Of a DNA stretch of 64,000 bases, positions 1 through 64,000 are shown piece after piece (position 1 is the first letter of the stretch; each line of letters opens with the position of its first letter). Location: assembly GCF_003464595.1 (NCBI RefSeq), contig NZ_QRZF01000016.1:1-64000 (forward strand), read 5' to 3'. Under the pieces are notes generated by a model that was given only the letters and a program-made list of their open reading frames with translations, did not search any database and had not been told where the DNA came from. This DNA comes from Bacteroides intestinalis. Lineage in GTDB: Bacteria; Bacteroidota; Bacteroidia; Bacteroidales; Bacteroidaceae. Made by a program: the position numbers and the translations under genes.

Positions 1-90
1 GTAAGATTTTATAGATATTGCTTGGAGAGGACTTAGAATTCAACCTCTTCCTTTTTGAGAGAATCTTATCCTAAATCTAATACCTACTTA

Positions 91-1689
91 TTAAAACCAT
101 CTCGGGTCTCCCGCCACTCCGGTTCCTGCAAATCCGGCACCTTGTTTGATGTGGAAATCACCATTGGCAGGATCCACAAACAAGCCATAGATATCTAGGT
201 TTACAACCGTAATATCATCCAGCGGACGAGAATCTTCTATTAAATCATTGGTCTTGTAAGAGCCACCATAGGAAATAGTAACATTGCTATAATTACCATT
301 CGTAGAGTGTAGCTTCTGACCACCATTAGGACCGGCAAAAATACAGTTTTCAATAGTCACAGTCGGTTTGGAGTTGTTGTCAAGTAACCAAAGGTGAGTC
401 ATCTTCTCTGCAATATTTACCAAAGTCACATTCTTGAATTTGATATCAGTCTTCACACGTATATCGGCAATACGGGTGTTGAATTCAGTCAATGTACTAT
501 TCGTAACATTGATAGCAGGAATTGTACAGCCTGAACCTACGTTGAGGAAACTCCAGCCACCAGTATTCGATACCCAACAGTTATTGAAGTTAACGCTATT
601 ACCTTCTGCACCACTATGGAGACGGACAGCAGAATTAACTTGTTTCACTTCACAGCCTTCAAAAGTAATATCGTGGAACTTCTGCGCACCTACCTGGAAC
701 ATAAATCCACCATCGGAGTTCATGCTGAGGTATTCAAAATTAACATCATTCACTTCGCTTTCGATAGCAAAATAAACTTTATTCAATTGAGACAACTTGC
801 CACTTGCATTTTCCGAACCAACGAAGCTAATATCCTGTATACCCATTGGAATTGTAATGGTTCCCTCCATATTAAATTCCATTCCAGATGCAAAATTCAC
901 AGTAACTTTTTTAGTCCCTTCAGCAGCATGCCCCGCCAAAGCCGTTGATATATCCTCAGCAGTAATACCAGGAATATTGATATTAAAAATCAGACTGCCG
1001 GACGAACCTGAAGTTTTCGTATTCAGCGTTCCACGCAATACTTCATTATAGAAAATCTGAGCAATATAAGGTACTCCCATATCCAGACCTTCAAATGTAG
1101 CAGCAGCATTTTGTATCTCAGCAGTAGTCAGCGCACGGTTTTCAACTACTGTACTATCTTCATTCATCAATACGAGATTCGTAACCCGATCTGTCTCTTC
1201 CCAAAGGAAAGTCAGGCTATTAACTGTAGGTCTGTAACTCCTGAATATTTGTTCCGCCGGAGTGGTAAAGGTAAATGAGCTCAACTTTGACTTTAATGAT
1301 GCATCTGCATTTTCAGCATGCATACGTACCCAATAATTGGTAGTACCATCAAGCCCTTCAAACCAAGTACGGTATTCTACTTTCATCGCTGTATTTGAAT
1401 CAGCAAACGGAGTCAGAGTATCAGCCAGAATAACAACAGATTTTTCAATCGTTGCAAAGTCGGCATCTTTACTGAATTCAAATATATAGTTAGCTGCGTC
1501 AACCACTCTGGTGTGTTTAATCTGGATGGAAGTAGGCTTCAACGTACTTGCCTCGAAAATCAAAGGCTTAAACAAACGGTTCTCACCGGTAGCCACTTCC
1601 CAATCGTTTACGTCACGGTCGCACGAAGAAAAGAGTGCGGCTGCCATGACAAGGGATGCGAATATGCTTTTAAGTTTCATAATCTTCAT
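91..1689 (-). CDS. DUF4957/DUF5123-type surface lipoprotein, pectin locus
   Basis: 532-residue predicted outer-membrane lipoprotein, the third gene after susC and susD and 23 bp from the latter. A signal peptide with lipobox ends at Cys23 (ALFSSC). Residues about 45-235 look like two fibronectin-III-type beta-sandwiches. Residues about 255-532 are rich in short Asn/Val/Ile turns typical of a right-handed beta-helix, matching the DUF4957 then DUF5123 arrangement found in Bacteroides pectin loci. Its position and pectate-lyase-like helix suggest a surface glycan-binding protein that presents galacturonan to SusCD, or a divergent lyase; no catalytic residues could be assigned. The family assignment is from memory of the architecture; binding is inferred. 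The downstream operon end is not visible. Confidence 0.8.
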   Translation of the reverse strand: MKIMKLKSIFASLVMAAALFSSCDRDVNDWEVATGENRLFKPLIFEASTLKPTSIQIKHTRVVDAANYIFEFSKDADFATIEKSVVILADTLTPFADSNTAMKVEYRTWFEGLDGTTNYWVRMHAENADASLKSKLSSFTFTTPAEQIFRSYRPTVNSLTFLWEETDRVTNLVLMNEDSTVVENRALTTAEIQNAAATFEGLDMGVPYIAQIFYNEVLRGTLNTKTSGSSGSLIFNINIPGITAEDISTALAGHAAEGTKKVTVNFASGMEFNMEGTITIPMGIQDISFVGSENASGKLSQLNKVYFAIESEVNDVNFEYLSMNSDGGFMFQVGAQKFHDITFEGCEVKQVNSAVRLHSGAEGNSVNFNNCWVSNTGGWSFLNVGSGCTIPAINVTNSTLTEFNTRIADIRVKTDIKFKNVTLVNIAEKMTHLWLLDNNSKPTVTIENCIFAGPNGGQKLHSTNGNYSNVTISYGGSYKTNDLIEDSRPLDDITVVNLDIYGLFVDPANGDFHIKQGAGFAGTGVAGDPRWF

Positions 1690-1712
1690 TTTTTAATTCT
1701 GTTGTCCGTTTA

Positions 1713-3734
1713 TTAATAACCATAGGAATTTACCAAAAAGCCCTTGGACTGATAAATATCCGTATCATAGATAGCATAAGGATGACGATAGTTACATGTT
1801 CCGTTGCCAATAGGATATTGTTTCAACATATCACCAATCTCACCACCATTCTTCAGTTTTCCAAGTAATGCACTATAGTCGTAAGATGCATTGATACCGG
1901 TAGCCATTACCAGAATCTTGGCAAGTTCGTCACGATAAGTAGTACCTGACCCGGTTTCAGGTTTCGCATAAGTTTTCGGGAACCAGTCTATCTTTTCATA
2001 ACCTGCAGGAGCCGTACCCAGTTCCTGATAATAATTAGGTGATGAATAATCCACATACAGCTTATCGTCTGTCCGCATCTTATAGTACAATACAGTCGGG
2101 AAATCCGAAGGCTGATAAGTCTTATCAAAGATGGTCACCGGATGTTGGTTATCAAGCATCAGGCAAAGACTTTCTTTCATAGCTTCAATCTTAGTATCTA
2201 GCAGTCCCCAACGAATCAGGTCCATTTTACGTACACCTTCACCACCAAATTCCCAGGCACGTTCATTCACAATAGCATTGAAGAAATCAGAATCATACTT
2301 CGCAATTTCAGAAGAACCGGAACCAAATGCACGCTCACGTACTTTTTCCAGAGCCTGACGGGCAGTCATACCTGCCGTTGTATTCTGATGATCCGGTCCG
2401 TAAAGCTCATTCATAGCCTCAGCAAACATCAGATAAATATCAGAATAACGCATTACAATCCAGTTGATACCGGTAGCCACACGACCGGCAGCAGCCAGGT
2501 GAAGGGCACGATAGGTTTCGCTAGTCCAGTACATACGCCATTTAGCATAGTGTACATTCGTAGCATTCAGACTGAAATCCTCATAATTCTCTTTACGCCA
2601 GCGACCGAAAGTCAACGTTACATCACGGCGCTTATCCGTCTTACCGAAAGAATAGAAGTAATAAATTGTAGAAGTTACATAGCTACTACCCATACCTTGC
2701 TGTCCGTACATAGAACCTTGTTGAACTTCCCAACCCATCAGAGTACCTACGTCACCGGTATTACCTACACCTAAACCAACTTCATAAAGGTTTTCATTAT
2801 AAGGATTCTGATCCAGATGATTTACTGTTTTCCAGATATTCTCAAAGTCAGGGTCCAATTGATGCGGATTCTCAGGATCACCCAGGATTTCAGCACATTG
2901 TTTAGCTGCTATTTCATAGTACTCTTTGTAGTTCTTCACACGACCTACATAATATCCGTTCATTTCGGGGATGGTAGGATGTTTCTCCAGCTGCATATCC
3001 GGGAATTGATTACCATCACGCAGTGACCAGCCACCTGCAAACAAAGCCACACGTGCCAACAGGCCTTTAGCAAAACCTTTGCTGATACGTTCCGCAGTAG
3101 AAGCTTTACCACTACCTAACCAAGGCAGATATTCGATAGCTTCCTGCAAGTTCTTCACAAGATCGGAGTATACAGTATCACGGTCGATCTTACCGATATA
3201 TACATTGGAAAGGTCAGAATTGGAAGTTGTTTTCTTATAAGGAATATCTCCATAGATACGCACCAATTCAAAATAAGCCAATGCTCTCAGAGTCAAAGCT
3301 TCACCCAGTAACGGCTTGCCGACAGTCGGGTTTGTCTTCAGTAATTCACCTTCACGCATTCCTTCTACGGCAGCGGAAGCAAGTTCTGCAAAACGGAAGA
3401 TATTATTCCAACGAGTGGTAGAGTTACCGGAATTACCATAATAGTGGTTCTGACCATAGTCGCTGTTTACTTCTTTATAGTTAGTCAGATAAAGATTACA
3501 AGTCTCCGTATCACTGATATTCTGCCAGTTCACAGATATTTTCTGTCCATAAACATACGTATCGGACATAGTAGCATAAACTCCCATCAGGGCAGCCTCG
3601 GCCATAGCCTCGGTATTGAACACATTTGTGTTACTTTGTTTGGAGGGGGTGTCAGTTGCCAGGAAATCATCACATGAAGTAGTGATCAGCATGGCAGCTG
3701 CCAAAGTTAATATATATAATTTCTTCATGATCAT
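1713..3734 (-). CDS. SusD/RagB family glycan-binding lipoprotein
   Basis: 673-residue SusD homologue that should cap the SusC transporter at the outer membrane and bind pectin oligosaccharides. Signal peptide and lipobox end at Cys21 (MLITTSC). The N-terminal half carries the helical TPR-like scaffold (for example GEALTLRALAYFELVRIYGDIPY near residue 150), and the C-terminal region contains the family signature ERAWEFGGEGVRKMDLIRW near residue 500. It starts 9 bp after susC stops, so the two are co-transcribed. An ATG two codons further in (MKKLYIL) is an equally good start. Substrate is inferred from the neighbouring PL1 and CE8 enzymes. Confidence 0.95.
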   Translation of the reverse strand: MIMKKLYILTLAAAMLITTSCDDFLATDTPSKQSNTNVFNTEAMAEAALMGVYATMSDTYVYGQKISVNWQNISDTETCNLYLTNYKEVNSDYGQNHYYGNSGNSTTRWNNIFRFAELASAAVEGMREGELLKTNPTVGKPLLGEALTLRALAYFELVRIYGDIPYKKTTSNSDLSNVYIGKIDRDTVYSDLVKNLQEAIEYLPWLGSGKASTAERISKGFAKGLLARVALFAGGWSLRDGNQFPDMQLEKHPTIPEMNGYYVGRVKNYKEYYEIAAKQCAEILGDPENPHQLDPDFENIWKTVNHLDQNPYNENLYEVGLGVGNTGDVGTLMGWEVQQGSMYGQQGMGSSYVTSTIYYFYSFGKTDKRRDVTLTFGRWRKENYEDFSLNATNVHYAKWRMYWTSETYRALHLAAAGRVATGINWIVMRYSDIYLMFAEAMNELYGPDHQNTTAGMTARQALEKVRERAFGSGSSEIAKYDSDFFNAIVNERAWEFGGEGVRKMDLIRWGLLDTKIEAMKESLCLMLDNQHPVTIFDKTYQPSDFPTVLYYKMRTDDKLYVDYSSPNYYQELGTAPAGYEKIDWFPKTYAKPETGSGTTYRDELAKILVMATGINASYDYSALLGKLKNGGEIGDMLKQYPIGNGTCNYRHPYAIYDTDIYQSKGFLVNSYGY

Positions 3735-3743
3735 TAGTTTTTT

Positions 3744-6700
3744 TTAGAGTGTCAGGTTAATACCAAATAAGAATGAATGAGCTTTCGGATAAGCAGAGTA
3801 GTCAACACCCGGAGTCAATGGAGTGCTGCGGCGGGTATCTACCTCAGGATCTTGTCCGGAATACTTTGTCCAGCAATGCAGGTTGTAACCAGTGAAGTAC
3901 ACACGCAACTTCTCAACCAGGAATTTCTTAGTCCAAGCCTTCGGTAAAGTATAACCGATTGTAAGATTACTCAGGCGAAGGAATGAACCGTCTTCGATTG
4001 CATAGTCCGTCATGACCGTGGAGTTCATCAACGGATGCCAGATCGTAGCATTCTGGTTGATTTCCTGCAAACGTGCCGGATTCGCATATTCACCATACAT
4101 GATATTGTAGCCGGTTTCAGGATCGATAGTGGTAAAACGCTTACCCAAAGCCATATCGCTACTCAGATTCTGATACTTTTTGGAACCTGCATAGGTAGTA
4201 TTATCTATTTTATTGGCATTCAGGATATCATTACCATAACTCCAGTTGAACTGTACACCAAAATCGATGCCTTTATAGTCCGCATTGATATTGAAACCAC
4301 CGGTATGTTTCGGCATGGCATTACCAATGACGGTACGGTCATTCGTAGTGACTTTATCAGAGCCATCATCCGTCAATTTCTTCAGTTTCATGTGTCCGGG
4401 ACCAAACCAGTTACCGCTGGTTGCGATAATATCACTACAATCGGCTACACCCGGTTTAATGATCCAACGTTTCGTTTCTTCGTTAAAAGTAAAGTCATCG
4501 AAAGAATAGAAACCATCTTGTTTGTAACCATAGATCTGACCAATGGATTTACCTACAATGGCACGATAATCATCCGAACCGATACTTACTCCCCAACCGG
4601 AAGTAGCGATCATAGAGTCGGAACCATCCAGTTTGTCAACAGTATTGCGGTTGAAAGAGATATTGAAACCCAATGACAAGTTGAAGTCCTTAGTTTCAAC
4701 GGCATACCAGTTAGCAGTCAACTCCACACCTTTGTTAGTAGTCTGTCCCAAGTTGCGGTATTGAGTACCGTAACCGGAATGAGTCGGGATATCCACAGCC
4801 AGAATCAAGTCCTTAGTTACATCTTTATAAGCATCGATTACCACATTCACTTTATCATTAAAGAAACCCAGGTCCAAACCGATGTTGGCAGAAGTCTTGG
4901 TTTCCCAAGTCAGGTTCTCGTTACGGAGTGTATTGGTTGGTTTCAAACCACTTTGCACTTTCTCACCGATATAGTAGAGTCTGTTTGCAGAGCTTTCGAA
5001 ACTGTATTGCTGACGCCAGTAAGAACCTACACGTGCATTACCTACTTGTCCGTAACTTAAACGAAGCTTAGCATTAGAAAGCCAACTTTTAGTAGCCTCC
5101 ATAAAAGGCTCCTCAGACAGACGCCATGCCAAAGCACCGGCGGGGAAGAAACCCCATTGTTTGCCCGGAGCAAATACGTTTGTACCATCTTCACGAGCTG
5201 TGAAAGTCAGATAGTAACGGTCTTTCAACGTATAGTTCAGACGACCGAAGAAAGAAGAGGTACGTGACGGCTCACCTATATCATTATAAGTAGGCAATGG
5301 TTCACCATAATTCCACATAGCCAATACTTGTTCTGCTGTAAAGTCTTTCGGGAAGAATTTGGATTGCAGGGTCATCTTGTCCGATTTACCGGAGAAAATT
5401 TCCTGTCCCACCATAATATTGAAGCGGTGATCTTTTGCAACCGTAAAGTCATACGTCAGATGATTCTGTATCGTGAAACGGTAACCATCAGTATATTCAC
5501 GTTTGGCAACGGGCTGTCCACCATTAGCATTAGATTCACCGGTCTTCTTCAACCAGATATTATCCGTATGTGCTTTCTCGTAAGAGTAACTACCCTGAAC
5601 GCGATAATCCAAACCTTTGATGATATGGAATGTCAAACCGACATTATAAGAATTAACAAATGAGTACTGTTTCTTAAACTCATTGGTAATGTTGTAAATC
5701 GGGTCATTCAACATACTGGCAGATTCTGCCCAGTCAAGTTCCTCGCTGGTACCCACCAGATTCTCCATAGACAAAGTAGTTATACTCTTTATCGGAGCAT
5801 ACTTGACACCATCACGGAGCTTACGGCCACCGGAAACATCGGGACCATCAATTACCGTATTCGTGGTACGGGCTGTAACGTCCAGATCAATGACTTTACC
5901 AAAAGATTTATTCAGCTTAATGTTGAAGTTATCACGTACATAGTTAGAGTTCAACATGATGTAATCTTCATCATCACGTGTATAACTGATATTGTAGCGC
6001 ATGGTTTCCGTACCACCCGAAAGCGATACATTGAAATTCTTCTGTACGCCGGTATTGCCGTAAAGCTGATCCTGCCAGTCGATGCCTTCACGATATTTGT
6101 AAAGGTCTATATCATCCCACATACCATACATGCTATAGAAGCCTGCGCTGGATACATTCGGGCTCGAGTCGATTTCCTTCTGATAATATACATATTCATA
6201 AGGAGAAAGGACATCCGTCAGATTATAGGTCTTCTTTATACCAACATAAGAGTTCACATCTACCACCGTCTTACCGGCTTTACCACTCTTAGTAGTTACC
6301 AGAACCACACCATTAGCACCCTTGGCACCATAGATTGCCGTAGAAGAAGCATCTTTCAATACACTGATATCCTGAATGTCACCGGGAGGAATATCATTAA
6401 TATTCTTCACGATAAAGCCATCTACGATATAAAGCGGAGAATTATCCTGAGTAATAGAACCACCACCACGTACACGTACTTTGATTTCAGCATCGGGAGA
6501 ACCATCCGTTACCGTTACGTTCACACCTGCCAGATGTCCGCTCATAGCCTGCAAGGCAGAAGTTACAGGGATATCTTTCAGTACCTTGTCGTTCATAGAA
6601 GAAACAGAACCTGTCAGGTCTTTCTTCTTCATCGTACCGTAACCTACAACAACTACTTCATCCAACATCTTAGAGTCATCCTGAAGCTTAATACTCAGTA

Positions 6701-6974
6701 TCTTCCCGGCAATGGCATCTATCTCCTGGGCCTGCATACCTATATATGAGACAACCAGTTTCTTACCTTTGCCACTGACCTTCAGAGTAAAATCACCGTT
6801 TATATCGGTAATTGTTCCGTTACCGGCATTACCCTTTTCTACAACGGATGCACCGATAACACCTTCTCCCGTGGAGTCTGTCACATTACCTTTAACAGTA
6901 ATCTCTTGTGCAGACAGTCCGATAGGAACCATCAACAGTATAGCCATTAGCCATACAAAACACTTGTTTTTCAT
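3744..6974 (-). CDS. SusC/RagA family TonB-dependent outer-membrane transporter
   Basis: About 1076 residues from the chosen start, which gives a clean signal peptide (MKNKCFVWLMAILL...LSAQ); an in-frame ATG at 7046 would add 24 residues without a signal character and lies over the promoter. After the signal comes a carboxypeptidase-regulatory-like domain (VKGNVTDSTGEGVIGASV), a TonB box/plug region (DEVVVVGYGTMKKKDLTGSV, then the RGGGSIT and LYIVDGF signatures of SusC proteins) and a long beta-barrel ending GINLTL. It imports oligosaccharides handed over by SusD. First gene of the susC-susD-lipoprotein operon, with its own promoter at 7035-7089 and a terminator of the preceding operon at 7128-7158. 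Closely similar in plug signature to the SusC at 53161. Confidence 0.96.
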   Translation of the reverse strand: MKNKCFVWLMAILLMVPIGLSAQEITVKGNVTDSTGEGVIGASVVEKGNAGNGTITDINGDFTLKVSGKGKKLVVSYIGMQAQEIDAIAGKILSIKLQDDSKMLDEVVVVGYGTMKKKDLTGSVSSMNDKVLKDIPVTSALQAMSGHLAGVNVTVTDGSPDAEIKVRVRGGGSITQDNSPLYIVDGFIVKNINDIPPGDIQDISVLKDASSTAIYGAKGANGVVLVTTKSGKAGKTVVDVNSYVGIKKTYNLTDVLSPYEYVYYQKEIDSSPNVSSAGFYSMYGMWDDIDLYKYREGIDWQDQLYGNTGVQKNFNVSLSGGTETMRYNISYTRDDEDYIMLNSNYVRDNFNIKLNKSFGKVIDLDVTARTTNTVIDGPDVSGGRKLRDGVKYAPIKSITTLSMENLVGTSEELDWAESASMLNDPIYNITNEFKKQYSFVNSYNVGLTFHIIKGLDYRVQGSYSYEKAHTDNIWLKKTGESNANGGQPVAKREYTDGYRFTIQNHLTYDFTVAKDHRFNIMVGQEIFSGKSDKMTLQSKFFPKDFTAEQVLAMWNYGEPLPTYNDIGEPSRTSSFFGRLNYTLKDRYYLTFTAREDGTNVFAPGKQWGFFPAGALAWRLSEEPFMEATKSWLSNAKLRLSYGQVGNARVGSYWRQQYSFESSANRLYYIGEKVQSGLKPTNTLRNENLTWETKTSANIGLDLGFFNDKVNVVIDAYKDVTKDLILAVDIPTHSGYGTQYRNLGQTTNKGVELTANWYAVETKDFNLSLGFNISFNRNTVDKLDGSDSMIATSGWGVSIGSDDYRAIVGKSIGQIYGYKQDGFYSFDDFTFNEETKRWIIKPGVADCSDIIATSGNWFGPGHMKLKKLTDDGSDKVTTNDRTVIGNAMPKHTGGFNINADYKGIDFGVQFNWSYGNDILNANKIDNTTYAGSKKYQNLSSDMALGKRFTTIDPETGYNIMYGEYANPARLQEINQNATIWHPLMNSTVMTDYAIEDGSFLRLSNLTIGYTLPKAWTKKFLVEKLRVYFTGYNLHCWTKYSGQDPEVDTRRSTPLTPGVDYSAYPKAHSFLFGINLTL

Positions 6975-7034
6975 TTCTACAGATTTTTGTTTCACATTAA
7001 TAAAGGATTTAGTTTCACATATTTTTTCCTGTTG

Positions 7035-7089
7035 CAAAGGTGACAATTTGTAGGTGGAGAGAGGAGTAAAAACTATCGGAAAAAGAGGA
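7035..7089 (-). promoter_or_regulatory. susC promoter with putative pectin-regulator element
   Basis: On the minus strand a CACCTTTG box (7035-7042) resembles the Bacteroides -7 element TAnnTTTG. Exactly 18 bp upstream lies a 29-bp element (7061-7089) that matches 21 of 29 positions with one at the same place before the pectate lyase gene. The conserved core on the minus strand is a pair of T-rich blocks (TTTTTCC and TTTTTAC) about 12 bp apart, as expected for direct half-sites of an AraC-type regulator. There is no recognisable -33 TTTG, consistent with an activator-dependent promoter. Confidence 0.6.
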
Positions 7090-7127
7090 AAATATCTGTT
7101 ATACCAATAAATACAAGGGGGTTACAC

Positions 7128-7158
7128 AAAAAATCCCGGACTTTCACAAGCCCGGGAT
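7128..7158 (-). terminator. Rho-independent terminator after PL1-CE8 operon
   Basis: ATCCCGG (7133-7139) pairs with CCGGGAT (7152-7158) around a short loop. On the minus strand the stem is followed by six T residues. It lies between the CE8 stop and the susC promoter, so the enzyme operon and the susC operon are separate transcripts. Confidence 0.85.
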
Positions 7159-7209
7159 CCCACATGCAAAAAATGTCAATGTATTATAGTGCCATTACGA
7201 TTCATTAAC

Positions 7210-8511
7210 TTAAAGAGCACTCTCAAGTCCTAATGAACCATAACGATTGACTGCACATACTTTTAAATTTCCTTTCATCACGGATCCTGTTTCGAAAACC
7301 GGCTTTTGGGCAAAACCTACTACCTGGTCATTGTCGAAAATGATATAACCGGCAGCATCGGATACAGCTTTCCAAGTAATCTTCGTTCCTTGTTTTTTCA
7401 GATTCTGCGGAGCCGGTAGTTTTTCCATCATTGTACGAGGATCCCATCCGTCATTGCCCGGAATGATACGTTCGTATACATAGCTATCCGCCTCCTCTTT
7501 GGTAACGGTAGCACGACAAGAGCCTTTCGGCGGGTTATTCGGTCCGCGTCCGTCATATTCTGTTTTGCGTAGGCTCAAGTCGAGTACATTACCTTCGGCA
7601 TCACGACTATCATACTCTGCAAATAGTCCGGGAATAGCTCCCATATTGGTCCAACCCTCGGGAGCAAGGGGAATACGCATAGTGGTATGTATATAGACAG
7701 CACGCGGCGAGTTGTGCCAAGGACGTCCCAACTTCTGTTTACCGTCGGCAGCAGAGGCATTGCCATCCACAATGCAATCACGGAAAATATATCCGAACTT
7801 TGCATCCTTATGACAGGGAGCGACAATTACAGAACCGCTACGTACATTATATAATGTACAGTTTTCAAGTAAAGCATCTCCCCCGCCATAAAAGTAATCG
7901 ACTGCACCTTCAATCCAGCAGTCTTTCACATAGTGGCGGTGAGAATCATTGGTAGAAGTCATCCAGGTGTCCTGAAAAGAACGGAAAATGCAGTTATTGA
8001 ACGCTGCACAATCTGCCTGACTGCTCATAGCCAATGCCTGTGGACCATTCTGGCTCTCTACCCCCCAATCGTTCACATAAGAGATATTCTCAGTATAGAA
8101 ATGATCGGCTTTCACCTTAACAACGCTCCCCTCAAACTTATAGACTTCGGAAGAAGGATTATGAACAGAATGTTTCCAAAAAGCCGTCTTTGCCGGTTCT
8201 GTACCTTCTTCAGGCTTTCCACCTACATTCAGGAGATGATGAATGATGGTTTTATCCTTGTCCTGACCGATGAGGTGGACATACGTTTTGGTTTCGGGTA
8301 TTACCACGTGTTCCCGGTACGAACCGTTCTTTACGAAAATCAACCACGGCTCTTGCCGGTTGTCGGGTACTGCATCAATAGCAGCCTGAATGCTTGTGTA
8401 GTCACCACTGCCATCCTGGGCCACTACAGCCTGAAATGGCGATGCAGTATTCCGGGCATGGCCTCCTAATAAAATGCCCATAAATAATGCTGTAAGAATT
8501 ATCTTCTTCAT
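7210..8511 (-). CDS. Pectin methylesterase, carbohydrate esterase family 8
   Basis: 433 residues with a signal peptide (MKKIILTALFMGILLGGHA), so likely periplasmic or surface. It removes methyl esters from homogalacturonan, making it a substrate for pectate lyase. The CE8 beta-helix hallmarks are in order: GSGDYTSIQAAIDAVP (34-49), QNGPQAL (154-160), SFQDTW with general-acid Asp181, VDYFYG with nucleophile Asp205 (canonical VDFIFG), and LGRPW with Arg263. The last 60 residues form a small fibronectin-like tail (PAPQNLKKQGTKITWKAV...). It starts 30 bp after the PL1 gene stops, so the two form one operon under the PL1 promoter. Confidence 0.94.
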   Translation of the reverse strand: MKKIILTALFMGILLGGHARNTASPFQAVVAQDGSGDYTSIQAAIDAVPDNRQEPWLIFVKNGSYREHVVIPETKTYVHLIGQDKDKTIIHHLLNVGGKPEEGTEPAKTAFWKHSVHNPSSEVYKFEGSVVKVKADHFYTENISYVNDWGVESQNGPQALAMSSQADCAAFNNCIFRSFQDTWMTSTNDSHRHYVKDCWIEGAVDYFYGGGDALLENCTLYNVRSGSVIVAPCHKDAKFGYIFRDCIVDGNASAADGKQKLGRPWHNSPRAVYIHTTMRIPLAPEGWTNMGAIPGLFAEYDSRDAEGNVLDLSLRKTEYDGRGPNNPPKGSCRATVTKEEADSYVYERIIPGNDGWDPRTMMEKLPAPQNLKKQGTKITWKAVSDAAGYIIFDNDQVVGFAQKPVFETGSVMKGNLKVCAVNRYGSLGLESAL

Positions 8512-8541
8512 ACTTAATATATTTAATAATTGGTTTGAATT

Positions 8542-10092
8542 TTACTTTACCAGGCCGTTCAGATAAACTTCCAGATTGGTATAACCTTCTTTACTCAATG
8601 TAGTGGCAATGCCGTCGGAAACCTCTTCCGGATTCAGTCCATGGGCCGTTTCCCAAACATCGGGTATGCCGTCGCCATCAGTATCCCGCAGTTCATCGAC
8701 TATAATGCCGTCATCACTCAATGCAGGCCAGGGGCTGGTGGCTCCTTCCGGTTTCACATCTGCCGGCAAGTCTATCAGGCCGGGAACACTTTCCGCTCCT
8801 TTTGTCACACTACCGATATAGGTAGCCGTACCGTTTCTGGTTTCTTCTATAACACGTATATCAATGGCATCCCGTTGCCTGGAGCATCCGGCTTGGTCCA
8901 ATACGAGTTCATAAGCTTGTTTTGCACTATGAGTAGTGATAATGCCTGCATCCAGAGGTTCGGACAGACGCATTTCCTTTTTCACTTTCTTTGTGAATGT
9001 ATTGTCACAAGAAGCATTATTGATTTGCCCGTAAATTCCTTTGGTCCAGTTATCTTGGGTTACTTCCTCATTTCCTTCGATGACATTGCCGTCTACATAG
9101 AGTTTCCCCCATACGTGTTCCATCGGTTTCCAAGCATTGGGAGTGCCGTCTGCATTCGTGCAATACTTCTTTGTGCGTACTCCTATGGCGGCAATACGGT
9201 AGCGGACAGGGCTGTTTTTCGGTGTAGCCGGTCCCGGTTTATAATAATTGTTCACAATATTGATATACATGCCTTCTCCACCATAGCAACCGTTTCCGGC
9301 CCAGTTGTAGAACACGTTATTCCTCATATCCATGTGTTCGCGTTCCTGAGTAAAAGGACGGGGCCCCAGACGGGGTACACGGCTCTCGTGGTGTGCCAGC
9401 AGATTATGATGAAAAGAAGCTTTTGCCCCTCCCCAGATGGCTCCATATCCATGTTTACCTTTGGCATGACCTGCCGTGCGAAGACTTTCGGAGACCAAGC
9501 ACCATTGAACAGTCAGATTCTCACCACCATATATGGAACAACATTCATCTACCGACCAACTGATAGAGCAATGGTCAATGATTAAATTCCTGCAATCCGT
9601 ACTTCCAAGTCCGTCAGGCTCTCCACCTCCTTCGTTGCCTACACGAAAGCGTAGATAGCGGACTATTACATTATCAGCATTGATCGTTACCGGATAACGT
9701 GCTATACAGATACCTTGTCCCGGCGCACTCTGCCCGGCAATAGTTAAATCTCCATTAGCGATATCAAGGCGTTTATCCAGGAATATCGTTCCGGCTACAT
9801 CAAAGACAACCGTACGTGTTCCCTCCTGTGAAAGGGCGTAGCGCAATGTCCCTTCCTGCAGACCATCTTCCAAAGTCGTTACATGATAGACTTTGCCTCC
9901 ACGACCACCTGTTGTATTCCGCCCGAAGCCTTCGGCGCCGGGAAAGGCTATCAATTCCTTTGTTGTTTCCGTTTGTTCGTCATCAGGCAGGATACTCGCT
10001 CCTGCCGGTATGATTGGAAGCAGGAATAAAGCCAGACATAAGAAACATATAATGTACGCCCCTCTCATTCTGTTTTTCATTTTGTTTTTCAT
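8542..10092 (-). CDS. Pectate lyase, polysaccharide lyase family 1
   Basis: 516 residues from the chosen start, which begins directly before the basic and hydrophobic signal peptide; an upstream ATG at 10143 would overlap the promoter. The enzyme cleaves homogalacturonan by Ca-dependent beta-elimination. The motif AFPGAEGFGRNTTGGRGG opens the beta-helix, WSVDECCSIYGG and ESRVPRLGPRPF (catalytic-type Arg) follow, as in Bacteroidetes PL1 enzymes. The C-terminus carries DTDGDGIPDVWE, a Ca-binding thrombospondin-3-like or dockerin-like loop frequent at the end of Bacteroidetes lyases. First gene of an operon with the CE8 esterase. A secreted or surface location is inferred from the signal peptide. 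Confidence 0.93.
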   Translation of the reverse strand: MKNKMKNRMRGAYIICFLCLALFLLPIIPAGASILPDDEQTETTKELIAFPGAEGFGRNTTGGRGGKVYHVTTLEDGLQEGTLRYALSQEGTRTVVFDVAGTIFLDKRLDIANGDLTIAGQSAPGQGICIARYPVTINADNVIVRYLRFRVGNEGGGEPDGLGSTDCRNLIIDHCSISWSVDECCSIYGGENLTVQWCLVSESLRTAGHAKGKHGYGAIWGGAKASFHHNLLAHHESRVPRLGPRPFTQEREHMDMRNNVFYNWAGNGCYGGEGMYINIVNNYYKPGPATPKNSPVRYRIAAIGVRTKKYCTNADGTPNAWKPMEHVWGKLYVDGNVIEGNEEVTQDNWTKGIYGQINNASCDNTFTKKVKKEMRLSEPLDAGIITTHSAKQAYELVLDQAGCSRQRDAIDIRVIEETRNGTATYIGSVTKGAESVPGLIDLPADVKPEGATSPWPALSDDGIIVDELRDTDGDGIPDVWETAHGLNPEEVSDGIATTLSKEGYTNLEVYLNGLVK

Positions 10093-10125
10093 ATATACTC
10101 TCTTTTTAGATTGGTTCATGTGATG

Positions 10126-10180
10126 CAAAAGTGAGGAATCCATAGTAAAAAGAGGGGGAAAAACTGATAGAAAAGGGGGA
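10126..10180 (-). promoter_or_regulatory. PL1-CE8 operon promoter with shared element
   Basis: A minus-strand CACTTTTG box (10126-10133) in the -7 role, with a 29-bp element (10152-10180) exactly 18 bp upstream. The element shares 21 of 29 positions with that of susC, including an invariant AAAAACT block and flanking GAGG and GGA (plus-strand reading). The identical spacing argues for a common activator, probably a hybrid two-component regulator outside the window to the left. Confidence 0.6.
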
Positions 10181-10227
10181 CTGATGCTATAAAACGGCGA
10201 AAATCACTTATCAAACTGCATTCATAC

Positions 10228-10277
10228 AAAAAGACGGCTTCCCGATTGAAACCTCCGTTTCATATCGACAAGCCGTC
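10228..10277 (-). terminator. Terminator after orphan TonB-dependent receptor
   Basis: GACGGCTT (10233-10240) pairs with AAGCCGTC (10270-10277), extended inward by TTGAAAC/GTTTCA-type pairing. On the minus strand the stem is followed by a run of T (10228-10232). It ends transcription of the gene at 10331-12736. Confidence 0.85.
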
Positions 10278-10330
10278 CGTCTCCCGTTACAGGAGTGCTT
10301 TCAAGTAGGTAAAAACGATGAAAGCAATAC

Positions 10331-12736
10331 TTATAATCTATTCTGAATATCTGAGTTACTATTACGTTGCCCTTTGCTGCGGATATCTCCACCAAATGTG
10401 TAGGAGACACCGATGCGGAAACCGGTAAAGGCAAACTGATTATCCGTCGTCATCCGGACACCGTTGGATACCGTCTCAAGTTTCGAATGGCTAATCAGGA
10501 TATTATTAACATTCAGGCTAAGACTGAGTTTATTATCCAGCATACGATAAAGCAAACCTGCACTGATTCCGTAATTAGGCTTTATCAGATAAACCCCACT
10601 ATATTGGCGTGAAGTGAACCAACCGGAAAGTGTTCCAATGAATGTCTTCTTCGCATTGAGGAAGAACGTATTACGCAGACTGGCATTATAGGCCCATCCC
10701 TTCTCTTCGGCAGATGTGGAAGCGGCACTGGAAGTCGTACGACTATAGTTTACTCCGTGCTGTACATAAGCCTGCATCCACCCTGTACGGAATGTATATG
10801 AATTATTCAATCCAAAGGAGTGCGTCTCCATAAAGTTATCCCATAGGAAAGAACTGACATTTGTTTCCGGGTCCAAACCTACCACCTGGAAGAATACATC
10901 GTCCGAATAAGAATAGAAAGCGGAAAAATTAAGATTGTTCTTAAATGTATATCCCAATTCGGCATTATACGTATAACTCGGCTTCAAATCTTCCTTTCCA
11001 CAAGCATAAGTGTACTTATTCTGGTAAAACGGGAACGGATTCACCATATTCTGCGAGGGGCGTGAAATACGGTTGGATAAACTAAGATTCAATGCATTCA
11101 GTTCATTAGGTGAGTACAAGAAGTAGAGCGTAGGGAACAGACGGGTATAATCATGCTTGTCTGTCTTATTCGCCGACTCGGAAATACCGGTAGTACGGGT
11201 GTGCTCCATACGTACGCCCAACTGCATAGAAAACTGTTTGGAGAACGCACGATTGTAATCGGCATAAAGGGCATAAATCTGTTCCTTATAGTGGAAGTAA
11301 TCATCCTGCACCAGTGTCGGATCCGAAGTATCATAATCGATACGATTGCGTGTATTTGTGAAAGAGACCTTAGCACCTGCAGTTACCTTATACTTTTCAA
11401 ACGGAAGTGTAAAGTCGAGTGCAGAAGAGAATACGTCTACCTTACGGTCTTGCAGATAGCTATAATCGAAATTGGTTCCGGGTATTGCTACACCGTCAGG
11501 AGTCTGAGTTTCGGACAGGAAGCCCATATGACTATCCCGGTTATCACGCAGGTAGTCCACATCCCAAGTCATCTTTTTGCCTTTATCACCCCAAGTCTTA
11601 TCTGTATGAAAGTTCAAGTTGAGACGGTCGGACTTACCTCCTTCTTTGCTATCTGACAACAGAAGAGAGTCCAGCTGGGTAGTAGCTACATTATAAACTT
11701 CCGTAACGGAAACAGCTTTGGCATCTTTAGGATTACCATAGTTATAAACAGCTTGCAAACCTACGGTCCAGTTACGCTCCAAAGCAACGTCCACACCTGC
11801 CTGACCATAATAGCTCTGCATATACGTCTTATAATCCGTACGTCCGTCCCAGGTATTCTTGGCGAAATAGCGGCGGTTTGCTTCACGTGTTTCATAGTTA
11901 CCTTGTGTAGTACCTGCATTGATGAAGGAAGAAACGCGGCCTTTACTGATATTCAGGTTTACTCCACCATAACCGTAGTTTTCCTTCTCACCGGTATTAT
12001 AAGAAGCGGATACCGTACCTCCCAAGTAATCTTTAGGACGTGATTTCAAGCGTATGTTGATGATACCTGCATTACCTGCTGCATCATACTTGGACGGTGG
12101 AGTGGTGATCACTTCTACTTTCTGTATCTGTGAAGCGTCATAAGACCGGAGATAGTCAATCAGCTCGTCACCGGAAAGTTTCGTTTCACGGTCGTTGATA
12201 TACACTTTCACACCTCCTTTACCTATAATATCAATGCTATTCTGCCCCACACGCAAACCAGGTACTTCGCGCAAAAGGTCGAGTGCATTTCCACCGGCAG
12301 AGGCAATGGAATTGTGGGTATCAAAAACCACTCTGTCCACCAGACGTTTGATTACCGGACGGGCTGCCGTAACGGTCACTTCATTTAAAAAGGTAGAAGA
12401 GGATTTCAGGGTGAGCATACCTACATTCTTATTTTCCTGTAAAGAGACAGGCAGATAGATGTCTTCACAACCGATTAGAGTGATATGCAACAGATATTCC
12501 CCTTTAGGCTGAGTAAAGGTAAAACAACCTTGTGCGTCCGTCAGCATACCTGTAATGTATGTACTGTCTTTAGCTTGCTTTAAAAGGATGTTTGCTACTT
12601 CCATCGGCTGATTGTTTTCATCTTGTACGCAACCGGAGAGTTGATAACTTTGAGCAGAAATAGAAACTGCTACACATAACATAAGGAATAAGGACGTAAG
12701 TCTTTTCCCGATAGACTTCATTGAATTTGCTTTCAT
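10331..12736 (-). CDS. TonB-dependent receptor, outer-membrane beta-barrel family (no SusD partner)
   Basis: 801 residues; the more natural start may be the ATG five codons in (MKSIGKRLTSLFLML...ISAQ), giving a standard signal peptide. A carboxypeptidase-regulatory-like domain (about 30-115, YQLSGCVQDENNQPMEVANILL) is followed by a plug-like segment (LNEVTVTAARPVIKRLVDRVVFD, then NAGIINIRLKSRPKD) and a barrel of about 550 residues resembling the OMP_b-brl_3 group. This is shorter than SusC proteins and lacks the SusC RGGGS signature and a SusD neighbour. Substrate unknown; peptides, metal chelates or signalling roles are all possible for this family. Monocistronic, with a terminator at 10228-10277 and a TAAATTTG -7 box at 12781-12788. 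Confidence 0.88.
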   Translation of the reverse strand: MKANSMKSIGKRLTSLFLMLCVAVSISAQSYQLSGCVQDENNQPMEVANILLKQAKDSTYITGMLTDAQGCFTFTQPKGEYLLHITLIGCEDIYLPVSLQENKNVGMLTLKSSSTFLNEVTVTAARPVIKRLVDRVVFDTHNSIASAGGNALDLLREVPGLRVGQNSIDIIGKGGVKVYINDRETKLSGDELIDYLRSYDASQIQKVEVITTPPSKYDAAGNAGIINIRLKSRPKDYLGGTVSASYNTGEKENYGYGGVNLNISKGRVSSFINAGTTQGNYETREANRRYFAKNTWDGRTDYKTYMQSYYGQAGVDVALERNWTVGLQAVYNYGNPKDAKAVSVTEVYNVATTQLDSLLLSDSKEGGKSDRLNLNFHTDKTWGDKGKKMTWDVDYLRDNRDSHMGFLSETQTPDGVAIPGTNFDYSYLQDRKVDVFSSALDFTLPFEKYKVTAGAKVSFTNTRNRIDYDTSDPTLVQDDYFHYKEQIYALYADYNRAFSKQFSMQLGVRMEHTRTTGISESANKTDKHDYTRLFPTLYFLYSPNELNALNLSLSNRISRPSQNMVNPFPFYQNKYTYACGKEDLKPSYTYNAELGYTFKNNLNFSAFYSYSDDVFFQVVGLDPETNVSSFLWDNFMETHSFGLNNSYTFRTGWMQAYVQHGVNYSRTTSSAASTSAEEKGWAYNASLRNTFFLNAKKTFIGTLSGWFTSRQYSGVYLIKPNYGISAGLLYRMLDNKLSLSLNVNNILISHSKLETVSNGVRMTTDNQFAFTGFRIGVSYTFGGDIRSKGQRNSNSDIQNRL

Positions 12737-12780
12737 CGTTTGATTGATTTTAATGTTTCACTTTTCGTTTTTACCTGATG

Positions 12781-12808
12781 CAAATTTAAGGGTGAAACGT
12801 GTCTCAAA
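12781..12808 (-). promoter_or_regulatory. Promoter of the orphan TonB receptor
   Basis: Minus-strand TAAATTTG (12781-12788) fits the Bacteroides -7 box; a TTTG (12805-12808) lies 16 bp upstream, slightly closer than the usual 19-20, so the -33 assignment is weak. Confidence 0.5.
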
Positions 12809-13272
12809 CGGTCTATATCGGGATATAAAAGTTCTATATTAGCAAAACCAACATAATTCATTATCAGCGCATTACATTCTTCACTCTCTATATTTACCTT
12901 TTTAAGGTCTATATACTATCTATATACATTGAAGAAAGGGTTCATTTGGGATGGGTTATGAACTAAAAAAGCAGGATAGTGGTGCATATTATTTACAAAT
13001 GATATATATTCCTAAAATAGTCGTATACTGAACCTAATTCAGTCGTATAGTGAATGCCATTCAGTCGTATACTGAATAGAGTTCAGTCGTATACTGAATA
13101 GGGCATGGTTTAACAACACTGATAATCAGAAAGTTACAAAAGCCCATATTACTATTGATAAATTCTGACAAATCCCTGCGATATATAGCGCAGCCACTTT
13201 ATCACCCTACCACCTTATCACTCTTTGATTCCTTCCTTTTCCGATATGAATTAGCTGACGAGAGAACAAGCC
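12809..13272. other. Non-coding gap with a 22-bp repeat array and short repeats
   Basis: This gap between the TonB receptor promoter and the next gene on the same strand holds no credible reading frame. It contains the four-unit array at 13021-13108, a small palindrome-like segment CTGCG...CGCAG near 13176, and an octanucleotide-like TTATCACC repeat run at about 13199-13230. No tRNA fold was seen. Confidence 0.6.
13021..13108. repeat. Tandem array, 4 units of 22 bp (array A)
   Basis: Units start at 13021, 13043, 13065 and 13087, each beginning TCGTATAcTGAA and mostly ending TTCAG. Junctions create the inverted repeat TTCAGT-CGTAT-ACTGAA, so each period contains one dyad. Exactly 22 bp per unit. 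It is not a CRISPR array: there are no unique spacers. Confidence 0.9.
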
Positions 13273-14934
13273 TTATTTCTCTAAAATGAACCCAACGATA
13301 TCCTCCTTCTCTCCCATTCCAAGTTTCTTTCGGATGTTTGTCTTCCGCTGATAAATGGTTGGAATGCTTTGTTGTGTCACAACACTAATCTCTTTCGTCG
13401 AGAATTCTGCGCAAAGCAGACAACAAAGCTGCTGTTCCTTATCAATAAGCACAGAACCGAAACGCCGGTTCATTTGGGTATAGAACCCATCATATATACG
13501 GTCGATTACAGGGTACAGGTCCTCCCACACTAAAAGGCTTTCTACTGGCAACTCTCGGTTCGTGATACCGGATATACGACGCAGCAACTCCTGATTTTGA
13601 GATGTTGGTTGTGTAGCAACCAAGCGTATAATGCCCAACTGTTGCAAAAGTATCTTTCGGAAGAACTGTCCATCTTCCACTTCTTTATCAGTATTTCCGG
13701 CAACTCCCTGTTCACCATCCCCTTTTGTAGCATCTGCCAGCAGACGGTTCAGTGTTTCGATACGTTCTTCCGCCTCAATCAAGCGATGACGACGCCCCCG
13801 GATATAGAAAAAGGCCCCACCACCTACTATAACCAACAACAGAAGACAGCCCAATAATGTCAGTTGGGCTTCTTGCCGCTCCACCGTCAGCATCAAGTTA
13901 GCATTCGAAAGTGACTCTTTGCTTTCGTCCTTCCGCTGAATGGTACTTTGCAAGGCATAAAGGGCATTGTGAACAGAATCATTATATCGCATCACTTTCA
14001 GGAAGTCAAACGTACGATGCCGGGTATAATCTATCAATCCCTGATAATAATTTATCATATTTTCTGTGGTCAGAAACTTCTCCCGGCTGGCAAGCAATGC
14101 TCTGCCCTGATCGAGGTAATATTGAGCGGAATCCAACTTTCCCATCTTTAGAAAACATTCCGTCAGCACCATATCAGTCATGGCAATCTGCCCTCCGTCC
14201 GATGCCAAGCTCCGCAAACGTTTTGAAACTGCTACAGCCTTTTCATAATCGTTGCTGATACAAGACAACATCTGTGCATAGTTTCGCAGATAATGTACCA
14301 GACGCACCGTATCCTTCTTTTGCCCAACCAATTCGATACTCCGATCCATATAGTAAGAAGCAGAATCATTTCCCTGTAATCCCATGGCAATACCTAAAGA
14401 AAAACACAACCCTTCATCTTCACGAACAGCAATCGCCCTGAGATGGGCTTCTATCGCCTTTTTATAATTCTTCTCAACGTATACATGTTTGCTTGCTTTC
14501 AGAGAAAGCATATGGACTATCAGGTAAGTATCTCTACAAGCTGTAGCTGCTGCAATACCACTATCGAGTACAGTCATAGCTTCTTCATGTTTTTTCTGCC
14601 AATATAAGTATTGGGATTTCAAAACGTATGAGTTCAACATCTTCACCGTATCCGAGCCGGCTACAAAATAGTTGAATGCCGGCAAAATCAGGGAATCTTC
14701 TGCCATGGAAGCCCCTCGCACATTATGTGCAAACGTACGCAACCAACCATACAACATCTTTTCCTCAAACGGCAACCGCTCCGGATTCTTGATTGATGAC
14801 AGGAGTTTCATAGCACTATCCGAATTTCCATAAATCACTGCATCCGCCTGACGGAGCAAAGTAGTATTGTCCGTATGCCTGCAAGCACACAGCAGAATAC
14901 TGCTTATGATGAAAAGATATAAGAGTTTCTTCAT
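13273..14934 (-). CDS. Membrane-anchored TPR regulator with C-terminal HTH
   Basis: 553 residues. A signal peptide with lipobox ends LLCAC (Cys18). Residues about 25-350 are TPR-like helical repeats in the periplasm; a single transmembrane segment follows at about 358-378 (LTLLGCLLLLVIVGGGAFFYI). The cytoplasmic part has a short coiled coil and a C-terminal helix-turn-helix-like region (about 500-550: FSTKEISVVTQQSIPTIYQRKTNIRKKLGM) resembling LuxR-type recognition helices. This layout suggests a one-component regulator that senses an envelope signal through TPRs and binds DNA inside. Target unknown; the orphan TonB receptor downstream is a candidate. A TACCTTTG -7 box lies at 14958-14965. 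A similar protein is encoded at 23149. Confidence 0.75.
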   Translation of the reverse strand: MKKLLYLFIISSILLCACRHTDNTTLLRQADAVIYGNSDSAMKLLSSIKNPERLPFEEKMLYGWLRTFAHNVRGASMAEDSLILPAFNYFVAGSDTVKMLNSYVLKSQYLYWQKKHEEAMTVLDSGIAAATACRDTYLIVHMLSLKASKHVYVEKNYKKAIEAHLRAIAVREDEGLCFSLGIAMGLQGNDSASYYMDRSIELVGQKKDTVRLVHYLRNYAQMLSCISNDYEKAVAVSKRLRSLASDGGQIAMTDMVLTECFLKMGKLDSAQYYLDQGRALLASREKFLTTENMINYYQGLIDYTRHRTFDFLKVMRYNDSVHNALYALQSTIQRKDESKESLSNANLMLTVERQEAQLTLLGCLLLLVIVGGGAFFYIRGRRHRLIEAEERIETLNRLLADATKGDGEQGVAGNTDKEVEDGQFFRKILLQQLGIIRLVATQPTSQNQELLRRISGITNRELPVESLLVWEDLYPVIDRIYDGFYTQMNRRFGSVLIDKEQQLCCLLCAEFSTKEISVVTQQSIPTIYQRKTNIRKKLGMGEKEDIVGFILEK

Positions 14935-14957
14935 ATAGTATAGCCCTTTACAGGCAC

Positions 14958-14965
14958 CAAAGGTA
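14958..14965 (-). promoter_or_regulatory. -7 box of TPR-HTH regulator gene
   Basis: Minus-strand TACCTTTG, 24 bp before the ATG at 14934; no clear -33 box. It overlaps nothing else and lies between the C-S lyase stop and this start. Confidence 0.45.
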
Positions 14966-14981
14966 TAATTTTCTTTCTAAA

Positions 14982-16148
14982 TCACTGTACAACCGCATCA
15001 CGTAGTTGCTTCAAAGCCTGCTCCAGCACTGAACGCGGACAACCGATATTCAATCGCATAAAACCTTCTCCCGGTGCACCGAACATAGTTCCATCATTCA
15101 AAGCCAAGTGTGCTTTCTCTGCAAAAAGGCGGGTCAGTGCTTCTTGTGTCAGCCCTAAAGCGCGACAATCCAGAAAAACAAGGTAAGAAGCCTGCGGACG
15201 TATCATACTGATGCCCGGAATATATTCTTTCAGATAGTTCTCAGTAAAGTCTATATTTCCTTTTATATAGTCGAGCATCTGTTCCAGCCATTCTGCACCA
15301 TGCATGTAAGCCGCTGCCGCACCGATATAAGCAAGCAAATGTCCTTCGGAAAACTCACCGGCTTCCATAAATGTCTGGAAACGCTCACGAATTCCTTTAT
15401 CAACAGTGATTGCATACGAACTGCCCAACCCCGGCATATTGAATGCTTTGCTGGGAGCCATGAAAACAAGAGAATTTGCAGCAGCTTCTTCAGAAACCGT
15501 AGCAAACGGATGATGCTTATAAGGTGGCAGAGTCAAGTCAGCATGTATCTCATCAGAGATTACCAAAGTACCACTGTCATAACAAATGGCAGCTATTTCT
15601 CTCAGTTCATCCGCCGTCCAGACACGCCCACCGGGATTATGAGGATTACACAGAATGAGCACTTTACAGCCTTGTATGTCTTTGCGGAAACGATCAAAAT
15701 CAATATGATACTGTCCGTCACATAGATCCAGAGGCGAATATACCACTTCACGGCCCATGCGTTCGGTCACCAGGAAGAAAGGATGATAGACAGGAGTCAT
15801 CACCATCACTCTATCGCCCGGATTAGTGAAGCACTGCAAGGCAAAAGCCTGTCCACGGACAATTCCCGGTACAAATGTCAGCATCTCACGGGATATATCC
15901 CACCCGTGACGGTCGTGCAACCATGCACAAATGGAAGTATACCACTCTTCACAGGAAAAAGTATATCCCAGTACCTCATGTTCCAGGCGTTTTCTTAAAG
16001 CATCCATCACAAAGGGCGGAGTACGGAAATCCATATCAGCTACCCACATAGGGAGTAAATCATCACGTCCCCAGATATTTTTTACGCCATCCCACTTCAC
16101 GGAGTTGGTACCACGGCGTTCAATGATTTCATCAAAATTGTATTTCAT
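14982..16148 (-). CDS. PatB/MalY-type PLP-dependent C-S lyase or aminotransferase
   Basis: 388 residues, the usual length for the PatB/MalY subgroup of fold-type I PLP enzymes. The N-terminal MKYNFDEIIERRGTNSVKWD and VADMDF motifs are typical. SDEIHADL (198-205) holds the PLP-pyridine Asp199, APSKAFNMPG holds the Schiff-base Lys234, and NPHNPGGRVW (168-177) is the substrate loop. Members are usually cystathionine beta-lyases or other carbon-sulfur lyases acting in the cytoplasm; transamination is possible. It stands alone between the regulator and the CPBP/UbiA pair, and a perfect 18-bp palindrome lies 45 bp upstream of its start. Confidence 0.9.
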   Translation of the reverse strand: MKYNFDEIIERRGTNSVKWDGVKNIWGRDDLLPMWVADMDFRTPPFVMDALRKRLEHEVLGYTFSCEEWYTSICAWLHDRHGWDISREMLTFVPGIVRGQAFALQCFTNPGDRVMVMTPVYHPFFLVTERMGREVVYSPLDLCDGQYHIDFDRFRKDIQGCKVLILCNPHNPGGRVWTADELREIAAICYDSGTLVISDEIHADLTLPPYKHHPFATVSEEAAANSLVFMAPSKAFNMPGLGSSYAITVDKGIRERFQTFMEAGEFSEGHLLAYIGAAAAYMHGAEWLEQMLDYIKGNIDFTENYLKEYIPGISMIRPQASYLVFLDCRALGLTQEALTRLFAEKAHLALNDGTMFGAPGEGFMRLNIGCPRSVLEQALKQLRDAVVQ

Positions 16149-16193
16149 CGCTGTTTGTTTTATATTCTATTTTCTTATAAATTAAAATTTAGG

Positions 16194-16211
16194 TTTCATC
16201 TGCAGATGAAA
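16194..16211. promoter_or_regulatory. Perfect 18-bp palindrome between CPBP and C-S lyase genes
   Basis: TTTCATCTGCAGATGAAA reads the same on both strands. It lies 22 bp after the CPBP protease stop and 45 bp before the C-S lyase start on the minus strand. It could be a dimer-binding operator or a weak terminator stem; no T run follows. Confidence 0.4.
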
Positions 16212-16232
16212 AACAACTGCAAGATAACCATA

Positions 16233-16850
16233 TTAAATCGGGAACAGTACAAACACCGCCACATCCCACACCGCATGCGACACGATCAGTGCCCCTAACT
16301 TCTGCGGATACAACCTGTAAGCCAGTCCCCAGATGGCTCCAACTACCAATGCTGCCATCACCAGCATAAAGTTGAACGACCAGATGTGCACCAAGGCATA
16401 AAACAGCGTTGTTACAATGAAACCTGTATTCGGGTTCCAACGTTTCGATAGTGCATTCTGTACATAGCCACGCCAAAAGATTTCTTCTGCAGGGCCTATC
16501 AATATGAGTAGCAGTATAGAGAGTAGCCAGGGATTTTCCCCGGTCTTCATACCATAAATAAGTTCCACCTGTGGGCGGGCAAAGTCAAAAAGCCAGGCAG
16601 AAGCTTTATCTCCTACCCAGAATACTCCCCATAATACAACGGCCAAAGCCACACCTCCGGCAATATTCTTCCAATCGAACCTCACATCTTCTACCCACCA
16701 CTGCGGACGAAGTGCAAAAGACATATTCATCAGTATAACTGCCGAAAAGCTCATTGCTGTCCAGAAGTTGAATATGCCGCTTGTCCAGGGAGAGAACATG
16801 AAAAACCACAGGAAAGCAGCTATCAGTAAAGGGATAATAATTCGTTTCAT
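16233..16850 (-). CDS. CPBP family intramembrane metalloprotease
   Basis: 205 residues and about six hydrophobic segments. The CPBP (Abi/RCE1-like) motifs are present: AEEIFWRG with Glu122-Glu123 and Arg127, FYALVHIW with His155, and SHAVWD with His192, matching the EExxxR...H...HxxxD metal site. Substrate unknown; relatives act in prenyl-protein processing or peptide resistance. It starts 1 bp after the prenyltransferase gene ends, so they are one operon and may be translationally coupled. Confidence 0.88.
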   Translation of the reverse strand: MKRIIIPLLIAAFLWFFMFSPWTSGIFNFWTAMSFSAVILMNMSFALRPQWWVEDVRFDWKNIAGGVALAVVLWGVFWVGDKASAWLFDFARPQVELIYGMKTGENPWLLSILLLILIGPAEEIFWRGYVQNALSKRWNPNTGFIVTTLFYALVHIWSFNFMLVMAALVVGAIWGLAYRLYPQKLGALIVSHAVWDVAVFVLFPI

Positions 16851-16851
16851 A

Positions 16852-17730
16852 CTATATTAAAAATGTAACCGTAAACAGTAAGCTGAACAAAAGTTGCAGT
16901 TTCGCCGTCTTCTCATCCAGATTAGAGATTGCACTAATCCCTTCTTTCGGTAACCGTAACATGGTACGTGCATTGGCTATAGCCGGCATAACTCCTATTA
17001 TAGTCAGTAGAGACCACCATGGAAAGTAGCCCAGTAGTACACAAATCACAATCCACAAGAATGGGAACAGTACTTCAAACATATAGAGGTAAATATCAGT
17101 CTTTACTCCCAACTTTATAGCAAGAGTACTGATCTTTGCCCGTACATCCGTACCGATATCACGCGTATTATTGGCATGCAGGATGGCTACTGTTATCAAT
17201 CCTACCGGAACAATAATCAACCATACATCAGGCAGGAATTTCCCCATTGTTATATAAGTTATTCCCAAAGTAGGCAGAATGGCATAAGCCACGAAAATAA
17301 CAAAATCACCGAAAGCCCGGTACTTCAGACACGGATAGAGCAACGAACACATAGCCCCGCAAACTCCTATCCACAACAAAGGGAGTCCGGTACGCATAAC
17401 CAGCCAAAGGCCGATAACCACTGCCGGTACCATTAATCCTATAGCCAGGTTGCGTATTTCCAATGGCATGAATTGACCACTCGTCAGGGTCTTCACACCG
17501 AAGGTATCTACGCGGTCCACTCCTCGTTCAAAGTCAAAATAATCACTCCATGCATTTCCCGAAGCATGGAAAATAACAATACCGACCAACGCCAGCAATC
17601 CGTTCGCCCACTCTATTACCCCGTATGCCCAATACAAATACGCCAGCGTCACAATCACCGGCATTGCCGACGCCGGGAATGACCAAGGGCGTACAGCGAT
17701 CAACCAATCTTTGAAGGAATGCTTTTTCAT
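16852..17730 (-). CDS. UbiA family prenyltransferase, MenA-like
   Basis: 292 residues with about eight or nine transmembrane segments. Two Asp-rich Mg/diphosphate motifs are visible: NAWSDYFDFERGVD (near 60-74) and NNTRDIGTDVRAK (near 186-198); the latter is close to the NNxRDxxTD form of MenA, which prenylates 1,4-dihydroxy-2-naphthoate for menaquinone. Other UbiA branches, such as digeranylgeranylglycerylphosphate or homogentisate prenyltransferases, cannot be excluded. Transcribed divergently from the Cof phosphatase with a CAAAAGTA (minus TACTTTTG) -7 box at 17808-17815; forms an operon with the CPBP protease. Confidence 0.82.
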   Translation of the reverse strand: MKKHSFKDWLIAVRPWSFPASAMPVIVTLAYLYWAYGVIEWANGLLALVGIVIFHASGNAWSDYFDFERGVDRVDTFGVKTLTSGQFMPLEIRNLAIGLMVPAVVIGLWLVMRTGLPLLWIGVCGAMCSLLYPCLKYRAFGDFVIFVAYAILPTLGITYITMGKFLPDVWLIIVPVGLITVAILHANNTRDIGTDVRAKISTLAIKLGVKTDIYLYMFEVLFPFLWIVICVLLGYFPWWSLLTIIGVMPAIANARTMLRLPKEGISAISNLDEKTAKLQLLFSLLFTVTFLI

Positions 17731-17807
17731 CTACGATTTAACTATGTTCAAAACAGCTTTTGCTATTTTATTAATGTATAGTCACTATTTACGATTTCTT
17801 TAGGAGA

Positions 17808-17844
17808 CAAAAGTACAAAATATCCTCACTTTTGAGTACTTTTG
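17808..17844. promoter_or_regulatory. Back-to-back divergent promoters
   Basis: A minus-strand TACTTTTG (17808-17815) serves the prenyltransferase and a plus-strand TACTTTTG (17837-17844) serves the phosphatase. With one extra base each they form a perfect 9-bp inverted repeat (CAAAAGTAC / GTACTTTTG) separated by 19 bp. Neither has a clear -33 TTTG. Confidence 0.55.
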
Positions 17845-17868
17845 CATCCAAGTAAAATAAAAAAATAT

Positions 17869-18654
17869 ATGATTAAAGCCCTGTTTTTTGACATCGACGG
17901 CACTTTAGTGAGTTTTGATACACATGCTATCTCCGAAACCACCATCGAAGCCATCGCCGCTGCCAAAGCCAAAGGCATTCGGATATTTATCGCTACGGGA
18001 CGTCCCGCTGTTATCATCAACAACCTTTCTGCCTTGCAGGACCGTGGACTCATAGATGGTTATATAACCATGAACGGCGGATATTGTTTCGTAGGCGAAG
18101 AAGTGATTTACAAGAGTGCAATTCCTACCACTGACGTACAGACCATGGCACGCATCTCTTCCGAACAGAATTTCCCCTGTATCTTTGTAAGCGAACATGA
18201 TATCTGTGTTTGCCAACCGGATGAGATGGTGAAAAAGATATTCAATGATTACTTGAAAGTAGATGTACTCCCCGTTAAGACTCCTGAAGAGGCCATTCGC
18301 CGGGAAATCTTCCAGATGACGCCGTTCATCACCCTGGAACAAGAGAAAGTCATTCTCCCACAACTTCCCGGTTGTGAAGCCGGACGTTGGTTCCCTGCTT
18401 TTGCCGACATTACCGCAAAAGGAAATACCAAGCAAAAAGGAATCGACGAAATTATTCGTCATTTCGGTATTCGCCTGGAAGAGACGATGGCATTCGGAGA
18501 TGGCGGCAATGATGTAAGCATGTTACGCCATGCTGCCATTGGTGTGGCTATGGGTAATGCAGTGGATGAAGTGAAAGAACATGCCAACTACATCACTACT
18601 TCAGTGGACGAAGACGGAATAGCCAATGCACTCAAACATTTCTCCATCATATAG
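17869..18654 (+). CDS. Cof-type HAD superfamily phosphatase
   Basis: 261 residues from the ATG that puts FFDIDGTL at residues 6-13 (nucleophile Asp8, Asp10). The C-terminal GDGGNDVSML supplies the Mg-binding Asp pair, and the long insertion between (about 85-185) is the C2 cap of the Cof subfamily. These cytosolic enzymes dephosphorylate sugar phosphates, pyridoxal phosphate or flavin-related phosphates; the particular substrate cannot be read from sequence. An in-frame ATG nine codons upstream lies at the expected transcript start and is less likely. Confidence 0.9.
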   Translation: MIKALFFDIDGTLVSFDTHAISETTIEAIAAAKAKGIRIFIATGRPAVIINNLSALQDRGLIDGYITMNGGYCFVGEEVIYKSAIPTTDVQTMARISSEQNFPCIFVSEHDICVCQPDEMVKKIFNDYLKVDVLPVKTPEEAIRREIFQMTPFITLEQEKVILPQLPGCEAGRWFPAFADITAKGNTKQKGIDEIIRHFGIRLEETMAFGDGGNDVSMLRHAAIGVAMGNAVDEVKEHANYITTSVDEDGIANALKHFSII

Positions 18655-18660
18655 TCCCCT

Positions 18661-18687
18661 TTAATTTTTAATTATTAATTTTTAATT
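18661..18687 (+). repeat. Heptanucleotide leader repeat before helicase gene
   Basis: Four copies of TTAATTT (the second is TTAATTA) run directly into the TTG start codon at 18688; the last T of the fourth copy is the first base of that codon. Confidence 0.8.
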
Positions 18688-20697
18688 TTGACGCAGTCAA
18701 TAGATACCAACAATAAAGAGTTTCAGGATGCCCTGAGTCTGATACAATATACTCGCCAGTCTGTATTTCTAACCGGAAAGGCAGGTACGGGTAAGTCTAC
18801 CTTTCTGCGATATATTTGCGGGAATATAAAAAAGAAGTATGTAGTATTGGCTCCTACCGGTATTGCCGCCATCAATGCCGGTGGCAGCACTTTGCACAGT
18901 TTCTTCAAATTACCGTTTCATCCTCTGCTACCCGATGATCCGAACCTGAGCTTGCAACGCGGGCGTATCCACGAATTCTTCAGGTATACCAAGCCGCAGC
19001 GAAAGCTACTGGAAGAGCTGGAACTTATTATTATTGACGAGATTTCCATGGTACGGGCGGACATTATCGATGCCGTAGACCGTATCCTGCGAGTCTATTC
19101 CCGCAACCTGCGTGAACCCTTTGGTGGAAAACAGCTTCTGTTAGTAGGTGATGTTTTCCAGCTCGAGCCTGTCGTTAAAGGGGATGAACGGGAAATATTA
19201 AACCGCTTCTATCCTACTCCCTACTTTTTCTCTGCAAGAGTTTTCAGCCAGATAGACCTTGTTTCCATCGAACTCCAAAAGGTGTATCGTCAGACGGATA
19301 AAGTATTTGTCAGTGTTCTGGACCATATCCGCAGCAATACCGCCGGTGCAGCCGACTTGCAATTACTCAATACACGCTATGGCACTGACATCGAGGAGAA
19401 TGAAGAAGATATGTACATCACCCTTGCCACACGTCGCGATAATGTAGACTACATCAACGACCGGAAACTGGCAGAACTACCCGGCGACTCTGTTACCTTC
19501 CGGGGTGAAGTCACAGGGGATTTCCCTGAAAGCAGCCTGCCCACATCGCGCGAGCTGGTACTGAAACCGGGAGCACAGGTTATCTTTATCAAAAACGACT
19601 TCGACCGCCGCTGGGTGAATGGTACTATTGGCATAGTCAGCGGCTTCGATGAAATAGAAGAAACTCTCTACGTCATCACCGATGATGGAAAAGAATGTGA
19701 CGTCAAACCGGAACACTGGAAAAATATCCGCTATAAATACAACGAAAAGAAAAAAGAGATTGAAGAAGAAGTCCTGGGTACTTTCTCCCAGTTCCCCGTA
19801 CGGCTGGCATGGGCAATCACTGTCCACAAAAGTCAGGGACTGACTTTCAGCCGTGTGGTTATCGACTTCACCGGTGGCGTGTTCGCCGGCGGGCAAGCCT
19901 ATGTTGCCCTCAGTCGTTGCACTTCATTGGAAGGCATCCAGCTAAAGAAACCTGTCAACCGTGCCGATATCTTTGTCCGCCCGGAAATAGTAAACTTTGC
20001 CGAACGATTTAACAACCGGCAAGCCATAGACCGCGCCCTGAAACAAGCACAGGCCGACGTGGAATATGCCGCTGCCACCAAAGCTTTTGACAAAGGAGAT
20101 TTCGAAGTCTTTCTCAATCATTTCTTCAAGGCTATACACTCCCGATACGACATAGAAAAGCCTGTTATACAACGCCTCATCCGTCGCAAGTTAGGCGTTA
20201 TCAACAAGCTGCGTGACAACAACGATCAACTAAAAGCCCAGATGGCCGAACAGCAAAAACGGCTGCAAGCCTATGCACGAGAGTATTACCTTATGGGCAA
20301 TGAGTCTATCACTCTTGCCCATGACTCCCGTGCCGCCATTGCCAACTATGACAAGGCGCTGGAACTCTATCCCGAATATGCGGATGCATGGATACGCAAA
20401 GGAATTACCCTCTTTAATGACGGAAGATATCTTGAAGCGGAAGAGTGCCTCACACGGGCAGTAAAACTACGCCCGGCAGAGTTTAAAGCTGTCTATAACC
20501 GAGGCAAACTACGTCTGAAACAACAGGAAACAGAAGGCGCTATTGCCGATCTGGACAAGGCTACTACCCTGAAACCTGACCATGCCGGAGCACACGAACT
20601 CTTTGGCGATGCCCTGATGCAGGCAGGAAAAGAAGTAGAAGCTGCATTACAGTGGAGGCTGGCAGAAGAACTTCGAAAAAAATCATCCAAGAAATAA
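18688..20697 (+). CDS. PIF1/RecD-like helicase with C-terminal TPR domain
   Basis: 669 residues starting at TTG: an in-frame stop lies 10 bp upstream and the next ATG falls inside the ATPase core. The superfamily-1 helicase has Walker A GKAGTGKST (30-38), Walker B LIIIDEISM (113-121), and the C-terminal motif HKSQGLTFSRVV near 380, all typical of PIF1-like 5'-3' helicases. A linker with a basic, coiled-coil segment (about 480-525) leads to three TPR-like repeats (about 540-655: ALELYPEYADAWIRKG, AVKLRPAEFKAVYNRG, ATTLKPDHAGAHELFG). The TPRs suggest a protein-partner adaptor. Role in DNA maintenance is inferred; the partner is unknown. Confidence 0.9.
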   Translation: MTQSIDTNNKEFQDALSLIQYTRQSVFLTGKAGTGKSTFLRYICGNIKKKYVVLAPTGIAAINAGGSTLHSFFKLPFHPLLPDDPNLSLQRGRIHEFFRYTKPQRKLLEELELIIIDEISMVRADIIDAVDRILRVYSRNLREPFGGKQLLLVGDVFQLEPVVKGDEREILNRFYPTPYFFSARVFSQIDLVSIELQKVYRQTDKVFVSVLDHIRSNTAGAADLQLLNTRYGTDIEENEEDMYITLATRRDNVDYINDRKLAELPGDSVTFRGEVTGDFPESSLPTSRELVLKPGAQVIFIKNDFDRRWVNGTIGIVSGFDEIEETLYVITDDGKECDVKPEHWKNIRYKYNEKKKEIEEEVLGTFSQFPVRLAWAITVHKSQGLTFSRVVIDFTGGVFAGGQAYVALSRCTSLEGIQLKKPVNRADIFVRPEIVNFAERFNNRQAIDRALKQAQADVEYAAATKAFDKGDFEVFLNHFFKAIHSRYDIEKPVIQRLIRRKLGVINKLRDNNDQLKAQMAEQQKRLQAYAREYYLMGNESITLAHDSRAAIANYDKALELYPEYADAWIRKGITLFNDGRYLEAEECLTRAVKLRPAEFKAVYNRGKLRLKQQETEGAIADLDKATTLKPDHAGAHELFGDALMQAGKEVEAALQWRLAEELRKKSSKK

Positions 20698-20707
20698 GCC
20701 ACACTTA

Positions 20708-20739
20708 TTTGATAATAAGAAACTTATTCTCTACTTTTG
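20708..20739 (+). promoter_or_regulatory. Consensus Bacteroides promoter for YrdC/YciO gene
   Basis: TTTG (20708-20711), 20 bp spacer, TACTTTTG (20732-20739), and ATG 31 bp further on. Both boxes and the spacing match the Bacteroides primary sigma consensus. Confidence 0.8.
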
Positions 20740-20770
20740 TGTTATTATATATAGACTAATAACCAGCCCT

Positions 20771-21385
20771 ATGCTTCTGAAACTGTACGAAAAGAACAAC
20801 AATCCACAAGACCTGCAACAGATAGTGGATATTCTGAATGACGGTGGACTTATCATCTATCCCACCGACACCATGTATGCCATTGGTTGCCATGGGCTGA
20901 AAGAGCGTGCCATCGAACGTATTTGCCGTATAAAAGAAATTGATCCGCGCAAAAACAACCTTTCTATTATTTGCTATGATCTGAGTAGCATCAGTGAATA
21001 TGCCAAAGTAGATAACAATACATTCAAGTTGATGAAAAGGAACCTGCCCGGTGCTTTCACTTTCATCTTGAACGGCACTACCCGTTTGCCTAAAATATTC
21101 CGCAACCGGAAGGAGGTTGGTATCCGTATGCCTGATAATGCCATTATTCAGGAGATAGCCCGTATTCTGGACGCCCCTATTATGACTACTACCCTGCCTC
21201 ACGAAGAACATGAAGACATGGAGTACTGTACCGACCCGGAATTAATTAATGAAAAGTTTGGTGATCTTGTCGATCTGGTCATTGACGGTGGAATTGGTGG
21301 CACGGAATCTTCTACCATTGTGGACTGTACCAATGGAGAGGCAGAGATTGTGCGACAAGGAAAAGGCTGGTTGAATGAAGGGTAA
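20771..21385 (+). CDS. YrdC/YciO/Sua5 family protein
   Basis: 204 residues covering the whole YrdC fold. The substrate-binding motifs LIIYPTDTMYAIGC (near 29-42), KRNLPGAFTFIL (near 97-108) and GGTESSTIVDC (near 176-186, the SxxSTVVD-type loop) are present. Family members make threonylcarbamoyl-AMP for tRNA t6A; short members without the Sua5 domain, and with this spacing, resemble YciO, whose role is less certain. Cytoplasmic. Its own consensus promoter precedes it and an AI-2E family transporter follows 51 bp downstream. Confidence 0.88.
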   Translation: MLLKLYEKNNNPQDLQQIVDILNDGGLIIYPTDTMYAIGCHGLKERAIERICRIKEIDPRKNNLSIICYDLSSISEYAKVDNNTFKLMKRNLPGAFTFILNGTTRLPKIFRNRKEVGIRMPDNAIIQEIARILDAPIMTTTLPHEEHEDMEYCTDPELINEKFGDLVDLVIDGGIGGTESSTIVDCTNGEAEIVRQGKGWLNEG

Positions 21386-21436
21386 CCAACCAAATACCCA
21401 TTTTGTTTGTTTCTTAAGAAAACAGTCAAAAAGGAT

Positions 21437-22447
21437 ATGAGTACAAAAGAACAATACTGGAAATATTCACTAATTACTATTATCATCGGGCTGGGTATAA
21501 TCCTGTTTTTACAGATTACTCCCTTTCTGGGTGGCCTGTTAGGTGCGCTGACTATCTACATACTGGTCAGAAAGCAGATGATTCATCTGACCGACAAGCG
21601 GAACATGAAACGAAGCATTGCTGCTACCCTCATTACCACTGAAGCCATTCTCTTCTTCTTAGTTCCTTTGGCATTGGCTGTATGGCTATTAGTCAGCAAA
21701 TTACAAGATATCAATCTGGATCCTCAAAGCATTATTGCCCCCATTGAAGATATGGCAAATATCATAAAAGACAGGACTGGCTATGATGTTCTGGGTAAAG
21801 ATACCACTTCTTTTATTATCTCTGCACTGCCTGCCATAGGACAATTCGTAATGGGTAGTATCAGTAGCTTCGCTGTCAATCTCTTTGTATTGGTATTTGT
21901 TCTATACTTCATGCTGATAGGCGGACAAAAGATGGAGCAATACATCAGTGATATACTTCCCTTTAATAAAGCGAATACAGATCATGTAGTAAGAGAAATA
22001 AAAATGATCGTACACTCCAATGCGGTCGGCATTCCCTTACTGGCAATCATACAAGGTGGAGTGGCCATGATAGGATACTGGTTCTTTGATGTTCCGGATA
22101 TTCTGTTAACGGGATTTCTCACCTGCCTTGCAACAGTCATCCCTATGGTAGGTACAGCCTTGGTCTGGTTCCCGATTGCTGTCTATATGGCATTATCCGG
22201 CGATCTCTTCAATGGCATCGGCCTGGCTATATTCGGAACTCTGATTATCTCTCAGCTCGACAACCTGATACGCTTTATCCTGCAAAAAAGAATGGCTGAT
22301 ATACACCCGCTAATCACTATCTTCGGAGTAGTTATCGGATTGTCTTTATTCGGATTCATGGGAGTCATATTCGGACCGCTATTACTCTCATTATTCTTCC
22401 TGTTCGTAGATATGTTTAAAAGAGAGTATCTGGATAAGTCGAAATAG
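21437..22447 (+). CDS. AI-2E family transporter (permease-like membrane protein)
   Basis: 336 residues from the ATG preceded by AAAAGGAT; an ATG ten codons upstream is less likely because it overlaps the spacer and adds a basic, non-membrane stretch. Seven or eight transmembrane segments with the family pattern of a paired N-terminal hairpin, a soluble segment (about 85-125) and a C-terminal cluster ending FGVVIGLSLFGFMGVIFGPLLLSLFFLFVD. The family (formerly UPF0118) was named for AI-2 export in E. coli TqsA; other members are Na+/H+ antiporters, so the substrate is open. Confidence 0.88.
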   Translation: MSTKEQYWKYSLITIIIGLGIILFLQITPFLGGLLGALTIYILVRKQMIHLTDKRNMKRSIAATLITTEAILFFLVPLALAVWLLVSKLQDINLDPQSIIAPIEDMANIIKDRTGYDVLGKDTTSFIISALPAIGQFVMGSISSFAVNLFVLVFVLYFMLIGGQKMEQYISDILPFNKANTDHVVREIKMIVHSNAVGIPLLAIIQGGVAMIGYWFFDVPDILLTGFLTCLATVIPMVGTALVWFPIAVYMALSGDLFNGIGLAIFGTLIISQLDNLIRFILQKRMADIHPLITIFGVVIGLSLFGFMGVIFGPLLLSLFFLFVDMFKREYLDKSK

Positions 22448-22450
22448 ATT

Positions 22451-22498
22451 AAAAAACAAAGGCGGAAAATCCCTCTATCAACAGAGGAACTTCCGCCT
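22451..22498 (-). terminator. Terminator of DUF3244 gene (possibly bidirectional)
   Basis: AGGCGGAA (from 22460) pairs with TTCCGCC(T) (22491-22498), continued inside by TCCCTCT/AGAGGA. The minus-strand reading is followed by a T-rich run (22451-22459). It lies 12 bp after the AI-2E gene stop and may also end that transcript from the plus side. Confidence 0.85.
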
Positions 22499-22583
22499 GT
22501 AGAGTATTTAGATAGTTGAGTATCCAACACCCTAACCAGTAGTTATAATGAAAATATAGTAACAGTGTCTGTGATGCCGGGAC

Positions 22584-22997
22584 TTATAGATTGAACCATC
22601 CATAAGCATAAGCCCCATTATCTCCTTTTATTTCTATCAAGAATGCTCCAGTCACATCAGATGACAATTGAATATTCTTCAAAATAGAAGTAGTGATATT
22701 CTCAGAAGAAGTATACACCGGAACACCATCTTGAGAAATGGTTATTTCAACTTCGCCTACAGCGGCAAAGAAATTGATTTCTACCAAATTATTCCCGCAC
22801 AACGTTGCAATAATAGGAATATCAGGGGTTATTGAACGGTGCCTATTTCCATCATCAGAATTTGTTTCAAAAGGAATATCATTACCAGATAAAGTAATCT
22901 CACCTACTATTTCCAAATCACCAATCATGGATGAATGGGCATTAACTGTAAACAGGAAGAAAAATCCTACCAGACATAAAACAGACTTTAGTTTCAT
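22584..22997 (-). CDS. DUF3244 small secreted protein
   Basis: 137 residues with a signal peptide (MKLKSVLCLVGFFFLFTVNA) and a beta-sandwich-like body: the second half shows alternating strands ITISQDGVPVYTSSEN and GAFLIEIKGDNGAYAYGWF typical of DUF3244. Found in gut Bacteroidetes, often next to TPR regulators as here (the 559-residue regulator is immediately upstream on the same strand). Function unknown; probably periplasmic or exported. A TATCTTTG -7 box lies at 23022-23029 and two copies of a TATGGACAAAAAA motif lie further upstream, 66 bp apart. Confidence 0.8.
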   Translation of the reverse strand: MKLKSVLCLVGFFFLFTVNAHSSMIGDLEIVGEITLSGNDIPFETNSDDGNRHRSITPDIPIIATLCGNNLVEINFFAAVGEVEITISQDGVPVYTSSENITTSILKNIQLSSDVTGAFLIEIKGDNGAYAYGWFNL

Positions 22998-23021
22998 TGC
23001 TTTTATTGTTTAATTTTGGCT

Positions 23022-23029
23022 CAAAGATA
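23022..23029 (-). promoter_or_regulatory. -7 box of DUF3244 gene
   Basis: Minus-strand TATCTTTG, 24 bp before the ATG. No clear -33 TTTG at the normal distance, suggesting dependence on an activator. Confidence 0.55.
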
Positions 23030-23060
23030 AAGCTCTAAAGCCACATAACCTAAAATTGAA

Positions 23061-23139
23061 TATGGACAAAAAATGGGAAGATACTTCACTGTTAATCAAA
23101 GCAATAAAATAAAATCATTCAAGAAAGTATGGACAAAAA
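23061..23139. repeat. Direct repeat TATGGACAAAAAA upstream of DUF3244
   Basis: Identical 13-mers at 23061-23073 and 23127-23139, start-to-start 66 bp, both upstream of the DUF3244 -7 box and downstream of the TPR-HTH regulator. Candidate operator pair. Confidence 0.55.
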
Positions 23140-23148
23140 ACGCCCCCA

Positions 23149-24828
23149 TTAAAAGAATAAAATAAACTCTTCCAATGACTTTTCTTTGTCTATACACAAA
23201 TGCTCCTTTAGTCTTAGCTTCATTCGGTAAACAGAATTCCGCTCACAATCGAAAACAAACATCAACTGATTAGTCGTAAATCCTACCTTCAGTAAGGTCG
23301 CCAAGATAAGATCTGTTTTTGTCAGAGTATAGTTTGAATTTAAACGGGATATAAAATTTGCGAAGATCAAGTCCATGAAATCAAAGAGGTTCCGCTTCTC
23401 TTCCAAAGTCATTCTTTGAACGATCAGTTCTCCTTTATTCAACTGTTCTAATACGCAAGAAGCTTTTATGCATGTATTTTCGCGTAGCTCTTTATTTTCT
23501 GCAGTCAATAATATTATTTTTCCGTTCAGATCAGCTATCTTCTTCTTTTTTGCTAACTGTTCCTCTTCACTCTTCTGTTTATACTCATCTATACGGAATG
23601 CATATTCTTCTATTTCTTTTTGATTCTTTCTGATTGTATCGATATTCCGTTGAAAGCGTCTTCTGTATTTAGTCCTGATTATTACGATAGAAATTACCAT
23701 CATAATAGTAATTAACAGTATTAAGTAGAACTGATTCTTTTTTTCCAGCTTAATCTGTTCATTTTCCATTCTTAATTTCTCATTATCATATTTCTTTTGC
23801 AGGGTTAACATTTGTTTCCGCAAGTCTTCATTATGTACAATCTCCAACAAAGAATCGGATTGTTCTTTGTAAAAAAGAGCATCCTTGTAGTTTTTCCTTG
23901 CTTTTTCTAACCCAGACAAATAATTATATGCTCCAGCCTGTGTATACCTCTTACTACTCTTCACCACCTTCTTGAAGCATCGTTCGGCCTCATCTAAATT
24001 TCCCATAGACAGATAAGCCTTACCTAAGGATATATAATAGTGATATTGACTAAGAGTATTGGAATCACTCGAAAGGGCTTTCCAGAAAAAGCCAATAGCC
24101 GCTTTGTAATCTTTCTCTTTTTCAGCCATGATTCCAAGTATCTGAAAAAGAGAGGAACGTACCCGATGCGTAGTATCCGGCAAAAGTTTTAATCCTTCAT
24201 CCACATACCATCTGGCGGTGTCATTACTGGCTTTCATCATATATCCACGCGCCAGATTCCGGTATCCATACACAACACCTAAAGTATCCCCTGCCAATCT
24301 ATAGTAATCAACCGTCTTCTTGAAGTTCAGAATAGAAGCATCATACATTCTTTGGTTATAATTCAACATTCCGATATTTTCTTCCAGTAACCCTTGCAGT
24401 TTATACTCCTGAGTTCCCTCCAATAAAATCTGTGCATTCAGATAAGCATTCATAGCTTCCGTACTTTTATCCTGATACGAAAGCACAGTTCCATAATAAA
24501 AAGAAGCCTTTCCGGCCTTTACCTTATCATTATGGTCTTCATAATAATCTATTGCTATTTTTATCAGAGAATCAGATTGCAAACTATCCAGATAGTTCTT
24601 ATCTCGCGCTTGTGTCAGCAAGAAGGCATAGTCTGCTTGCTGGCGACCATGCAGCCTATCCGGGTGAGGTATTTGTTGCAAAAGATATAGCGCACTGTCC
24701 GGATATGTCTCCATACACTCTCCGGCATGCACCAGAAGAACATCTGCTTTATCGACAGAAGGAGTACAAGCCCAGAGAAGTCCTAATAGACATGATAATA
24801 CAGATATCAGATACAGGTGCTTTCGCAT
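23149..24828 (-). CDS. Membrane-anchored TPR regulator with coiled coil and HTH
   Basis: 559 residues with the same plan as the protein at 13273. Lipobox LLWAC (Cys21); TPR repeats across about 30-345 (for example KAGKASFYYGTVLSYQDKSTEAMNAYLNAQ and YISLGKAYLSMGNLDEAERCFKK); transmembrane segment about 366-386 (YLILLITIMMVISIVII); cytoplasmic coiled coil about 395-450; C-terminal region (about 500-555, LTKTDLILATLLKVGFTTNQLMFVFDCERNSVYRMKLRLKEHL) shaped like a winged or LuxR-like HTH. Probably an envelope-sensing transcription factor for the adjacent DUF3244 gene or the sialidase. -7 box TATCTTTG at 24859-24866. Confidence 0.78.
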   Translation of the reverse strand: MRKHLYLISVLSCLLGLLWACTPSVDKADVLLVHAGECMETYPDSALYLLQQIPHPDRLHGRQQADYAFLLTQARDKNYLDSLQSDSLIKIAIDYYEDHNDKVKAGKASFYYGTVLSYQDKSTEAMNAYLNAQILLEGTQEYKLQGLLEENIGMLNYNQRMYDASILNFKKTVDYYRLAGDTLGVVYGYRNLARGYMMKASNDTARWYVDEGLKLLPDTTHRVRSSLFQILGIMAEKEKDYKAAIGFFWKALSSDSNTLSQYHYYISLGKAYLSMGNLDEAERCFKKVVKSSKRYTQAGAYNYLSGLEKARKNYKDALFYKEQSDSLLEIVHNEDLRKQMLTLQKKYDNEKLRMENEQIKLEKKNQFYLILLITIMMVISIVIIRTKYRRRFQRNIDTIRKNQKEIEEYAFRIDEYKQKSEEEQLAKKKKIADLNGKIILLTAENKELRENTCIKASCVLEQLNKGELIVQRMTLEEKRNLFDFMDLIFANFISRLNSNYTLTKTDLILATLLKVGFTTNQLMFVFDCERNSVYRMKLRLKEHLCIDKEKSLEEFILFF

Positions 24829-24858
24829 GTTTCAAGTCTTCTTGTTTTATAACAGTGC

Positions 24859-24866
24859 CAAAGATA
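24859..24866 (-). promoter_or_regulatory. -7 box of second TPR-HTH regulator
   Basis: Minus-strand TATCTTTG 30 bp before the ATG at 24828, within the short gap after the sialidase stop (24890). Confidence 0.5.
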
Positions 24867-24889
24867 GTGATTTTAGCTATTTATGCGAA

Positions 24890-26530
24890 TCAGTCTCTAA
24901 CAATATCTTTCAATTTTATAGCCTGAAACGTAATATGAGCCACGCTACTTTCATAGAGGATACCAATTGTTTCTTTATCGACCATGGTCAGACAAGTATA
25001 TCCCCAGTTGTTGTCCTCATCCAATAATAACTGATGTTCCGGTAGCCAGGTTACACCTCCATCCAAACTAATCTTAATAGTAATATGATGACGTCCCTTC
25101 GTTGTATTGGGATTAGAGAATATGAGTAAATCCCGGTTTAGGGCATTGTCACCGGCTTTTACATGAATCAGACTTGCCATACAAACAGGTTCTTGTAAAG
25201 CTTTGCGCGAAGATTCATGTTCAATCCATGTTTCGCCCAGATCTTTCGTAATTGCTACAGCACGACTTCCACCCCGATTATCGCGCATATTCAACATCAA
25301 GACTCCCGGTTCCACCTCAGCAACCTGCGCCTCTGTGGTATTGGTACGTGCATGATTATGTATTTTCCAAGTTTCCCCCTGATCCTTACTATACATGATA
25401 CCTGCATTCGGCACACGGGTAGAATCTATGAACTGAATAGGAAATACTAATGTGCCATTTTCCACTGTGATTCCGCGTCCGGGCCCTTGCAACAAGAAAT
25501 ACCAGGCAGGATCTTTCACTTGTTCAGTAATGTTTATAGGGGTTGACCAGCTTTTACCATCATCCGCACTCTTTGCCAGGACGAGTTGTGCCGTATGATT
25601 CAGGTCCAACCCCGGATGTGAACTCCACCAGGCACGTTGATTCCCCATACCATGTGTCCAAGCAGCAACTATCCATACATTATTAGTCTTCGTATCTACC
25701 AATATAGACGGATCACCCACTCCATTCTGTGCCGAGGGCAGTCCACCCGTTTCACCAAAAGCCAAAGGCAGACGCATCTTTTCCCACGTCTTTCCTCCAT
25801 CCGTACTACGACTTAAACCGACGTCTACATGTTCCTGAAGATCGACACTACTATTATAGCGTACATCATAAACACCTAATAAAGTTCCGTTATTAGTAGT
25901 CACCAATCCCGGAATACGATACGCTACCGAAAGATCATCGCCTGCATGACGTACCCCTACACCCATCCGATGCTCAATACTTTGCGGAGAAATAACATTC
26001 AGAGGAGCTTCCTTACCATCCAGAGTAACCGAAGCAATGGCTGCCCTGACCTTAGTATTCAACGAAGTTTCCGGTTTCATCTGTAAACTGACCCAGAAGA
26101 AGTTAATCCCCGGAAACAACTTCTGGTTAGCATCGAGAATAAAGTGTTTTTTGGGGTCAATCACTTCCGCCTTTTTAATGGAATAGGAAGGGTTTGCCGC
26201 CAAAGTCTTTCCGACAGCATGACTTGATATGTATTCTACAGGAGCAAAGCGTCCTTTTTCTCTGTCCTGCAGGGCTTCAGTACCACTATAGTAAAGCTTT
26301 ACCGACTGGATATCAGAAAGATCAGTATCTTCTCCAAAACTCAGAATGACTCTGTTCAACATCGTACTTTCCTTTGCATCCAAACGCAAATAGAACAATA
26401 CATTATCCACTCTTTCTATCAAAACCGGAACTTGTGTCTCACGGATAAAAATTGTATCTGCAGCCCGGACCACCGGGATGACACACAATAAACAGAAAAG
26501 TATAAAAAGCAAAAATATCGGCTTCTTCAT
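24890..26530 (-). CDS. nanH: Exo-alpha-sialidase, glycoside hydrolase family 33
   Basis: 546 residues from the ATG that begins the signal peptide MKKPIFLLFILFCLLCVIPVVRAA; the frame is open 22 codons further but the -7 box lies there. It releases terminal sialic acid from host glycans. The N-terminal beta-sandwich (about 25-180) is the sialidase N-terminal domain. The six-bladed propeller starts with the arginine motif YRIPGLV and carries Asp-box repeats (STDGGKTW, SADDGKSW, SKDQGETW, SLDGGVTW). Length and layout match the Bacteroides NanH enzymes. Its position two genes before nagB (which handles the later amino-sugar step) fits sialic-acid or amino-sugar use, though no neuraminate lyase is in the window. 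Confidence 0.92.
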   Translation of the reverse strand: MKKPIFLLFILFCLLCVIPVVRAADTIFIRETQVPVLIERVDNVLFYLRLDAKESTMLNRVILSFGEDTDLSDIQSVKLYYSGTEALQDREKGRFAPVEYISSHAVGKTLAANPSYSIKKAEVIDPKKHFILDANQKLFPGINFFWVSLQMKPETSLNTKVRAAIASVTLDGKEAPLNVISPQSIEHRMGVGVRHAGDDLSVAYRIPGLVTTNNGTLLGVYDVRYNSSVDLQEHVDVGLSRSTDGGKTWEKMRLPLAFGETGGLPSAQNGVGDPSILVDTKTNNVWIVAAWTHGMGNQRAWWSSHPGLDLNHTAQLVLAKSADDGKSWSTPINITEQVKDPAWYFLLQGPGRGITVENGTLVFPIQFIDSTRVPNAGIMYSKDQGETWKIHNHARTNTTEAQVAEVEPGVLMLNMRDNRGGSRAVAITKDLGETWIEHESSRKALQEPVCMASLIHVKAGDNALNRDLLIFSNPNTTKGRHHITIKISLDGGVTWLPEHQLLLDEDNNWGYTCLTMVDKETIGILYESSVAHITFQAIKLKDIVRD

Positions 26531-26565
26531 AGTATAGATAAAGTTAATAAGAATGTTAGAAGTTA

Positions 26566-26573
26566 CAAAGATA
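26566..26573 (-). promoter_or_regulatory. -7 box of sialidase gene
   Basis: Minus-strand TATCTTTG lying just beyond the stop codon of the upstream 218-residue gene and 35 bp before the sialidase ATG; this supports the shorter start at 26530. Confidence 0.5.
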
Positions 26574-26577
26574 ACAT

Positions 26578-27234
26578 TCAATAATAAAAATCCCACATTT
26601 GCCGCCTCAAAGTATTTTTAGTTTCATCTTCCCCTTGCTGTAACATCCCTATTTCCTGAAGATGATATAGTCTCTCCAGTAAAACGACAATCTGCTTTTC
26701 ACAAATATGCATATCAGATATTTCTTTAATCCAGTCGACGGTTTCTTCAAGGACTACGACAGAAGAGAGAGTGAGTGCCTTTTGCTTTTCCGGTTTGCGA
26801 ATCATATCTGCTAAAAACGACAGAATTTTAGAAACCATCTTTTTACTACGGCTACGGAAACGGGATTCCGGATTTTTCAAACGCAACAGAAAATATTCTC
26901 CAACCCATAAAGAAGCGATGAATGCCTCGGAAGAAGGCTGCTTTATCCCTTTCCAGAATTTAATCAGGAAAGTATCCACTTCTTCCAATATGCCGTCTGT
27001 ATTATCATTTATATAAAACCTGTGTGCAAGGCATTCTATTACACATCCCAATTTAGCCACACAGACTCCATCTTTATTATCAGCGACCACTTTTTCCGCT
27101 TCTCTCAAGAATTTAAAAGCATTATCCTCTTCCATACGGTCATCATACAACCGGAACTGGTGGAATAATGAGAGAGATTGGCATAGCAAGTCATCAAAAG
27201 GGCAATCCGCATCATTCATATTCAAACGATTCAT
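26578..27234 (-). CDS. Unrecognised 218-residue protein
   Basis: I do not recognise a family. The protein has no signal peptide and no membrane segment; it looks wholly alpha-helical, with Leu-rich amphipathic stretches (EEDNAFKFLREAEKVVADN, KMVSKILSFLADMIRK, EKQIVVLLERLYHLQEIGM) and a charged C-terminus ending QMWDFYY. Start could be the first ATG (27234) or the one five codons later. It lies immediately upstream of the sialidase on the same strand but the sialidase has its own -7 box, so linkage is loose. Two GTGGACAA motifs lie in its upstream gap. Cytoplasmic helical scaffold or immunity-like protein are guesses only. Confidence 0.6.
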   Translation of the reverse strand: MNRLNMNDADCPFDDLLCQSLSLFHQFRLYDDRMEEDNAFKFLREAEKVVADNKDGVCVAKLGCVIECLAHRFYINDNTDGILEEVDTFLIKFWKGIKQPSSEAFIASLWVGEYFLLRLKNPESRFRSRSKKMVSKILSFLADMIRKPEKQKALTLSSVVVLEETVDWIKEISDMHICEKQIVVLLERLYHLQEIGMLQQGEDETKNTLRRQMWDFYY

Positions 27235-27288
27235 TCATTTCGAAGCTATAAAGATAGGAACGATAAAGATAATAACAAGCAAAAGAGA

Positions 27289-27374
27289 GTGGACAAAATT
27301 AACTTCCAAAAGACAATTAATTTTCAGCACATTATCTTATTAAAAAGGAGATTTTTCTAATAAGAGGTGGACAA
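27289..27374. repeat. Paired GTGGACAA motifs upstream of the 218-residue gene
   Basis: GTGGACAA occurs at 27289-27296 and 27367-27374 in the gap between nagB and the 218-residue gene. The TGGACAA core also occurs twice upstream of DUF3244. Confidence 0.35.
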
Positions 27375-27379
27375 TTCAG

Positions 27380-27432
27380 AAAAGAAATGCGCAACCCGCT
27401 TCACACTTATCAGCGGAAAACGAATTGCGCAA
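27380..27432 (-). terminator. Terminator of nagB
   Basis: TGCGCAA (27388-27394) pairs with TTGCGCA (about 27425-27431) and CCGCT with AGCGG inside, with one bulge. On the minus strand a T-rich run (27380-27387) follows. Confidence 0.8.
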
Positions 27433-27451
27433 TTTACTTTTATATGAAAAA

Positions 27452-28264
27452 TTACTTCAGCAAAGAAGCCGGATCCAAGTGGTCTGCTTCAATATCCTTA
27501 AAGTAGCGATAGGTGCCTACTTTCAATTCAAAAGTAGCTGCATCATCAGCAACAATGATACCTTTCTCATGCATTTGCAATGCACTGATGGTCCACATTT
27601 GTGTGATGGCACCTTCTACAGCATGATAGAGTGCAAGGGATTTGTTATGTCCGTTTACAATAATCATCACTTCCTTGGCTGAAAGTACTGTACCTACACC
27701 TACTGTCAAGGCTGTTTTAGGCACTTTATTTACATCGTTATCGAAGAAACGGGAATTGGCGATGATAGTATCCGTCGTCAGCGTCTTCTGGCGTGTGCGG
27801 GAAGACAAAGAAGAACCCGGTTCGTTGAAAGCAATATGTCCGTCGGGACCAATACCACCCATAAAGAGGTCGATGCCACCATAGGATTTAATTTTCTCTT
27901 CGTAACGGGCACACTCAGCATCCAGATCGGCAGCATTACCGTTCAGGATATTAGTATTCTCCGGATTGATATCGATATGGTTGAAGAAATTATTCCACAT
28001 GAAAGAATAGTAGCTTTCGGGATGTTCTTTCGGCAAGCCGACATATTCATCCATATTAAAAGTAACCACATTCCGGAAGGAAACAATTCCTTTCTTGTTC
28101 AGGTCGATTAACTCCTTGTACATGCCAAGCGGTGATGAACCGGTAGGGCAACCCAGGACAAACGGTTTTTCAGGCGTCGGATTAGCGGCCTTAATTTTAG
28201 CGGCTACATAGTGAGCGGCCCACTTAGATACGGATTGATAATCCGGTTGAATGATTAATCTCAT
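27452..28264 (-). CDS. nagB: Glucosamine-6-phosphate deaminase
   Basis: 270 residues, cytoplasmic. It converts glucosamine-6-phosphate to fructose-6-phosphate and ammonia, feeding GlcNAc- or sialic-acid-derived carbon into glycolysis. Catalytic positions coincide with the E. coli enzyme: NMDEYVG with Asp72, and [13 protein letters not shown] with Asp141, His143 and Glu148. No extra C-terminal domain. Followed by its own terminator and preceded by the unrelated flavoprotein 48 bp upstream; no clear promoter could be placed in that gap, so read-through from fprA is possible. Confidence 0.97.
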
Positions 28265-28312
28265 TGCAATTGTTTTTTATCAGGTTAATAAATTAGGGGT
28301 ATTTTCAGTCAA

Positions 28313-29512
28313 TTATTCCCTGTCCTTCTTCAGGCGGTCTGCCATAGAACGTGCCAGGTGTTCGCATTGTTCGTAAGTAATGTCCTTCATTGCCTGTTTC
28401 ATCTCTACAGGATCGGCTATAATTTCAAATTTGCTCTTTTCAGCAAATTCAGCCATACGTTTCACCGCAGCACCTGCCCAGGTGAACGAACCGAAATAGC
28501 CCAGATAACGACCTTTTATCTCACGAATCAATATCTTAGAGAGCAGAGATTCTATATCCGGATAAATCTGGTTACTGTAAGTAGGGCTACCAATAATCAA
28601 GCCACGGTATTTAAAAATATCTGCAATAATATAAGAAGGATTACTCTTGCTTACATTATGCATCACAATGTTCTTGATGCCTTGTGCTGAAAGTTCAGCA
28701 GCAATAGCTTCTGCCATTTGTTCCGTATGGCCATACATGGAACCATAAGCAATTACCACACCTTCATCGGCAGCGTAACGGCTCAGTTTATCATATATGC
28801 CTATCACTTTGCTTATATTGTCTGTCCAGACAGGACCATGAGTAGAACAAATAGTCGTAATGTGCAAACCACCCAGCTTTTGCAAAGCCTTCTGTACCGG
28901 AGAACCGTATTTGCCTACAATATTAGAGTAGTAACGCACCATTTCGTCCCAATAACGGTCGGTATTGATACGGGTATCGAGGAAACCGCCATCCAAAGTG
29001 CCAAAACAGCCGAAACCGTCGCCGGAAAATAGTACGCCTTCTGTTTCGTCGAAAGTCATCATGGTTTCGGGCCAGTGCACCATGGGAGTCAGATAAAAAC
29101 GTAGTTTATGATGTCCTAATGCCAGGAAATCTTCATCTTTCACAATGTATTGTTCGCCTGTCACTCCATAGTAACCTTCGATCATACCGAAAGTTTGCTT
29201 GTTACCTACAATAACAATATCGGGATAATGCTGCTTAATGAGGCGGATAGAACCGGAATGATCAGGCTCCATATGGTTGATGATAAGGTATTGGATAGGG
29301 CGTTCGCCTATGATGCTTTTTATTTTACGGAGATATACCTCAAAATAACAAGCATCCACCGTATCAATCAGAGCCACTGTTTCGTCGTCTATCAGGTAAG
29401 AGTTATAAGACACTCCATAAGGTAATGGCCACAAACCTTCAAACAGGTGTTTGTTACGGTCATTTACTCCCACATAGTGTATTTTTCCTTTTATCATAGT
29501 CTTCTGGTTCAT
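28313..29512 (-). CDS. A-type flavoprotein (FprA family), flavodiiron oxygen/NO reductase
   Basis: 399 residues. The N-terminal metallo-beta-lactamase-like domain carries diiron ligands HMEPDH (His80, Glu82, Asp84, His85), His146 (VHWPE), Asp165 (FSGDGFG) and His225 (STHGPVW). The C-terminal flavodoxin domain begins at about 253 (AYGSMYGHTEQMAEAIA) and binds FMN. Flavodiiron proteins reduce O2 to water or NO to N2O, protecting anaerobes during oxygen exposure. No rubredoxin domain is fused, so an external rubredoxin partner is expected. An ATG five codons in (MIKGKIHY) is an equally plausible start. -7 box TATTTTTG at 29554-29561. Confidence 0.93.
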   Translation of the reverse strand: MNQKTMIKGKIHYVGVNDRNKHLFEGLWPLPYGVSYNSYLIDDETVALIDTVDACYFEVYLRKIKSIIGERPIQYLIINHMEPDHSGSIRLIKQHYPDIVIVGNKQTFGMIEGYYGVTGEQYIVKDEDFLALGHHKLRFYLTPMVHWPETMMTFDETEGVLFSGDGFGCFGTLDGGFLDTRINTDRYWDEMVRYYSNIVGKYGSPVQKALQKLGGLHITTICSTHGPVWTDNISKVIGIYDKLSRYAADEGVVIAYGSMYGHTEQMAEAIAAELSAQGIKNIVMHNVSKSNPSYIIADIFKYRGLIIGSPTYSNQIYPDIESLLSKILIREIKGRYLGYFGSFTWAGAAVKRMAEFAEKSKFEIIADPVEMKQAMKDITYEQCEHLARSMADRLKKDRE

Positions 29513-29553
29513 AAAACTTCTTTATTTAGATTGATTCTACATTCAAACAGCCG

Positions 29554-29569
29554 CAAAAATAAGGCTTTT
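29554..29569 (-). promoter_or_regulatory. -7 region of the flavoprotein gene, duplicated 16-mer
   Basis: The 16-mer CAAAAATAAGGCTTTT (minus-strand TATTTTTG -7 box plus upstream bases) is repeated exactly at 30521-30536 before the next gene. Confidence 0.5.
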
Positions 29570-29572
29570 TTC

Positions 29573-30502
29573 TCACATTTCATATTTCTTTCCCTGATAA
29601 GCTCCGAGCTGACGCATTTTTTTTTGTATACGATGATTAAATTCATAATTTTTCAGTCCCCAGTCGGGTGCTATTAACAATTCTTTAGGAGACTGTGAGA
29701 CAAAGCGTTCTAATACCAAATCCGGGCGTAGATGCTCTATGTAGTCCACTACCAAGTCAATATATTCTTCTACGTCAAACAGATGGAAATCCTCCGGATG
29801 TTGTTCATATTCATGTGCCATCCGGGTGCCACGTATCAGTTGTAACTGATGCATTTTCAAGGTGGTAAGGGGGATACGTGACAGAGTGGAAGCTTGTGCC
29901 ACCAAATCTTCATGCCTTTCTCCGGGAAGTCCCAGTATGACGTGCCCACCGGTAAGAATACCACAGCCGGCAGTGCGTTCTACTGCATCTACCGTATCCT
30001 GATAAGTATGTCCTCGATTGATACGACGAAGTGTAACATCATTCGTACTCTCAATACCATACTCCACCAACAGGAAAGTATGTTTATTAACCTCTTCCAG
30101 ATAATGAAGCAGGGCATCCGGCATACAATCCGGCCGGGTACCGATGACCAGACCGACTACATCGGGAACAGTGAGCGCTTCTTCGTATTTCCGCTTCAAG
30201 GCTTCCAACTCACCGTAAGTATTAGTATACGCCTGGAAATAAGCAAGGTACTTCATCTCAGGATACTTATGGGCAAAGAATATCTTCCCTTCTTCCAGTT
30301 GCTGGGTAACGGACTTTTCCGTACGGCAATACTCAGGATTGAAAGTTTGGTTGTTGCAGTAAGTACAACCACCATATCCCTTTGAACCGTCTCGATTGGG
30401 ACAGGTGAAACCGGCATTGAGCGATATCTTCTGTACCTTATACGGAAAATAACGCTTCAGAAAGAGTGGAAATTCATTATATAATATAGGTGCGGTGTCC
30501 AT
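29573..30502 (-). CDS. TIGR01212-type radical SAM protein (YhcC-like)
   Basis: 309 residues from the ATG (MDTAPILYNEFPLFLKRYFPYKVQKISLN...). A TTG seven codons upstream is unlikely because it sits in the -7 box. The radical-SAM cluster motif is expanded, as in this family: CPNRDGSKGYGGCTYCNN (Cys, then CxxC after a long insert). SAM-binding and barrel motifs follow (GTRPDCMPDALL, VEYGIESTND, GGHVILGLPGE). Cytoplasmic; reaction unknown for the family, which is often annotated as a tRNA-modification candidate. Confidence 0.88.
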   Translation of the reverse strand: MDTAPILYNEFPLFLKRYFPYKVQKISLNAGFTCPNRDGSKGYGGCTYCNNQTFNPEYCRTEKSVTQQLEEGKIFFAHKYPEMKYLAYFQAYTNTYGELEALKRKYEEALTVPDVVGLVIGTRPDCMPDALLHYLEEVNKHTFLLVEYGIESTNDVTLRRINRGHTYQDTVDAVERTAGCGILTGGHVILGLPGERHEDLVAQASTLSRIPLTTLKMHQLQLIRGTRMAHEYEQHPEDFHLFDVEEYIDLVVDYIEHLRPDLVLERFVSQSPKELLIAPDWGLKNYEFNHRIQKKMRQLGAYQGKKYEM

Positions 30503-30520
30503 ACCCCTGTTATTTAATGA

Positions 30521-30536
30521 CAAAAATAAGGCTTTT
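30521..30536 (-). promoter_or_regulatory. -7 region of the radical SAM gene, copy of the 16-mer at 29554
   Basis: Same CAAAAATAAGGCTTTT word. The predicted transcript start is about 12 nt before the ATG at 30502. Confidence 0.5.
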
Positions 30537-30986
30537 CTTCGAATAGTAGGCTATTTTGTGTTTACAAATAGAGGAATAATTCAGAAGTGTTCACAGCGAT
30601 ATACCTTCCTCAGATTTAAACTGTGTTTAAGTCTGACTTATCCCCTACCTTCTCCTTCCTATAAAGAAGGAGCAAATAAGGAGTAGGTAGGGAGTAGATA
30701 AGGAGTAGGTAGGGAGAAGGTATAGAGAAAACAAGTCAGGAATAGATTTTATAGCTTAGACACCACCCTATCATAATCTCATAGAACGCGCACCACTCAT
30801 TTGTTAACGAACATAAAACGATTCTTTTTCACCTGTACTAAAAAATGTTATCCCTACAGATTATCAGCATTCTGCCTTATAGAACATACGTAGGAGAGTA
30901 TCTTCATTAAATACTATTTAATGATTGGTGACGTATTTTACACACATTTTCCTCCACTTACAGGCATGGAAAACGAAATAAATTCA
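30537..30986. other. Divergent non-coding gap with 22-bp repeat array
   Basis: This gap of about 450 bp separates the divergent radical SAM and ROK genes. It holds a hairpin CTCCTTC/GAAGGAG (30652-30672), the two-unit 22-bp repeat at 30676-30719 and about 250 bp in which I see neither a reading frame nor a known RNA. Confidence 0.55.
30676..30719. repeat. Tandem array, 2 units of 22 bp (array C)
   Basis: Units at 30676-30697 and 30698-30719 begin ATAAGGAGTAGGTAGGGAG and differ at one base near the end. A third, decayed unit may follow. CCCTACC TTCTCC just upstream is nearly complementary to the unit core, and the hairpin CTCCTTC/GAAGGAG abuts the array. Confidence 0.8.
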
Positions 30987-30994
30987 TAGCTTTG
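30987..30994 (+). promoter_or_regulatory. -7 box of ROK-MFS-SIS operon
   Basis: TAGCTTTG, 42 bp before the ROK ATG; no clear -33 box. Confidence 0.5.
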
Positions 30995-31036
30995 CCTAAA
31001 ACCTCGATCAATCAACCTATTAATACTATAATTACC

Positions 31037-31996
31037 ATGGCTACTATCGCTCTCGATATAGGCGGCACCAAAATAGCCAGTGCTATTTTCCTCCCCGACG
31101 GAAGTATGTTGTTCAACCGGAAGCGCCTGCTGAAAGGAAGAACAGGACATGAAGTAGGCAAGCTTGCTGCAGAAATTCTTGCCAAACTCCTGACCATTGC
31201 CCGCAGAAGCCGTATTCAAATTGATGGTGTCGGCGTATGTGTACCCGGCATCGTTTATTCGCAAACGGGACGCGTGTGGGCTCCGAATATCCCTGGCTGG
31301 GAAAACTATCCACTACAGGAAGTGCTGCGTACCGTGACTGCGCCGGGTATTGAAATTTACATCGACAGTGACCGCACCTGCTATATGTATGGAGAAATGT
31401 GGCAGGGAGCAGCCAAAGAATGCCACAGCGCAGTGTTCATTGCCGTAGGCACAGGTATAGGTGCAGGAATCATCATTGACGGACACGTATTGCACGGAGC
31501 AAACGATATCATCGGCGCCACCGGCTGGATGGCATTGCAACCACCTTATAAAGAAGCATATGATGCCTGCGGCTGTTTTGAATATTACGCCTCAGGAAAT
31601 GGAATCGGAGCCAGAGTGCGGGATGCAGTCCGTGCAAACAAAGCTTATAAAGGGCGCTTGCGCCAGAAACCGATCTGCCGGATTTCTGCTTATGATGTAT
31701 TCAGTGCATACAATGAAAGTGACCCGATTGCTGTTTCTGTCTTGCACAAGGCAATAGAAATGTGGGGAATGGCTTCGGCTAACCTGGTCAGCTTACTAAA
31801 CCCGCAGAAAATAATCTGGGGAGGCGGTGTATTCGGTCCTGCCTCCATCTTCATAGACGATATCTACAAAGAAGCCTGCAAATGGGCACAACCGCTCAGC
31901 ATCAAACAGGTGGAATTTGTTGCCTCTCAATTGTCCGGTAATGCCGGACTGATAGGAGCTGCTTTTCTTGCTATCAAAAAGCACCTGTATGAGTAA
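31037..31996 (+). CDS. ROK family sugar kinase or regulator-like protein with altered motifs
   Basis: 319 residues from the ATG before MATIALDIGGTKIASAIF (ATP phosphate loop, DxGGT). A second ROK signature GTGIGAGIIIDGHVLHGAND lies at about 139-157. Two usual features differ: the catalytic NDAN segment reads DSDRTC (about 110-114), still keeping an Asp, and the ExGH sugar-binding motif expected after the second glycine-rich loop reads ATGWMAL. The Zn-type cysteine cluster is reduced to ACGC (177-180). So the sugar specificity, or even kinase activity, is uncertain. No HTH, hence not a NagC-type repressor. First gene of an operon with an MFS carrier and a SIS isomerase. Confidence 0.85.
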   Translation: MATIALDIGGTKIASAIFLPDGSMLFNRKRLLKGRTGHEVGKLAAEILAKLLTIARRSRIQIDGVGVCVPGIVYSQTGRVWAPNIPGWENYPLQEVLRTVTAPGIEIYIDSDRTCYMYGEMWQGAAKECHSAVFIAVGTGIGAGIIIDGHVLHGANDIIGATGWMALQPPYKEAYDACGCFEYYASGNGIGARVRDAVRANKAYKGRLRQKPICRISAYDVFSAYNESDPIAVSVLHKAIEMWGMASANLVSLLNPQKIIWGGGVFGPASIFIDDIYKEACKWAQPLSIKQVEFVASQLSGNAGLIGAAFLAIKKHLYE

Positions 31997-32000
31997 TCTC

Positions 32001-32040
32001 ATCCCCTTATCACCTTATCATTTTATCACTTTATCATCTT
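32001..32040 (+). repeat. Octanucleotide leader repeat before MFS gene
   Basis: Five 8-nt units of the form ATCAYYTT (ATCCCCTT, ATCACCTT, ATCATTTT, ATCACTTT, ATCATCTT) fill the gap between the ROK stop and the MFS ATG at 32048. Confidence 0.75.
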
Positions 32041-32047
32041 TATTGAT

Positions 32048-33193
32048 ATGAGTAGTTACAACAAGAATCTGGTATTTACGGCTGCGTGCATCGGCATGTG
32101 CTTCTTTGGCATTTCGATGATCACCCTGGGGGCGGTACTACCATCCCTCACCACTAAACTGGCTCTGGATAACCTCCAGGCAACTGCACTGGTGACGTTC
32201 CTGCCTCTCGGCTTACTGGGAGGTTCCCTGCTTTTCGGTCCTATTGTAGACCGCTTCGGCCATAAAGCGCTACTACTACTCAGTTGTCTGGTTGTGCTCC
32301 TCGGACTGGAAGGAATCGCTTTCTTCACAAGTATTCCGCTATTACAGGTCTCTATTATAGGAATCGGATTGGGAGGTGGCATCCTGAATGGTGAAACCAA
32401 TGCTTTGGTAGCAGACATCTCCGACGAAGCAGAAAAAGGCTCACGTCTCAGTCTGCTCGGGGCGTTCTATGGCATCGGTGCATTGGGGATTCCTGTACTG
32501 TTAAGCTTCCTGTCTGAATACTATTCTTTTGAAATCATCCTGCAAGGTACAGGTATGGTCATGCTGATTGGCATTTTATTCTGTCTTGGCATACGTTTCC
32601 CCGCCCCGAAACAACCGCAAGGATTTCCTATTAAGGAAGGATTGGGACTATTAAAGGAAAGCAGTTTATTATTGCTTAGCTTCATCCTCTTTTTCCAAAG
32701 TGGCATCGAAGGAGTTTGTAACAACTGGACTACCCTTTATTTGGGACAAACCACCAGCATCCCCGAAAACCGGGCACTTATAGCGTTGACTTGTATGGTA
32801 GCCGGATTGACCGTTGCCCGCTTGTTGCTGGTAGTCCTTTTCAAGAAGATTAAGCAAGAGACGGTTCTGCGAACCAGCTTAATTACGGCTGTGATTGGAT
32901 TTGCACTACTGACATTCGCACCCGGTTTTGCACGTGCTGCCATAGGTATGATACTTATCGGGGCAGGATTGGCATCCACTTTCCCGGTCATACTCAGCAT
33001 TATCGGCAGTCGTTATGCCTCCTTATCGGGAACGGCATTCAGTGTAGCCCTTGTTATCGCTCTTATCGGACAGACACTGCTGAACAGCCTCACCGGAATT
33101 ATCTCACAGGGATACAGCATCGTTGTATACCCATATATGATGATAGTTTCACTGCTGATTATGCTTCTATTGTTTAAACGTTCACTCAAATAA
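32048..33193 (+). CDS. MFS transporter, FucP/GlcP-like sugar permease
   Basis: 381 residues and about twelve transmembrane segments in the inner membrane. The MFS loop motif between TM2 and TM3 appears as GPIVDRFGHKALLL, and a repeat-like segment LIGAGLASTFPVILSIIGSRY occurs in the second half, the pattern of the FHS/GlcP-type sugar-H+ symporters. Flanked by a ROK sugar-kinase homologue and a SIS isomerase on the same strand, so it should import the sugar they process. A substrate cannot be read from the sequence. Confidence 0.88.
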   Translation: MSSYNKNLVFTAACIGMCFFGISMITLGAVLPSLTTKLALDNLQATALVTFLPLGLLGGSLLFGPIVDRFGHKALLLLSCLVVLLGLEGIAFFTSIPLLQVSIIGIGLGGGILNGETNALVADISDEAEKGSRLSLLGAFYGIGALGIPVLLSFLSEYYSFEIILQGTGMVMLIGILFCLGIRFPAPKQPQGFPIKEGLGLLKESSLLLLSFILFFQSGIEGVCNNWTTLYLGQTTSIPENRALIALTCMVAGLTVARLLLVVLFKKIKQETVLRTSLITAVIGFALLTFAPGFARAAIGMILIGAGLASTFPVILSIIGSRYASLSGTAFSVALVIALIGQTLLNSLTGIISQGYSIVVYPYMMIVSLLIMLLLFKRSLK

Positions 33194-33227
33194 AAGAAAT
33201 TATTTACCCCCTAAAAAACAGAAAATT

Positions 33228-33989
33228 ATGTTAGCACTTGAATGGTTAAAAAACGCGCATGGCATCATGGAAAAACTGGAAGCCACGCAATTGGAGAATA
33301 TCAAAAAGGCAGCCACCGTTATGGCAGATTCTATCGAAGCCGGTCGTTGGGTACACACGTTCGGATGCGGCCATGCCACTATCCCTGTTGAGGAAATGTA
33401 TCCGCGTATCGGTAGTTTCGTAGGTTTCCACCCGCTGTGCGAACTCCCGCTGACATTCTTTACACAAATCATCGGCCAGATGGGTATCCACCAGTTTCTG
33501 TTCTTGGAAAGAGCTGAAGGATACGGACAGGAAATTATGAAGAACTATGATTTCGACGCTAAAGATTGCATTTGGATATTTTCTCACACAGGTATCAATG
33601 CAGTAAATATCGACATCGCATTGGAAGCCAAGAAACGTGGCATGAAAGTAATTGTTTACGGCTCGGCAGGAGAAACAGGTGACAAAGCAAGCCGCCATTC
33701 CAGCGGTAAGAACCTGTTCCAGCTTGCTGATATTGTAGTAGACTCTTGCGTGCCCTTAGTAGACGCTTCCGTACCTTTGAAGAATCATTTCGATAAAGTA
33801 GGTCCGTTGTCAACCCTGAGTTTCGTTACCATGGTATGGATGACTATCACCACAGTTGCCGAGATCCTGGCAGATCGCGGTGTGCATCTATATATCCATC
33901 CGTCTCATAACGTTCCGGGAGACACGACAGCCCACGAACGACTGGATGCCGCTATTGCCGAATATCAAAAGAAAGTAAAAATCCTCTAA
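33228..33989 (+). CDS. SIS domain phosphosugar isomerase/binding protein (UPF0309-like)
   Basis: 253 residues forming one SIS domain. The phosphate-binding Ser/Thr loops are IFSHTGINAVNIDIALEAKKRGMKVIVYGS and the N-terminal VHTFGCGHA turn. The pattern (GCGHATIPVEEMYPRIGSF...FHPLCE) fits the UPF0309 branch of SIS proteins, whose members act on amino-sugar or ketose phosphates. Cytoplasmic. Last gene of the ROK-MFS-SIS operon; a strong terminator follows at 34027. Confidence 0.87.
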   Translation: MLALEWLKNAHGIMEKLEATQLENIKKAATVMADSIEAGRWVHTFGCGHATIPVEEMYPRIGSFVGFHPLCELPLTFFTQIIGQMGIHQFLFLERAEGYGQEIMKNYDFDAKDCIWIFSHTGINAVNIDIALEAKKRGMKVIVYGSAGETGDKASRHSSGKNLFQLADIVVDSCVPLVDASVPLKNHFDKVGPLSTLSFVTMVWMTITTVAEILADRGVHLYIHPSHNVPGDTTAHERLDAAIAEYQKKVKIL

Positions 33990-34026
33990 CCAGTAGAAAA
34001 TTCAATCATTATCTATGAGTGACGGT

Positions 34027-34070
34027 AGCCCGTTTCAGCTTTGCCCCCACAAAGCTGGACGGGCTTTTTT
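34027..34070 (+). terminator. Strong terminator of ROK-MFS-SIS operon
   Basis: AGCCCGT (34027-34033) pairs with ACGGGCT (34059-34065), and CAGCTTTG (34036-34043) with CAAAGCTG (34050-34057). Six T residues follow. Confidence 0.93.
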
Positions 34071-34124
34071 CGGCCTTACACATCAGGAAACATTATTTAT
34101 CTATATCTTTTCGGTTTTTATCCC

Positions 34125-34132
34125 TATATTTG
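34125..34132 (+). promoter_or_regulatory. -7 box of DPP IV gene
   Basis: TATATTTG, 26 bp before the ATG at 34159. Its position supports that start, because the longer open frame begins upstream inside the terminator. Confidence 0.55.
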
Positions 34133-34158
34133 CTCCCCTAAAGAAATCAATCAGAATT

Positions 34159-36372
34159 ATGAAACAGATAAGTATTGCAATTCTTCTTTGCCTCTGCACA
34201 TTGGCAAGTTTCGCACAAGGCGGCCAGGCACTTGATTTAAAAGACATTGTATCGGGGAAATTCCGCGCAGAAAACATTTACGGAGTCATTCCCATTCCCG
34301 GAGACGGAGAACACTATTCACAGATGAATCCGGAAGGAACACAGATCATCAAATACTCTTTCAAAACAGGCAAACCGGTGGAAGTATTGTTTGATGCTGC
34401 CACTGCCCGTGAGTGCACATTCAAGACATTCGATAGCTATAGTTTCTCACCGGATGGCACCAAATTACTTATTGCAACAGAAACAACACCAATCTATCGC
34501 CATTCTTATACGGCTGTACATTATATATACAGTCTGAAACGAAATATCAACGGAGAAATCAATAACATTGTAGAAAAGCTCTCAGACGGTGGTCCGCAGC
34601 AGGTGCCGGTATTCTCACCGGATGGAACTATGGTTGCCTTCGTGAGAGATAATAATATTTATCTGGTCAAGTTCCTGTTTGGCAACAGCGAAAGCCAGGT
34701 AACGGAGGATGGCAAACGTAATGCCGTACTGAATGGTATCCCCGATTGGGTATATGAAGAAGAGTTCTCCTTCAACCGTGCACTGGAATTCAGTGCCGAC
34801 AGCAAGATGATTGCTTATATCCGTTTTGATGAGACAGAGGTGCCCTCTTACAGTTTTCCCGTCTTCGCAGGAAGCAATCCTCATATCACAGCTTTCGAAA
34901 AGTATCCGGGAGATTACACCTATAAATATCCAAAGACCGGAGAAGCTAACTCTAAAGTGTCCGTACATACGTTTGATATCAAATCGAAAGTGACACGTAA
35001 AATGCAGGTGCCGATGGATGCCGATGGATATATTCCGCGCATCCGCTTTACACATGATCCTAACAAATTGGCTATTATAACGCTGAACCGTCACCAAAAC
35101 CGCCTTGACATGTACTTTGGTGACCCACGTTCCACTGTTTGCAAACAAGTGCTGCGCGACGAAAGCGATGCTTATATTAAGGAAGCCGTATTTGATAATA
35201 TAATTTTCTATCCGGAGAATTTCAGTTTTGTGAGCGAAAAGAGTGGTTACAATCATCTATATTGGTATAGCATGGGTGGCAACCTGCTTAAGCAAGTTAC
35301 TGCCGGAAACTATGAAGTGAAAGATTTTTTAGGCTGGGATGCCGACGATGACAGTTTCTACTACACCAGTAATGAAGAAAGCCCTCTGCGGAAAGCTGTA
35401 TACAAGATAGACCGTAAAGGGAAAAAGACCAAATTGTCTGCACAACCCGGTATCAATACTGCCCAGTTCAGTACGAACATGAAGTACTATATGAATCGTT
35501 ACTCTAATCTGAGCACTCCTACCGTCATTACCCTGAACGACAATGCCGGTAAGGTGCTGAGCACACTTGTTACCAATGATAATCTGAAAAAGACCCTGGC
35601 ACAATACAACGTACCTCAAAAGGAATTCTTTACCTTCCAGACTCAGGACGGAGTAACTTTGAACGGCTGGATGATGAAACCTACTGATTTCTCCGCATCC
35701 AAGAAATATCCCGTATTACTGTATCAATACAGCGGCCCCGGTTCACAACAAGTGCTCGACACATGGAGCATCAGTTGGGAAACCTATATGGCAAGCCGTG
35801 GCTTCATCGTGGTCTGTGTAGACGGACGCGGTACAGGCGGACGTGGTGCAGACTTCGAGAAATGCACTTACCTGAACCTGGGTGTGAAGGAAGCTAAAGA
35901 TCAGGTAGCAACAGCCCAGTATATGGGTAGCCAGTCCTATGTAGACAAGAACCATATCGGTATCTGGGGATGGAGCTATGGCGGATACATGACCATCATG
36001 AGTATGAGTGAAGGTACTCCCGTATTCAAAGCCGGAGTTGCCGTAGCAGCCGTTACCGATTGGAATTATTACGATACGATATACGGAGAACGTTTCATGC
36101 GTACTCCCAAAGAAAATGCCGAAGGCTATAAAAGTTCCTCCGCTTTCACCCGTGCCAATCAGTTGAACGGAAACCTCTTGCTGGTGCATGGTATGGCTGA
36201 TGACAATGTTCACTTCCAGAACTGTGCAGAATACGCAGAACATCTGGTACAACTGAACAAGCAGTTCGATATGCAGGTGTATACCAACCGCAACCATGGT
36301 ATCTATGGTGGAAACACCCGTTATCATCTGTATACGAAACTGACGAATTTCTTTGAAAGAGAGCTGAAATGA
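34159..36372 (+). CDS. Dipeptidyl peptidase IV-type S9 serine peptidase
   Basis: 737 residues with a signal peptide (MKQISIAILLCLCTLASFAQ), so periplasmic. It removes N-terminal Xaa-Pro or Xaa-Ala dipeptides. The eight-bladed DPP IV propeller spans about 60-480 and contains the Glu pair (YEEEFSF, near 200) that holds the substrate N-terminus. The alpha/beta-hydrolase domain follows with catalytic Ser606 (GWSYGG), Asp681 (ADDNVHF) and His713 (NHGIYGG), as in human DPP4. Its stop overlaps the lipA start by 4 bp (ATGA), indicating translational coupling, though the functions are unrelated. Confidence 0.95.
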   Translation: MKQISIAILLCLCTLASFAQGGQALDLKDIVSGKFRAENIYGVIPIPGDGEHYSQMNPEGTQIIKYSFKTGKPVEVLFDAATARECTFKTFDSYSFSPDGTKLLIATETTPIYRHSYTAVHYIYSLKRNINGEINNIVEKLSDGGPQQVPVFSPDGTMVAFVRDNNIYLVKFLFGNSESQVTEDGKRNAVLNGIPDWVYEEEFSFNRALEFSADSKMIAYIRFDETEVPSYSFPVFAGSNPHITAFEKYPGDYTYKYPKTGEANSKVSVHTFDIKSKVTRKMQVPMDADGYIPRIRFTHDPNKLAIITLNRHQNRLDMYFGDPRSTVCKQVLRDESDAYIKEAVFDNIIFYPENFSFVSEKSGYNHLYWYSMGGNLLKQVTAGNYEVKDFLGWDADDDSFYYTSNEESPLRKAVYKIDRKGKKTKLSAQPGINTAQFSTNMKYYMNRYSNLSTPTVITLNDNAGKVLSTLVTNDNLKKTLAQYNVPQKEFFTFQTQDGVTLNGWMMKPTDFSASKKYPVLLYQYSGPGSQQVLDTWSISWETYMASRGFIVVCVDGRGTGGRGADFEKCTYLNLGVKEAKDQVATAQYMGSQSYVDKNHIGIWGWSYGGYMTIMSMSEGTPVFKAGVAVAAVTDWNYYDTIYGERFMRTPKENAEGYKSSSAFTRANQLNGNLLLVHGMADDNVHFQNCAEYAEHLVQLNKQFDMQVYTNRNHGIYGGNTRYHLYTKLTNFFERELK

Positions 36373-37238
36373 AAGACAGAGTACGTAAGCCCGAATGGCT
36401 CAAGATAAGCATTGGAGCCAACGAACGTTATACAGAAACCAAACGTATCGTTGACTCCCACTGCCTGCACACCATTTGCAGCAGTGGACGTTGCCCCAAT
36501 ATGGGCGAATGCTGGGGAAAAGGAACCGCCACCTTCATGATAGGAGGTGATATCTGTACCCGTTGCTGTAAATTTTGTAACACACAAACAGGCAGACCTT
36601 TGCCATTGGATCCGAATGAGCCCACTCATGTGGCTGAATCCGTGGCATTGATGAAGCTATCTCATGCAGTAATCACTTCCGTGGACCGGGACGATTTACC
36701 TGATCTCGGAGCCGCACATTGGGCACGTACCATTCGGGAAATCAAACGCCTCAACCCGGAGACGACGGTAGAAGTACTAATCCCCGATTTCCAAGGAAGA
36801 AAAGAATTGGTAGCCCAAGTTATTGAAGCACGACCGGAAATCATCTCCCACAACATGGAGACTGTAAAGCGCATCAGTCCCCTGGTTCGCAGTGCTGCCC
36901 GTTATGAAACAAGTCTGGAAGTTATACGCCAGGTAGCTGCAAGCGGAACAACTGCTAAATCGGGTATTATGGTAGGACTGGGAGAGACACCGGAAGAAGT
37001 GGAAGAGTTGATGGATGACTTGCGCCAGACGGGCTGCCAGATACTGACTATCGGCCAATACCTGCAACCCTCGCATAAGCATTATCCTGTGGCAGAATAC
37101 GTTACTCCTGCACAATTCGTTTCGTATAAAGAGAAAGGACTTGCTAAAGGTTTCGACCAGGTGGAGAGTGCACCGCTGGTGCGTTCTTCTTATCATGCCG
37201 AGAAACAAATTCGGTTCTATAAAAAAGAAACAGAATAA
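36369..37238 (+). CDS. lipA: Lipoyl synthase
   Basis: 289 residues. It inserts two sulfur atoms into octanoylated lipoyl-dependent proteins using SAM and an auxiliary 4Fe-4S cluster. The auxiliary cluster motif Cys37-x4-Cys42-x5-Cys48 (CSSGRCPNMGEC) and the radical SAM motif Cys63-x3-Cys67-x2-Cys70 (CTRCCKFC) are present; an extra Cys66 stands where Arg is common. Ends with the family C-terminal Ser region VESAPLVRSSYHAEKQ. Coupled to the DPP IV gene by the ATGA overlap. Cytoplasmic. Confidence 0.97.
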   Translation: MKDRVRKPEWLKISIGANERYTETKRIVDSHCLHTICSSGRCPNMGECWGKGTATFMIGGDICTRCCKFCNTQTGRPLPLDPNEPTHVAESVALMKLSHAVITSVDRDDLPDLGAAHWARTIREIKRLNPETTVEVLIPDFQGRKELVAQVIEARPEIISHNMETVKRISPLVRSAARYETSLEVIRQVAASGTTAKSGIMVGLGETPEEVEELMDDLRQTGCQILTIGQYLQPSHKHYPVAEYVTPAQFVSYKEKGLAKGFDQVESAPLVRSSYHAEKQIRFYKKETE

Positions 37239-37295
37239 AAACCAATTGCTCTACTTATTTGTTATGTATGAAGTAACGGCAAAATAAAGTTAGCA

Positions 37296-38414
37296 ATGTC
37301 TAAAAAAGGAGTTCTATCATCAAAGTTTAACATGTCTTTGGGATTCATCCCTGTTATCGTATCCATTGTATTATGCGAATTTACGACTCAGGACATTTCC
37401 ATCTACATCGGTGCAGGTGTTGGAGTCCTCTATAGCCTATATACAATATGGGGTAAAGGGGCCAAGATTCCAAACTTTCTGCTTTACTGTACTACAGGAA
37501 TGCTCCTGCTATTAACTTTTACGACCCTATTATTTGGCGATTGCAGTTCGCATGAAATGCTACCACTGACATTGGAAATCAGTGCTCTGATACCGATAGT
37601 TGTCATCTTCCTGAATAGAAAAAGATTTCTCGCCCACCAGATTTCCCAATCAAAAAAATGTAGCAAACAACTTTTTGCACAAGGGGCAGAATCCGCTATT
37701 GTCTCTACAAGGGTAACCATAATCATTGCCTTCCTTCATTTCTTTGCCATTTTCATCGCAATTCTACTACCAGGCCCCTTGAGCGAAACATCCCGTAATG
37801 TCTTGTTCCGCTATTGCCCACCTGCTGTATTCCTGTTAAGCATATTGTGCAACCAGTTTGGTATTCTGTACTTCAATATCATGATGAAGCATACAGCTTT
37901 TGTTCCTATAGTGAATACCAAAGGAGATGTAATAGGCAGAAGTCTGGCAGTGGATGCCATTAACCGGAAGAATGAATATATCAACCCGGTGATCCGTATC
38001 GCCGTTTCCCACAACGGCATGTTGTATCTCCGTCCGAGACCTCAGCGTTGTATGCTGGATGCCGGAAAAACAGATATACCCTTAGAATGTTATCTTTTAT
38101 ATGGAGAGACTTTGGAACAAGCCATTGTGCGACTTGTTAAACAATCGTTTCCGCAAGCTCCCATACAGGATTTGCAGTTCAACATCATGTATCATTTCGA
38201 GAATAAAGTGACTAACCGCCTGATTTATCTTTTCCTTATTGAAATAGAAGACGAGAATCTTTTGCGGGACAAACAAACCAGAGATGGAAAGCTCTGGACC
38301 TTCCAGCAAATAGAACACAATTTAGACAAGAACTTTTTCAGTTGTTGCTTCGAGAACGAATACGAACACCTGAAAGATGTTATTTATACAAGAGAAAAAT
38401 ACAAGGAATTTTAG
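37296..38414 (+). CDS. Membrane protein with NUDIX-like cytoplasmic domain
   Basis: 372 residues. About six transmembrane segments occupy 11-195. From about 200 a soluble domain has NUDIX-like features: an initial strand VNTKGDVIGRSLAV, a second strand IRIAVSHNGMLYLRPRP, and a region IPLECYLLYGETLEQAIVRLVKQSF where a NUDIX box (GxxxExxxxRExxEExGU) would lie. The box is degenerate: GETLEQAIVRLVKQSF keeps Gly and an E, but the REUxEExGU glutamates that bind Mg are largely missing. It may bind rather than hydrolyse nucleotide conjugates. Its last 35 bp overlap the convergent methyltransferase gene. Family not named by me. Confidence 0.7.
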   Translation: MSKKGVLSSKFNMSLGFIPVIVSIVLCEFTTQDISIYIGAGVGVLYSLYTIWGKGAKIPNFLLYCTTGMLLLLTFTTLLFGDCSSHEMLPLTLEISALIPIVVIFLNRKRFLAHQISQSKKCSKQLFAQGAESAIVSTRVTIIIAFLHFFAIFIAILLPGPLSETSRNVLFRYCPPAVFLLSILCNQFGILYFNIMMKHTAFVPIVNTKGDVIGRSLAVDAINRKNEYINPVIRIAVSHNGMLYLRPRPQRCMLDAGKTDIPLECYLLYGETLEQAIVRLVKQSFPQAPIQDLQFNIMYHFENKVTNRLIYLFLIEIEDENLLRDKQTRDGKLWTFQQIEHNLDKNFFSCCFENEYEHLKDVIYTREKYKEF

Positions 38415-39084
38415 AAAGATCAGGTACTTTGCCTTGCCACTCTTTCACGGTCTTGGTTTTGATATACTCTCCCTCACACGTAATATTTGCAGCAATACAG
38501 AGTTTGGTTTGCGGACGACAGTTACTCAGGATGTCTTCCACCATTTTATTATTGCGATAAGGAGTTTCAATGAAAAGTTGGGTTTGCTGTTCAGCATAGA
38601 CCCGTTGTTCCAAAGTCTTTAGTTTTTTAGCACGTTCGCTCGGTTCGATAGGAAGGTAACCATGAAAAGCAAAACTTTGTCCATTAAAGCCTGACCCCAT
38701 CACAGACATGATTATGGAAGAAGGTCCCACCAGAGGAACCACCTTTAAATTCTTTCGCTGTGCAATCGCCACCACATCTGCTCCCGGATCAGCCACAGCC
38801 GGACAACCGGCCTCAGAAATCACTCCCATAGACTGCCCTGCTACCAATGGTTTCAGGTAACCGGAAATATCTTCAGGCGAAGTATGTTTATTCAACGGAT
38901 AAAAAGTCAATGCATCAATATCTATTTCCCGATCCACTTTCTTCAGAAAACGACGTGCAGAGCGCACATCCTCCACGATGAAATGACGAATACCTAAAAT
39001 AATCTCCTTATTATAGGAAGGCAATACCGTTTCAATCGGTGTATCACCCAAAGTAACGGGCAAAAGATAAAGAGCAGTTTCCAC
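38380..39084 (-). CDS. RsmI-like SAM-dependent methyltransferase
   Basis: 234 residues, starting at GTG. Tetrapyrrole-methylase fold (PF00590): YLLPVTLGDTPIETVLP begins it, GVISEAGCPAVADPGADVV holds the GxPxxxDPG SAM loop, and PLVGPSSIIMSVMGSGFNGQSFAFHGYLP is the RsmI-type central segment. RsmI methylates C1402 of 16S rRNA 2'-O; this protein is shorter than RsmI (about 280) and is probably a paralogue. Heptanucleotide repeats abut the start. Overlaps the convergent gene by 35 bp at its end. Confidence 0.85.
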   Translation of the reverse strand: METALYLLPVTLGDTPIETVLPSYNKEIILGIRHFIVEDVRSARRFLKKVDREIDIDALTFYPLNKHTSPEDISGYLKPLVAGQSMGVISEAGCPAVADPGADVVAIAQRKNLKVVPLVGPSSIIMSVMGSGFNGQSFAFHGYLPIEPSERAKKLKTLEQRVYAEQQTQLFIETPYRNNKMVEDILSNCRPQTKLCIAANITCEGEYIKTKTVKEWQGKVPDLSKIPCIFLLYK

Positions 39085-39085
39085 G

Positions 39086-39141
39086 TTGATAAATGATTAA
39101 TTATTAGTGATAAGTGATAAAAAAGAAGTGATGAGTGATTA
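39086..39141 (-). repeat. Eight-unit heptanucleotide run joining fabI terminator to the GTG start
   Basis: On the minus strand the heptads TAATCAC, TCATCAC, TTCTTTT, TTATCAC, TTATCAC, TAATAAT, TAATCAT and TTATCAA run up to one base before the GTG. The first two are also the 3' arm of the fabI terminator stem. Confidence 0.7.
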
Positions 39142-39187
39142 ATTTCCCTACAACATCATGTTGCATAGTCACTAATCACTCATCACT
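39113..39187 (-). terminator. Terminator of fabI
   Basis: AGTGATGAGTGATTA (39127-39141) is perfectly complementary to TAATCACTCATCACT (39173-39187); the loop contains the smaller hairpin CAACATGATGTTG. On the minus strand TTCTTTTTT follows the stem. Confidence 0.85.
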
Positions 39188-39206
39188 AACCGTTAATCAT
39201 TATATA

Positions 39207-40064
39207 TTAACCGTATATAATGTTTCCATTCTCATCCATATATTCATCCAGTCCTTTTTCATAAGTAGCCATAGCACGCAAACTCATTCCGACGCTGGAG
39301 AAACCACCATCATGGAACAGGTTTTGCATAGTTACCTTACGAGTCAAGTCGGAGAACATTACGATACAATAGTCAGCACATTCGTCTGCCGATGCATTCC
39401 CCAATGGAGACATACGGTTGGCAAAGTCGAACAGCTTATCCATACCTTTCACACCGGAACCGGCAGTTGTCATCGTAGGAGACTGTGAAATGGTATTGAC
39501 ACGTACATTATGTTCGCGACCATAGATATAACCGAAACTACGTGCAATAGACTCTAACAATGCTTTTGCATCAGCCATATCATTGTATCCGTAGAAAGTA
39601 CGTTGCGCAGCCACATAGCTCAATGCAAGGATTGAACCATAATCGGCAATTGCATTCAGTTTCTTAGCTGCTTGTATCATCTTATGGAAAGATACGGCAG
39701 AAATATCAAGAGTCTTACCCAGCATATCATAATCCAGGTCATCATATGTGCGCTTCTTACGAACGTTCGGAGACATACCGATAGAGTGAAGTACAAAATC
39801 AATTGGACCGCCCAATACTTCCATGGAGCGTTTGAATACATTTTCCAAATCTTCTACGCTGGTTGCGTCAGCAGGGATAACTTCACACTGCAATTTATCT
39901 GCCAGTGCAGAAACTTCGCCCATGCGAACTGCTACCGGAGTGTTTGACAAGGTGATTGTTGCACCTTCTTCTACAGCTTTTTCAGCTACTTTCCAGGCAA
40001 TGGACTGCTCATTCAGAGCACCGAAAATAATGCCTCTTTTTCCTTTCAACAAATTGTAACTCAT
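39207..40064 (-). CDS. fabI: Enoyl-[acyl-carrier-protein] reductase
   Basis: 285 residues. NADH-dependent last step of the fatty-acid elongation cycle. The Rossmann turn GIIFGALNEQSIAWKVA (11-27) is that of FabI, which replaces the classical SDR GxxxGxG with GxxxxxSxA. The catalytic pair Tyr160-x6-Lys167 (YNDMADAK) and the SIG(M)S substrate-loop (HSIGMSP, 93-99) match. A consensus promoter overlapped by a long palindrome precedes it, and a strong terminator follows. Confidence 0.96.
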   Translation of the reverse strand: MSYNLLKGKRGIIFGALNEQSIAWKVAEKAVEEGATITLSNTPVAVRMGEVSALADKLQCEVIPADATSVEDLENVFKRSMEVLGGPIDFVLHSIGMSPNVRKKRTYDDLDYDMLGKTLDISAVSFHKMIQAAKKLNAIADYGSILALSYVAAQRTFYGYNDMADAKALLESIARSFGYIYGREHNVRVNTISQSPTMTTAGSGVKGMDKLFDFANRMSPLGNASADECADYCIVMFSDLTRKVTMQNLFHDGGFSSVGMSLRAMATYEKGLDEYMDENGNIIYG

Positions 40065-40180
40065 ACCTATAATATTAAAGTTTGCGAGATTTCAGCAGGC
40101 AAGCCAACAAGGTATTACTTTTGTGTACCCTTCCCCGTCGACTTGTATCTTATCACCTCGTTTACTGTTTTTTGAGGCCG

Positions 40181-40211
40181 CAAAGATAGTGCAAATTGAA
40201 CGCATAGCAAA
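40181..40211 (-). promoter_or_regulatory. Consensus promoter of fabI
   Basis: On the minus strand TTTG (40208-40211), a 19-bp spacer, then TATCTTTG (40181-40188). This is one of the two promoters in the window where both boxes and spacing match the consensus. Confidence 0.8.
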
Positions 40212-40235
40212 ATAAGCTCGCTTATTTTTGCTATG
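40203..40235. promoter_or_regulatory. Long palindrome covering the fabI -33 box
   Basis: CATAGCAAAATAAGC (40203-40217) and GCTTATTTTTGCTATG (40220-40235) are complementary with one extra A and a 2-bp centre. The fabI -33 TTTG lies inside, so a repressor bound here would block RNA polymerase. Confidence 0.6.
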
Positions 40236-40324
40236 CTGAAATGCCGCCTATCTTATTTAAAGATATGAACTTCCTGCATAAAAACCCCGAAAGTGTGCAA
40301 AGAAAAGGCCAAAACCACAAAAAA

Positions 40325-40379
40325 TCCACCTAAACCAACAAATTGTGCACATGGTTTCAGCTAAAGCCCGATACATTTG
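40325..40379 (+). promoter_or_regulatory. GH28 operon promoter with element shared with right-hand susC
   Basis: TACATTTG -7 box (40372-40379). Upstream, CCACC-TAAA (ending about 40334) and AACAaATNNTnCACAT (about 40337-40352) occur at the same distances, within 1 bp, as in the susC promoter at 53044-53098. Confidence 0.55.
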
Positions 40380-40450
40380 CAAACGGTAATTAAGAGGTTT
40401 TTTCATAATATTTATTTAAGGTTAGAATTAGGTTAACTTATTATTTCTTT

Positions 40451-40478
40451 CGCAAACCACTCGGGAGAGCCGTTTGCG
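40451..40478 (+). promoter_or_regulatory. Leader hairpin in GH28 transcript
   Basis: CGCAAAC (40451-40457) and GTTTGCG (40472-40478) form a 7-bp stem; CTC/GAG may extend it inside the loop. The stem ends directly on the GGGAGGA purine run that precedes the small open frame. Confidence 0.45.
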
Positions 40479-40492
40479 GGAGGATAATAAAA

Positions 40493-40552
40493 ATGAAGAG
40501 TTGGAAATTGAAGAAACCTGTTAATCCGCAACGAATAACTTATAAAGAATAA
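40493..40552 (+). CDS. Possible 19-residue leader peptide upstream of GH28
   Basis: ATG at 40493 lies 8 bp after GGGAGGA (40478-40484), the clearest Shine-Dalgarno-like run I noticed in the window. It would encode MKSWKLKKPVNPQRITYKE, a basic peptide, ending in TAA 26 bp before the GH28 ATG. It overlaps the 14-bp direct repeat. No homology is known to me; expression is speculative. Confidence 0.3.
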   Translation: MKSWKLKKPVNPQRITYKE

Positions 40553-40560
40553 CTTATAAC
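40533..40560 (+). repeat. 14-bp direct repeat before the GH28 start
   Basis: GAATAACTTATAAA (40533-40546) and GAATAACTTATAAC (40547-40560) abut. Each splits into two related heptads, giving a 4 x 7 nt pattern like that before the GH43 gene. Confidence 0.8.
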
Positions 40561-40578
40561 TAAAATATAGTATCACGG

Positions 40579-42183
40579 ATGAACACATTTGTCAAAAAAC
40601 TATTGGTGCTAACAGCGCTATCCCTTCCGTTATTACCTGTACAGAATACGGTAAACGCCCAAAACGGAAACTATATAGATGAAAGTATCTATGAGAATTT
40701 ACCTTTCGATATGCCGAAAGTAGAACAACCTGCTTTTCCGGATTATACAGTCAATATTATAGACTTTGGAGCAAAAGGAGATGGTATCGTATTGAATACC
40801 AAGGCCATCAACGATGCCATCAAGGCGGTAAATGCCAAAGGTGGTGGTAAGGTAGTCATCCCCGAAGGTTTATGGCTGACCGGTCCTATCGAATTGTTGA
40901 GCAATGTCAATCTGTATACGGAAATGAATGCTCTGATACTGTTTACTGATGATTTTGAAGCTTATCCTATTATTGAAACTTCTTTCGAAGGATTAAATAC
41001 ACGTCGTTGTCAATCTCCTATTTCCGCCTGGAATGCAGAAAACATAGCCATTACAGGAAATGGTGTATTCGATGGTTCAGGTGATAGCTGGCGCCCGGTA
41101 AAGAAGGGTAAACTAACTTCCAGTCAATGGAATAGCCTGGTTAGTTCGGGTGGAGTAGTCGATGAAGCAGGTAGTATCTGGTACCCTACTGCAGGTGCAC
41201 TGAAAGGCGCTATGGCTACCAAGGACTTCAATAATCCCGAAGGCATTGAAACGGATGAAGAATGGAATGAAATCCGTCCATGGTTGCGTCCGGTATTACT
41301 GAATATCGTTAAGAGTAAAAAGGTGTTACTAGAAGGGGTTACCTTCAAAAACTCCCCCAGCTGGTGTCTGCATCCGCTATCCTGCGAACATATCACCATC
41401 CATAATGTGAAAGTATTCAATCCCTGGTATTCTCAGAACGGAGATGCGCTGGACTTGGAATCATGCAAGAATGCATTGATCATCAACAATATCTTTGATG
41501 CCGGTGACGATGCTATTTGTATCAAGTCGGGAAAAGACGAAGACGGTCGCAAACGTGGCGAGCCTTGCCAGAATGTGATTGTTAAGAATAATACCGTATT
41601 GCATGGTCACGGTGGTTTCGTCGTAGGAAGTGAAATGTCCGGTGGTGTAAAGAATGTCTATGTAACTGACTGTACATTCCTCGGCACAGATGTAGGTTTG
41701 CGTTTCAAGAGTACTCGCGGACGCGGTGGTGTAGTGGAAGGCATTTACATCCACAATATCAATATGATTGACATTCCTCACGAAGCACTGCTGTTCGACC
41801 TTTTCTATGGCGGTAAAGGTGCGGGAGAAGAATCGGAAGAGGATCTGGAAGGAAGAATGAAATCATCTATTCCGGCTGTTACAGAGGAGACTCCTGCTTT
41901 CCGTGATATTCACATTACGAATGTCACCTGTAAAGGTGCCGGACGTGCCATGTTCTTCAATGGTCTGCCCGAAATGCCTATCCGCAATGTACATGTAAAA
42001 GACGTTGTAGTTACAGATGCCAAACAAGGTATCGTCATCAGTCAGGCTGAAAATATATCTATCGAAAATGTAAAGATAGAGACTAAAGGTACACCCTTGC
42101 AGGTACAGAAAGCCAAAGGCCTGAAAGTAAACGGAAAGACATACAATAACTCTGCGGCTAAAGCTCTGAATATAGATTTATAA
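40579..42183 (+). CDS. Polygalacturonase-type enzyme, glycoside hydrolase family 28
   Basis: 534 residues with a signal peptide (MNTFVKKLLVLTALSLPLLPVQNTVNA). GH28 beta-helix opening IIDFGAKGDGIVLNTKAINDAI (near 60-80) precedes the catalytic set: NGD (Asn287-Asp289), DD (Asp310-Asp311), GHG (His344) and RFK (Arg375, Lys377), the equivalents of NTD, DD, GHG and RIK. It hydrolyses alpha-galacturonic-acid linkages by inversion; an exo-acting or decorated-pectin enzyme is suggested by the long N-terminal insertions and exo-enzyme neighbours. First gene of the GH28-GH78-DUF4861-GH43 operon; the GH78 gene follows by 20 bp. Confidence 0.93.
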   Translation: MNTFVKKLLVLTALSLPLLPVQNTVNAQNGNYIDESIYENLPFDMPKVEQPAFPDYTVNIIDFGAKGDGIVLNTKAINDAIKAVNAKGGGKVVIPEGLWLTGPIELLSNVNLYTEMNALILFTDDFEAYPIIETSFEGLNTRRCQSPISAWNAENIAITGNGVFDGSGDSWRPVKKGKLTSSQWNSLVSSGGVVDEAGSIWYPTAGALKGAMATKDFNNPEGIETDEEWNEIRPWLRPVLLNIVKSKKVLLEGVTFKNSPSWCLHPLSCEHITIHNVKVFNPWYSQNGDALDLESCKNALIINNIFDAGDDAICIKSGKDEDGRKRGEPCQNVIVKNNTVLHGHGGFVVGSEMSGGVKNVYVTDCTFLGTDVGLRFKSTRGRGGVVEGIYIHNINMIDIPHEALLFDLFYGGKGAGEESEEDLEGRMKSSIPAVTEETPAFRDIHITNVTCKGAGRAMFFNGLPEMPIRNVHVKDVVVTDAKQGIVISQAENISIENVKIETKGTPLQVQKAKGLKVNGKTYNNSAAKALNIDL

Positions 42184-42203
42184 CCAGGTATGTATAATAC
42201 CGT

Positions 42204-45200
42204 ATGAAAAAGAAAGTAATCATACTAGTCGCTCTGTGCTGTCTGTTTATCCAAGCAGCACAGGGCGATACTCTTTTCATAACGGACCTTCGCACGGAGC
42301 AACTTACTAATCCTTTAGGTCTGGACACCCCACAGCCCCGTTTCAGCTGGCGTATCGGGAGTGAGAAACGCAACATAATACAGACAACCTATCGTTTGCT
42401 GGTTGCATCTTCTCCAGAACTCCTGAACGAGAATCAGGCGGATGTGTGGGATACGGGAGAAGTATGTTCTGACACATCCATCTGGATAAACTACCAGGGA
42501 CTTCCCCTGCAACCCAACAAACGCTACTACTGGAAAGTATGGGTAAAAACCAACACCGATGAGAGTACCTGGAGCGAAACTGCATTCTGGGGAATGGGGT
42601 TGATGGGAGAAACCCATTGGAAAGGACGCTGGATAGGCGTTGACCGTCCTATGTCCTGGGATAGTGAAACGATGTTTTCACGCCTGTCCGCCCGGTACGT
42701 ACGCAAAGAATTCAAACTCAATAAAACAATAAAGGAAGCGACCCTGCACATCAGTGGGTTAGGAGTTTACGAATGCCTCATCAATGGAAAACGAGTGGGT
42801 GACCTGGCACTGGCACCCGCCCCCACAGATTACCGGAAGACCGTATTTTATAACAGCTATGATGTAACGGATCTACTCCGTTCCGAAGCTGACAATGCCA
42901 TAGGTATCACTCTGGGCAATGGTCGTTATCACTTTATGCGCCAACATTACCGCACATACAAAATCCAGAATTTCGGTTATCCCAAAGTGCGGATGAACCT
43001 GATAGTGGAATATACAGACGGCAGCAGGCAAACAGTCGATACGAATACGGACTGGAAACTGACAGCCGATGGCCCTATCCTCAGCAACAACGAATTTGAT
43101 GGTGAAGAATATGATGCACGTAAAGAATTGGGCAGATGGTCTGAGCCCGGTTATGATGATAGCCGCTGGATGCAAGCAGAGCGTGTTTCTATTCCTTCCG
43201 GTTATCCCAAAGGACAAATGATGCCAGGCATCAAGGTAGTAGAAAGAATCCATCCTGAAACCATCCGCAAATCTGCCAAAGGATATATCCTCGACATGGG
43301 ACAAAACATGGTAGGCTGGGTACGCATTCAGGTCAAAGGACAAGCCGGTGACTCTGTACGTCTGCGCTTTGCAGAAACCTTGCAGGAGAACGGTGAACTC
43401 TATACCGCCAATTTACGGGATGCTCAAGCAACCGACCTTTATATTTTAAAAGGCGAAGGAACCGAAGAATGGGCTCCCCGCTTTGTTTATCATGGCTTCC
43501 GGTATGTGGAAGTCAGCGAATTTCCGAGTACTCCTACCCTTACCAATTTCGTGGGGGAAGTAGTGAATGATGATATGCCCCTTACCGGAACATTCGAATG
43601 TGACAATCCTGTTCTGAACCAACTGGTGAAAAATGCTTTCTGGGGAATCCGTGGTAATTACAAAGGGATGCCACTCGACTGCCCCCAACGGGATGAACGC
43701 CAACCCTGGTTGGGCGACCGTACCACCGGAGCATTAGGAGAAAGCTTCCTGATGGAAAACGGACCGTTATATGCCAAATGGATGGATGATATCCGCGATG
43801 CACAGCGAATAGACGGATGTATCCCCGATGTGGTTCCGGCATACTATTACTACTATACGGATAACGTAACCTGGCCATCAGCTTTCATACTGATCAGTAA
43901 TATGTTGTATGAACAATACGGAAATACGGAACCTATCTGCAAGCACTATCCCGGTATGAAGTTATGGATGGACCATATACGTACGGAATTTATGGATCAA
44001 TCGTATATCATCACCCGTGATCGTTACGGAGACTGGTGTCTTCCTCCCGAAGCTCCCGAACTGATTCACTCCAAAGATCCGGCACGCATCACTGACGGAA
44101 AATTAATAGCTACCGCTTATTATTACAAGTTGCTGCAATACATGATAAAGTTTGCACAGTTACAGCTGGACATGCCTTGCAGGGATGATAGATCCGAAGC
44201 ATTGCATCGTCAACAGTTAGAACAAGATATCCGGGGATATCAGACACTGGCAGAGAAAGTAAAAGAAGGTTTTAACAAGACTTTCTGGAACAGTGAGAAG
44301 CGATATTATAGCAATAACACCGTAACAGCCAATCTGCTCCCATTGGCATTCGACATGATACCGGATGCGGAAAGAGAAACTGTGACCCGGCAGATCATTC
44401 ACAAAACAGTCAATTATTACAACGCCACCATTCAATGCGGGGTCATCGGCGTGCAATGGTTGATGAGGGAACTTGTAAGAATGGGACGCACAGATGTGGC
44501 ATACGTTCTGGCTACCCATACTCAATACCCCGGATGGGGATATATGGTTGCCAACGGAGCCACCACTATCTGGGAACTGTGGAATGGGAATACAGCCGAC
44601 CCGGCCATGAACAGTGGTAATCACGTCATGTTGTTGGGTGACTTACTTCCTTACTGTTATCAACATCTGGCTGGTATCCGGAGTGCTGCTCCCGGTTTTA
44701 AAGAAATAGATATGAAGCCTGCCTTTGAACAGGAAGAAGTGGGGTATGTTCGCGCTTCCCATATCACGTCTTACGGGAAAGTAATCAGTAACTGGTCGCA
44801 AACAGATACTGGATTTTCCTGGGAAATCAGTGTGCCAGCTAATAGTACAGCCACAATCTGGCTACCCAATGAAGATACGAAAGCCATAAAAGAAAACAAT
44901 AAATCCCTGAAACAAGCCGAAGGATTGCAAGTGCTCCGCCAAGAAAACGGATATACTGTTTGTAAGATAGGTTCAGGAAACTACAATTTCCTGATAGAGA
45001 AAAACATCTCATACGGAAAAGGGAGAAAAGGGATTCTTGAAGATGCATTTATCTGCCGGAAACCACCTTTCCCCGAAAGTCACGCCGCAACAATAGTAGA
45101 AGGACGACACGGGATAGTAGCAGCCTGGTTTGGCGGAACAAAAGAGAAAAACCCCGATTGCTGCATTTGGGTGAGTCGCAAGACCCGGACAGGATGGACG

Positions 45201-46067
45201 GAACCACAAATGGTAGCAGATGGTGTACTGAATGGTACAAAGTATGCTTGCTGGAATCCCGTACTGACTGAAACCCCGAAAGGAGAACTGCAACTTTATT
45301 ATAAGATAGGAGTCAATGTAGCCGGATGGAGCGGCCATGTCATTACCTCTAAAGACGGAGGAAAAACATGGAGTAGTTCCAGAGCATTACCCGAAGGTTT
45401 CCTCGGACCTATCAAGAACAAACCTGTATGGATAGGGAAACGAATGATTTGCCCCAGCAGTACGGAAGATGAGAATGGTTGGCGTATTCACTTTGAAATC
45501 AGCGACGATGAAGGAAGAACCTGGCGAACAACAGGCCCGATACCGGCTTCTGAAATTGTGGAAACAGACAAAGTAAAGTTCAGCAATCCGAAACAGAAAA
45601 CAATACAAGTGATTCAGCCCACTATCCTGGTACATCAGGATGGGAAACTACAGGCTTTATGCCGCACTCAGAATAATGGTTCGGTTGCCACAAGTTGGAG
45701 CTATGACAACGGAGAGACATGGAGCGAAATTACATTTATAGATTTGCCCAATAACAATTCCGGAATAGATGGGATCACGCTAAAAGATGGCCGCCATTTA
45801 TTGGTATACAATCATTACCGTTACATCAAAGGAAAGCGAAAAGAACGCACCCCTATCAATGTAGCCATCAGTAACGATGGACTTCATTGGAAAGTAGCAA
45901 CCATTTTGGAGGATTCTCCTATCAATCAATACTCTTATCCCTCGGTCATACAAGGCAAAGACGGGAAAGTACACATTGTATATACTTGGAGAAGGCAACG
46001 CATCAAATATGCCTGCCTTGATCCACAACAATTGGAAGTCACCTCATTTGAGGAAGCTGATTGGTAG
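42204..46067 (+). CDS. Alpha-L-rhamnosidase (GH78) fused to a sialidase-like BNR propeller
   Basis: 1287 residues with a signal peptide (MKKKVIILVALCCLFIQAAQG). Residues about 25-930 are a complete GH78 enzyme: N-terminal beta-sandwiches, an (alpha/alpha)6 barrel with DCPQRDERQPWLGD (Asp492-Asp505, likely general acid Glu498) and IWELWNG (likely base Glu791), and a C-terminal beta-sandwich. From about 935 to 1287 comes a second, full-size propeller with Asp-boxes SKDGGKTW, SDDEGRTW, SYDNGETW and SNDGLHW, resembling the BNR_2 sialidase-like superfamily. The junction is in one frame with no stop. It should remove rhamnose and a second, unknown terminal sugar from pectin fragments. Confidence 0.92.
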   Translation: MKKKVIILVALCCLFIQAAQGDTLFITDLRTEQLTNPLGLDTPQPRFSWRIGSEKRNIIQTTYRLLVASSPELLNENQADVWDTGEVCSDTSIWINYQGLPLQPNKRYYWKVWVKTNTDESTWSETAFWGMGLMGETHWKGRWIGVDRPMSWDSETMFSRLSARYVRKEFKLNKTIKEATLHISGLGVYECLINGKRVGDLALAPAPTDYRKTVFYNSYDVTDLLRSEADNAIGITLGNGRYHFMRQHYRTYKIQNFGYPKVRMNLIVEYTDGSRQTVDTNTDWKLTADGPILSNNEFDGEEYDARKELGRWSEPGYDDSRWMQAERVSIPSGYPKGQMMPGIKVVERIHPETIRKSAKGYILDMGQNMVGWVRIQVKGQAGDSVRLRFAETLQENGELYTANLRDAQATDLYILKGEGTEEWAPRFVYHGFRYVEVSEFPSTPTLTNFVGEVVNDDMPLTGTFECDNPVLNQLVKNAFWGIRGNYKGMPLDCPQRDERQPWLGDRTTGALGESFLMENGPLYAKWMDDIRDAQRIDGCIPDVVPAYYYYYTDNVTWPSAFILISNMLYEQYGNTEPICKHYPGMKLWMDHIRTEFMDQSYIITRDRYGDWCLPPEAPELIHSKDPARITDGKLIATAYYYKLLQYMIKFAQLQLDMPCRDDRSEALHRQQLEQDIRGYQTLAEKVKEGFNKTFWNSEKRYYSNNTVTANLLPLAFDMIPDAERETVTRQIIHKTVNYYNATIQCGVIGVQWLMRELVRMGRTDVAYVLATHTQYPGWGYMVANGATTIWELWNGNTADPAMNSGNHVMLLGDLLPYCYQHLAGIRSAAPGFKEIDMKPAFEQEEVGYVRASHITSYGKVISNWSQTDTGFSWEISVPANSTATIWLPNEDTKAIKENNKSLKQAEGLQVLRQENGYTVCKIGSGNYNFLIEKNISYGKGRKGILEDAFICRKPPFPESHAATIVEGRHGIVAAWFGGTKEKNPDCCIWVSRKTRTGWTEPQMVADGVLNGTKYACWNPVLTETPKGELQLYYKIGVNVAGWSGHVITSKDGGKTWSSSRALPEGFLGPIKNKPVWIGKRMICPSSTEDENGWRIHFEISDDEGRTWRTTGPIPASEIVETDKVKFSNPKQKTIQVIQPTILVHQDGKLQALCRTQNNGSVATSWSYDNGETWSEITFIDLPNNNSGIDGITLKDGRHLLVYNHYRYIKGKRKERTPINVAISNDGLHWKVATILEDSPINQYSYPSVIQGKDGKVHIVYTWRRQRIKYACLDPQQLEVTSFEEADW

Positions 46068-46131
46068 GAATAACCCCCAAAGCTGATAGTATTTATATCA
46101 AAATAAAAAAGGAATTACGCGAGGTTTGCAC

Positions 46132-46139
46132 TAATTTTG
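46132..46139 (+). promoter_or_regulatory. Internal -7 box before DUF4861
   Basis: TAATTTTG in the 100-bp gap after the GH78 gene, 29 bp before the DUF4861 ATG. No -33 box; it may give a secondary transcript for the last two genes. Confidence 0.4.
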
Positions 46140-46167
46140 TAGCAAATTAGTTATATACTTAAAAACC

Positions 46168-47388
46168 ATGAAGAAGAAAATCTTTACAGCATTGCTGTTG
46201 TTGTGTACTCTCTCTATAGCAGCAGAGGCACAAGAGACAGAAAAGAGTTTTACAGTGGAAGTAAGCAACACCTGGAACAAGGCAAAAGCAGACGAACCGG
46301 TAGTGATCAAACTGAGTGAAATCAATCCTCAGTTTCGTGTACGCTCGGCTGTTGTCATGAACGGTAATGAAGAAATCCCCTCGCAACTGGATGACCTGAA
46401 CGGCGACCGCCGTCCGGACGAACTGGCATTCCTCGTCGACCTGCCTGCCAAAGGTAAAAAAACGCTGACCGTTACCTTATCTTCCGCCAAAAGCGACAAG
46501 ACTTATCCGGCCCGCGTATATGCAGAAATGCTGGTCAGCGACAAAAGAGGAAAACATGTGCCTGTGCAGTCGGTAACCATCCCGGGCACCAGCAACATTT
46601 ACAACCAGATGCACCACCACGGTCCGGCTTTCGAATCCGAACTGGTGGCATACCGTCTGTATTTCGACCACAAACAGACTGTTGACATCTATGGTAAATT
46701 CAACAAAGGTTTTGAAATCAAAGAATCACAATTCTACCCAACCGACGAACAACTGGCACGCGGCTTTGGTGATGATGTCCTCATGGTAGGAGGCAGTTGT
46801 GGTGTAGGTGCACTGAAAGGTTGGGACGGCAAAAAAGCTACCCATATCACCCCCGTTGCCACACTCACTGAGCGTATCATCGCCTATGGCCCGGTGCGCA
46901 CGATCTCCGAAATTGAAGTAGCCGACTGGCAATATCAGGGTTCGGAACTGAATATGACGAACCGCTATACCCTTTACGGCGGACACCGCGATGTATTCGT
47001 AGAAACATTCTTTGAAGAACCGTTGAAGGACGAAGTCTTCTGCACAGGTGTGGTAGATATCAAAGGTTCCGTATCTTACTCCGACCACAAAGGTCTGATA
47101 GGTTGCTGGGGAACTGACTGGCCGGTGAATGACACCGTAAAGTATGCCAAAGAAACCGTAGGCCTGGCCACATACATCCCCCAGAAATATGTAAAGGATG
47201 AAGTGAAAGATAAAGCTAATTATCTGTACACCATCAGCGCCAAAGGTAACAACTATTTCACGCACAACATCACTTTTACTTCCATGAAGGAAACCTTCGG
47301 ATATAAAACACCCGAAGATTGGTTTGCCTACATCCGCGAGTGGAAGGACGAGCTGGAACATCCGGCAGTGGTGAAAGTGAAAAAGTGA
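46168..47388 (+). CDS. DUF4861 family secreted protein
   Basis: 406 residues with a signal peptide (MKKKIFTALLLLCTLSIAAEA). It matches the plan of DUF4861, a beta-rich family repeatedly encoded with pectin and other uronate-degrading genes of Bacteroidetes. Visible features include a beta-sandwich N-terminus (FTVEVSNTWNKAKADEPVVIKL), an HHHGPAFESELVAYRLYFD segment near 150 with possible metal- or sugar-binding histidines, and KGWDGKKATHITPV near 225. Activity unknown to me; a lyase or uronic-acid-related hydrolase is conceivable. It lies between GH78 and GH43 in one operon. Confidence 0.8.
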   Translation: MKKKIFTALLLLCTLSIAAEAQETEKSFTVEVSNTWNKAKADEPVVIKLSEINPQFRVRSAVVMNGNEEIPSQLDDLNGDRRPDELAFLVDLPAKGKKTLTVTLSSAKSDKTYPARVYAEMLVSDKRGKHVPVQSVTIPGTSNIYNQMHHHGPAFESELVAYRLYFDHKQTVDIYGKFNKGFEIKESQFYPTDEQLARGFGDDVLMVGGSCGVGALKGWDGKKATHITPVATLTERIIAYGPVRTISEIEVADWQYQGSELNMTNRYTLYGGHRDVFVETFFEEPLKDEVFCTGVVDIKGSVSYSDHKGLIGCWGTDWPVNDTVKYAKETVGLATYIPQKYVKDEVKDKANYLYTISAKGNNYFTHNITFTSMKETFGYKTPEDWFAYIREWKDELEHPAVVKVKK

Positions 47389-47393
47389 TAAAT

Positions 47394-47421
47394 AACCAAT
47401 CACTAATAACTAATCACTAAA
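47394..47421 (+). repeat. 28-nt leader repeat (4 x 7 nt) before GH43
   Basis: AACCAATCACTAAT and AACTAATCACTAAA abut each other and end 3 bp before the ATG at 47425. Each consists of two related heptads (AACcAAT/CACTAAT). Confidence 0.85.
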
Positions 47422-47424
47422 AAC

Positions 47425-49104
47425 ATGAAAGCAAGAAAGACCCTAATGAGTCTCTGTCTGTTGCTCGCCTTGCCACTGGCGGCACAGCAAAAGAACTATG
47501 TTTCCGAAGTATGGGTAGCCGACCAAGGAAACGGTAAGTACAAGAACCCGGTACTCTATGCAGACTATTCCGACCCGGATGCCTGCCGTGTAGGAGATGA
47601 TTTCTACATGACATCTTCCAGTTTCAACTGTCTGCCCGGACTTCAGATACTTCACTCCAAAGATTTGGTGAACTGGAGTATCATTGGTGCTGCCGTACCC
47701 TATGCACTGCCACCTATTGAAACTCCCGAACGTCCCGAACACGGTAACCGCGTATGGGCGCCCGCCATCCGTCATCACAACGGGGAGTTTTACATCTTCT
47801 GGGGAGACCCCGATCAGGGTGCTTTCATGGTGAAAGCCAAAGACCCGAAAGGTCCGTGGACCGAGCCTGTGCTGGTGAAGCCGGGAAAAGGTATCATCGA
47901 CACTTGCCCATTCTGGGACGAGGACGGTAAAGTATACATGGTACACGCTTATGCAGGCAGCCGCGCCGAATTGAAAAGTGTGATCACCATCTGCGAACTA
48001 AATGCCGAGGCAACTAAAGCCATCACCCCGTCGCGCATTGTATTCGACGGTCATGAAGCACACCAGACTTGTGAAGGTCCGAAGTTCTACAAACGTAACG
48101 GATATTATTATATCTTCCATCCGGCAGGCGGCGTACCCACAGGCTGGCAGGTAGTACTGCGTTCCAAGAACGTATACGGCCCGTACGAATGGAAAACAGT
48201 GCTGGCACAAGGTGATAGCCCTGTCAACGGTCCTCACCAAGGTGCATGGGTAGATACTCCGACCGGAGAAGACTGGTTCCTGCACTTCCAAGATGTAGGC
48301 GCTTATGGCCGCTTGGTACATCTGCAACCTATGAAGTGGGTAAATGACTGGCCCGTAATCGGCATTGATAAAGACGGTGACGGTTGTGGTGAACCTGTAA
48401 TGACTTACAAGAAACCGAATGTAGGCAAGACATATCCTATCTGTACTCCGCAGGAAAGTGATGAATTTGATGGATACACTTTGTCACCACAGTGGCAATG
48501 GCATGCTAATATCAATGAGAAATGGGCATATTATGCCGGTGATCAGAGTATGGTCCGTCTTTATTCTTACCCCGTTGTAAAGGAATACAAGAACCTGTTT
48601 GATGTAGCCAATCTGCTATTACAAAAAGCTCCTGCACCTAACTTCACCGCTACTATGAAGCTGACCTTCAAACCGGTAGAGAAATATAAAGGTGAACGTA
48701 CCGGACTGGTAGTAATGGGTATGGATTACGCCGGATTGATCCTTGAGAATACGGATAAAGGTCTGGTACTCTCACAAGTATCCTGCCTGAAAGCTGACAA
48801 GGGCACACCGGAAGAAGTAAACGGTACAGTAGACCTGACAGATAACACAATTTACCTGAAAGTAAAATTCACCAGCGACGGCAAAAAGATTTCCAAGAGC
48901 GAAGGTGGACACGACCTGTTGGTAATGTGCGACTTCAGTTACAGCCTCGACGGTAAGAAATACCAGTCACTTGGCAAACCCTTCCAGGCAAGAGAAGGTA
49001 AATGGATCGGCGTTAAGGTAGGTACTTTCTGTACACGTCCGGCAATTACGACCAATGATGGCGGATGGTCGGATGTAGACTGGTTCCGTATCACAAAGAA
49101 ATAA
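47425..49104 (+). CDS. Glycoside hydrolase family 43 with C-terminal beta-sandwich
   Basis: 559 residues and a signal peptide (MKARKTLMSLCLLLALPLAA). Five-bladed GH43 propeller with base Asp50 (YSDPDACRVGDDFYM), pKa-modulating Asp159 (IIDTCPFWDEDG) and acid Glu217 (CEGPKFYK). The C-terminal 200 residues form the beta-sandwich seen in beta-xylosidase-type GH43 proteins (FDGYTLSPQWQWHANINEKW...). It would remove xylose, arabinose or galactose; a beta-xylosidase on decorated galacturonan is the favoured reading. Last gene of the GH28 operon, followed by a strong terminator. Confidence 0.92.
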   Translation: MKARKTLMSLCLLLALPLAAQQKNYVSEVWVADQGNGKYKNPVLYADYSDPDACRVGDDFYMTSSSFNCLPGLQILHSKDLVNWSIIGAAVPYALPPIETPERPEHGNRVWAPAIRHHNGEFYIFWGDPDQGAFMVKAKDPKGPWTEPVLVKPGKGIIDTCPFWDEDGKVYMVHAYAGSRAELKSVITICELNAEATKAITPSRIVFDGHEAHQTCEGPKFYKRNGYYYIFHPAGGVPTGWQVVLRSKNVYGPYEWKTVLAQGDSPVNGPHQGAWVDTPTGEDWFLHFQDVGAYGRLVHLQPMKWVNDWPVIGIDKDGDGCGEPVMTYKKPNVGKTYPICTPQESDEFDGYTLSPQWQWHANINEKWAYYAGDQSMVRLYSYPVVKEYKNLFDVANLLLQKAPAPNFTATMKLTFKPVEKYKGERTGLVVMGMDYAGLILENTDKGLVLSQVSCLKADKGTPEEVNGTVDLTDNTIYLKVKFTSDGKKISKSEGGHDLLVMCDFSYSLDGKKYQSLGKPFQAREGKWIGVKVGTFCTRPAITTNDGGWSDVDWFRITKK

Positions 49105-49130
49105 TAATCGGCTCTTTAGCTAATCAATCT

Positions 49131-49173
49131 ATTCCTCCTTATTGAAACTTTGTTTTCAATAAGGAGGAATTTT
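49131..49173 (+). terminator. Terminator of GH28-GH43 operon
   Basis: ATTCCTCCTTATTGAAA (49131-49147) and TTTCAATAAGGAGGAAT (49154-49170) are perfectly complementary around a 6-nt loop, followed by TTTT. The A-rich opposite flank is weak, so it is mainly unidirectional. Confidence 0.92.
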
Positions 49174-49268
49174 CATTTCCACTCTGTTTTACATTCACCG
49201 CAATCTATACCACAATGCTTATATAGCTAATTATCAAAGCCTTGCATTTACATTCTATTTACCACATA

Positions 49269-49444
49269 ATGTAACGGCTTTTACCGCAGGATGTAACGGC
49301 TTTTACTCCGGGATGTAACGCTCTTTACCCCGGGATGTAACGACCTTTACCTCGATATGTAAATGGAGTTACCGTGTGGGGTTAACAAAGTTATACTGTA
49401 AGGTAACCTAAGTTCCCCTGTAGGGTTACCGTCTTTTGATCTGT
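49269..49444. repeat. Decaying tandem array, about 8 units of 22 bp (array B)
   Basis: Units start every 22 bp from 49269. The first four begin ATGTAACG and carry TTTAC and CCGGG cores; the fifth begins ATGTAAATG; units 6-8 (from 49379, 49401, 49423) have drifted to GGGTTAAC, AGGTAACC and GGGTTACC but keep the GTTAC/GTAAC dyad phase. No unique spacers. Confidence 0.8.
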
Positions 49445-49472
49445 ATCAACAGGTTGTTTGAACGAAATGTCG

Positions 49473-49480
49473 TATCTTTG
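49473..49480 (+). promoter_or_regulatory. -7 box of HAD phosphatase gene
   Basis: TATCTTTG, 22 bp before the ATG; a TTTG lies only 12 bp upstream, too close for a normal -33. Confidence 0.5.
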
Positions 49481-49502
49481 TGTTCATTAAAGAAAAAGAA
49501 GT

Positions 49503-50156
49503 ATGAAGAAATTAGTAATATTCGATTTAGACGGAACCCTACTAAACACCATCGCCGATTTGGCACAAAGTACAAACCATGCATTAGCAACATTAGGATA
49601 CCCCACCCACAAAGAAGAAGAGTACAACTTTATGGTTGGCAACGGTATCAATAAGCTGTTTGAACGCGCTTTGCCCGAAGGGGAGAAAACGGAAGAGAAT
49701 GTTTTGCGTGTACGGAAAGAATTTGTCCCTTATTACGACCAGCATAATGCCGACAAGAGTCGTCCTTACCCCGGCATTACAGAACTTTTGGACGAACTGC
49801 AAGCCAAAGGTTTGCAAGTGGCCGTTGCTTCAAACAAGTACCAAGCGGCTACCGAAAAACTTATTGCCCACTATTTCCCCAATATCCGTTTTACCGCAGT
49901 ATTCGGCCAACGTGAAGGCGTCAATGTGAAACCTGACCCTACCGTGGTATATGATATCCTGAAGATAGCACAGATTTCCAAAGAAGATGTTCTCTACGTA
50001 GGAGATTCCGGTGTGGATATGCAGACTGCCATTCATGCGGAAGTGACTTCCTGCGGTGTAACCTGGGGATTCCGCCCGCGTGCCGAACTGGAAACTTTCC
50101 ACCCGAATTATATTATAGATAAGGCTGAAGAGGTTTTGGAAATAGTCTTTAGATAA
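49503..50156 (+). CDS. HAD family phosphatase, phosphoglycolate phosphatase-like
   Basis: 217 residues. FDLDGTLLNTIADLAQSTNHAL (nucleophile Asp9, Asp11) and GDSGVDMQTA (Asp pair near 170) define the HAD core; the helical cap between (about 18-85) is the C1 type of phosphoglycolate phosphatases, beta-phosphoglucomutases and related enzymes. Cytosolic, no signal peptide. It has its own -7 box and is bracketed by repeats, so it appears to be an independent gene lodged in the pectin locus rather than a member of its regulon. Confidence 0.9.
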   Translation: MKKLVIFDLDGTLLNTIADLAQSTNHALATLGYPTHKEEEYNFMVGNGINKLFERALPEGEKTEENVLRVRKEFVPYYDQHNADKSRPYPGITELLDELQAKGLQVAVASNKYQAATEKLIAHYFPNIRFTAVFGQREGVNVKPDPTVVYDILKIAQISKEDVLYVGDSGVDMQTAIHAEVTSCGVTWGFRPRAELETFHPNYIIDKAEEVLEIVFR

Positions 50157-50190
50157 AAGGGGATCTATATTCGTTTCTTATGGGTTATGA

Positions 50191-50298
50191 GGGAAAGTTG
50201 ACAAGGGAACAAGTTGACAAGGGGACAAGGTTCCATGCGGCATAGAAGCATTGCGCAGCCCCTTGTTCCCTTGTCAACTTGTCCCCTTGTCAACTTCC
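50191..50298. repeat. Long inverted repeat made of 16-bp direct repeats
   Basis: The left arm (about 50194-50230) has two AAGTTGACAAGGGRAC units; the right arm (about 50261-50297) is its reverse complement with two transitions, one giving a G-T wobble. The loop of about 30 bases contains a small ATGC/GCAT stem. No T run follows, so it is not a classical terminator, though it lies 35 bp after the phosphatase stop and 108 bp before GH95. Confidence 0.88.
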
Positions 50299-50405
50299 TT
50301 TCTTTTCCGTATTGCGTCATTTTTACTCCTTTTTAGCCAATTATTACCCCTCAGAATGCCTTAAACTGCCTAACATTGCAATCGAAATACCAAAAATGAA
50401 AAACA

Positions 50406-52889
50406 ATGATAAAGAAATGGTTATTAGCATGCTTCACAGTTGTTTGTGCCGGAACTAATCTACAGGCACAGCAAGAAGATCAAACCCTCAAACTATGGTA
50501 CGACAAACCCGCCACACAATGGGTGGAAGCTCTGCCATTAGGTAACGGACGTATAGGCGCCATGGTTTTCGGCGATCCGGTACACGAACAGTTCCAGTTG
50601 AACGAAGAAACTGTGTGGGGCGGTTCTCCCCACAACAACACCAACCCCAAAGCTAAAGATGCCCTGCCTCGTATCCGCCAGCTCATCTTCGAAGGTAAGA
50701 ACAAAGAAGCACAAGCGCTTTGCGGCCCTACCATTTGCTCGCAATCAGCCAATGGAATGCCTTATCAGACAGTAGGTTCACTGCATCTGGACTTCGACGG
50801 TATCAATGAATATAATGACTATTACCGCGATCTGGATATAGAAAAGGCAATTGCTACCACCCGCTTCACAGCCAATGGTGTGACTTATACGCGAGAAGCC
50901 TATACCTCCTTCCCCGATCAGGTATTAGTGATCCGGCTGACGGCTTCACAAAAGAAAAGTATCTCATTCACAGTTAAATACAGCACTCCTTATAAAAGTG
51001 GTGTGGTACGCTGTATCTCCCCCCGCAAGGAATTGCAACTGAATGGAAAAGCCAACGATCATGAAGGCATTGAAGGAAAAGTAGAATTTACCGCACTTAC
51101 CCGTATAGAAAACAACGGTGGAAAGTTGGAAATGCTATCAGACAGCACTCTACAGGTAAAAGACGCGAACAGTGTTGTACTGTATGTTTCCATCGGAACC
51201 AACTTCGTGAATTATAAAGACGTTTCGGGTGATGCCCTCAATAGCGCACAACAATATCTGAAACAGGTTAATAAGAACTACACAAAGAGTAAGACTTCAC
51301 ATATCAATGCATACCAGAAATACTTCAACCGTGTATCTCTGAACTTGGGAAGTAATGCTCAGATCAATAAGCCGACGGATGTACGTGTAAAAGAGTTCAG
51401 CAGTAGTTTCGATCCGCAGATGGCTGCCTTGTACTTCCAATTCGGACGTTATCTCTTAATATGCAGTTCCCAACCGGGTGGACAGGCTGCCAATCTGCAG
51501 GGTATCTGGAACTACCAACTGCGTGCTCCCTGGGATGGCAAATATACCACTGACATCAACGTTGAAATGAACTATTGGCCAGCTGAAAGCACTTCTCTGC
51601 CCGAAATGCACGAACCTTTCCTGCAATTAGTGAAAGAAGTAGCCATACAAGGACGTGAAAGTGCAGCCATGTACGGTTGTCGTGGCTGGACGCTGCATCA
51701 CAACACAGACATCTGGCGCAGCACAGGTGCTGTCGACGGACCAAGTTATGGTGTATGGCCTACCTGTAATGCCTGGTTCTGCCAGCATCTTTGGGACCGG
51801 TATTTATTCTCCGGTGATAAGAACTATCTCTCCGAAGCATACCCTCTGATGCGTGGTGCCTGTGAGTTCTACCTCGACTTTTTGGTACGCGAACCGGAAA
51901 ACAACTGGTTGGTAGTTGCCCCCTCCTACTCTCCGGAAAATAGTCCTGTAGTAAATGGACAACGCACATTTGTCGTTGTTGCCGGTACCACTATGGACAA
52001 TCAGATGGTTTACGATCTTTTCTACAACACCATTGCCGCAGCCAAGCTAATGAACGAAACAACCGCTTTCACCGACAGTCTGCAGACTGTTGTCGACAAT
52101 TTAGCACCGATGCAGGTAGGCCGTTGGGGGCAGTTACAGGAGTGGATGCACGACTGGGATAATCCTAAAGATCGTCACCGCCATATTTCCCATCTCTGGG
52201 GACTGTATCCGGGACGCCAGATCAGCGCCTATCATTCCCCTGTCCTGTTTGAAGCTGCCAAGAAGTCTTTGATTGGACGTGGTGACCATTCTACGGGCTG
52301 GTCGATGGGATGGAAAGTTTGCTTATGGGCTCGTCTGCTGGATGGTAACCATGCTTATAAACTGATTACAGACCAACTGCACCCCACCACTGATGAAAAG
52401 GGGCAAAATGGTGGCACCTATCCAAACTTGTTCGATGCTCACCCGCCTTTCCAGATTGACGGTAACTTTGGCTGTGCTGCCGGTATTGCCGAAATGCTGG
52501 TTCAAAGCCATGACGGTGCTATCCATCTTCTTCCTGCTCTACCTGACGTATGGAAAGAAGGAACGCTGAAAGGTATCCGTTGCCGTGGTGGATTTACTGT
52601 GAATGAAATGAAGTGGGAAAACGGTAAGTTACAAACCGCCGTTATCGCCTCCAATATTGGTGGTACACTCCGTATCCGCACTCAGACTCCCTTGTATCTG
52701 AATGGGGAAAAATTGAGCCCAACTACGCAAGAAGTGTCCGACAACCCGCTTTTGCAATCACAGAGCATCCGTAAGCCATTAATTGCCGCTAATGCTCCAA
52801 TTTGCATACCGGAATATGCACAGACTTATGTCTATGACATTGAAACAAGTGCAGGGAATGAGTACATTCTAACATCAAAAGAGCAATAA
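50406..52889 (+). CDS. Glycoside hydrolase family 95 (alpha-L-fucosidase or alpha-L-galactosidase)
   Basis: 827 residues with a signal peptide ([21 protein letters not shown]). The N-terminal beta-sandwich opens with [16 protein letters not shown] and [10 protein letters not shown], family hallmarks. The (alpha/alpha)6 barrel has HHNTDIW (around 431-437) and [27 protein letters not shown] with acid-type Glu579. GH95 members are inverting 1,2-alpha-L-fucosidases or alpha-L-galactosidases; pectin loci use the latter and fucosidases on side chains. It is transcribed alone, with a terminator at 52954, but stands within the pectin locus. Confidence 0.94.
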
Positions 52890-52953
52890 AATAAATAGTT
52901 ATCAAAAACATGGAGATAGCGACTCAAGTGAGCCGTTCATATGTTAAAGTGTC

Positions 52954-52986
52954 AAGAGGGGAACAATAAATTCCCCTCTTTTCTGT
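52954..52986 (+). terminator. Terminator of GH95 gene
   Basis: AAGAGGGGAA (52954-52963) and TTCCCCTCTT (52971-52980) form a perfect 10-bp stem around a 7-nt loop, followed by TTCTGTT. Confidence 0.9.
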
Positions 52987-53043
52987 TATATAACATCATA
53001 TAGGTTATTCACAAAAGCATATTAGACAGCAAATAACAAAAAA

Positions 53044-53098
53044 TACCACCCTAAAAACAGATATTACACATTTATCTTTTTACATCCATATACATTTG
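53044..53098 (+). promoter_or_regulatory. Right-hand susC promoter with shared element
   Basis: TACATTTG -7 box (53091-53098), 62 bp before the susC ATG. CCACC-CTAAA (ending about 53055) and ACAGATATTACACAT (to about 53071) lie at the same distances, within 1 bp, as in the GH28 promoter. Confidence 0.55.
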
Positions 53099-53160
53099 CA
53101 GCAAAGAATTAACAGTGTGCACGAACACACTAACGAAAAAAATCATACTTAATTAATAAC

Positions 53161-56100
53161 ATGCAAAGAATGTCTAACAAGATGAAAAACATGCGCGCCG
53201 CGCTACTATTCTTTTTAGTAGCCGTGATATCGCTTAGCGTATCAGCGCAAAATGTAACCGTAACAGGTACTGTGACAGACAAGACGGGAGAAACCGTTAT
53301 CGGTGCTTCCGTAGTACAGAAAGGAAATACCAGCAACGGTACTATTACCGATATCGATGGTAATTTCTCCCTTAGTGTTCCTGCCAATGCCACATTAGTA
53401 TTTTCTTATGTGGGAATGACACCTCAGGAAATAGCCCTAAAAGGCAAAACAAAAATCAATGTTGTAATGGAAGACGATGCCCAGGCTTTGGAAGAAGTTG
53501 TGGTTATTGGTTACGGTACGGCTAAGAAGAAAGACTTGACTGGTGCGGTCAGCACGGTGAAAGGTGCAGAATTAGCTAAAGTACCTGTAACTAATGTAGC
53601 AGAAGCATTAACCGGTAAATTAGCGGGTGTGCAAATTACTACTACAGATGGATCTCCGGATGCTGAAATGATTATCAAAGTACGTGGTGGTGGTTCTATC
53701 ACTGGTGATAACTCCCCTCTTTACATCGTTGATGGCTTTCCTGTTTCAAGTATGGGGGATATTTCCCCATCGGATATCGAAGATATTACAGTGTTGAAAG
53801 ATGCAGCTTCAACTGCTATTTATGGTGCACAAGGTGCCAATGGTGTAATTTTGATTACTACAAAAAGTGCTAAGGGAGGAAAGACAGTTGTTAGTTACAA
53901 CGGATATATACAAGGGAAAAGTATCAGCAAGAAATTGGATACAATGAGCCCATACCAATTCGTAATGTACAATTATGAAAGACAGGCTCTCAGAGGTTCT
54001 TCTGCAATCAGAGGCTTCGAAGAACGCTATGGTGCTTATGGTGACTTGGATTTATACAAATATCAGTCAGGTCATGACTGGCAAGAAGAAATGTTTGGTA
54101 ATGACGAACTTTCCCAATCACATAACATCAATATCACTGGTGGCAACGATAAGACCAAATTCACTTTAAGTGGTTCATATGCCAATGATAAGAGTCTGAT
54201 GGAAGGCAATGGTTACAGACGTTATAACATGAACTTTAAACTGAGACATGAGTTGTATAAGAACCTAAATTTAGATTTTGGTGCGCGTGTAGCTGATACT
54301 GAAACCCAAGGTATGGGAACTGGTGGTGGAACCTATAAGATACGTTCATACGACGCTATTATGAAGGCTCCTGTTTTCGGACTGTATGATCAGATAGATA
54401 TTGATCCTTCTACTCTTCCCGAAGAAGAATACGAAGAATATGTCAATGCAACACGTACATTGAAAGATCAGGTAAACGATTATTGGAGAAGAAAAAATGA
54501 GCGCCGTTATAACTTCAACGCTGCAATCAACTGGGATATTACCAAGAATTTCATTTACCGTGCCGAAGGTGGATACGACTATACGTTCTTCCAACAGAAA
54601 GACTGGTTTGGTCCTAAAAGTAATAAAGCCGTTCAAGATGGCGGTAGTTTACCTATGGGTGAATGGCAAAAGAAAGATTCCTGGAAATTGCGTGCTGCAC
54701 ATACTTTGACATGGAAACAAACTTTCAACAAGATTCATGATGTGAATGTTATGTTAGGCCAGGAATATGTTGCTTCCAACAGTGAAACGAACAATATGAT
54801 TGGTAAATATTTTCAGAAAGATATTCAACCGGACAAAATGTTTGCCAGCATGGCTAACAATTCTAAAGGTACAGGTGCTCAAACCATATCTTCAACCTTG
54901 GGACAGGAAGACAGAACTATATCTTTCTTCGGTCGTGCAAACTATAGCTTACTTGATCGCTATTTGTTAACCGTAACAATGCGTGCTGACGGTTCTTCTA
55001 AATTTGCCAGAGGAAATCGTTGGGGATACTTCCCTGCAGCAGCCGTAGCATGGCGTGTTTTGGAAGAACCGTTCATGGAAAATGCGAAAGACCTCATGTC
55101 TAATCTAAAACTTCGTTTTTCCTATGGTACAGCAGGAAATAATCGTATCGGAAGTGCTATGTTCGAAACAACTTATAAAGCCTATTCAAGTGGCAAATAC
55201 TATGGTGCCGGAAATGAACAGAATCCGCATTATACGTTGAATAACTCTCAGCTTGCTAATCCTAACTTGAAATGGGAAACAACAATTACCCGTAACGTTG
55301 GTTTGGATTTCGGTTTCTTCAATGAACGGATTTCAGGTAGTATCGATTATTACTGGAATACAGTGAAAGATTTGTTAATTGAAATACCTATCACTGCTAT
55401 TGGATATACTTCCATGCAACAGAACATTGGTCAAACTTCTAACCGTGGTGTCGAATTATCATTGAACGCTGCCATCCTCCAGAAGAAAGATTACTCTTTG
55501 AACTTCAACTTCAACATTGGTTTCAACAAAAACAAAGTTGATAAACTGTCCGAAGGTGTAACTTCTATGGCTTTCAACTCTGGTGCATTCTCAACAGATA
55601 TGCGTGGACAGGATGACTATCGTGTAATTGTAGGTCAACCTTTAGGATTGGTTTGGGGATTCGTATATGATGGCATTTATGGAGTTGATGATTTCGAAAC
55701 TTATGTAGACGCCAATGGAAACACTCAATTCCAATTCGACAAGTCTGGTAACTATATATTAAAAGAAGGCCAAGTTGACAATTCTTATACAACAAGTGGT
55801 TCCTACGGTGGTTTACGTCCAGGTGCTATGAAAATAAAAGACTTAGACGGTGACGGTAGCATTTCAGCAGACAAAGACCGTACTATTATCGGTAAAACAC
55901 AACCTAAATTCACTGGTGGTTTCGGTCTGAATGCCACTTACAAGTGGTTTGATATTGCTGCTAACTTCAACTTTGTTGTTGGCAACGATGTATATAACAT
56001 GGATAAGATGGTATCTTCTCAATCCTATCGTAATACTTATGCAAGCCTCCGTGCCGATATGGTGCCAGTAACATTGGGTGGAAAAGCATGGACATACTTG

Positions 56101-56487
56101 GATCATGCAACAGGAGAAATCATTACCGATTATGCAACATTGAAAATGATGAATGCCAATGCAACATATTGGTCTGGTGCAACAATGTCAGACAATAATC
56201 CAGTTCCTACATCGTGGGCTATTGAAGACGGTTCATTCTTGCGTTTACAGAATCTAACAGTAGGATTCACCATGCCAAAGAACTGGACTAAAAAGTTCGC
56301 ATGCAGCCAACTCCGTTTATATTGCACTTTAAACAATGTATTCTGCCTAAGCGGTTATGATGGCTACGACCCAGAAGTAAACTCTGCTATCCGCAACAGT
56401 AAAACAAGCGGATTAACCCCTGGTGCCGACTATTCAGCCTATCCTAAATCATTCTCTTGGACAGCCGGTGTTAATATCACATTCTAA
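53161..56487 (+). CDS. SusC/RagA family TonB-dependent outer-membrane transporter
   Basis: 1108 residues with the start before MQRMSNKMKNMRAALLFFLVAVISLSVSAQ (signal peptide). The carboxypeptidase-regulatory-like domain (VTVTGTVTDKTGETVIGASV), the TonB-box/plug EEVVVIGYGTAKKKDLTGAV and IKVRGGGSITGDNSPLYIVDGF, and a barrel ending in AGVNITF (terminal Phe, the BAM sorting residue) are all present. The DGSPDAE-IKVRGGGSIT stretch is almost the same as in the left-hand SusC (3744), so the two are probably paralogues. First gene of an operon with susD and the lipoprotein. Confidence 0.97.
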   Translation: MQRMSNKMKNMRAALLFFLVAVISLSVSAQNVTVTGTVTDKTGETVIGASVVQKGNTSNGTITDIDGNFSLSVPANATLVFSYVGMTPQEIALKGKTKINVVMEDDAQALEEVVVIGYGTAKKKDLTGAVSTVKGAELAKVPVTNVAEALTGKLAGVQITTTDGSPDAEMIIKVRGGGSITGDNSPLYIVDGFPVSSMGDISPSDIEDITVLKDAASTAIYGAQGANGVILITTKSAKGGKTVVSYNGYIQGKSISKKLDTMSPYQFVMYNYERQALRGSSAIRGFEERYGAYGDLDLYKYQSGHDWQEEMFGNDELSQSHNINITGGNDKTKFTLSGSYANDKSLMEGNGYRRYNMNFKLRHELYKNLNLDFGARVADTETQGMGTGGGTYKIRSYDAIMKAPVFGLYDQIDIDPSTLPEEEYEEYVNATRTLKDQVNDYWRRKNERRYNFNAAINWDITKNFIYRAEGGYDYTFFQQKDWFGPKSNKAVQDGGSLPMGEWQKKDSWKLRAAHTLTWKQTFNKIHDVNVMLGQEYVASNSETNNMIGKYFQKDIQPDKMFASMANNSKGTGAQTISSTLGQEDRTISFFGRANYSLLDRYLLTVTMRADGSSKFARGNRWGYFPAAAVAWRVLEEPFMENAKDLMSNLKLRFSYGTAGNNRIGSAMFETTYKAYSSGKYYGAGNEQNPHYTLNNSQLANPNLKWETTITRNVGLDFGFFNERISGSIDYYWNTVKDLLIEIPITAIGYTSMQQNIGQTSNRGVELSLNAAILQKKDYSLNFNFNIGFNKNKVDKLSEGVTSMAFNSGAFSTDMRGQDDYRVIVGQPLGLVWGFVYDGIYGVDDFETYVDANGNTQFQFDKSGNYILKEGQVDNSYTTSGSYGGLRPGAMKIKDLDGDGSISADKDRTIIGKTQPKFTGGFGLNATYKWFDIAANFNFVVGNDVYNMDKMVSSQSYRNTYASLRADMVPVTLGGKAWTYLDHATGEIITDYATLKMMNANATYWSGATMSDNNPVPTSWAIEDGSFLRLQNLTVGFTMPKNWTKKFACSQLRLYCTLNNVFCLSGYDGYDPEVNSAIRNSKTSGLTPGADYSAYPKSFSWTAGVNITF

Positions 56488-56506
56488 CTTCCAAAAAAGA
56501 AATAAC

Positions 56507-58567
56507 ATGAAAAAGAAATTTTTATATATAGTAACTTTAATCTGCGGATTGTCCTTCACAACCTCTTGTGAAGATATGTTGGATACAAAGTCCCTTTCAA
56601 CCGATAACTTGGAATATCTCTGTTCCAATCCTACAGATACTCGCAAAATGATAGCACACGTTTATTCATTTTTCTGTGAGGATACCTATACTTCACGTAT
56701 GAGTACCAACTGGATGCAAAATACAGACGTTGAAATCGGTTTCATCACAAAAGCACAAGTCGCAGTTGCCGACCGTCGTAGTGTGTGGGGATTGGATATG
56801 AAACAATTCTCTGATATAAAAAACTGCTGGGATAATAGCTTAAAAGCTATCGACTTTGCTAACCAATGTATAGAAGGTATTGAAAACAGTGCTATGTATC
56901 TGGAAGGAAATAAAGATATGAAACAACTTCACGGTGAAGCCTATTGTTTACGTGCATATTGGTATTGGTTAATGTGTAACTTCTGGGCAGACGTTCCATA
57001 TGCAACTACTCCGACTACCAAAGATAATATGCATAACGACCCACGTACAGACAAAAACATTATCTATTCTCAATGTATTCAGGATTTGATTAATGTAGAA
57101 GAAGAAATGATGTGGAGCAATGATATGACCGTGGAATATATGAACCGCGAGTTTGCACTAGGTTTCATTGTTAAGTTGGCAATGTTCCGTGCAGGATATT
57201 CTATGCAGGCTGATGGAACAATGGCACGCTGCACACAAACTGGTGAAGAATATACTATCAATTATATCGATGAAAACGGAGCTAGCCAAACTGCATCTTC
57301 TGCTGACGATTATTACAAAGTTGCGAAAGCATATGCTCTTAAATTAATCAAATTGAAAGATCGTAGTCTGGAAACAAACTTCAAGACAATTTTCGATAAT
57401 GAAATCAACGGGTGTAATCCTGCTAATGGTGACGTACTGTTTGAAATGGGTTTTGTACCTAACTCTGGGGGTGACATTGGCTGGTGTCACGGCTTAAGTG
57501 TAGTAGCAAGTTCAAGAGGTGCCGGAACCAGTTATACGAACTTGACTCCGTACTATGCTTGTTCTTTCGACAAACAAGACCAACGTTTAAACGTAACTTG
57601 TGTTAATTATCGTTGGTTGAATGACAATAAACAGGGTGCATGTGATGTATGGGGTATTCAGCCTGCCAAATGGTGTCGTATGGATATGACCAATACCACG
57701 GTAAAAGACAAAGGAACAGGCATCAACTGGCCTATATTGCGTTATGCAGATGTACTATTATTGCTGGCAGAAGCTGATAATGAAATCAATAACGGTCCTA
57801 CACAAATTGCCAAAGAAATGTTGCAACGAGTACGGGAACGTGCTTTCATCAAAGCAAGCAATAAAGACGAAATGGTAACCAATTACATCAATAAACTAAG
57901 TAATTACAACGATTTTAGAACAGCTATTATCAAAGAAAGAGCTTGGGAATTTGGTGGAGAAAACATTCGTAAATTTGACTTAATTCGTTGGAATTATTAT
58001 AGTGATGCTATTGTGAATACTATCGATTGGATGCGCAATGTAGCAATAAACTATCAACAATTAGATGAAGTCAATGGTGAATTAATCTACAACAAAAATA
58101 AGGATATCGAAGATTTGGGTATAGCTCCCCGCTTATACTATAATTATAAGAATGGTTCCCTCGAATTTGAGAACGATTATTTCACTTACCGCAATCAATC
58201 CAGCAGTCCATATAATACAGCTGAAACATTGAAAGACGATGATATAAAAAGCTCAAACGCAACTTTTGACGGATTAAAATATATTAATTTTGTAGAAAGT
58301 CTGATTAGCGTCAGCAACAAGGATCCGGAAACCAATCAACCTTACGGCACAGACGAAAATGGAAATGAGATAAAGAAAGGTATTGTACAAGAAAGAGTAC
58401 TATATTCATGGCATGGGTTGACTGATGGCGCATTGATCACTGGTACGGAAGATATTAGTTCTTTGAGAAACAAAGTAACACCCTATGTATTCCCTATTCC
58501 AACAGATCGTGTAATATCCTCCAATGGTGTTTTATCAAATGATGGTTATTCTATCCGTAACAAATAA
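56507..58567 (+). CDS. SusD/RagB family glycan-binding lipoprotein
   Basis: 686 residues from the ATG 19 bp after susC stops (MKKKFLYIVTLICGLSFTTSC, lipobox at Cys21); the open frame extends upstream into susC but that part lacks a signal. SusD features: TPR-like scaffold (LHGEAYCLRAYWYWLMCNFWADVPYA) and C-terminal motif ERAWEFGGENIRKFDLIRWN, very similar to the left-hand SusD. Works with SusC as an oligosaccharide capture lid. The operon continues 7 bp on with the surface lipoprotein. Confidence 0.95.
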   Translation: MKKKFLYIVTLICGLSFTTSCEDMLDTKSLSTDNLEYLCSNPTDTRKMIAHVYSFFCEDTYTSRMSTNWMQNTDVEIGFITKAQVAVADRRSVWGLDMKQFSDIKNCWDNSLKAIDFANQCIEGIENSAMYLEGNKDMKQLHGEAYCLRAYWYWLMCNFWADVPYATTPTTKDNMHNDPRTDKNIIYSQCIQDLINVEEEMMWSNDMTVEYMNREFALGFIVKLAMFRAGYSMQADGTMARCTQTGEEYTINYIDENGASQTASSADDYYKVAKAYALKLIKLKDRSLETNFKTIFDNEINGCNPANGDVLFEMGFVPNSGGDIGWCHGLSVVASSRGAGTSYTNLTPYYACSFDKQDQRLNVTCVNYRWLNDNKQGACDVWGIQPAKWCRMDMTNTTVKDKGTGINWPILRYADVLLLLAEADNEINNGPTQIAKEMLQRVRERAFIKASNKDEMVTNYINKLSNYNDFRTAIIKERAWEFGGENIRKFDLIRWNYYSDAIVNTIDWMRNVAINYQQLDEVNGELIYNKNKDIEDLGIAPRLYYNYKNGSLEFENDYFTYRNQSSSPYNTAETLKDDDIKSSNATFDGLKYINFVESLISVSNKDPETNQPYGTDENGNEIKKGIVQERVLYSWHGLTDGALITGTEDISSLRNKVTPYVFPIPTDRVISSNGVLSNDGYSIRNK

Positions 58568-58574
58568 AAATTAA

Positions 58575-60311
58575 ATGAATATGAAAATCAGAAAATATAT
58601 TGCAATAATGTTTCTTGCATTAACAGCAAGTTACACCTTTACTGCATGCAACGATGATGAGACACTGGGCGAGGCACCTCGTTTATTCCGCCCGGTAGCT
58701 TCTCTGGAGACGCAAAGCAACACAGTTGTGGTTACTTGGGACAACATCAAGGGTGCCACCAACTATGATTTGAAATTATACCGTGTAACCGGTACAGATA
58801 AGACCACTGGTGAAAGTATTTATGAGTTCTATACAGAAGCTTCTTGCGAAAGCTCTCCCTATACTTTCAAAGACTTGAATTGGGATGAAAAGTATATGGT
58901 TAAAATAAGCTGTAATTCTGCATCCAAAGAGTCTGAAGTGTACACAACAACAGATGCCAGCATCAATTACATTTCTAAAATTACCTCTAGTAAAAGTATT
59001 GATAATGCCACACGTATCAGTTGGGATGAAGGTGGTGCAATCATTAAAGTAATAAAGGTTACTACAGATGTCGAAGGTGTAGAACCTCGTTTTGTACCAG
59101 TAAGTGAAAGTGAATATGAGAGCGGCTATGTCGACATTTATGATCTGACCCCCGAAACTCAATATACATTCTATGCTTATAGCGATGAAGAAATACAAAA
59201 CAATGATACTTATGCCGGCAAAATTAGTGGTAAAACAAGCATTGCCGCCAACTATGATGAAATGTTTGGAGCAGGAAATTGGATTGACTTGCGTAATCAT
59301 TCTGACGAAGAAGCTGAAAGTTACTTAACTAATAGCCAATTTTGGAAAGAGACTACAGAAAATATGGGAGTTATCCTAAAAGGTGGCCTTGACTACAAAA
59401 TGAGTGGAGCCTCATTTGATAAGTCGATCACATTTATGACAGGACCTACTCTTGAATCTAATGCTCGTATTGTTCTCCAAAATGCAATAGGTATTGGAAA
59501 AGGTGTAACAATTGACAAGATTCAATTTATAAATGTTGATATATATAGCAAAAGTGCTATTGATATTGATGAAAACGGAAAAACATTTGTAGAATATAAC
59601 ACAGCCAAAGGCTTTGGAGGCCTGCAAATCATTAACGTTAACGGTAGCGGCTCTACTGTCAATAAATTACTTTTCCAAGGTTGTCGTCTTGAAGGTTACC
59701 GCGGTATCGTACGTGGACAAGCAGATTCTGACAACTTTATAAATGTAACATTTGACGGATGCACCATTAACGGTATTGGTGATCAAGGTGTAGTTACAAG
59801 TACCAACAAAAAGGGTGACTGGAAAACCGTTACTTTCAATAATTGTACTATAACCAATATTGTTATACTGTGTGATTTCCGCTCTAGTGCAAGTGAATTA
59901 ACTATCGACATCACAAATTGTACTTTCTGTTATGCTCCTATTGAAACAACAGTCAATGCTAATGCTCCATTATTCCGTCTCAGCAAAAATGCTGTTAAAT
60001 TAAATATCAATAAGACGCTGTTCGGTCCTTCTATGGCTTCAGATAAAAATGCAGGAGAAGTTGTTATGACTTACACTGCTGGGGCCAAAGGCTCTATCTT
60101 TACTGATGCCAGCGCAGCACAAATCAATGTAGCTCTTAGCTTTAAAACTAATTTCACCTGGACCGCTATCGGTGACAAAACTTATCCTATTGATGGACTT
60201 CTTGAATTGAGCTTTGATGAAAACACTCTGTGGCAAGGACCGGAAAAAGGTGATTACAAAATCATCGGCAATATTGGAGAATCCGGTATCGGAGCATCCA
60301 AATGGCAATAA
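58575..60311 (+). CDS. DUF4957/DUF5123-type surface lipoprotein
   Basis: 578 residues; lipobox SYTFTAC near Cys25 after a short signal. Two fibronectin-III-like sandwiches (about 40-225) are followed by a beta-helix region (about 255-578) rich in NCTI, NCTF and GCRLEGY turns, as in the DUF4957 family and the left-hand paralogue. A surface glycan-binding role next to SusCD is inferred. Starts 7 bp after susD and ends before a strong terminator, so it is the third and last gene of the operon. Confidence 0.82.
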   Translation: MNMKIRKYIAIMFLALTASYTFTACNDDETLGEAPRLFRPVASLETQSNTVVVTWDNIKGATNYDLKLYRVTGTDKTTGESIYEFYTEASCESSPYTFKDLNWDEKYMVKISCNSASKESEVYTTTDASINYISKITSSKSIDNATRISWDEGGAIIKVIKVTTDVEGVEPRFVPVSESEYESGYVDIYDLTPETQYTFYAYSDEEIQNNDTYAGKISGKTSIAANYDEMFGAGNWIDLRNHSDEEAESYLTNSQFWKETTENMGVILKGGLDYKMSGASFDKSITFMTGPTLESNARIVLQNAIGIGKGVTIDKIQFINVDIYSKSAIDIDENGKTFVEYNTAKGFGGLQIINVNGSGSTVNKLLFQGCRLEGYRGIVRGQADSDNFINVTFDGCTINGIGDQGVVTSTNKKGDWKTVTFNNCTITNIVILCDFRSSASELTIDITNCTFCYAPIETTVNANAPLFRLSKNAVKLNINKTLFGPSMASDKNAGEVVMTYTAGAKGSIFTDASAAQINVALSFKTNFTWTAIGDKTYPIDGLLELSFDENTLWQGPEKGDYKIIGNIGESGIGASKWQ

Positions 60312-60334
60312 CTTATTTATAGTTTAATATAAGC

Positions 60335-60376
60335 AAAGAGGGAAATGTACTGCCATTTCCCTCTTTCTGTATTTTT
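60335..60376 (+). terminator. Terminator of right-hand susC operon
   Basis: AAAGAGGGAAATG (60335-60347) and CATTTCCCTCTTT (60354-60366) form a 13-bp stem with a 6-nt loop, followed by a T-rich run (60367-60376). Confidence 0.9.
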
Positions 60377-60381
60377 CTAAC

Positions 60382-60389
60382 TATATTTG
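60382..60389 (+). promoter_or_regulatory. -7 box of the GH140 gene
   Basis: TATATTTG immediately after the terminator, 17 bp before the ATG at 60406. Confidence 0.5.
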
Positions 60390-60405
60390 AATAAAAAACA
60401 ACAGC

Positions 60406-61818
60406 ATGAAAAAACTATTATTATATACCATCTTTGCCTGTATCTGTTTACAAGCATTCCCTCAATCTCGTAATCTCCCTTGGGAGAATGGAAAACTACA
60501 AGTATCAGAGAACTCCCGTTACCTTCAACATACCGACGGAACTCCCTTCTTCTGGCTCGGAGATACCGGTTGGTTACTTCCCGAAAGACTGAACCGGGAT
60601 GAAGCGGAATACTATCTGGAACAATGCAAACAAGCCGGTTTCAATGTAGTACAAGTACAAACAATCAATGGTGTACCTGCAATGAACTTTTATGGGCAAT
60701 CCTCTATGCCGGATGGATTTGATTTCTCAAACATAGATCGTCCGGGAATATATGGTTATTGGGATCATATGGATTTCATCATTGATGCCGCCTCCCGCAG
60801 AGGAATATATATTGGCATGGTCTGCATTTGGGGTGGATTGGTAAAAAGTGGGAAAATGAACGTAGAAGAAGCCCAGGCTTACGGTACTTTCCTTGCCAAT
60901 CGTTACAAAGATCGTCCTAACATCATTTGGATGATTGGCGGAGATATCTACGGAAACATCAAAACAGAAGTATGGAACATGCTCGCTAACACTATCAAAT
61001 CTATCGACAAGAATCATCTCATGACTTTCCATCCTTTCGGCCGGACCCTTTCTACAGAATGGTTCAATGATACCCCATGGTTGGATTTCAACATGTTCCA
61101 AAGCGGACATCGCCGATACGGACAAAGCAAAGAGGATAAAAACAGCCTGTTGCCACAAGGTACAGAAGAGGATAACTGGCGATATGTGGAGCGTAGTCTT
61201 TCCCGACACCCATTACGTCCGGTTATTGATGGCGAGCCTTCCTATGAAGCTATTCCACAAGGCCTCCATGATCCTAAAGAAGGCTTCTGGAAAGACAATG
61301 ATGTACGCAGATATGCTTATTGGTCTGTATTCGCCGGAGCATTCGGACATACATACGGGCACAGTTCCATCATGCAATTCTTAAAACCAGGAGTAAACCC
61401 GGCCTATGGTGCAACCAAGCTATGGTATGATGCACTAAAAGATCCCGGATTCAACCAGATGAAGTACCTGAAGACCTTAATACTTGCTTTCCCCTTCTAT
61501 GAACGAGTACCCGATCAAAGTTGTATTGCCGGTGAGAATGGTACTAAGTACGAACGCCTTATTGCTACCCGGGGAAATGATTATATGTTAATCTATAACT
61601 ACACCGGACGTAGCATGCAAGTCAATCTCAATAAAATCAGTGGAAAAACTAAAAAGGCTTGGTGGTATTCACCCCGCAACGGTAACCTGTCTTATATTGG
61701 TGAATTCAGTTCCAATACAGCAGCCTTCCAACCCGAAGGCGGTCATATAAACGGAAATGATTGGGTATTGATTATCACAGATGCCAATAAGAATTACACA
61801 ATTCATTGGCAAAACTAG
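60406..61818 (+). CDS. Apiosidase-like glycoside hydrolase family 140 (DUF4038)
   Basis: 470 residues with a signal peptide (MKKLLLYTIFACICLQAFPQ). A TIM barrel opens with RYLQHTDGTPFFWLGDTGWLL; the catalytic Asp180 (WMIGGDIYGN) and Glu277 (VIDGEPSYE) are 97 residues apart, the same separation I recall for Asp187/Glu284 of the characterised Bacteroides apiosidase. The last 90 residues are the C-terminal beta-sandwich often called putative collagen-binding domain (AWWYSPRNGNLSYIGEF). It should cleave apiose from pectin side chains. Transcribed separately after the susC operon terminator and convergent with the sensor gene. Confidence 0.9.
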   Translation: MKKLLLYTIFACICLQAFPQSRNLPWENGKLQVSENSRYLQHTDGTPFFWLGDTGWLLPERLNRDEAEYYLEQCKQAGFNVVQVQTINGVPAMNFYGQSSMPDGFDFSNIDRPGIYGYWDHMDFIIDAASRRGIYIGMVCIWGGLVKSGKMNVEEAQAYGTFLANRYKDRPNIIWMIGGDIYGNIKTEVWNMLANTIKSIDKNHLMTFHPFGRTLSTEWFNDTPWLDFNMFQSGHRRYGQSKEDKNSLLPQGTEEDNWRYVERSLSRHPLRPVIDGEPSYEAIPQGLHDPKEGFWKDNDVRRYAYWSVFAGAFGHTYGHSSIMQFLKPGVNPAYGATKLWYDALKDPGFNQMKYLKTLILAFPFYERVPDQSCIAGENGTKYERLIATRGNDYMLIYNYTGRSMQVNLNKISGKTKKAWWYSPRNGNLSYIGEFSSNTAAFQPEGGHINGNDWVLIITDANKNYTIHWQN

Positions 61819-61823
61819 CAAGA

Positions 61824-61849
61824 AAGGGGCGTTATTTTTTCAGCCCCTT
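61824..61849. terminator. Weak convergent hairpin between GH140 and sensor
   Basis: AAGGGGC (61824-61830) and GCCCCTT (61843-61849) form a stem with a 12-nt loop overlapping the last codons of the sensor gene. The T runs are short; it might serve either strand. Confidence 0.4.
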
Positions 61850-64000
61850 ATCTCTATACTCAGTAGGTGTCATTCCCATCTTCTGTTTAAAGCACTTACT
61901 GAAATAACGCGGATCATTGATGCCCACCATATAAGAAATCTGAGTCATGGAATACTCTCCGGTTTCAATGAACTGGACAGCGCGTTTAATACGCATTTCT
62001 TTGATAAACTCAATAGGTGCCAATCCGGTCAGCGTCTTCAGCTTTTTGAAGAATACAGAACGGCTGACAGCCAACTCTTGCACCAGATCATCTACCACCA
62101 ATTCACCATTATCCATATTTTTTTCCATCAGGTCTACCAGTTTATCCATAAACTTACGGTCGTTAGGAGACATTTCAGGACCTTTTTCTTCCACTGTTTC
62201 TTCTTCGGAAATAGTAGCAGAAGTTCCAGTCATTAAGTTATCGCGATAAATGCCCTGCAGCTTCTGACGTTGAGTAAGCAGATTCTTTACACGTGCTTTC
62301 AGGTAAGTAGCACTGAACGGTTTAGTAATATAGTCATCAGCTCCATACTCCAAGCCTTCCAGTTTGCTCTCAATGGAAGTCTTGGCTGTCAACAATACAA
62401 TAGGAATATGGCTGGTCGTCATGTCCGCACGCAATTCACGAGTCATAGCTATGCCATCCTTTTCGGGCATCATCACATCACTGATAATAATATCCGGTAA
62501 GAATTTCAAGGCTTTACTCCAACCTTGCATACCATCTACAGCTTCCACAATCCTGTATTCGGAAGCAAAGATACTGCGCAAGAACAGGCGGAGTTCCGAG
62601 TTATCTTCCACAAGCAGCATCGTTCCTTTAGCATCTGTATCTTCTTCGGTCTCATCCGGAAGGCTTTCCTCTTCCGACTGATTGGGGACTTCACTAAGTA
62701 TGTCCGTCACTTGTTCTGCAACTCCCATACCCACAGTAGTATCATCCTGTAAGAATTCCACTGTTTCATCATAGTGTTCTTTTCCTTTCAGGAAATCTAC
62801 TTTAAAACAACTACCCTCGCCCAATTTACTATCAACCGTAATAACTGCCTTGTGCATCTCCACCAGTTCTTTCACCAACGACAAGCCAATGCCTGTACTG
62901 GACTGATTGAACAAGTTACGATCTACCAGATTTTCAAAACGGACAAACAATGATTTTTTATTATTATCCGCAATACCTATTCCCTGATCTTCCACACCCA
63001 CGGAAACTGTCTTTTCATCTTCACGCACCAGAACTGTAATCATCTTCCCATTTGGAGTGTACTTAAAGGCATTGGAAAGCAGATTGAATACTATTTTCTC
63101 AAACTTATCAACGTCCACCCACAGATATAATTCCTCCTTCTCTGTTTCAAACAGGAAGTCTATCTGATGTTCTTCGGCAACCGACTCAAAGTTTTCCATG
63201 ATCTTACGGGTAAAAGTAACTACATTTATGCGTTGCACCTGCATCTTCATCTTCCGGTTCTGTATCTTCCGGAAATCCAGAATCTGATTGATAAGCCTCA
63301 ACATACGGTTCGTATTCCGTTCCACCACCTGCAATTGCTCACGTGCATCAGCCGGAAGTTTCGTATTCGCCAGAACGTATTCCACAGGCCCCGAAATCAG
63401 AGTCAACGGAGTACGCAGTTCGTGAGAAATATCTGTAAAAAAGCGCAGCTTCATATCTGTCATTTGTTGTTCTACAGATACTTCATGTTTCAGACGATAA
63501 ATGGTGAACAGGATATAAACAGCCGTCACAATAATCAGTATAACGAAAAGCACATACAGGAAGTAGGCAAACGGAGTTTCCCAGAAAGAAGGAAGAATCT
63601 CAATATTCAGTATGCGCGTGTTTTCCGTCCACACTCCGTCTCCATTGGTCGAACGAACCTTAAAGATATAGTGTCCCTTCGGCAAGTTGGTATAGGTTGC
63701 AGCACGTTGCTTGCCAACAAAGTTCCAGGCTTTTTCAAAACCTTCCAGAATATAAGCATACTGAATTTCAGAAGGTGCGGAATAATCGAGTGCAGCGAAC
63801 TGAATCGTGAAAATATTCTCCCGATGGGATAATACCAGTTCTCTCGTATCATCCAAACCTTGTTTCAAAACCGAACCCTGTCCCGGTTGTACATCCTCAT
63901 TGGCTATCAATAATTTAGATAATACAATCGGCGGTACATAGTTACTTTTACAAATAGAATCCGGATTAAAGTAAAAGATACCTGTATTAGCTCCGAAAAG
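61832..64000 (-). CDS. Hybrid two-component sensor-regulator (HTCS), 3' part, cut by window end
   Basis: The frame is open to the window edge; upstream codons read LFGANTGIFYFNPDS, sensor-propeller sequence, so the real start is beyond 64000. Visible domains in order: end of a periplasmic propeller, the Y_Y_Y domain (FTIQFAALDYSAPSEIQYAYILEGFEKAWNFVG), a transmembrane segment (TPFAYFLYVLFVILIIVTAVYILFTIY), a histidine kinase (FFTDISHELRTPL with phospho-His; ATP-binding region GVEDQGIGIAD and STGIGLSLVKEL), a receiver (LLVEDNSELR, phospho-Asp in IISDVMMPEKDG) and an AraC-type DNA-binding domain at the C-terminus. It likely senses a pectin oligosaccharide and activates the right-hand locus. Confidence 0.95.
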   Translation of the reverse strand, partial: LFGANTGIFYFNPDSICKSNYVPPIVLSKLLIANEDVQPGQGSVLKQGLDDTRELVLSHRENIFTIQFAALDYSAPSEIQYAYILEGFEKAWNFVGKQRAATYTNLPKGHYIFKVRSTNGDGVWTENTRILNIEILPSFWETPFAYFLYVLFVILIIVTAVYILFTIYRLKHEVSVEQQMTDMKLRFFTDISHELRTPLTLISGPVEYVLANTKLPADAREQLQVVERNTNRMLRLINQILDFRKIQNRKMKMQVQRINVVTFTRKIMENFESVAEEHQIDFLFETEKEELYLWVDVDKFEKIVFNLLSNAFKYTPNGKMITVLVREDEKTVSVGVEDQGIGIADNNKKSLFVRFENLVDRNLFNQSSTGIGLSLVKELVEMHKAVITVDSKLGEGSCFKVDFLKGKEHYDETVEFLQDDTTVGMGVAEQVTDILSEVPNQSEEESLPDETEEDTDAKGTMLLVEDNSELRLFLRSIFASEYRIVEAVDGMQGWSKALKFLPDIIISDVMMPEKDGIAMTRELRADMTTSHIPIVLLTAKTSIESKLEGLEYGADDYITKPFSATYLKARVKNLLTQRQKLQGIYRDNLMTGTSATISEEETVEEKGPEMSPNDRKFMDKLVDLMEKNMDNGELVVDDLVQELAVSRSVFFKKLKTLTGLAPIEFIKEMRIKRAVQFIETGEYSMTQISYMVGINDPRYFSKCFKQKMGMTPTEYRDKGLKK

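Follow-up and report, generated by a model that had tools for sequence, protein, structure and literature searches.

A 36-bp direct repeat at a constant distance from putative -7 boxes points to a probable shared HTCS operator at pectin-type operons of Bacteroides intestinalis

Hybrid two-component regulators (HTCSs) rank among the main switches by which gut Bacteroides use dietary fibre, yet mapped HTCS operators are few. In the portions of the literature covered here, the closest described sites are those termed HTCS_Rgu-1, which were predicted in 2013 for BT4111/BT4124 (BT4108-23) of B. thetaiotaomicron and comprise two sites of 12 bp separated by 9 bp (12-9-12), with shared sites being proposed for BT4111 and BT4124 (PMC3878776). 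In the same portions, gel shifts are reported to show binding of a BT4124 response-regulator fragment to the promoter of bt4114 (PMC11253607), pectin is described as inducing a related locus in B. xylanisolvens (PMC4769552), and the DNA-binding profiles of BT4124 are currently being mapped (PMC13037399). The sigma-ABfr promoter consensus is given as TAnnTTTG / TTTG, with TAnnTTTG at -7 (PMC7366714).

We analyzed a 64,000-nucleotide stretch of B. intestinalis DNA (contig NZ_QRZF01000016.1, positions 1 to 64,000; hereafter the window), which carries part of a pectin locus at its left end. Its susC transcript begins with a SusC-like TonB-dependent receptor (3744..6974, minus strand; PF00593, PF07715, PF13715), followed on the same strand by a SusD-like protein (1713..3734; PF07980, PF14322) and a DUF4957/DUF5123 protein (91..1689; PF17161 above its cut-off, PF16318 below). 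The second transcript, also on the minus strand, begins with a pectate-lyase-like gene (8542..10092), which the original prediction called PL1 and whose assignment is weak (PF13229 below cut-off; NCBIfam pectate lyase PelZ at 116.7 bits, below its cut-off), and continues with a pectinesterase (7210..8511; PF01095), the predicted CE8. For the two leading genes, the ATGs at 6974 and 10092 are the likelier starts, the ORF starts at 7046 and 10143 falling upstream of the boxes described below.

The sequences at 7061-7089, 5' of susC, and at 10152-10180, 5' of the lyase-CE8 operon, are identical at 21 of 29 positions, and the gap from each to a CACNTTTG box is exactly 18 bp, all on the minus strand; both figures had been given in the original prediction and proved exact when recomputed. 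The original prediction held identical spacing in two separate transcripts to be hard to explain by chance. For this one pair, dinucleotide shuffles of both 90-bp upstream stretches reached 21/29 at some in-register place in 3 of 20,000 trials. Shuffling the two 29-mers alone reached it in 37 of 100,000, and 1,052 of 295,206 random pairs (0.36%) drawn from 196 promoter-like stretches at the loci of lyase relatives attained 21, a rate that is an upper bound because orthologues stayed among the 196. As to coordinates, the element was drawn slightly short, since the aligned element extends to 7096 and 10187. The two predicted operators are therefore 36 bp long (7061..7096 and 10152..10187, minus strand), and both score 25.9 bits as training sites of the profile R1 introduced below. 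Their putative -7-like boxes, CACCTTTG at 7035..7042 and CACTTTTG at 10126..10133, are separated from them by 18-bp spacers (7043-7060 and 10134-10151, respectively).

A third copy, which is not a training site, lies on the plus strand at 50317..50352 (R1 18.9 bits, E 1.3e-4), 5' of a GH95 gene (50406..52889, plus strand; PF22124), with a putative -7-like box, TAACATTG, 18 bp past it at 50371..50378. Orthologues of this site were found in five genomes (G001, G002, G003, G045 and G058), each with TAACCTTG at 18 bp. The three window boxes (CACCTTTG, CACTTTTG and TAACATTG) differ from TAnnTTTG by one or two mismatches each (a C replacing T at position 1, an A replacing T at position 6).

Internally, the 29-mer makes up the greater part of a direct repeat spanning 36 bp, with a half-site of roughly TTTTnCnC and a period of 21 bp. 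The half-sites are TTTTCCTC (7085-7092) and TTTTACTC (7064-7071), 21 bp apart, in the susC operator; CAGTCCCC (10176-10183, upstream and degenerate) and TTTTCCCC (10155-10162) in the lyase operator, both pairs on the minus strand; and TTTTACTC (50321-50328) and TATTACCC (50342-50349) on the plus strand at GH95. A lag scan over 26 sites, a set that contains near copies, peaked at 21 bp (0.55, versus 0.46 at 20, 0.43 at 22 and 0.37 at 12), and this signal was equalled in none of 2,000 shuffles. Self-identity at lag 21 amounted to 9/15, 8/15 and 10/15 in the susC, lyase and GH95 sites, compared with 8/24 at lag 12 in both the susC and the lyase site; the T-rich blocks about 12 bp apart that had been proposed as half-sites are thus not the repeat unit, which is 21 bp. 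The 12-bp block model, averaging 0.37 against 0.55 at lag 21 over the 26 sites, was dropped. Being direct and 21 bp apart, the half-sites would lie on one face of the DNA.

The order within the element also bears on whether it is merely T/C-rich promoter-proximal DNA, conserved for its composition and having no specific regulator. Both left sites are indeed T- and C-rich on the coding strand, and matches in the mraZ region and at other non-pectin places (see below) would suit such an origin; however, shuffles that keep composition seldom match, none of 2,000 reproduced the 21-bp lag, and the spacing to the box is exactly 18 bp, making this explanation very unlikely.

We next turn to the orthologous promoters. 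Relatives of the lyase are encoded at 172 loci, and the best 80 of these were taken for comparison. The gene order lyase to DUF4957 is the same in B. stercorirosoris (L001), B. timonensis (L002), B. cellulosilyticus (L009) and B. fluxus (L007). In the first three, the element stands at both promoters, 18 bp from a box that reads CACTTTTG before the lyase and GACTTTTG or GAATTTTG before susC; in B. fluxus, both promoters likewise carry the element with a box at 18 bp, the lyase box being TATTTTTG. Among the 79 lyase upstream stretches searched from these best 80 loci, a site with a box at 18 bp occurs in nine, including L001, L002 and L009. The lyase stretches of L005-L007 have a box at 18 bp and that of L004 a box at 19 bp, while no site was found in the lyase stretches of L010 and L011 or, within the 79, in the majority of distant loci, from which most of the stretches lacking it come. 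Eleven lyase upstream stretches were inspected and five entered the alignment; of eight susC stretches inspected, four were taken. The SusC proteins are only 58-59% identical between species, yet the element is conserved. This conservation argues against a recent copying of one promoter from the other, which could account for a layout common to two transcripts of one locus. Moreover, the susC, lyase and GH95 promoters are alike in element and box, but their spacers and leaders are dissimilar and their flanks unalignable, leaving such copying a very slim chance.

To describe the spacing independently of the box, we built a profile (R1) of 36 columns covering the element only, from nine training sites (L009 being omitted as a near copy of L002) that had originally been gathered by anchoring on the box. 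R1 was scanned over three close genomes and then over 60 genomes of the genus, 16 of which have a match at E<=0.05. We examined 51 matches: 29 of the 30 that had loci among the 52 matches listed (L096, on a cut contig, was omitted) and 22 new loci from the 29 entries listed for the 60-genome scan. In 30 of the 51, the distance to a -7-like box (A..[ACT]TTG[CT]) is exactly 18 bp, the runner-up being 8 bp (n=3). With near copies removed, 16 of 34 have the box at exactly 18 bp and every other distance was found at most once, against a background box rate of 0.0022 per position; in 21 of these 34 non-redundant matches, the box is absent at 18 bp or found elsewhere only. Subtracting four training promoters and one near copy (L116) leaves 11 of 29 at 18 bp, and 12 of 30 gives a binomial p of 1e-24. 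In a further search outside the 51, the box stood at 18 bp in 7 of 29 matches examined.

If the boxes are -7 boxes, a site that overlaps the -33 region at a constant distance from them would have the layout of a class II-type activator. The expected position of the -33 contact roughly coincides with the end of the downstream half-site; the best reading is therefore a class II-like activator that would replace the -33 element.

The genes behind these sites are mainly of one kind. The element sits before operons of a homogalacturonan locus, and in the three close genomes, 12 of 16 matches at E<=0.13 fall at two pectin-type loci or a pectic-lyase operon: three before the lyase, three before susC, three before GH95, two before lipoprotein-susC operons of the left locus (assigned to the pectin locus by position only) and one before an operon with GH116, CBM6 and pectic-acid-lyase genes. 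Training promoters or their near copies account for six of the 12. A box stands at 18 bp in 11; at the GH116 site the A is missing. The four non-pectin matches, two 5' of mraZ and two intergenic, all lack a box at 18 bp; the intergenic pair has one at 17 bp. Weaker matches with a box at 18 bp precede a GH2 gene flanked by arabinofuranosidase-type and GH43 genes (L105), and also a susC adjoining a GH92 gene (L092). In the 60-genome scan, 16 of the 22 new matches have the box at 18 bp and six have none there. Targets of the 16, identified by Pfam for nine and by sequence likeness for the others, are genes for lyase, pectinesterase, susC, GH95, GH3 and lipoproteins, plus a single malic-enzyme gene, the last a non-pectin target that has the element plus the box at 18 bp. 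A site in G158 stands at the head of an operon that includes susC, pectinesterase and GH28. The expectation of matches only at pectin genes thus held, in the genomes of relatives, for the majority (12/16), but not for the mraZ, intergenic and malic-enzyme matches. This range of targets also speaks to a global regulator as the binder, for instance Cur (BT4338), which is known from the portions of the literature covered to regulate many PULs. We give this idea hardly any credence, the site being a direct repeat and its targets mostly limited to pectin-type operons near this type of HTCS.

The window stops 90 bp past the DUF4957 gene, short of the position that an HTCS occupies in relatives. G001 has, within about 1 kb, a 1,479-codon HTCS that combines propeller, kinase, receiver and AraC-type domains; the G002 counterpart (1,481 codons) comes after a 336-codon ORF; and in G003, the HTCS follows a GH3 gene, its frame broken in the assembly. 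In all three, another element stands on the far side of the HTCS, ahead of the lipoprotein-susC operon. The receiver / DNA-binding part of the G001 HTCS matches PDB chain 12aw ('hybrid two-component system protein') at 398 bits. By a hand tally over the 60 genomes, an HTCS at E<=1e-90 to 12aw is present in 9 of 11 genomes with element plus box versus 12 of 49 others (p 0.0007). G049 and G061 have element plus box without a close HTCS, and G145 encodes an HTCS 99% identical to the 12aw chain, yet its nearby site is weak (22.3 bits).

Taken together, these findings indicate that the 36-bp element is very probably an operator bound by the AraC-type domain of the left locus' pectin-sensing HTCS, of the BT4111/BT4124 kind, serving susCD, lyase-CE8 and GH95. 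The original prediction of a single AraC-type activator for both left transcripts is, in that respect, well supported by the recurring element and spacing, the mainly pectin-type targets and the relatives' HTCS with its AraC-type domain; its 12-bp half-sites were wrong. The regulator gene would be expected just left of the window. Pectin oligosaccharides would be sensed in the periplasm, likely leading to phosphorylation of the HTCS, which would then likely bind the 36-bp operator as a dimer. The operator's downstream half-site, whose end is about 18 bp from what is likely the -7 box, would substitute for the -33 element, and the bound HTCS would likely contact and recruit RNA polymerase, activating promoters that have no good -33 box. 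One regulator would in this way serve susCD, lyase-CE8 and, 40 kb off, GH95, tying a gene of the second pectin-type locus to the regulator of the first.

The candidate regulators are, however, two or three paralogous HTCSs, and the sites could instead be read by another of them: the second paralogue of the left locus, the right-hand HTCS of the window (61832..64000, minus strand, its frame still open where the window cuts it; domains of the histidine kinase, receiver and AraC type; PF02518, PF00072, PF12833, PF00165), or several jointly. In G001, a further HTCS gene lies some 16 kb away from the first, sharing of sites by BT4111 and BT4124 has been proposed in the covered text of PMC3878776, and the third site falls within the right-hand locus. 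The right-hand HTCS, on the other hand, resembles 12aw less closely (290 bits) than does the left-locus HTCS of G001 (398 bits), and the GH28 and susC promoters of its locus bear a mutually similar sequence that is unlike the left element. We regard a different HTCS, or several, as the less likely alternative and favor the left locus' HTCS. The two right-hand promoters may have operators of a second type, at 40318..40380 (5' of the GH28 operon, plus strand; 14.0 bits) and 53037..53099 (5' of the right-hand susC, plus strand; 13.7 bits), each with TACATTTGC at 18 bp. They are the next two matches of a full matrix in the window, but neither is significant alone, because the reversed window itself reaches 20.8 bits. 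The GH28-type candidate recurs in G001 and G002 at the GH28-position gene, and the susC candidate in G001, G002, G003 and G058, each time 18 bp before TACATTTGC; both may be operators of the right-hand HTCS.

These observations lead to a broader possibility, to which we assign slightly less than an even chance: that HTCS promoters of Bacteroidota would have a direct repeat of 21-bp period ending 18 bp before a -7 box, with the activator replacing the -33 element and paralogues keeping the geometry while changing the half-site letters. When lag 21 was tested more generally, on 32 non-redundant boxes preceding susC-like genes, the signal was weak: the maximum, at lag 21, was 0.427, compared with 0.392 at lag 12. 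All five clear lag-21 cases among these genes were of this pectin motif. The window's right-hand GH28 and susC promoters offer a hint of such a rule. Separately, the lyase promoter of two Sphingobacterium species was observed post hoc to carry a quite different repeat (12/15 at lag 21), 18 bp before TATCTTTG. Were the rule true, sequence alone could reveal which genes many orphan HTCSs control and where the transcripts start. A fixed operator-promoter distance would make operator prediction more specific, suggest transcript starts, and hint at how HTCS activators act on promoters without a -33 box.

At araI1-I2, AraC occupies two half-sites in direct orientation, spaced by about 21 bp, of which the downstream one adjoins the promoter's -35 contact. 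The pectin element resembles this arrangement in its direct half-sites about 21 bp apart near the promoter; AraC, however, is a soluble arabinose sensor that acts with DNA looping, whereas here the regulator would be a membrane HTCS acting on the Bacteroides -33/-7 promoter type. With BT4124 and bt4114, as described in the covered text of PMC11253607, our system shares the susC promoter of a pectin locus and, probably, the same kind of HTCS; it differs in species, and a position relative to the promoter was not found in that text. The likeness to HTCS_Rgu-1, judged from the covered text of PMC3878776 by repeat geometry and context rather than motif letters, lies in the pectin locus, the AraC-type HTCS (here at the locus in relatives) and the direct repeat with a 21-bp centre distance, a distance that all three window sites have. 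Neither a GH95 target nor a distance to the -7 box was found in that text; both are proposed here. More generally, a constant distance from operator to -7 box was not found in the literature text searched. This kind of site is known; the new detail is its rigid spacing to the putative promoter box.

Comparing the left-locus genes of the window (91-10143) with the loci of B. stercorirosoris, B. timonensis and B. cellulosilyticus (L001, L002 and L009, respectively), we found that SusC, SusD and DUF4957 (58-59%, 52-54% and 31-33% identity, respectively) diverge far more than the lyase and pectinesterase that adjoin them (82-83%). Judging by these sequences, it is as if the transport genes had been swapped while the promoter element stayed. 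The susC of one relative's genome, G045, shares 97% identity with that of the window across 471 residues.

In the right-hand locus, another sequence is common to the GH28 promoter (40318-40380, plus strand) and the susC promoter (53037-53099, plus strand), with TACATTTGC again at the 18-bp place. Candidate right-hand-locus sites in relatives scored 24.7 bits (L204, G001:C63:227814), 22.3 bits (L206, G002:C1:327757) and 16.6 bits (L207, G003:C61:416334), each with TATTTTTGC at 18 bp. In the G003 assembly, the frame of the left-locus HTCS (the hybrid two-component regulator; L114, 5632-10097) breaks ahead of the end of the receiver domain, reflecting either a sequencing error or a pseudogene.

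The half-site of the left-locus element was also found repeated near-perfectly at 21 bp in G002, G003 and G058 (L091, L093 and L136), with an mraZ-like gene ~382 bp downstream; no -7-like box lies 18 bp from the repeat in these loci. Outside the named Bacteroides species, a Bacteroidales MAG (L015) carries an element of the same kind upstream of GATCTTTG, at a susC-like gene.

Lyase promoters of Sphingobacterium (L014, 9858-9920; L021, 9874-9936) present a different direct repeat, whose halves, CAATTTTTAGTA and CAATTTTTGGTA, show 12/15 identities at a lag of 21, and whose end lies 18 bp upstream of TATCTTTG. The Sphingobacterium repeat has the same geometry as the Bacteroides element, but other letters.
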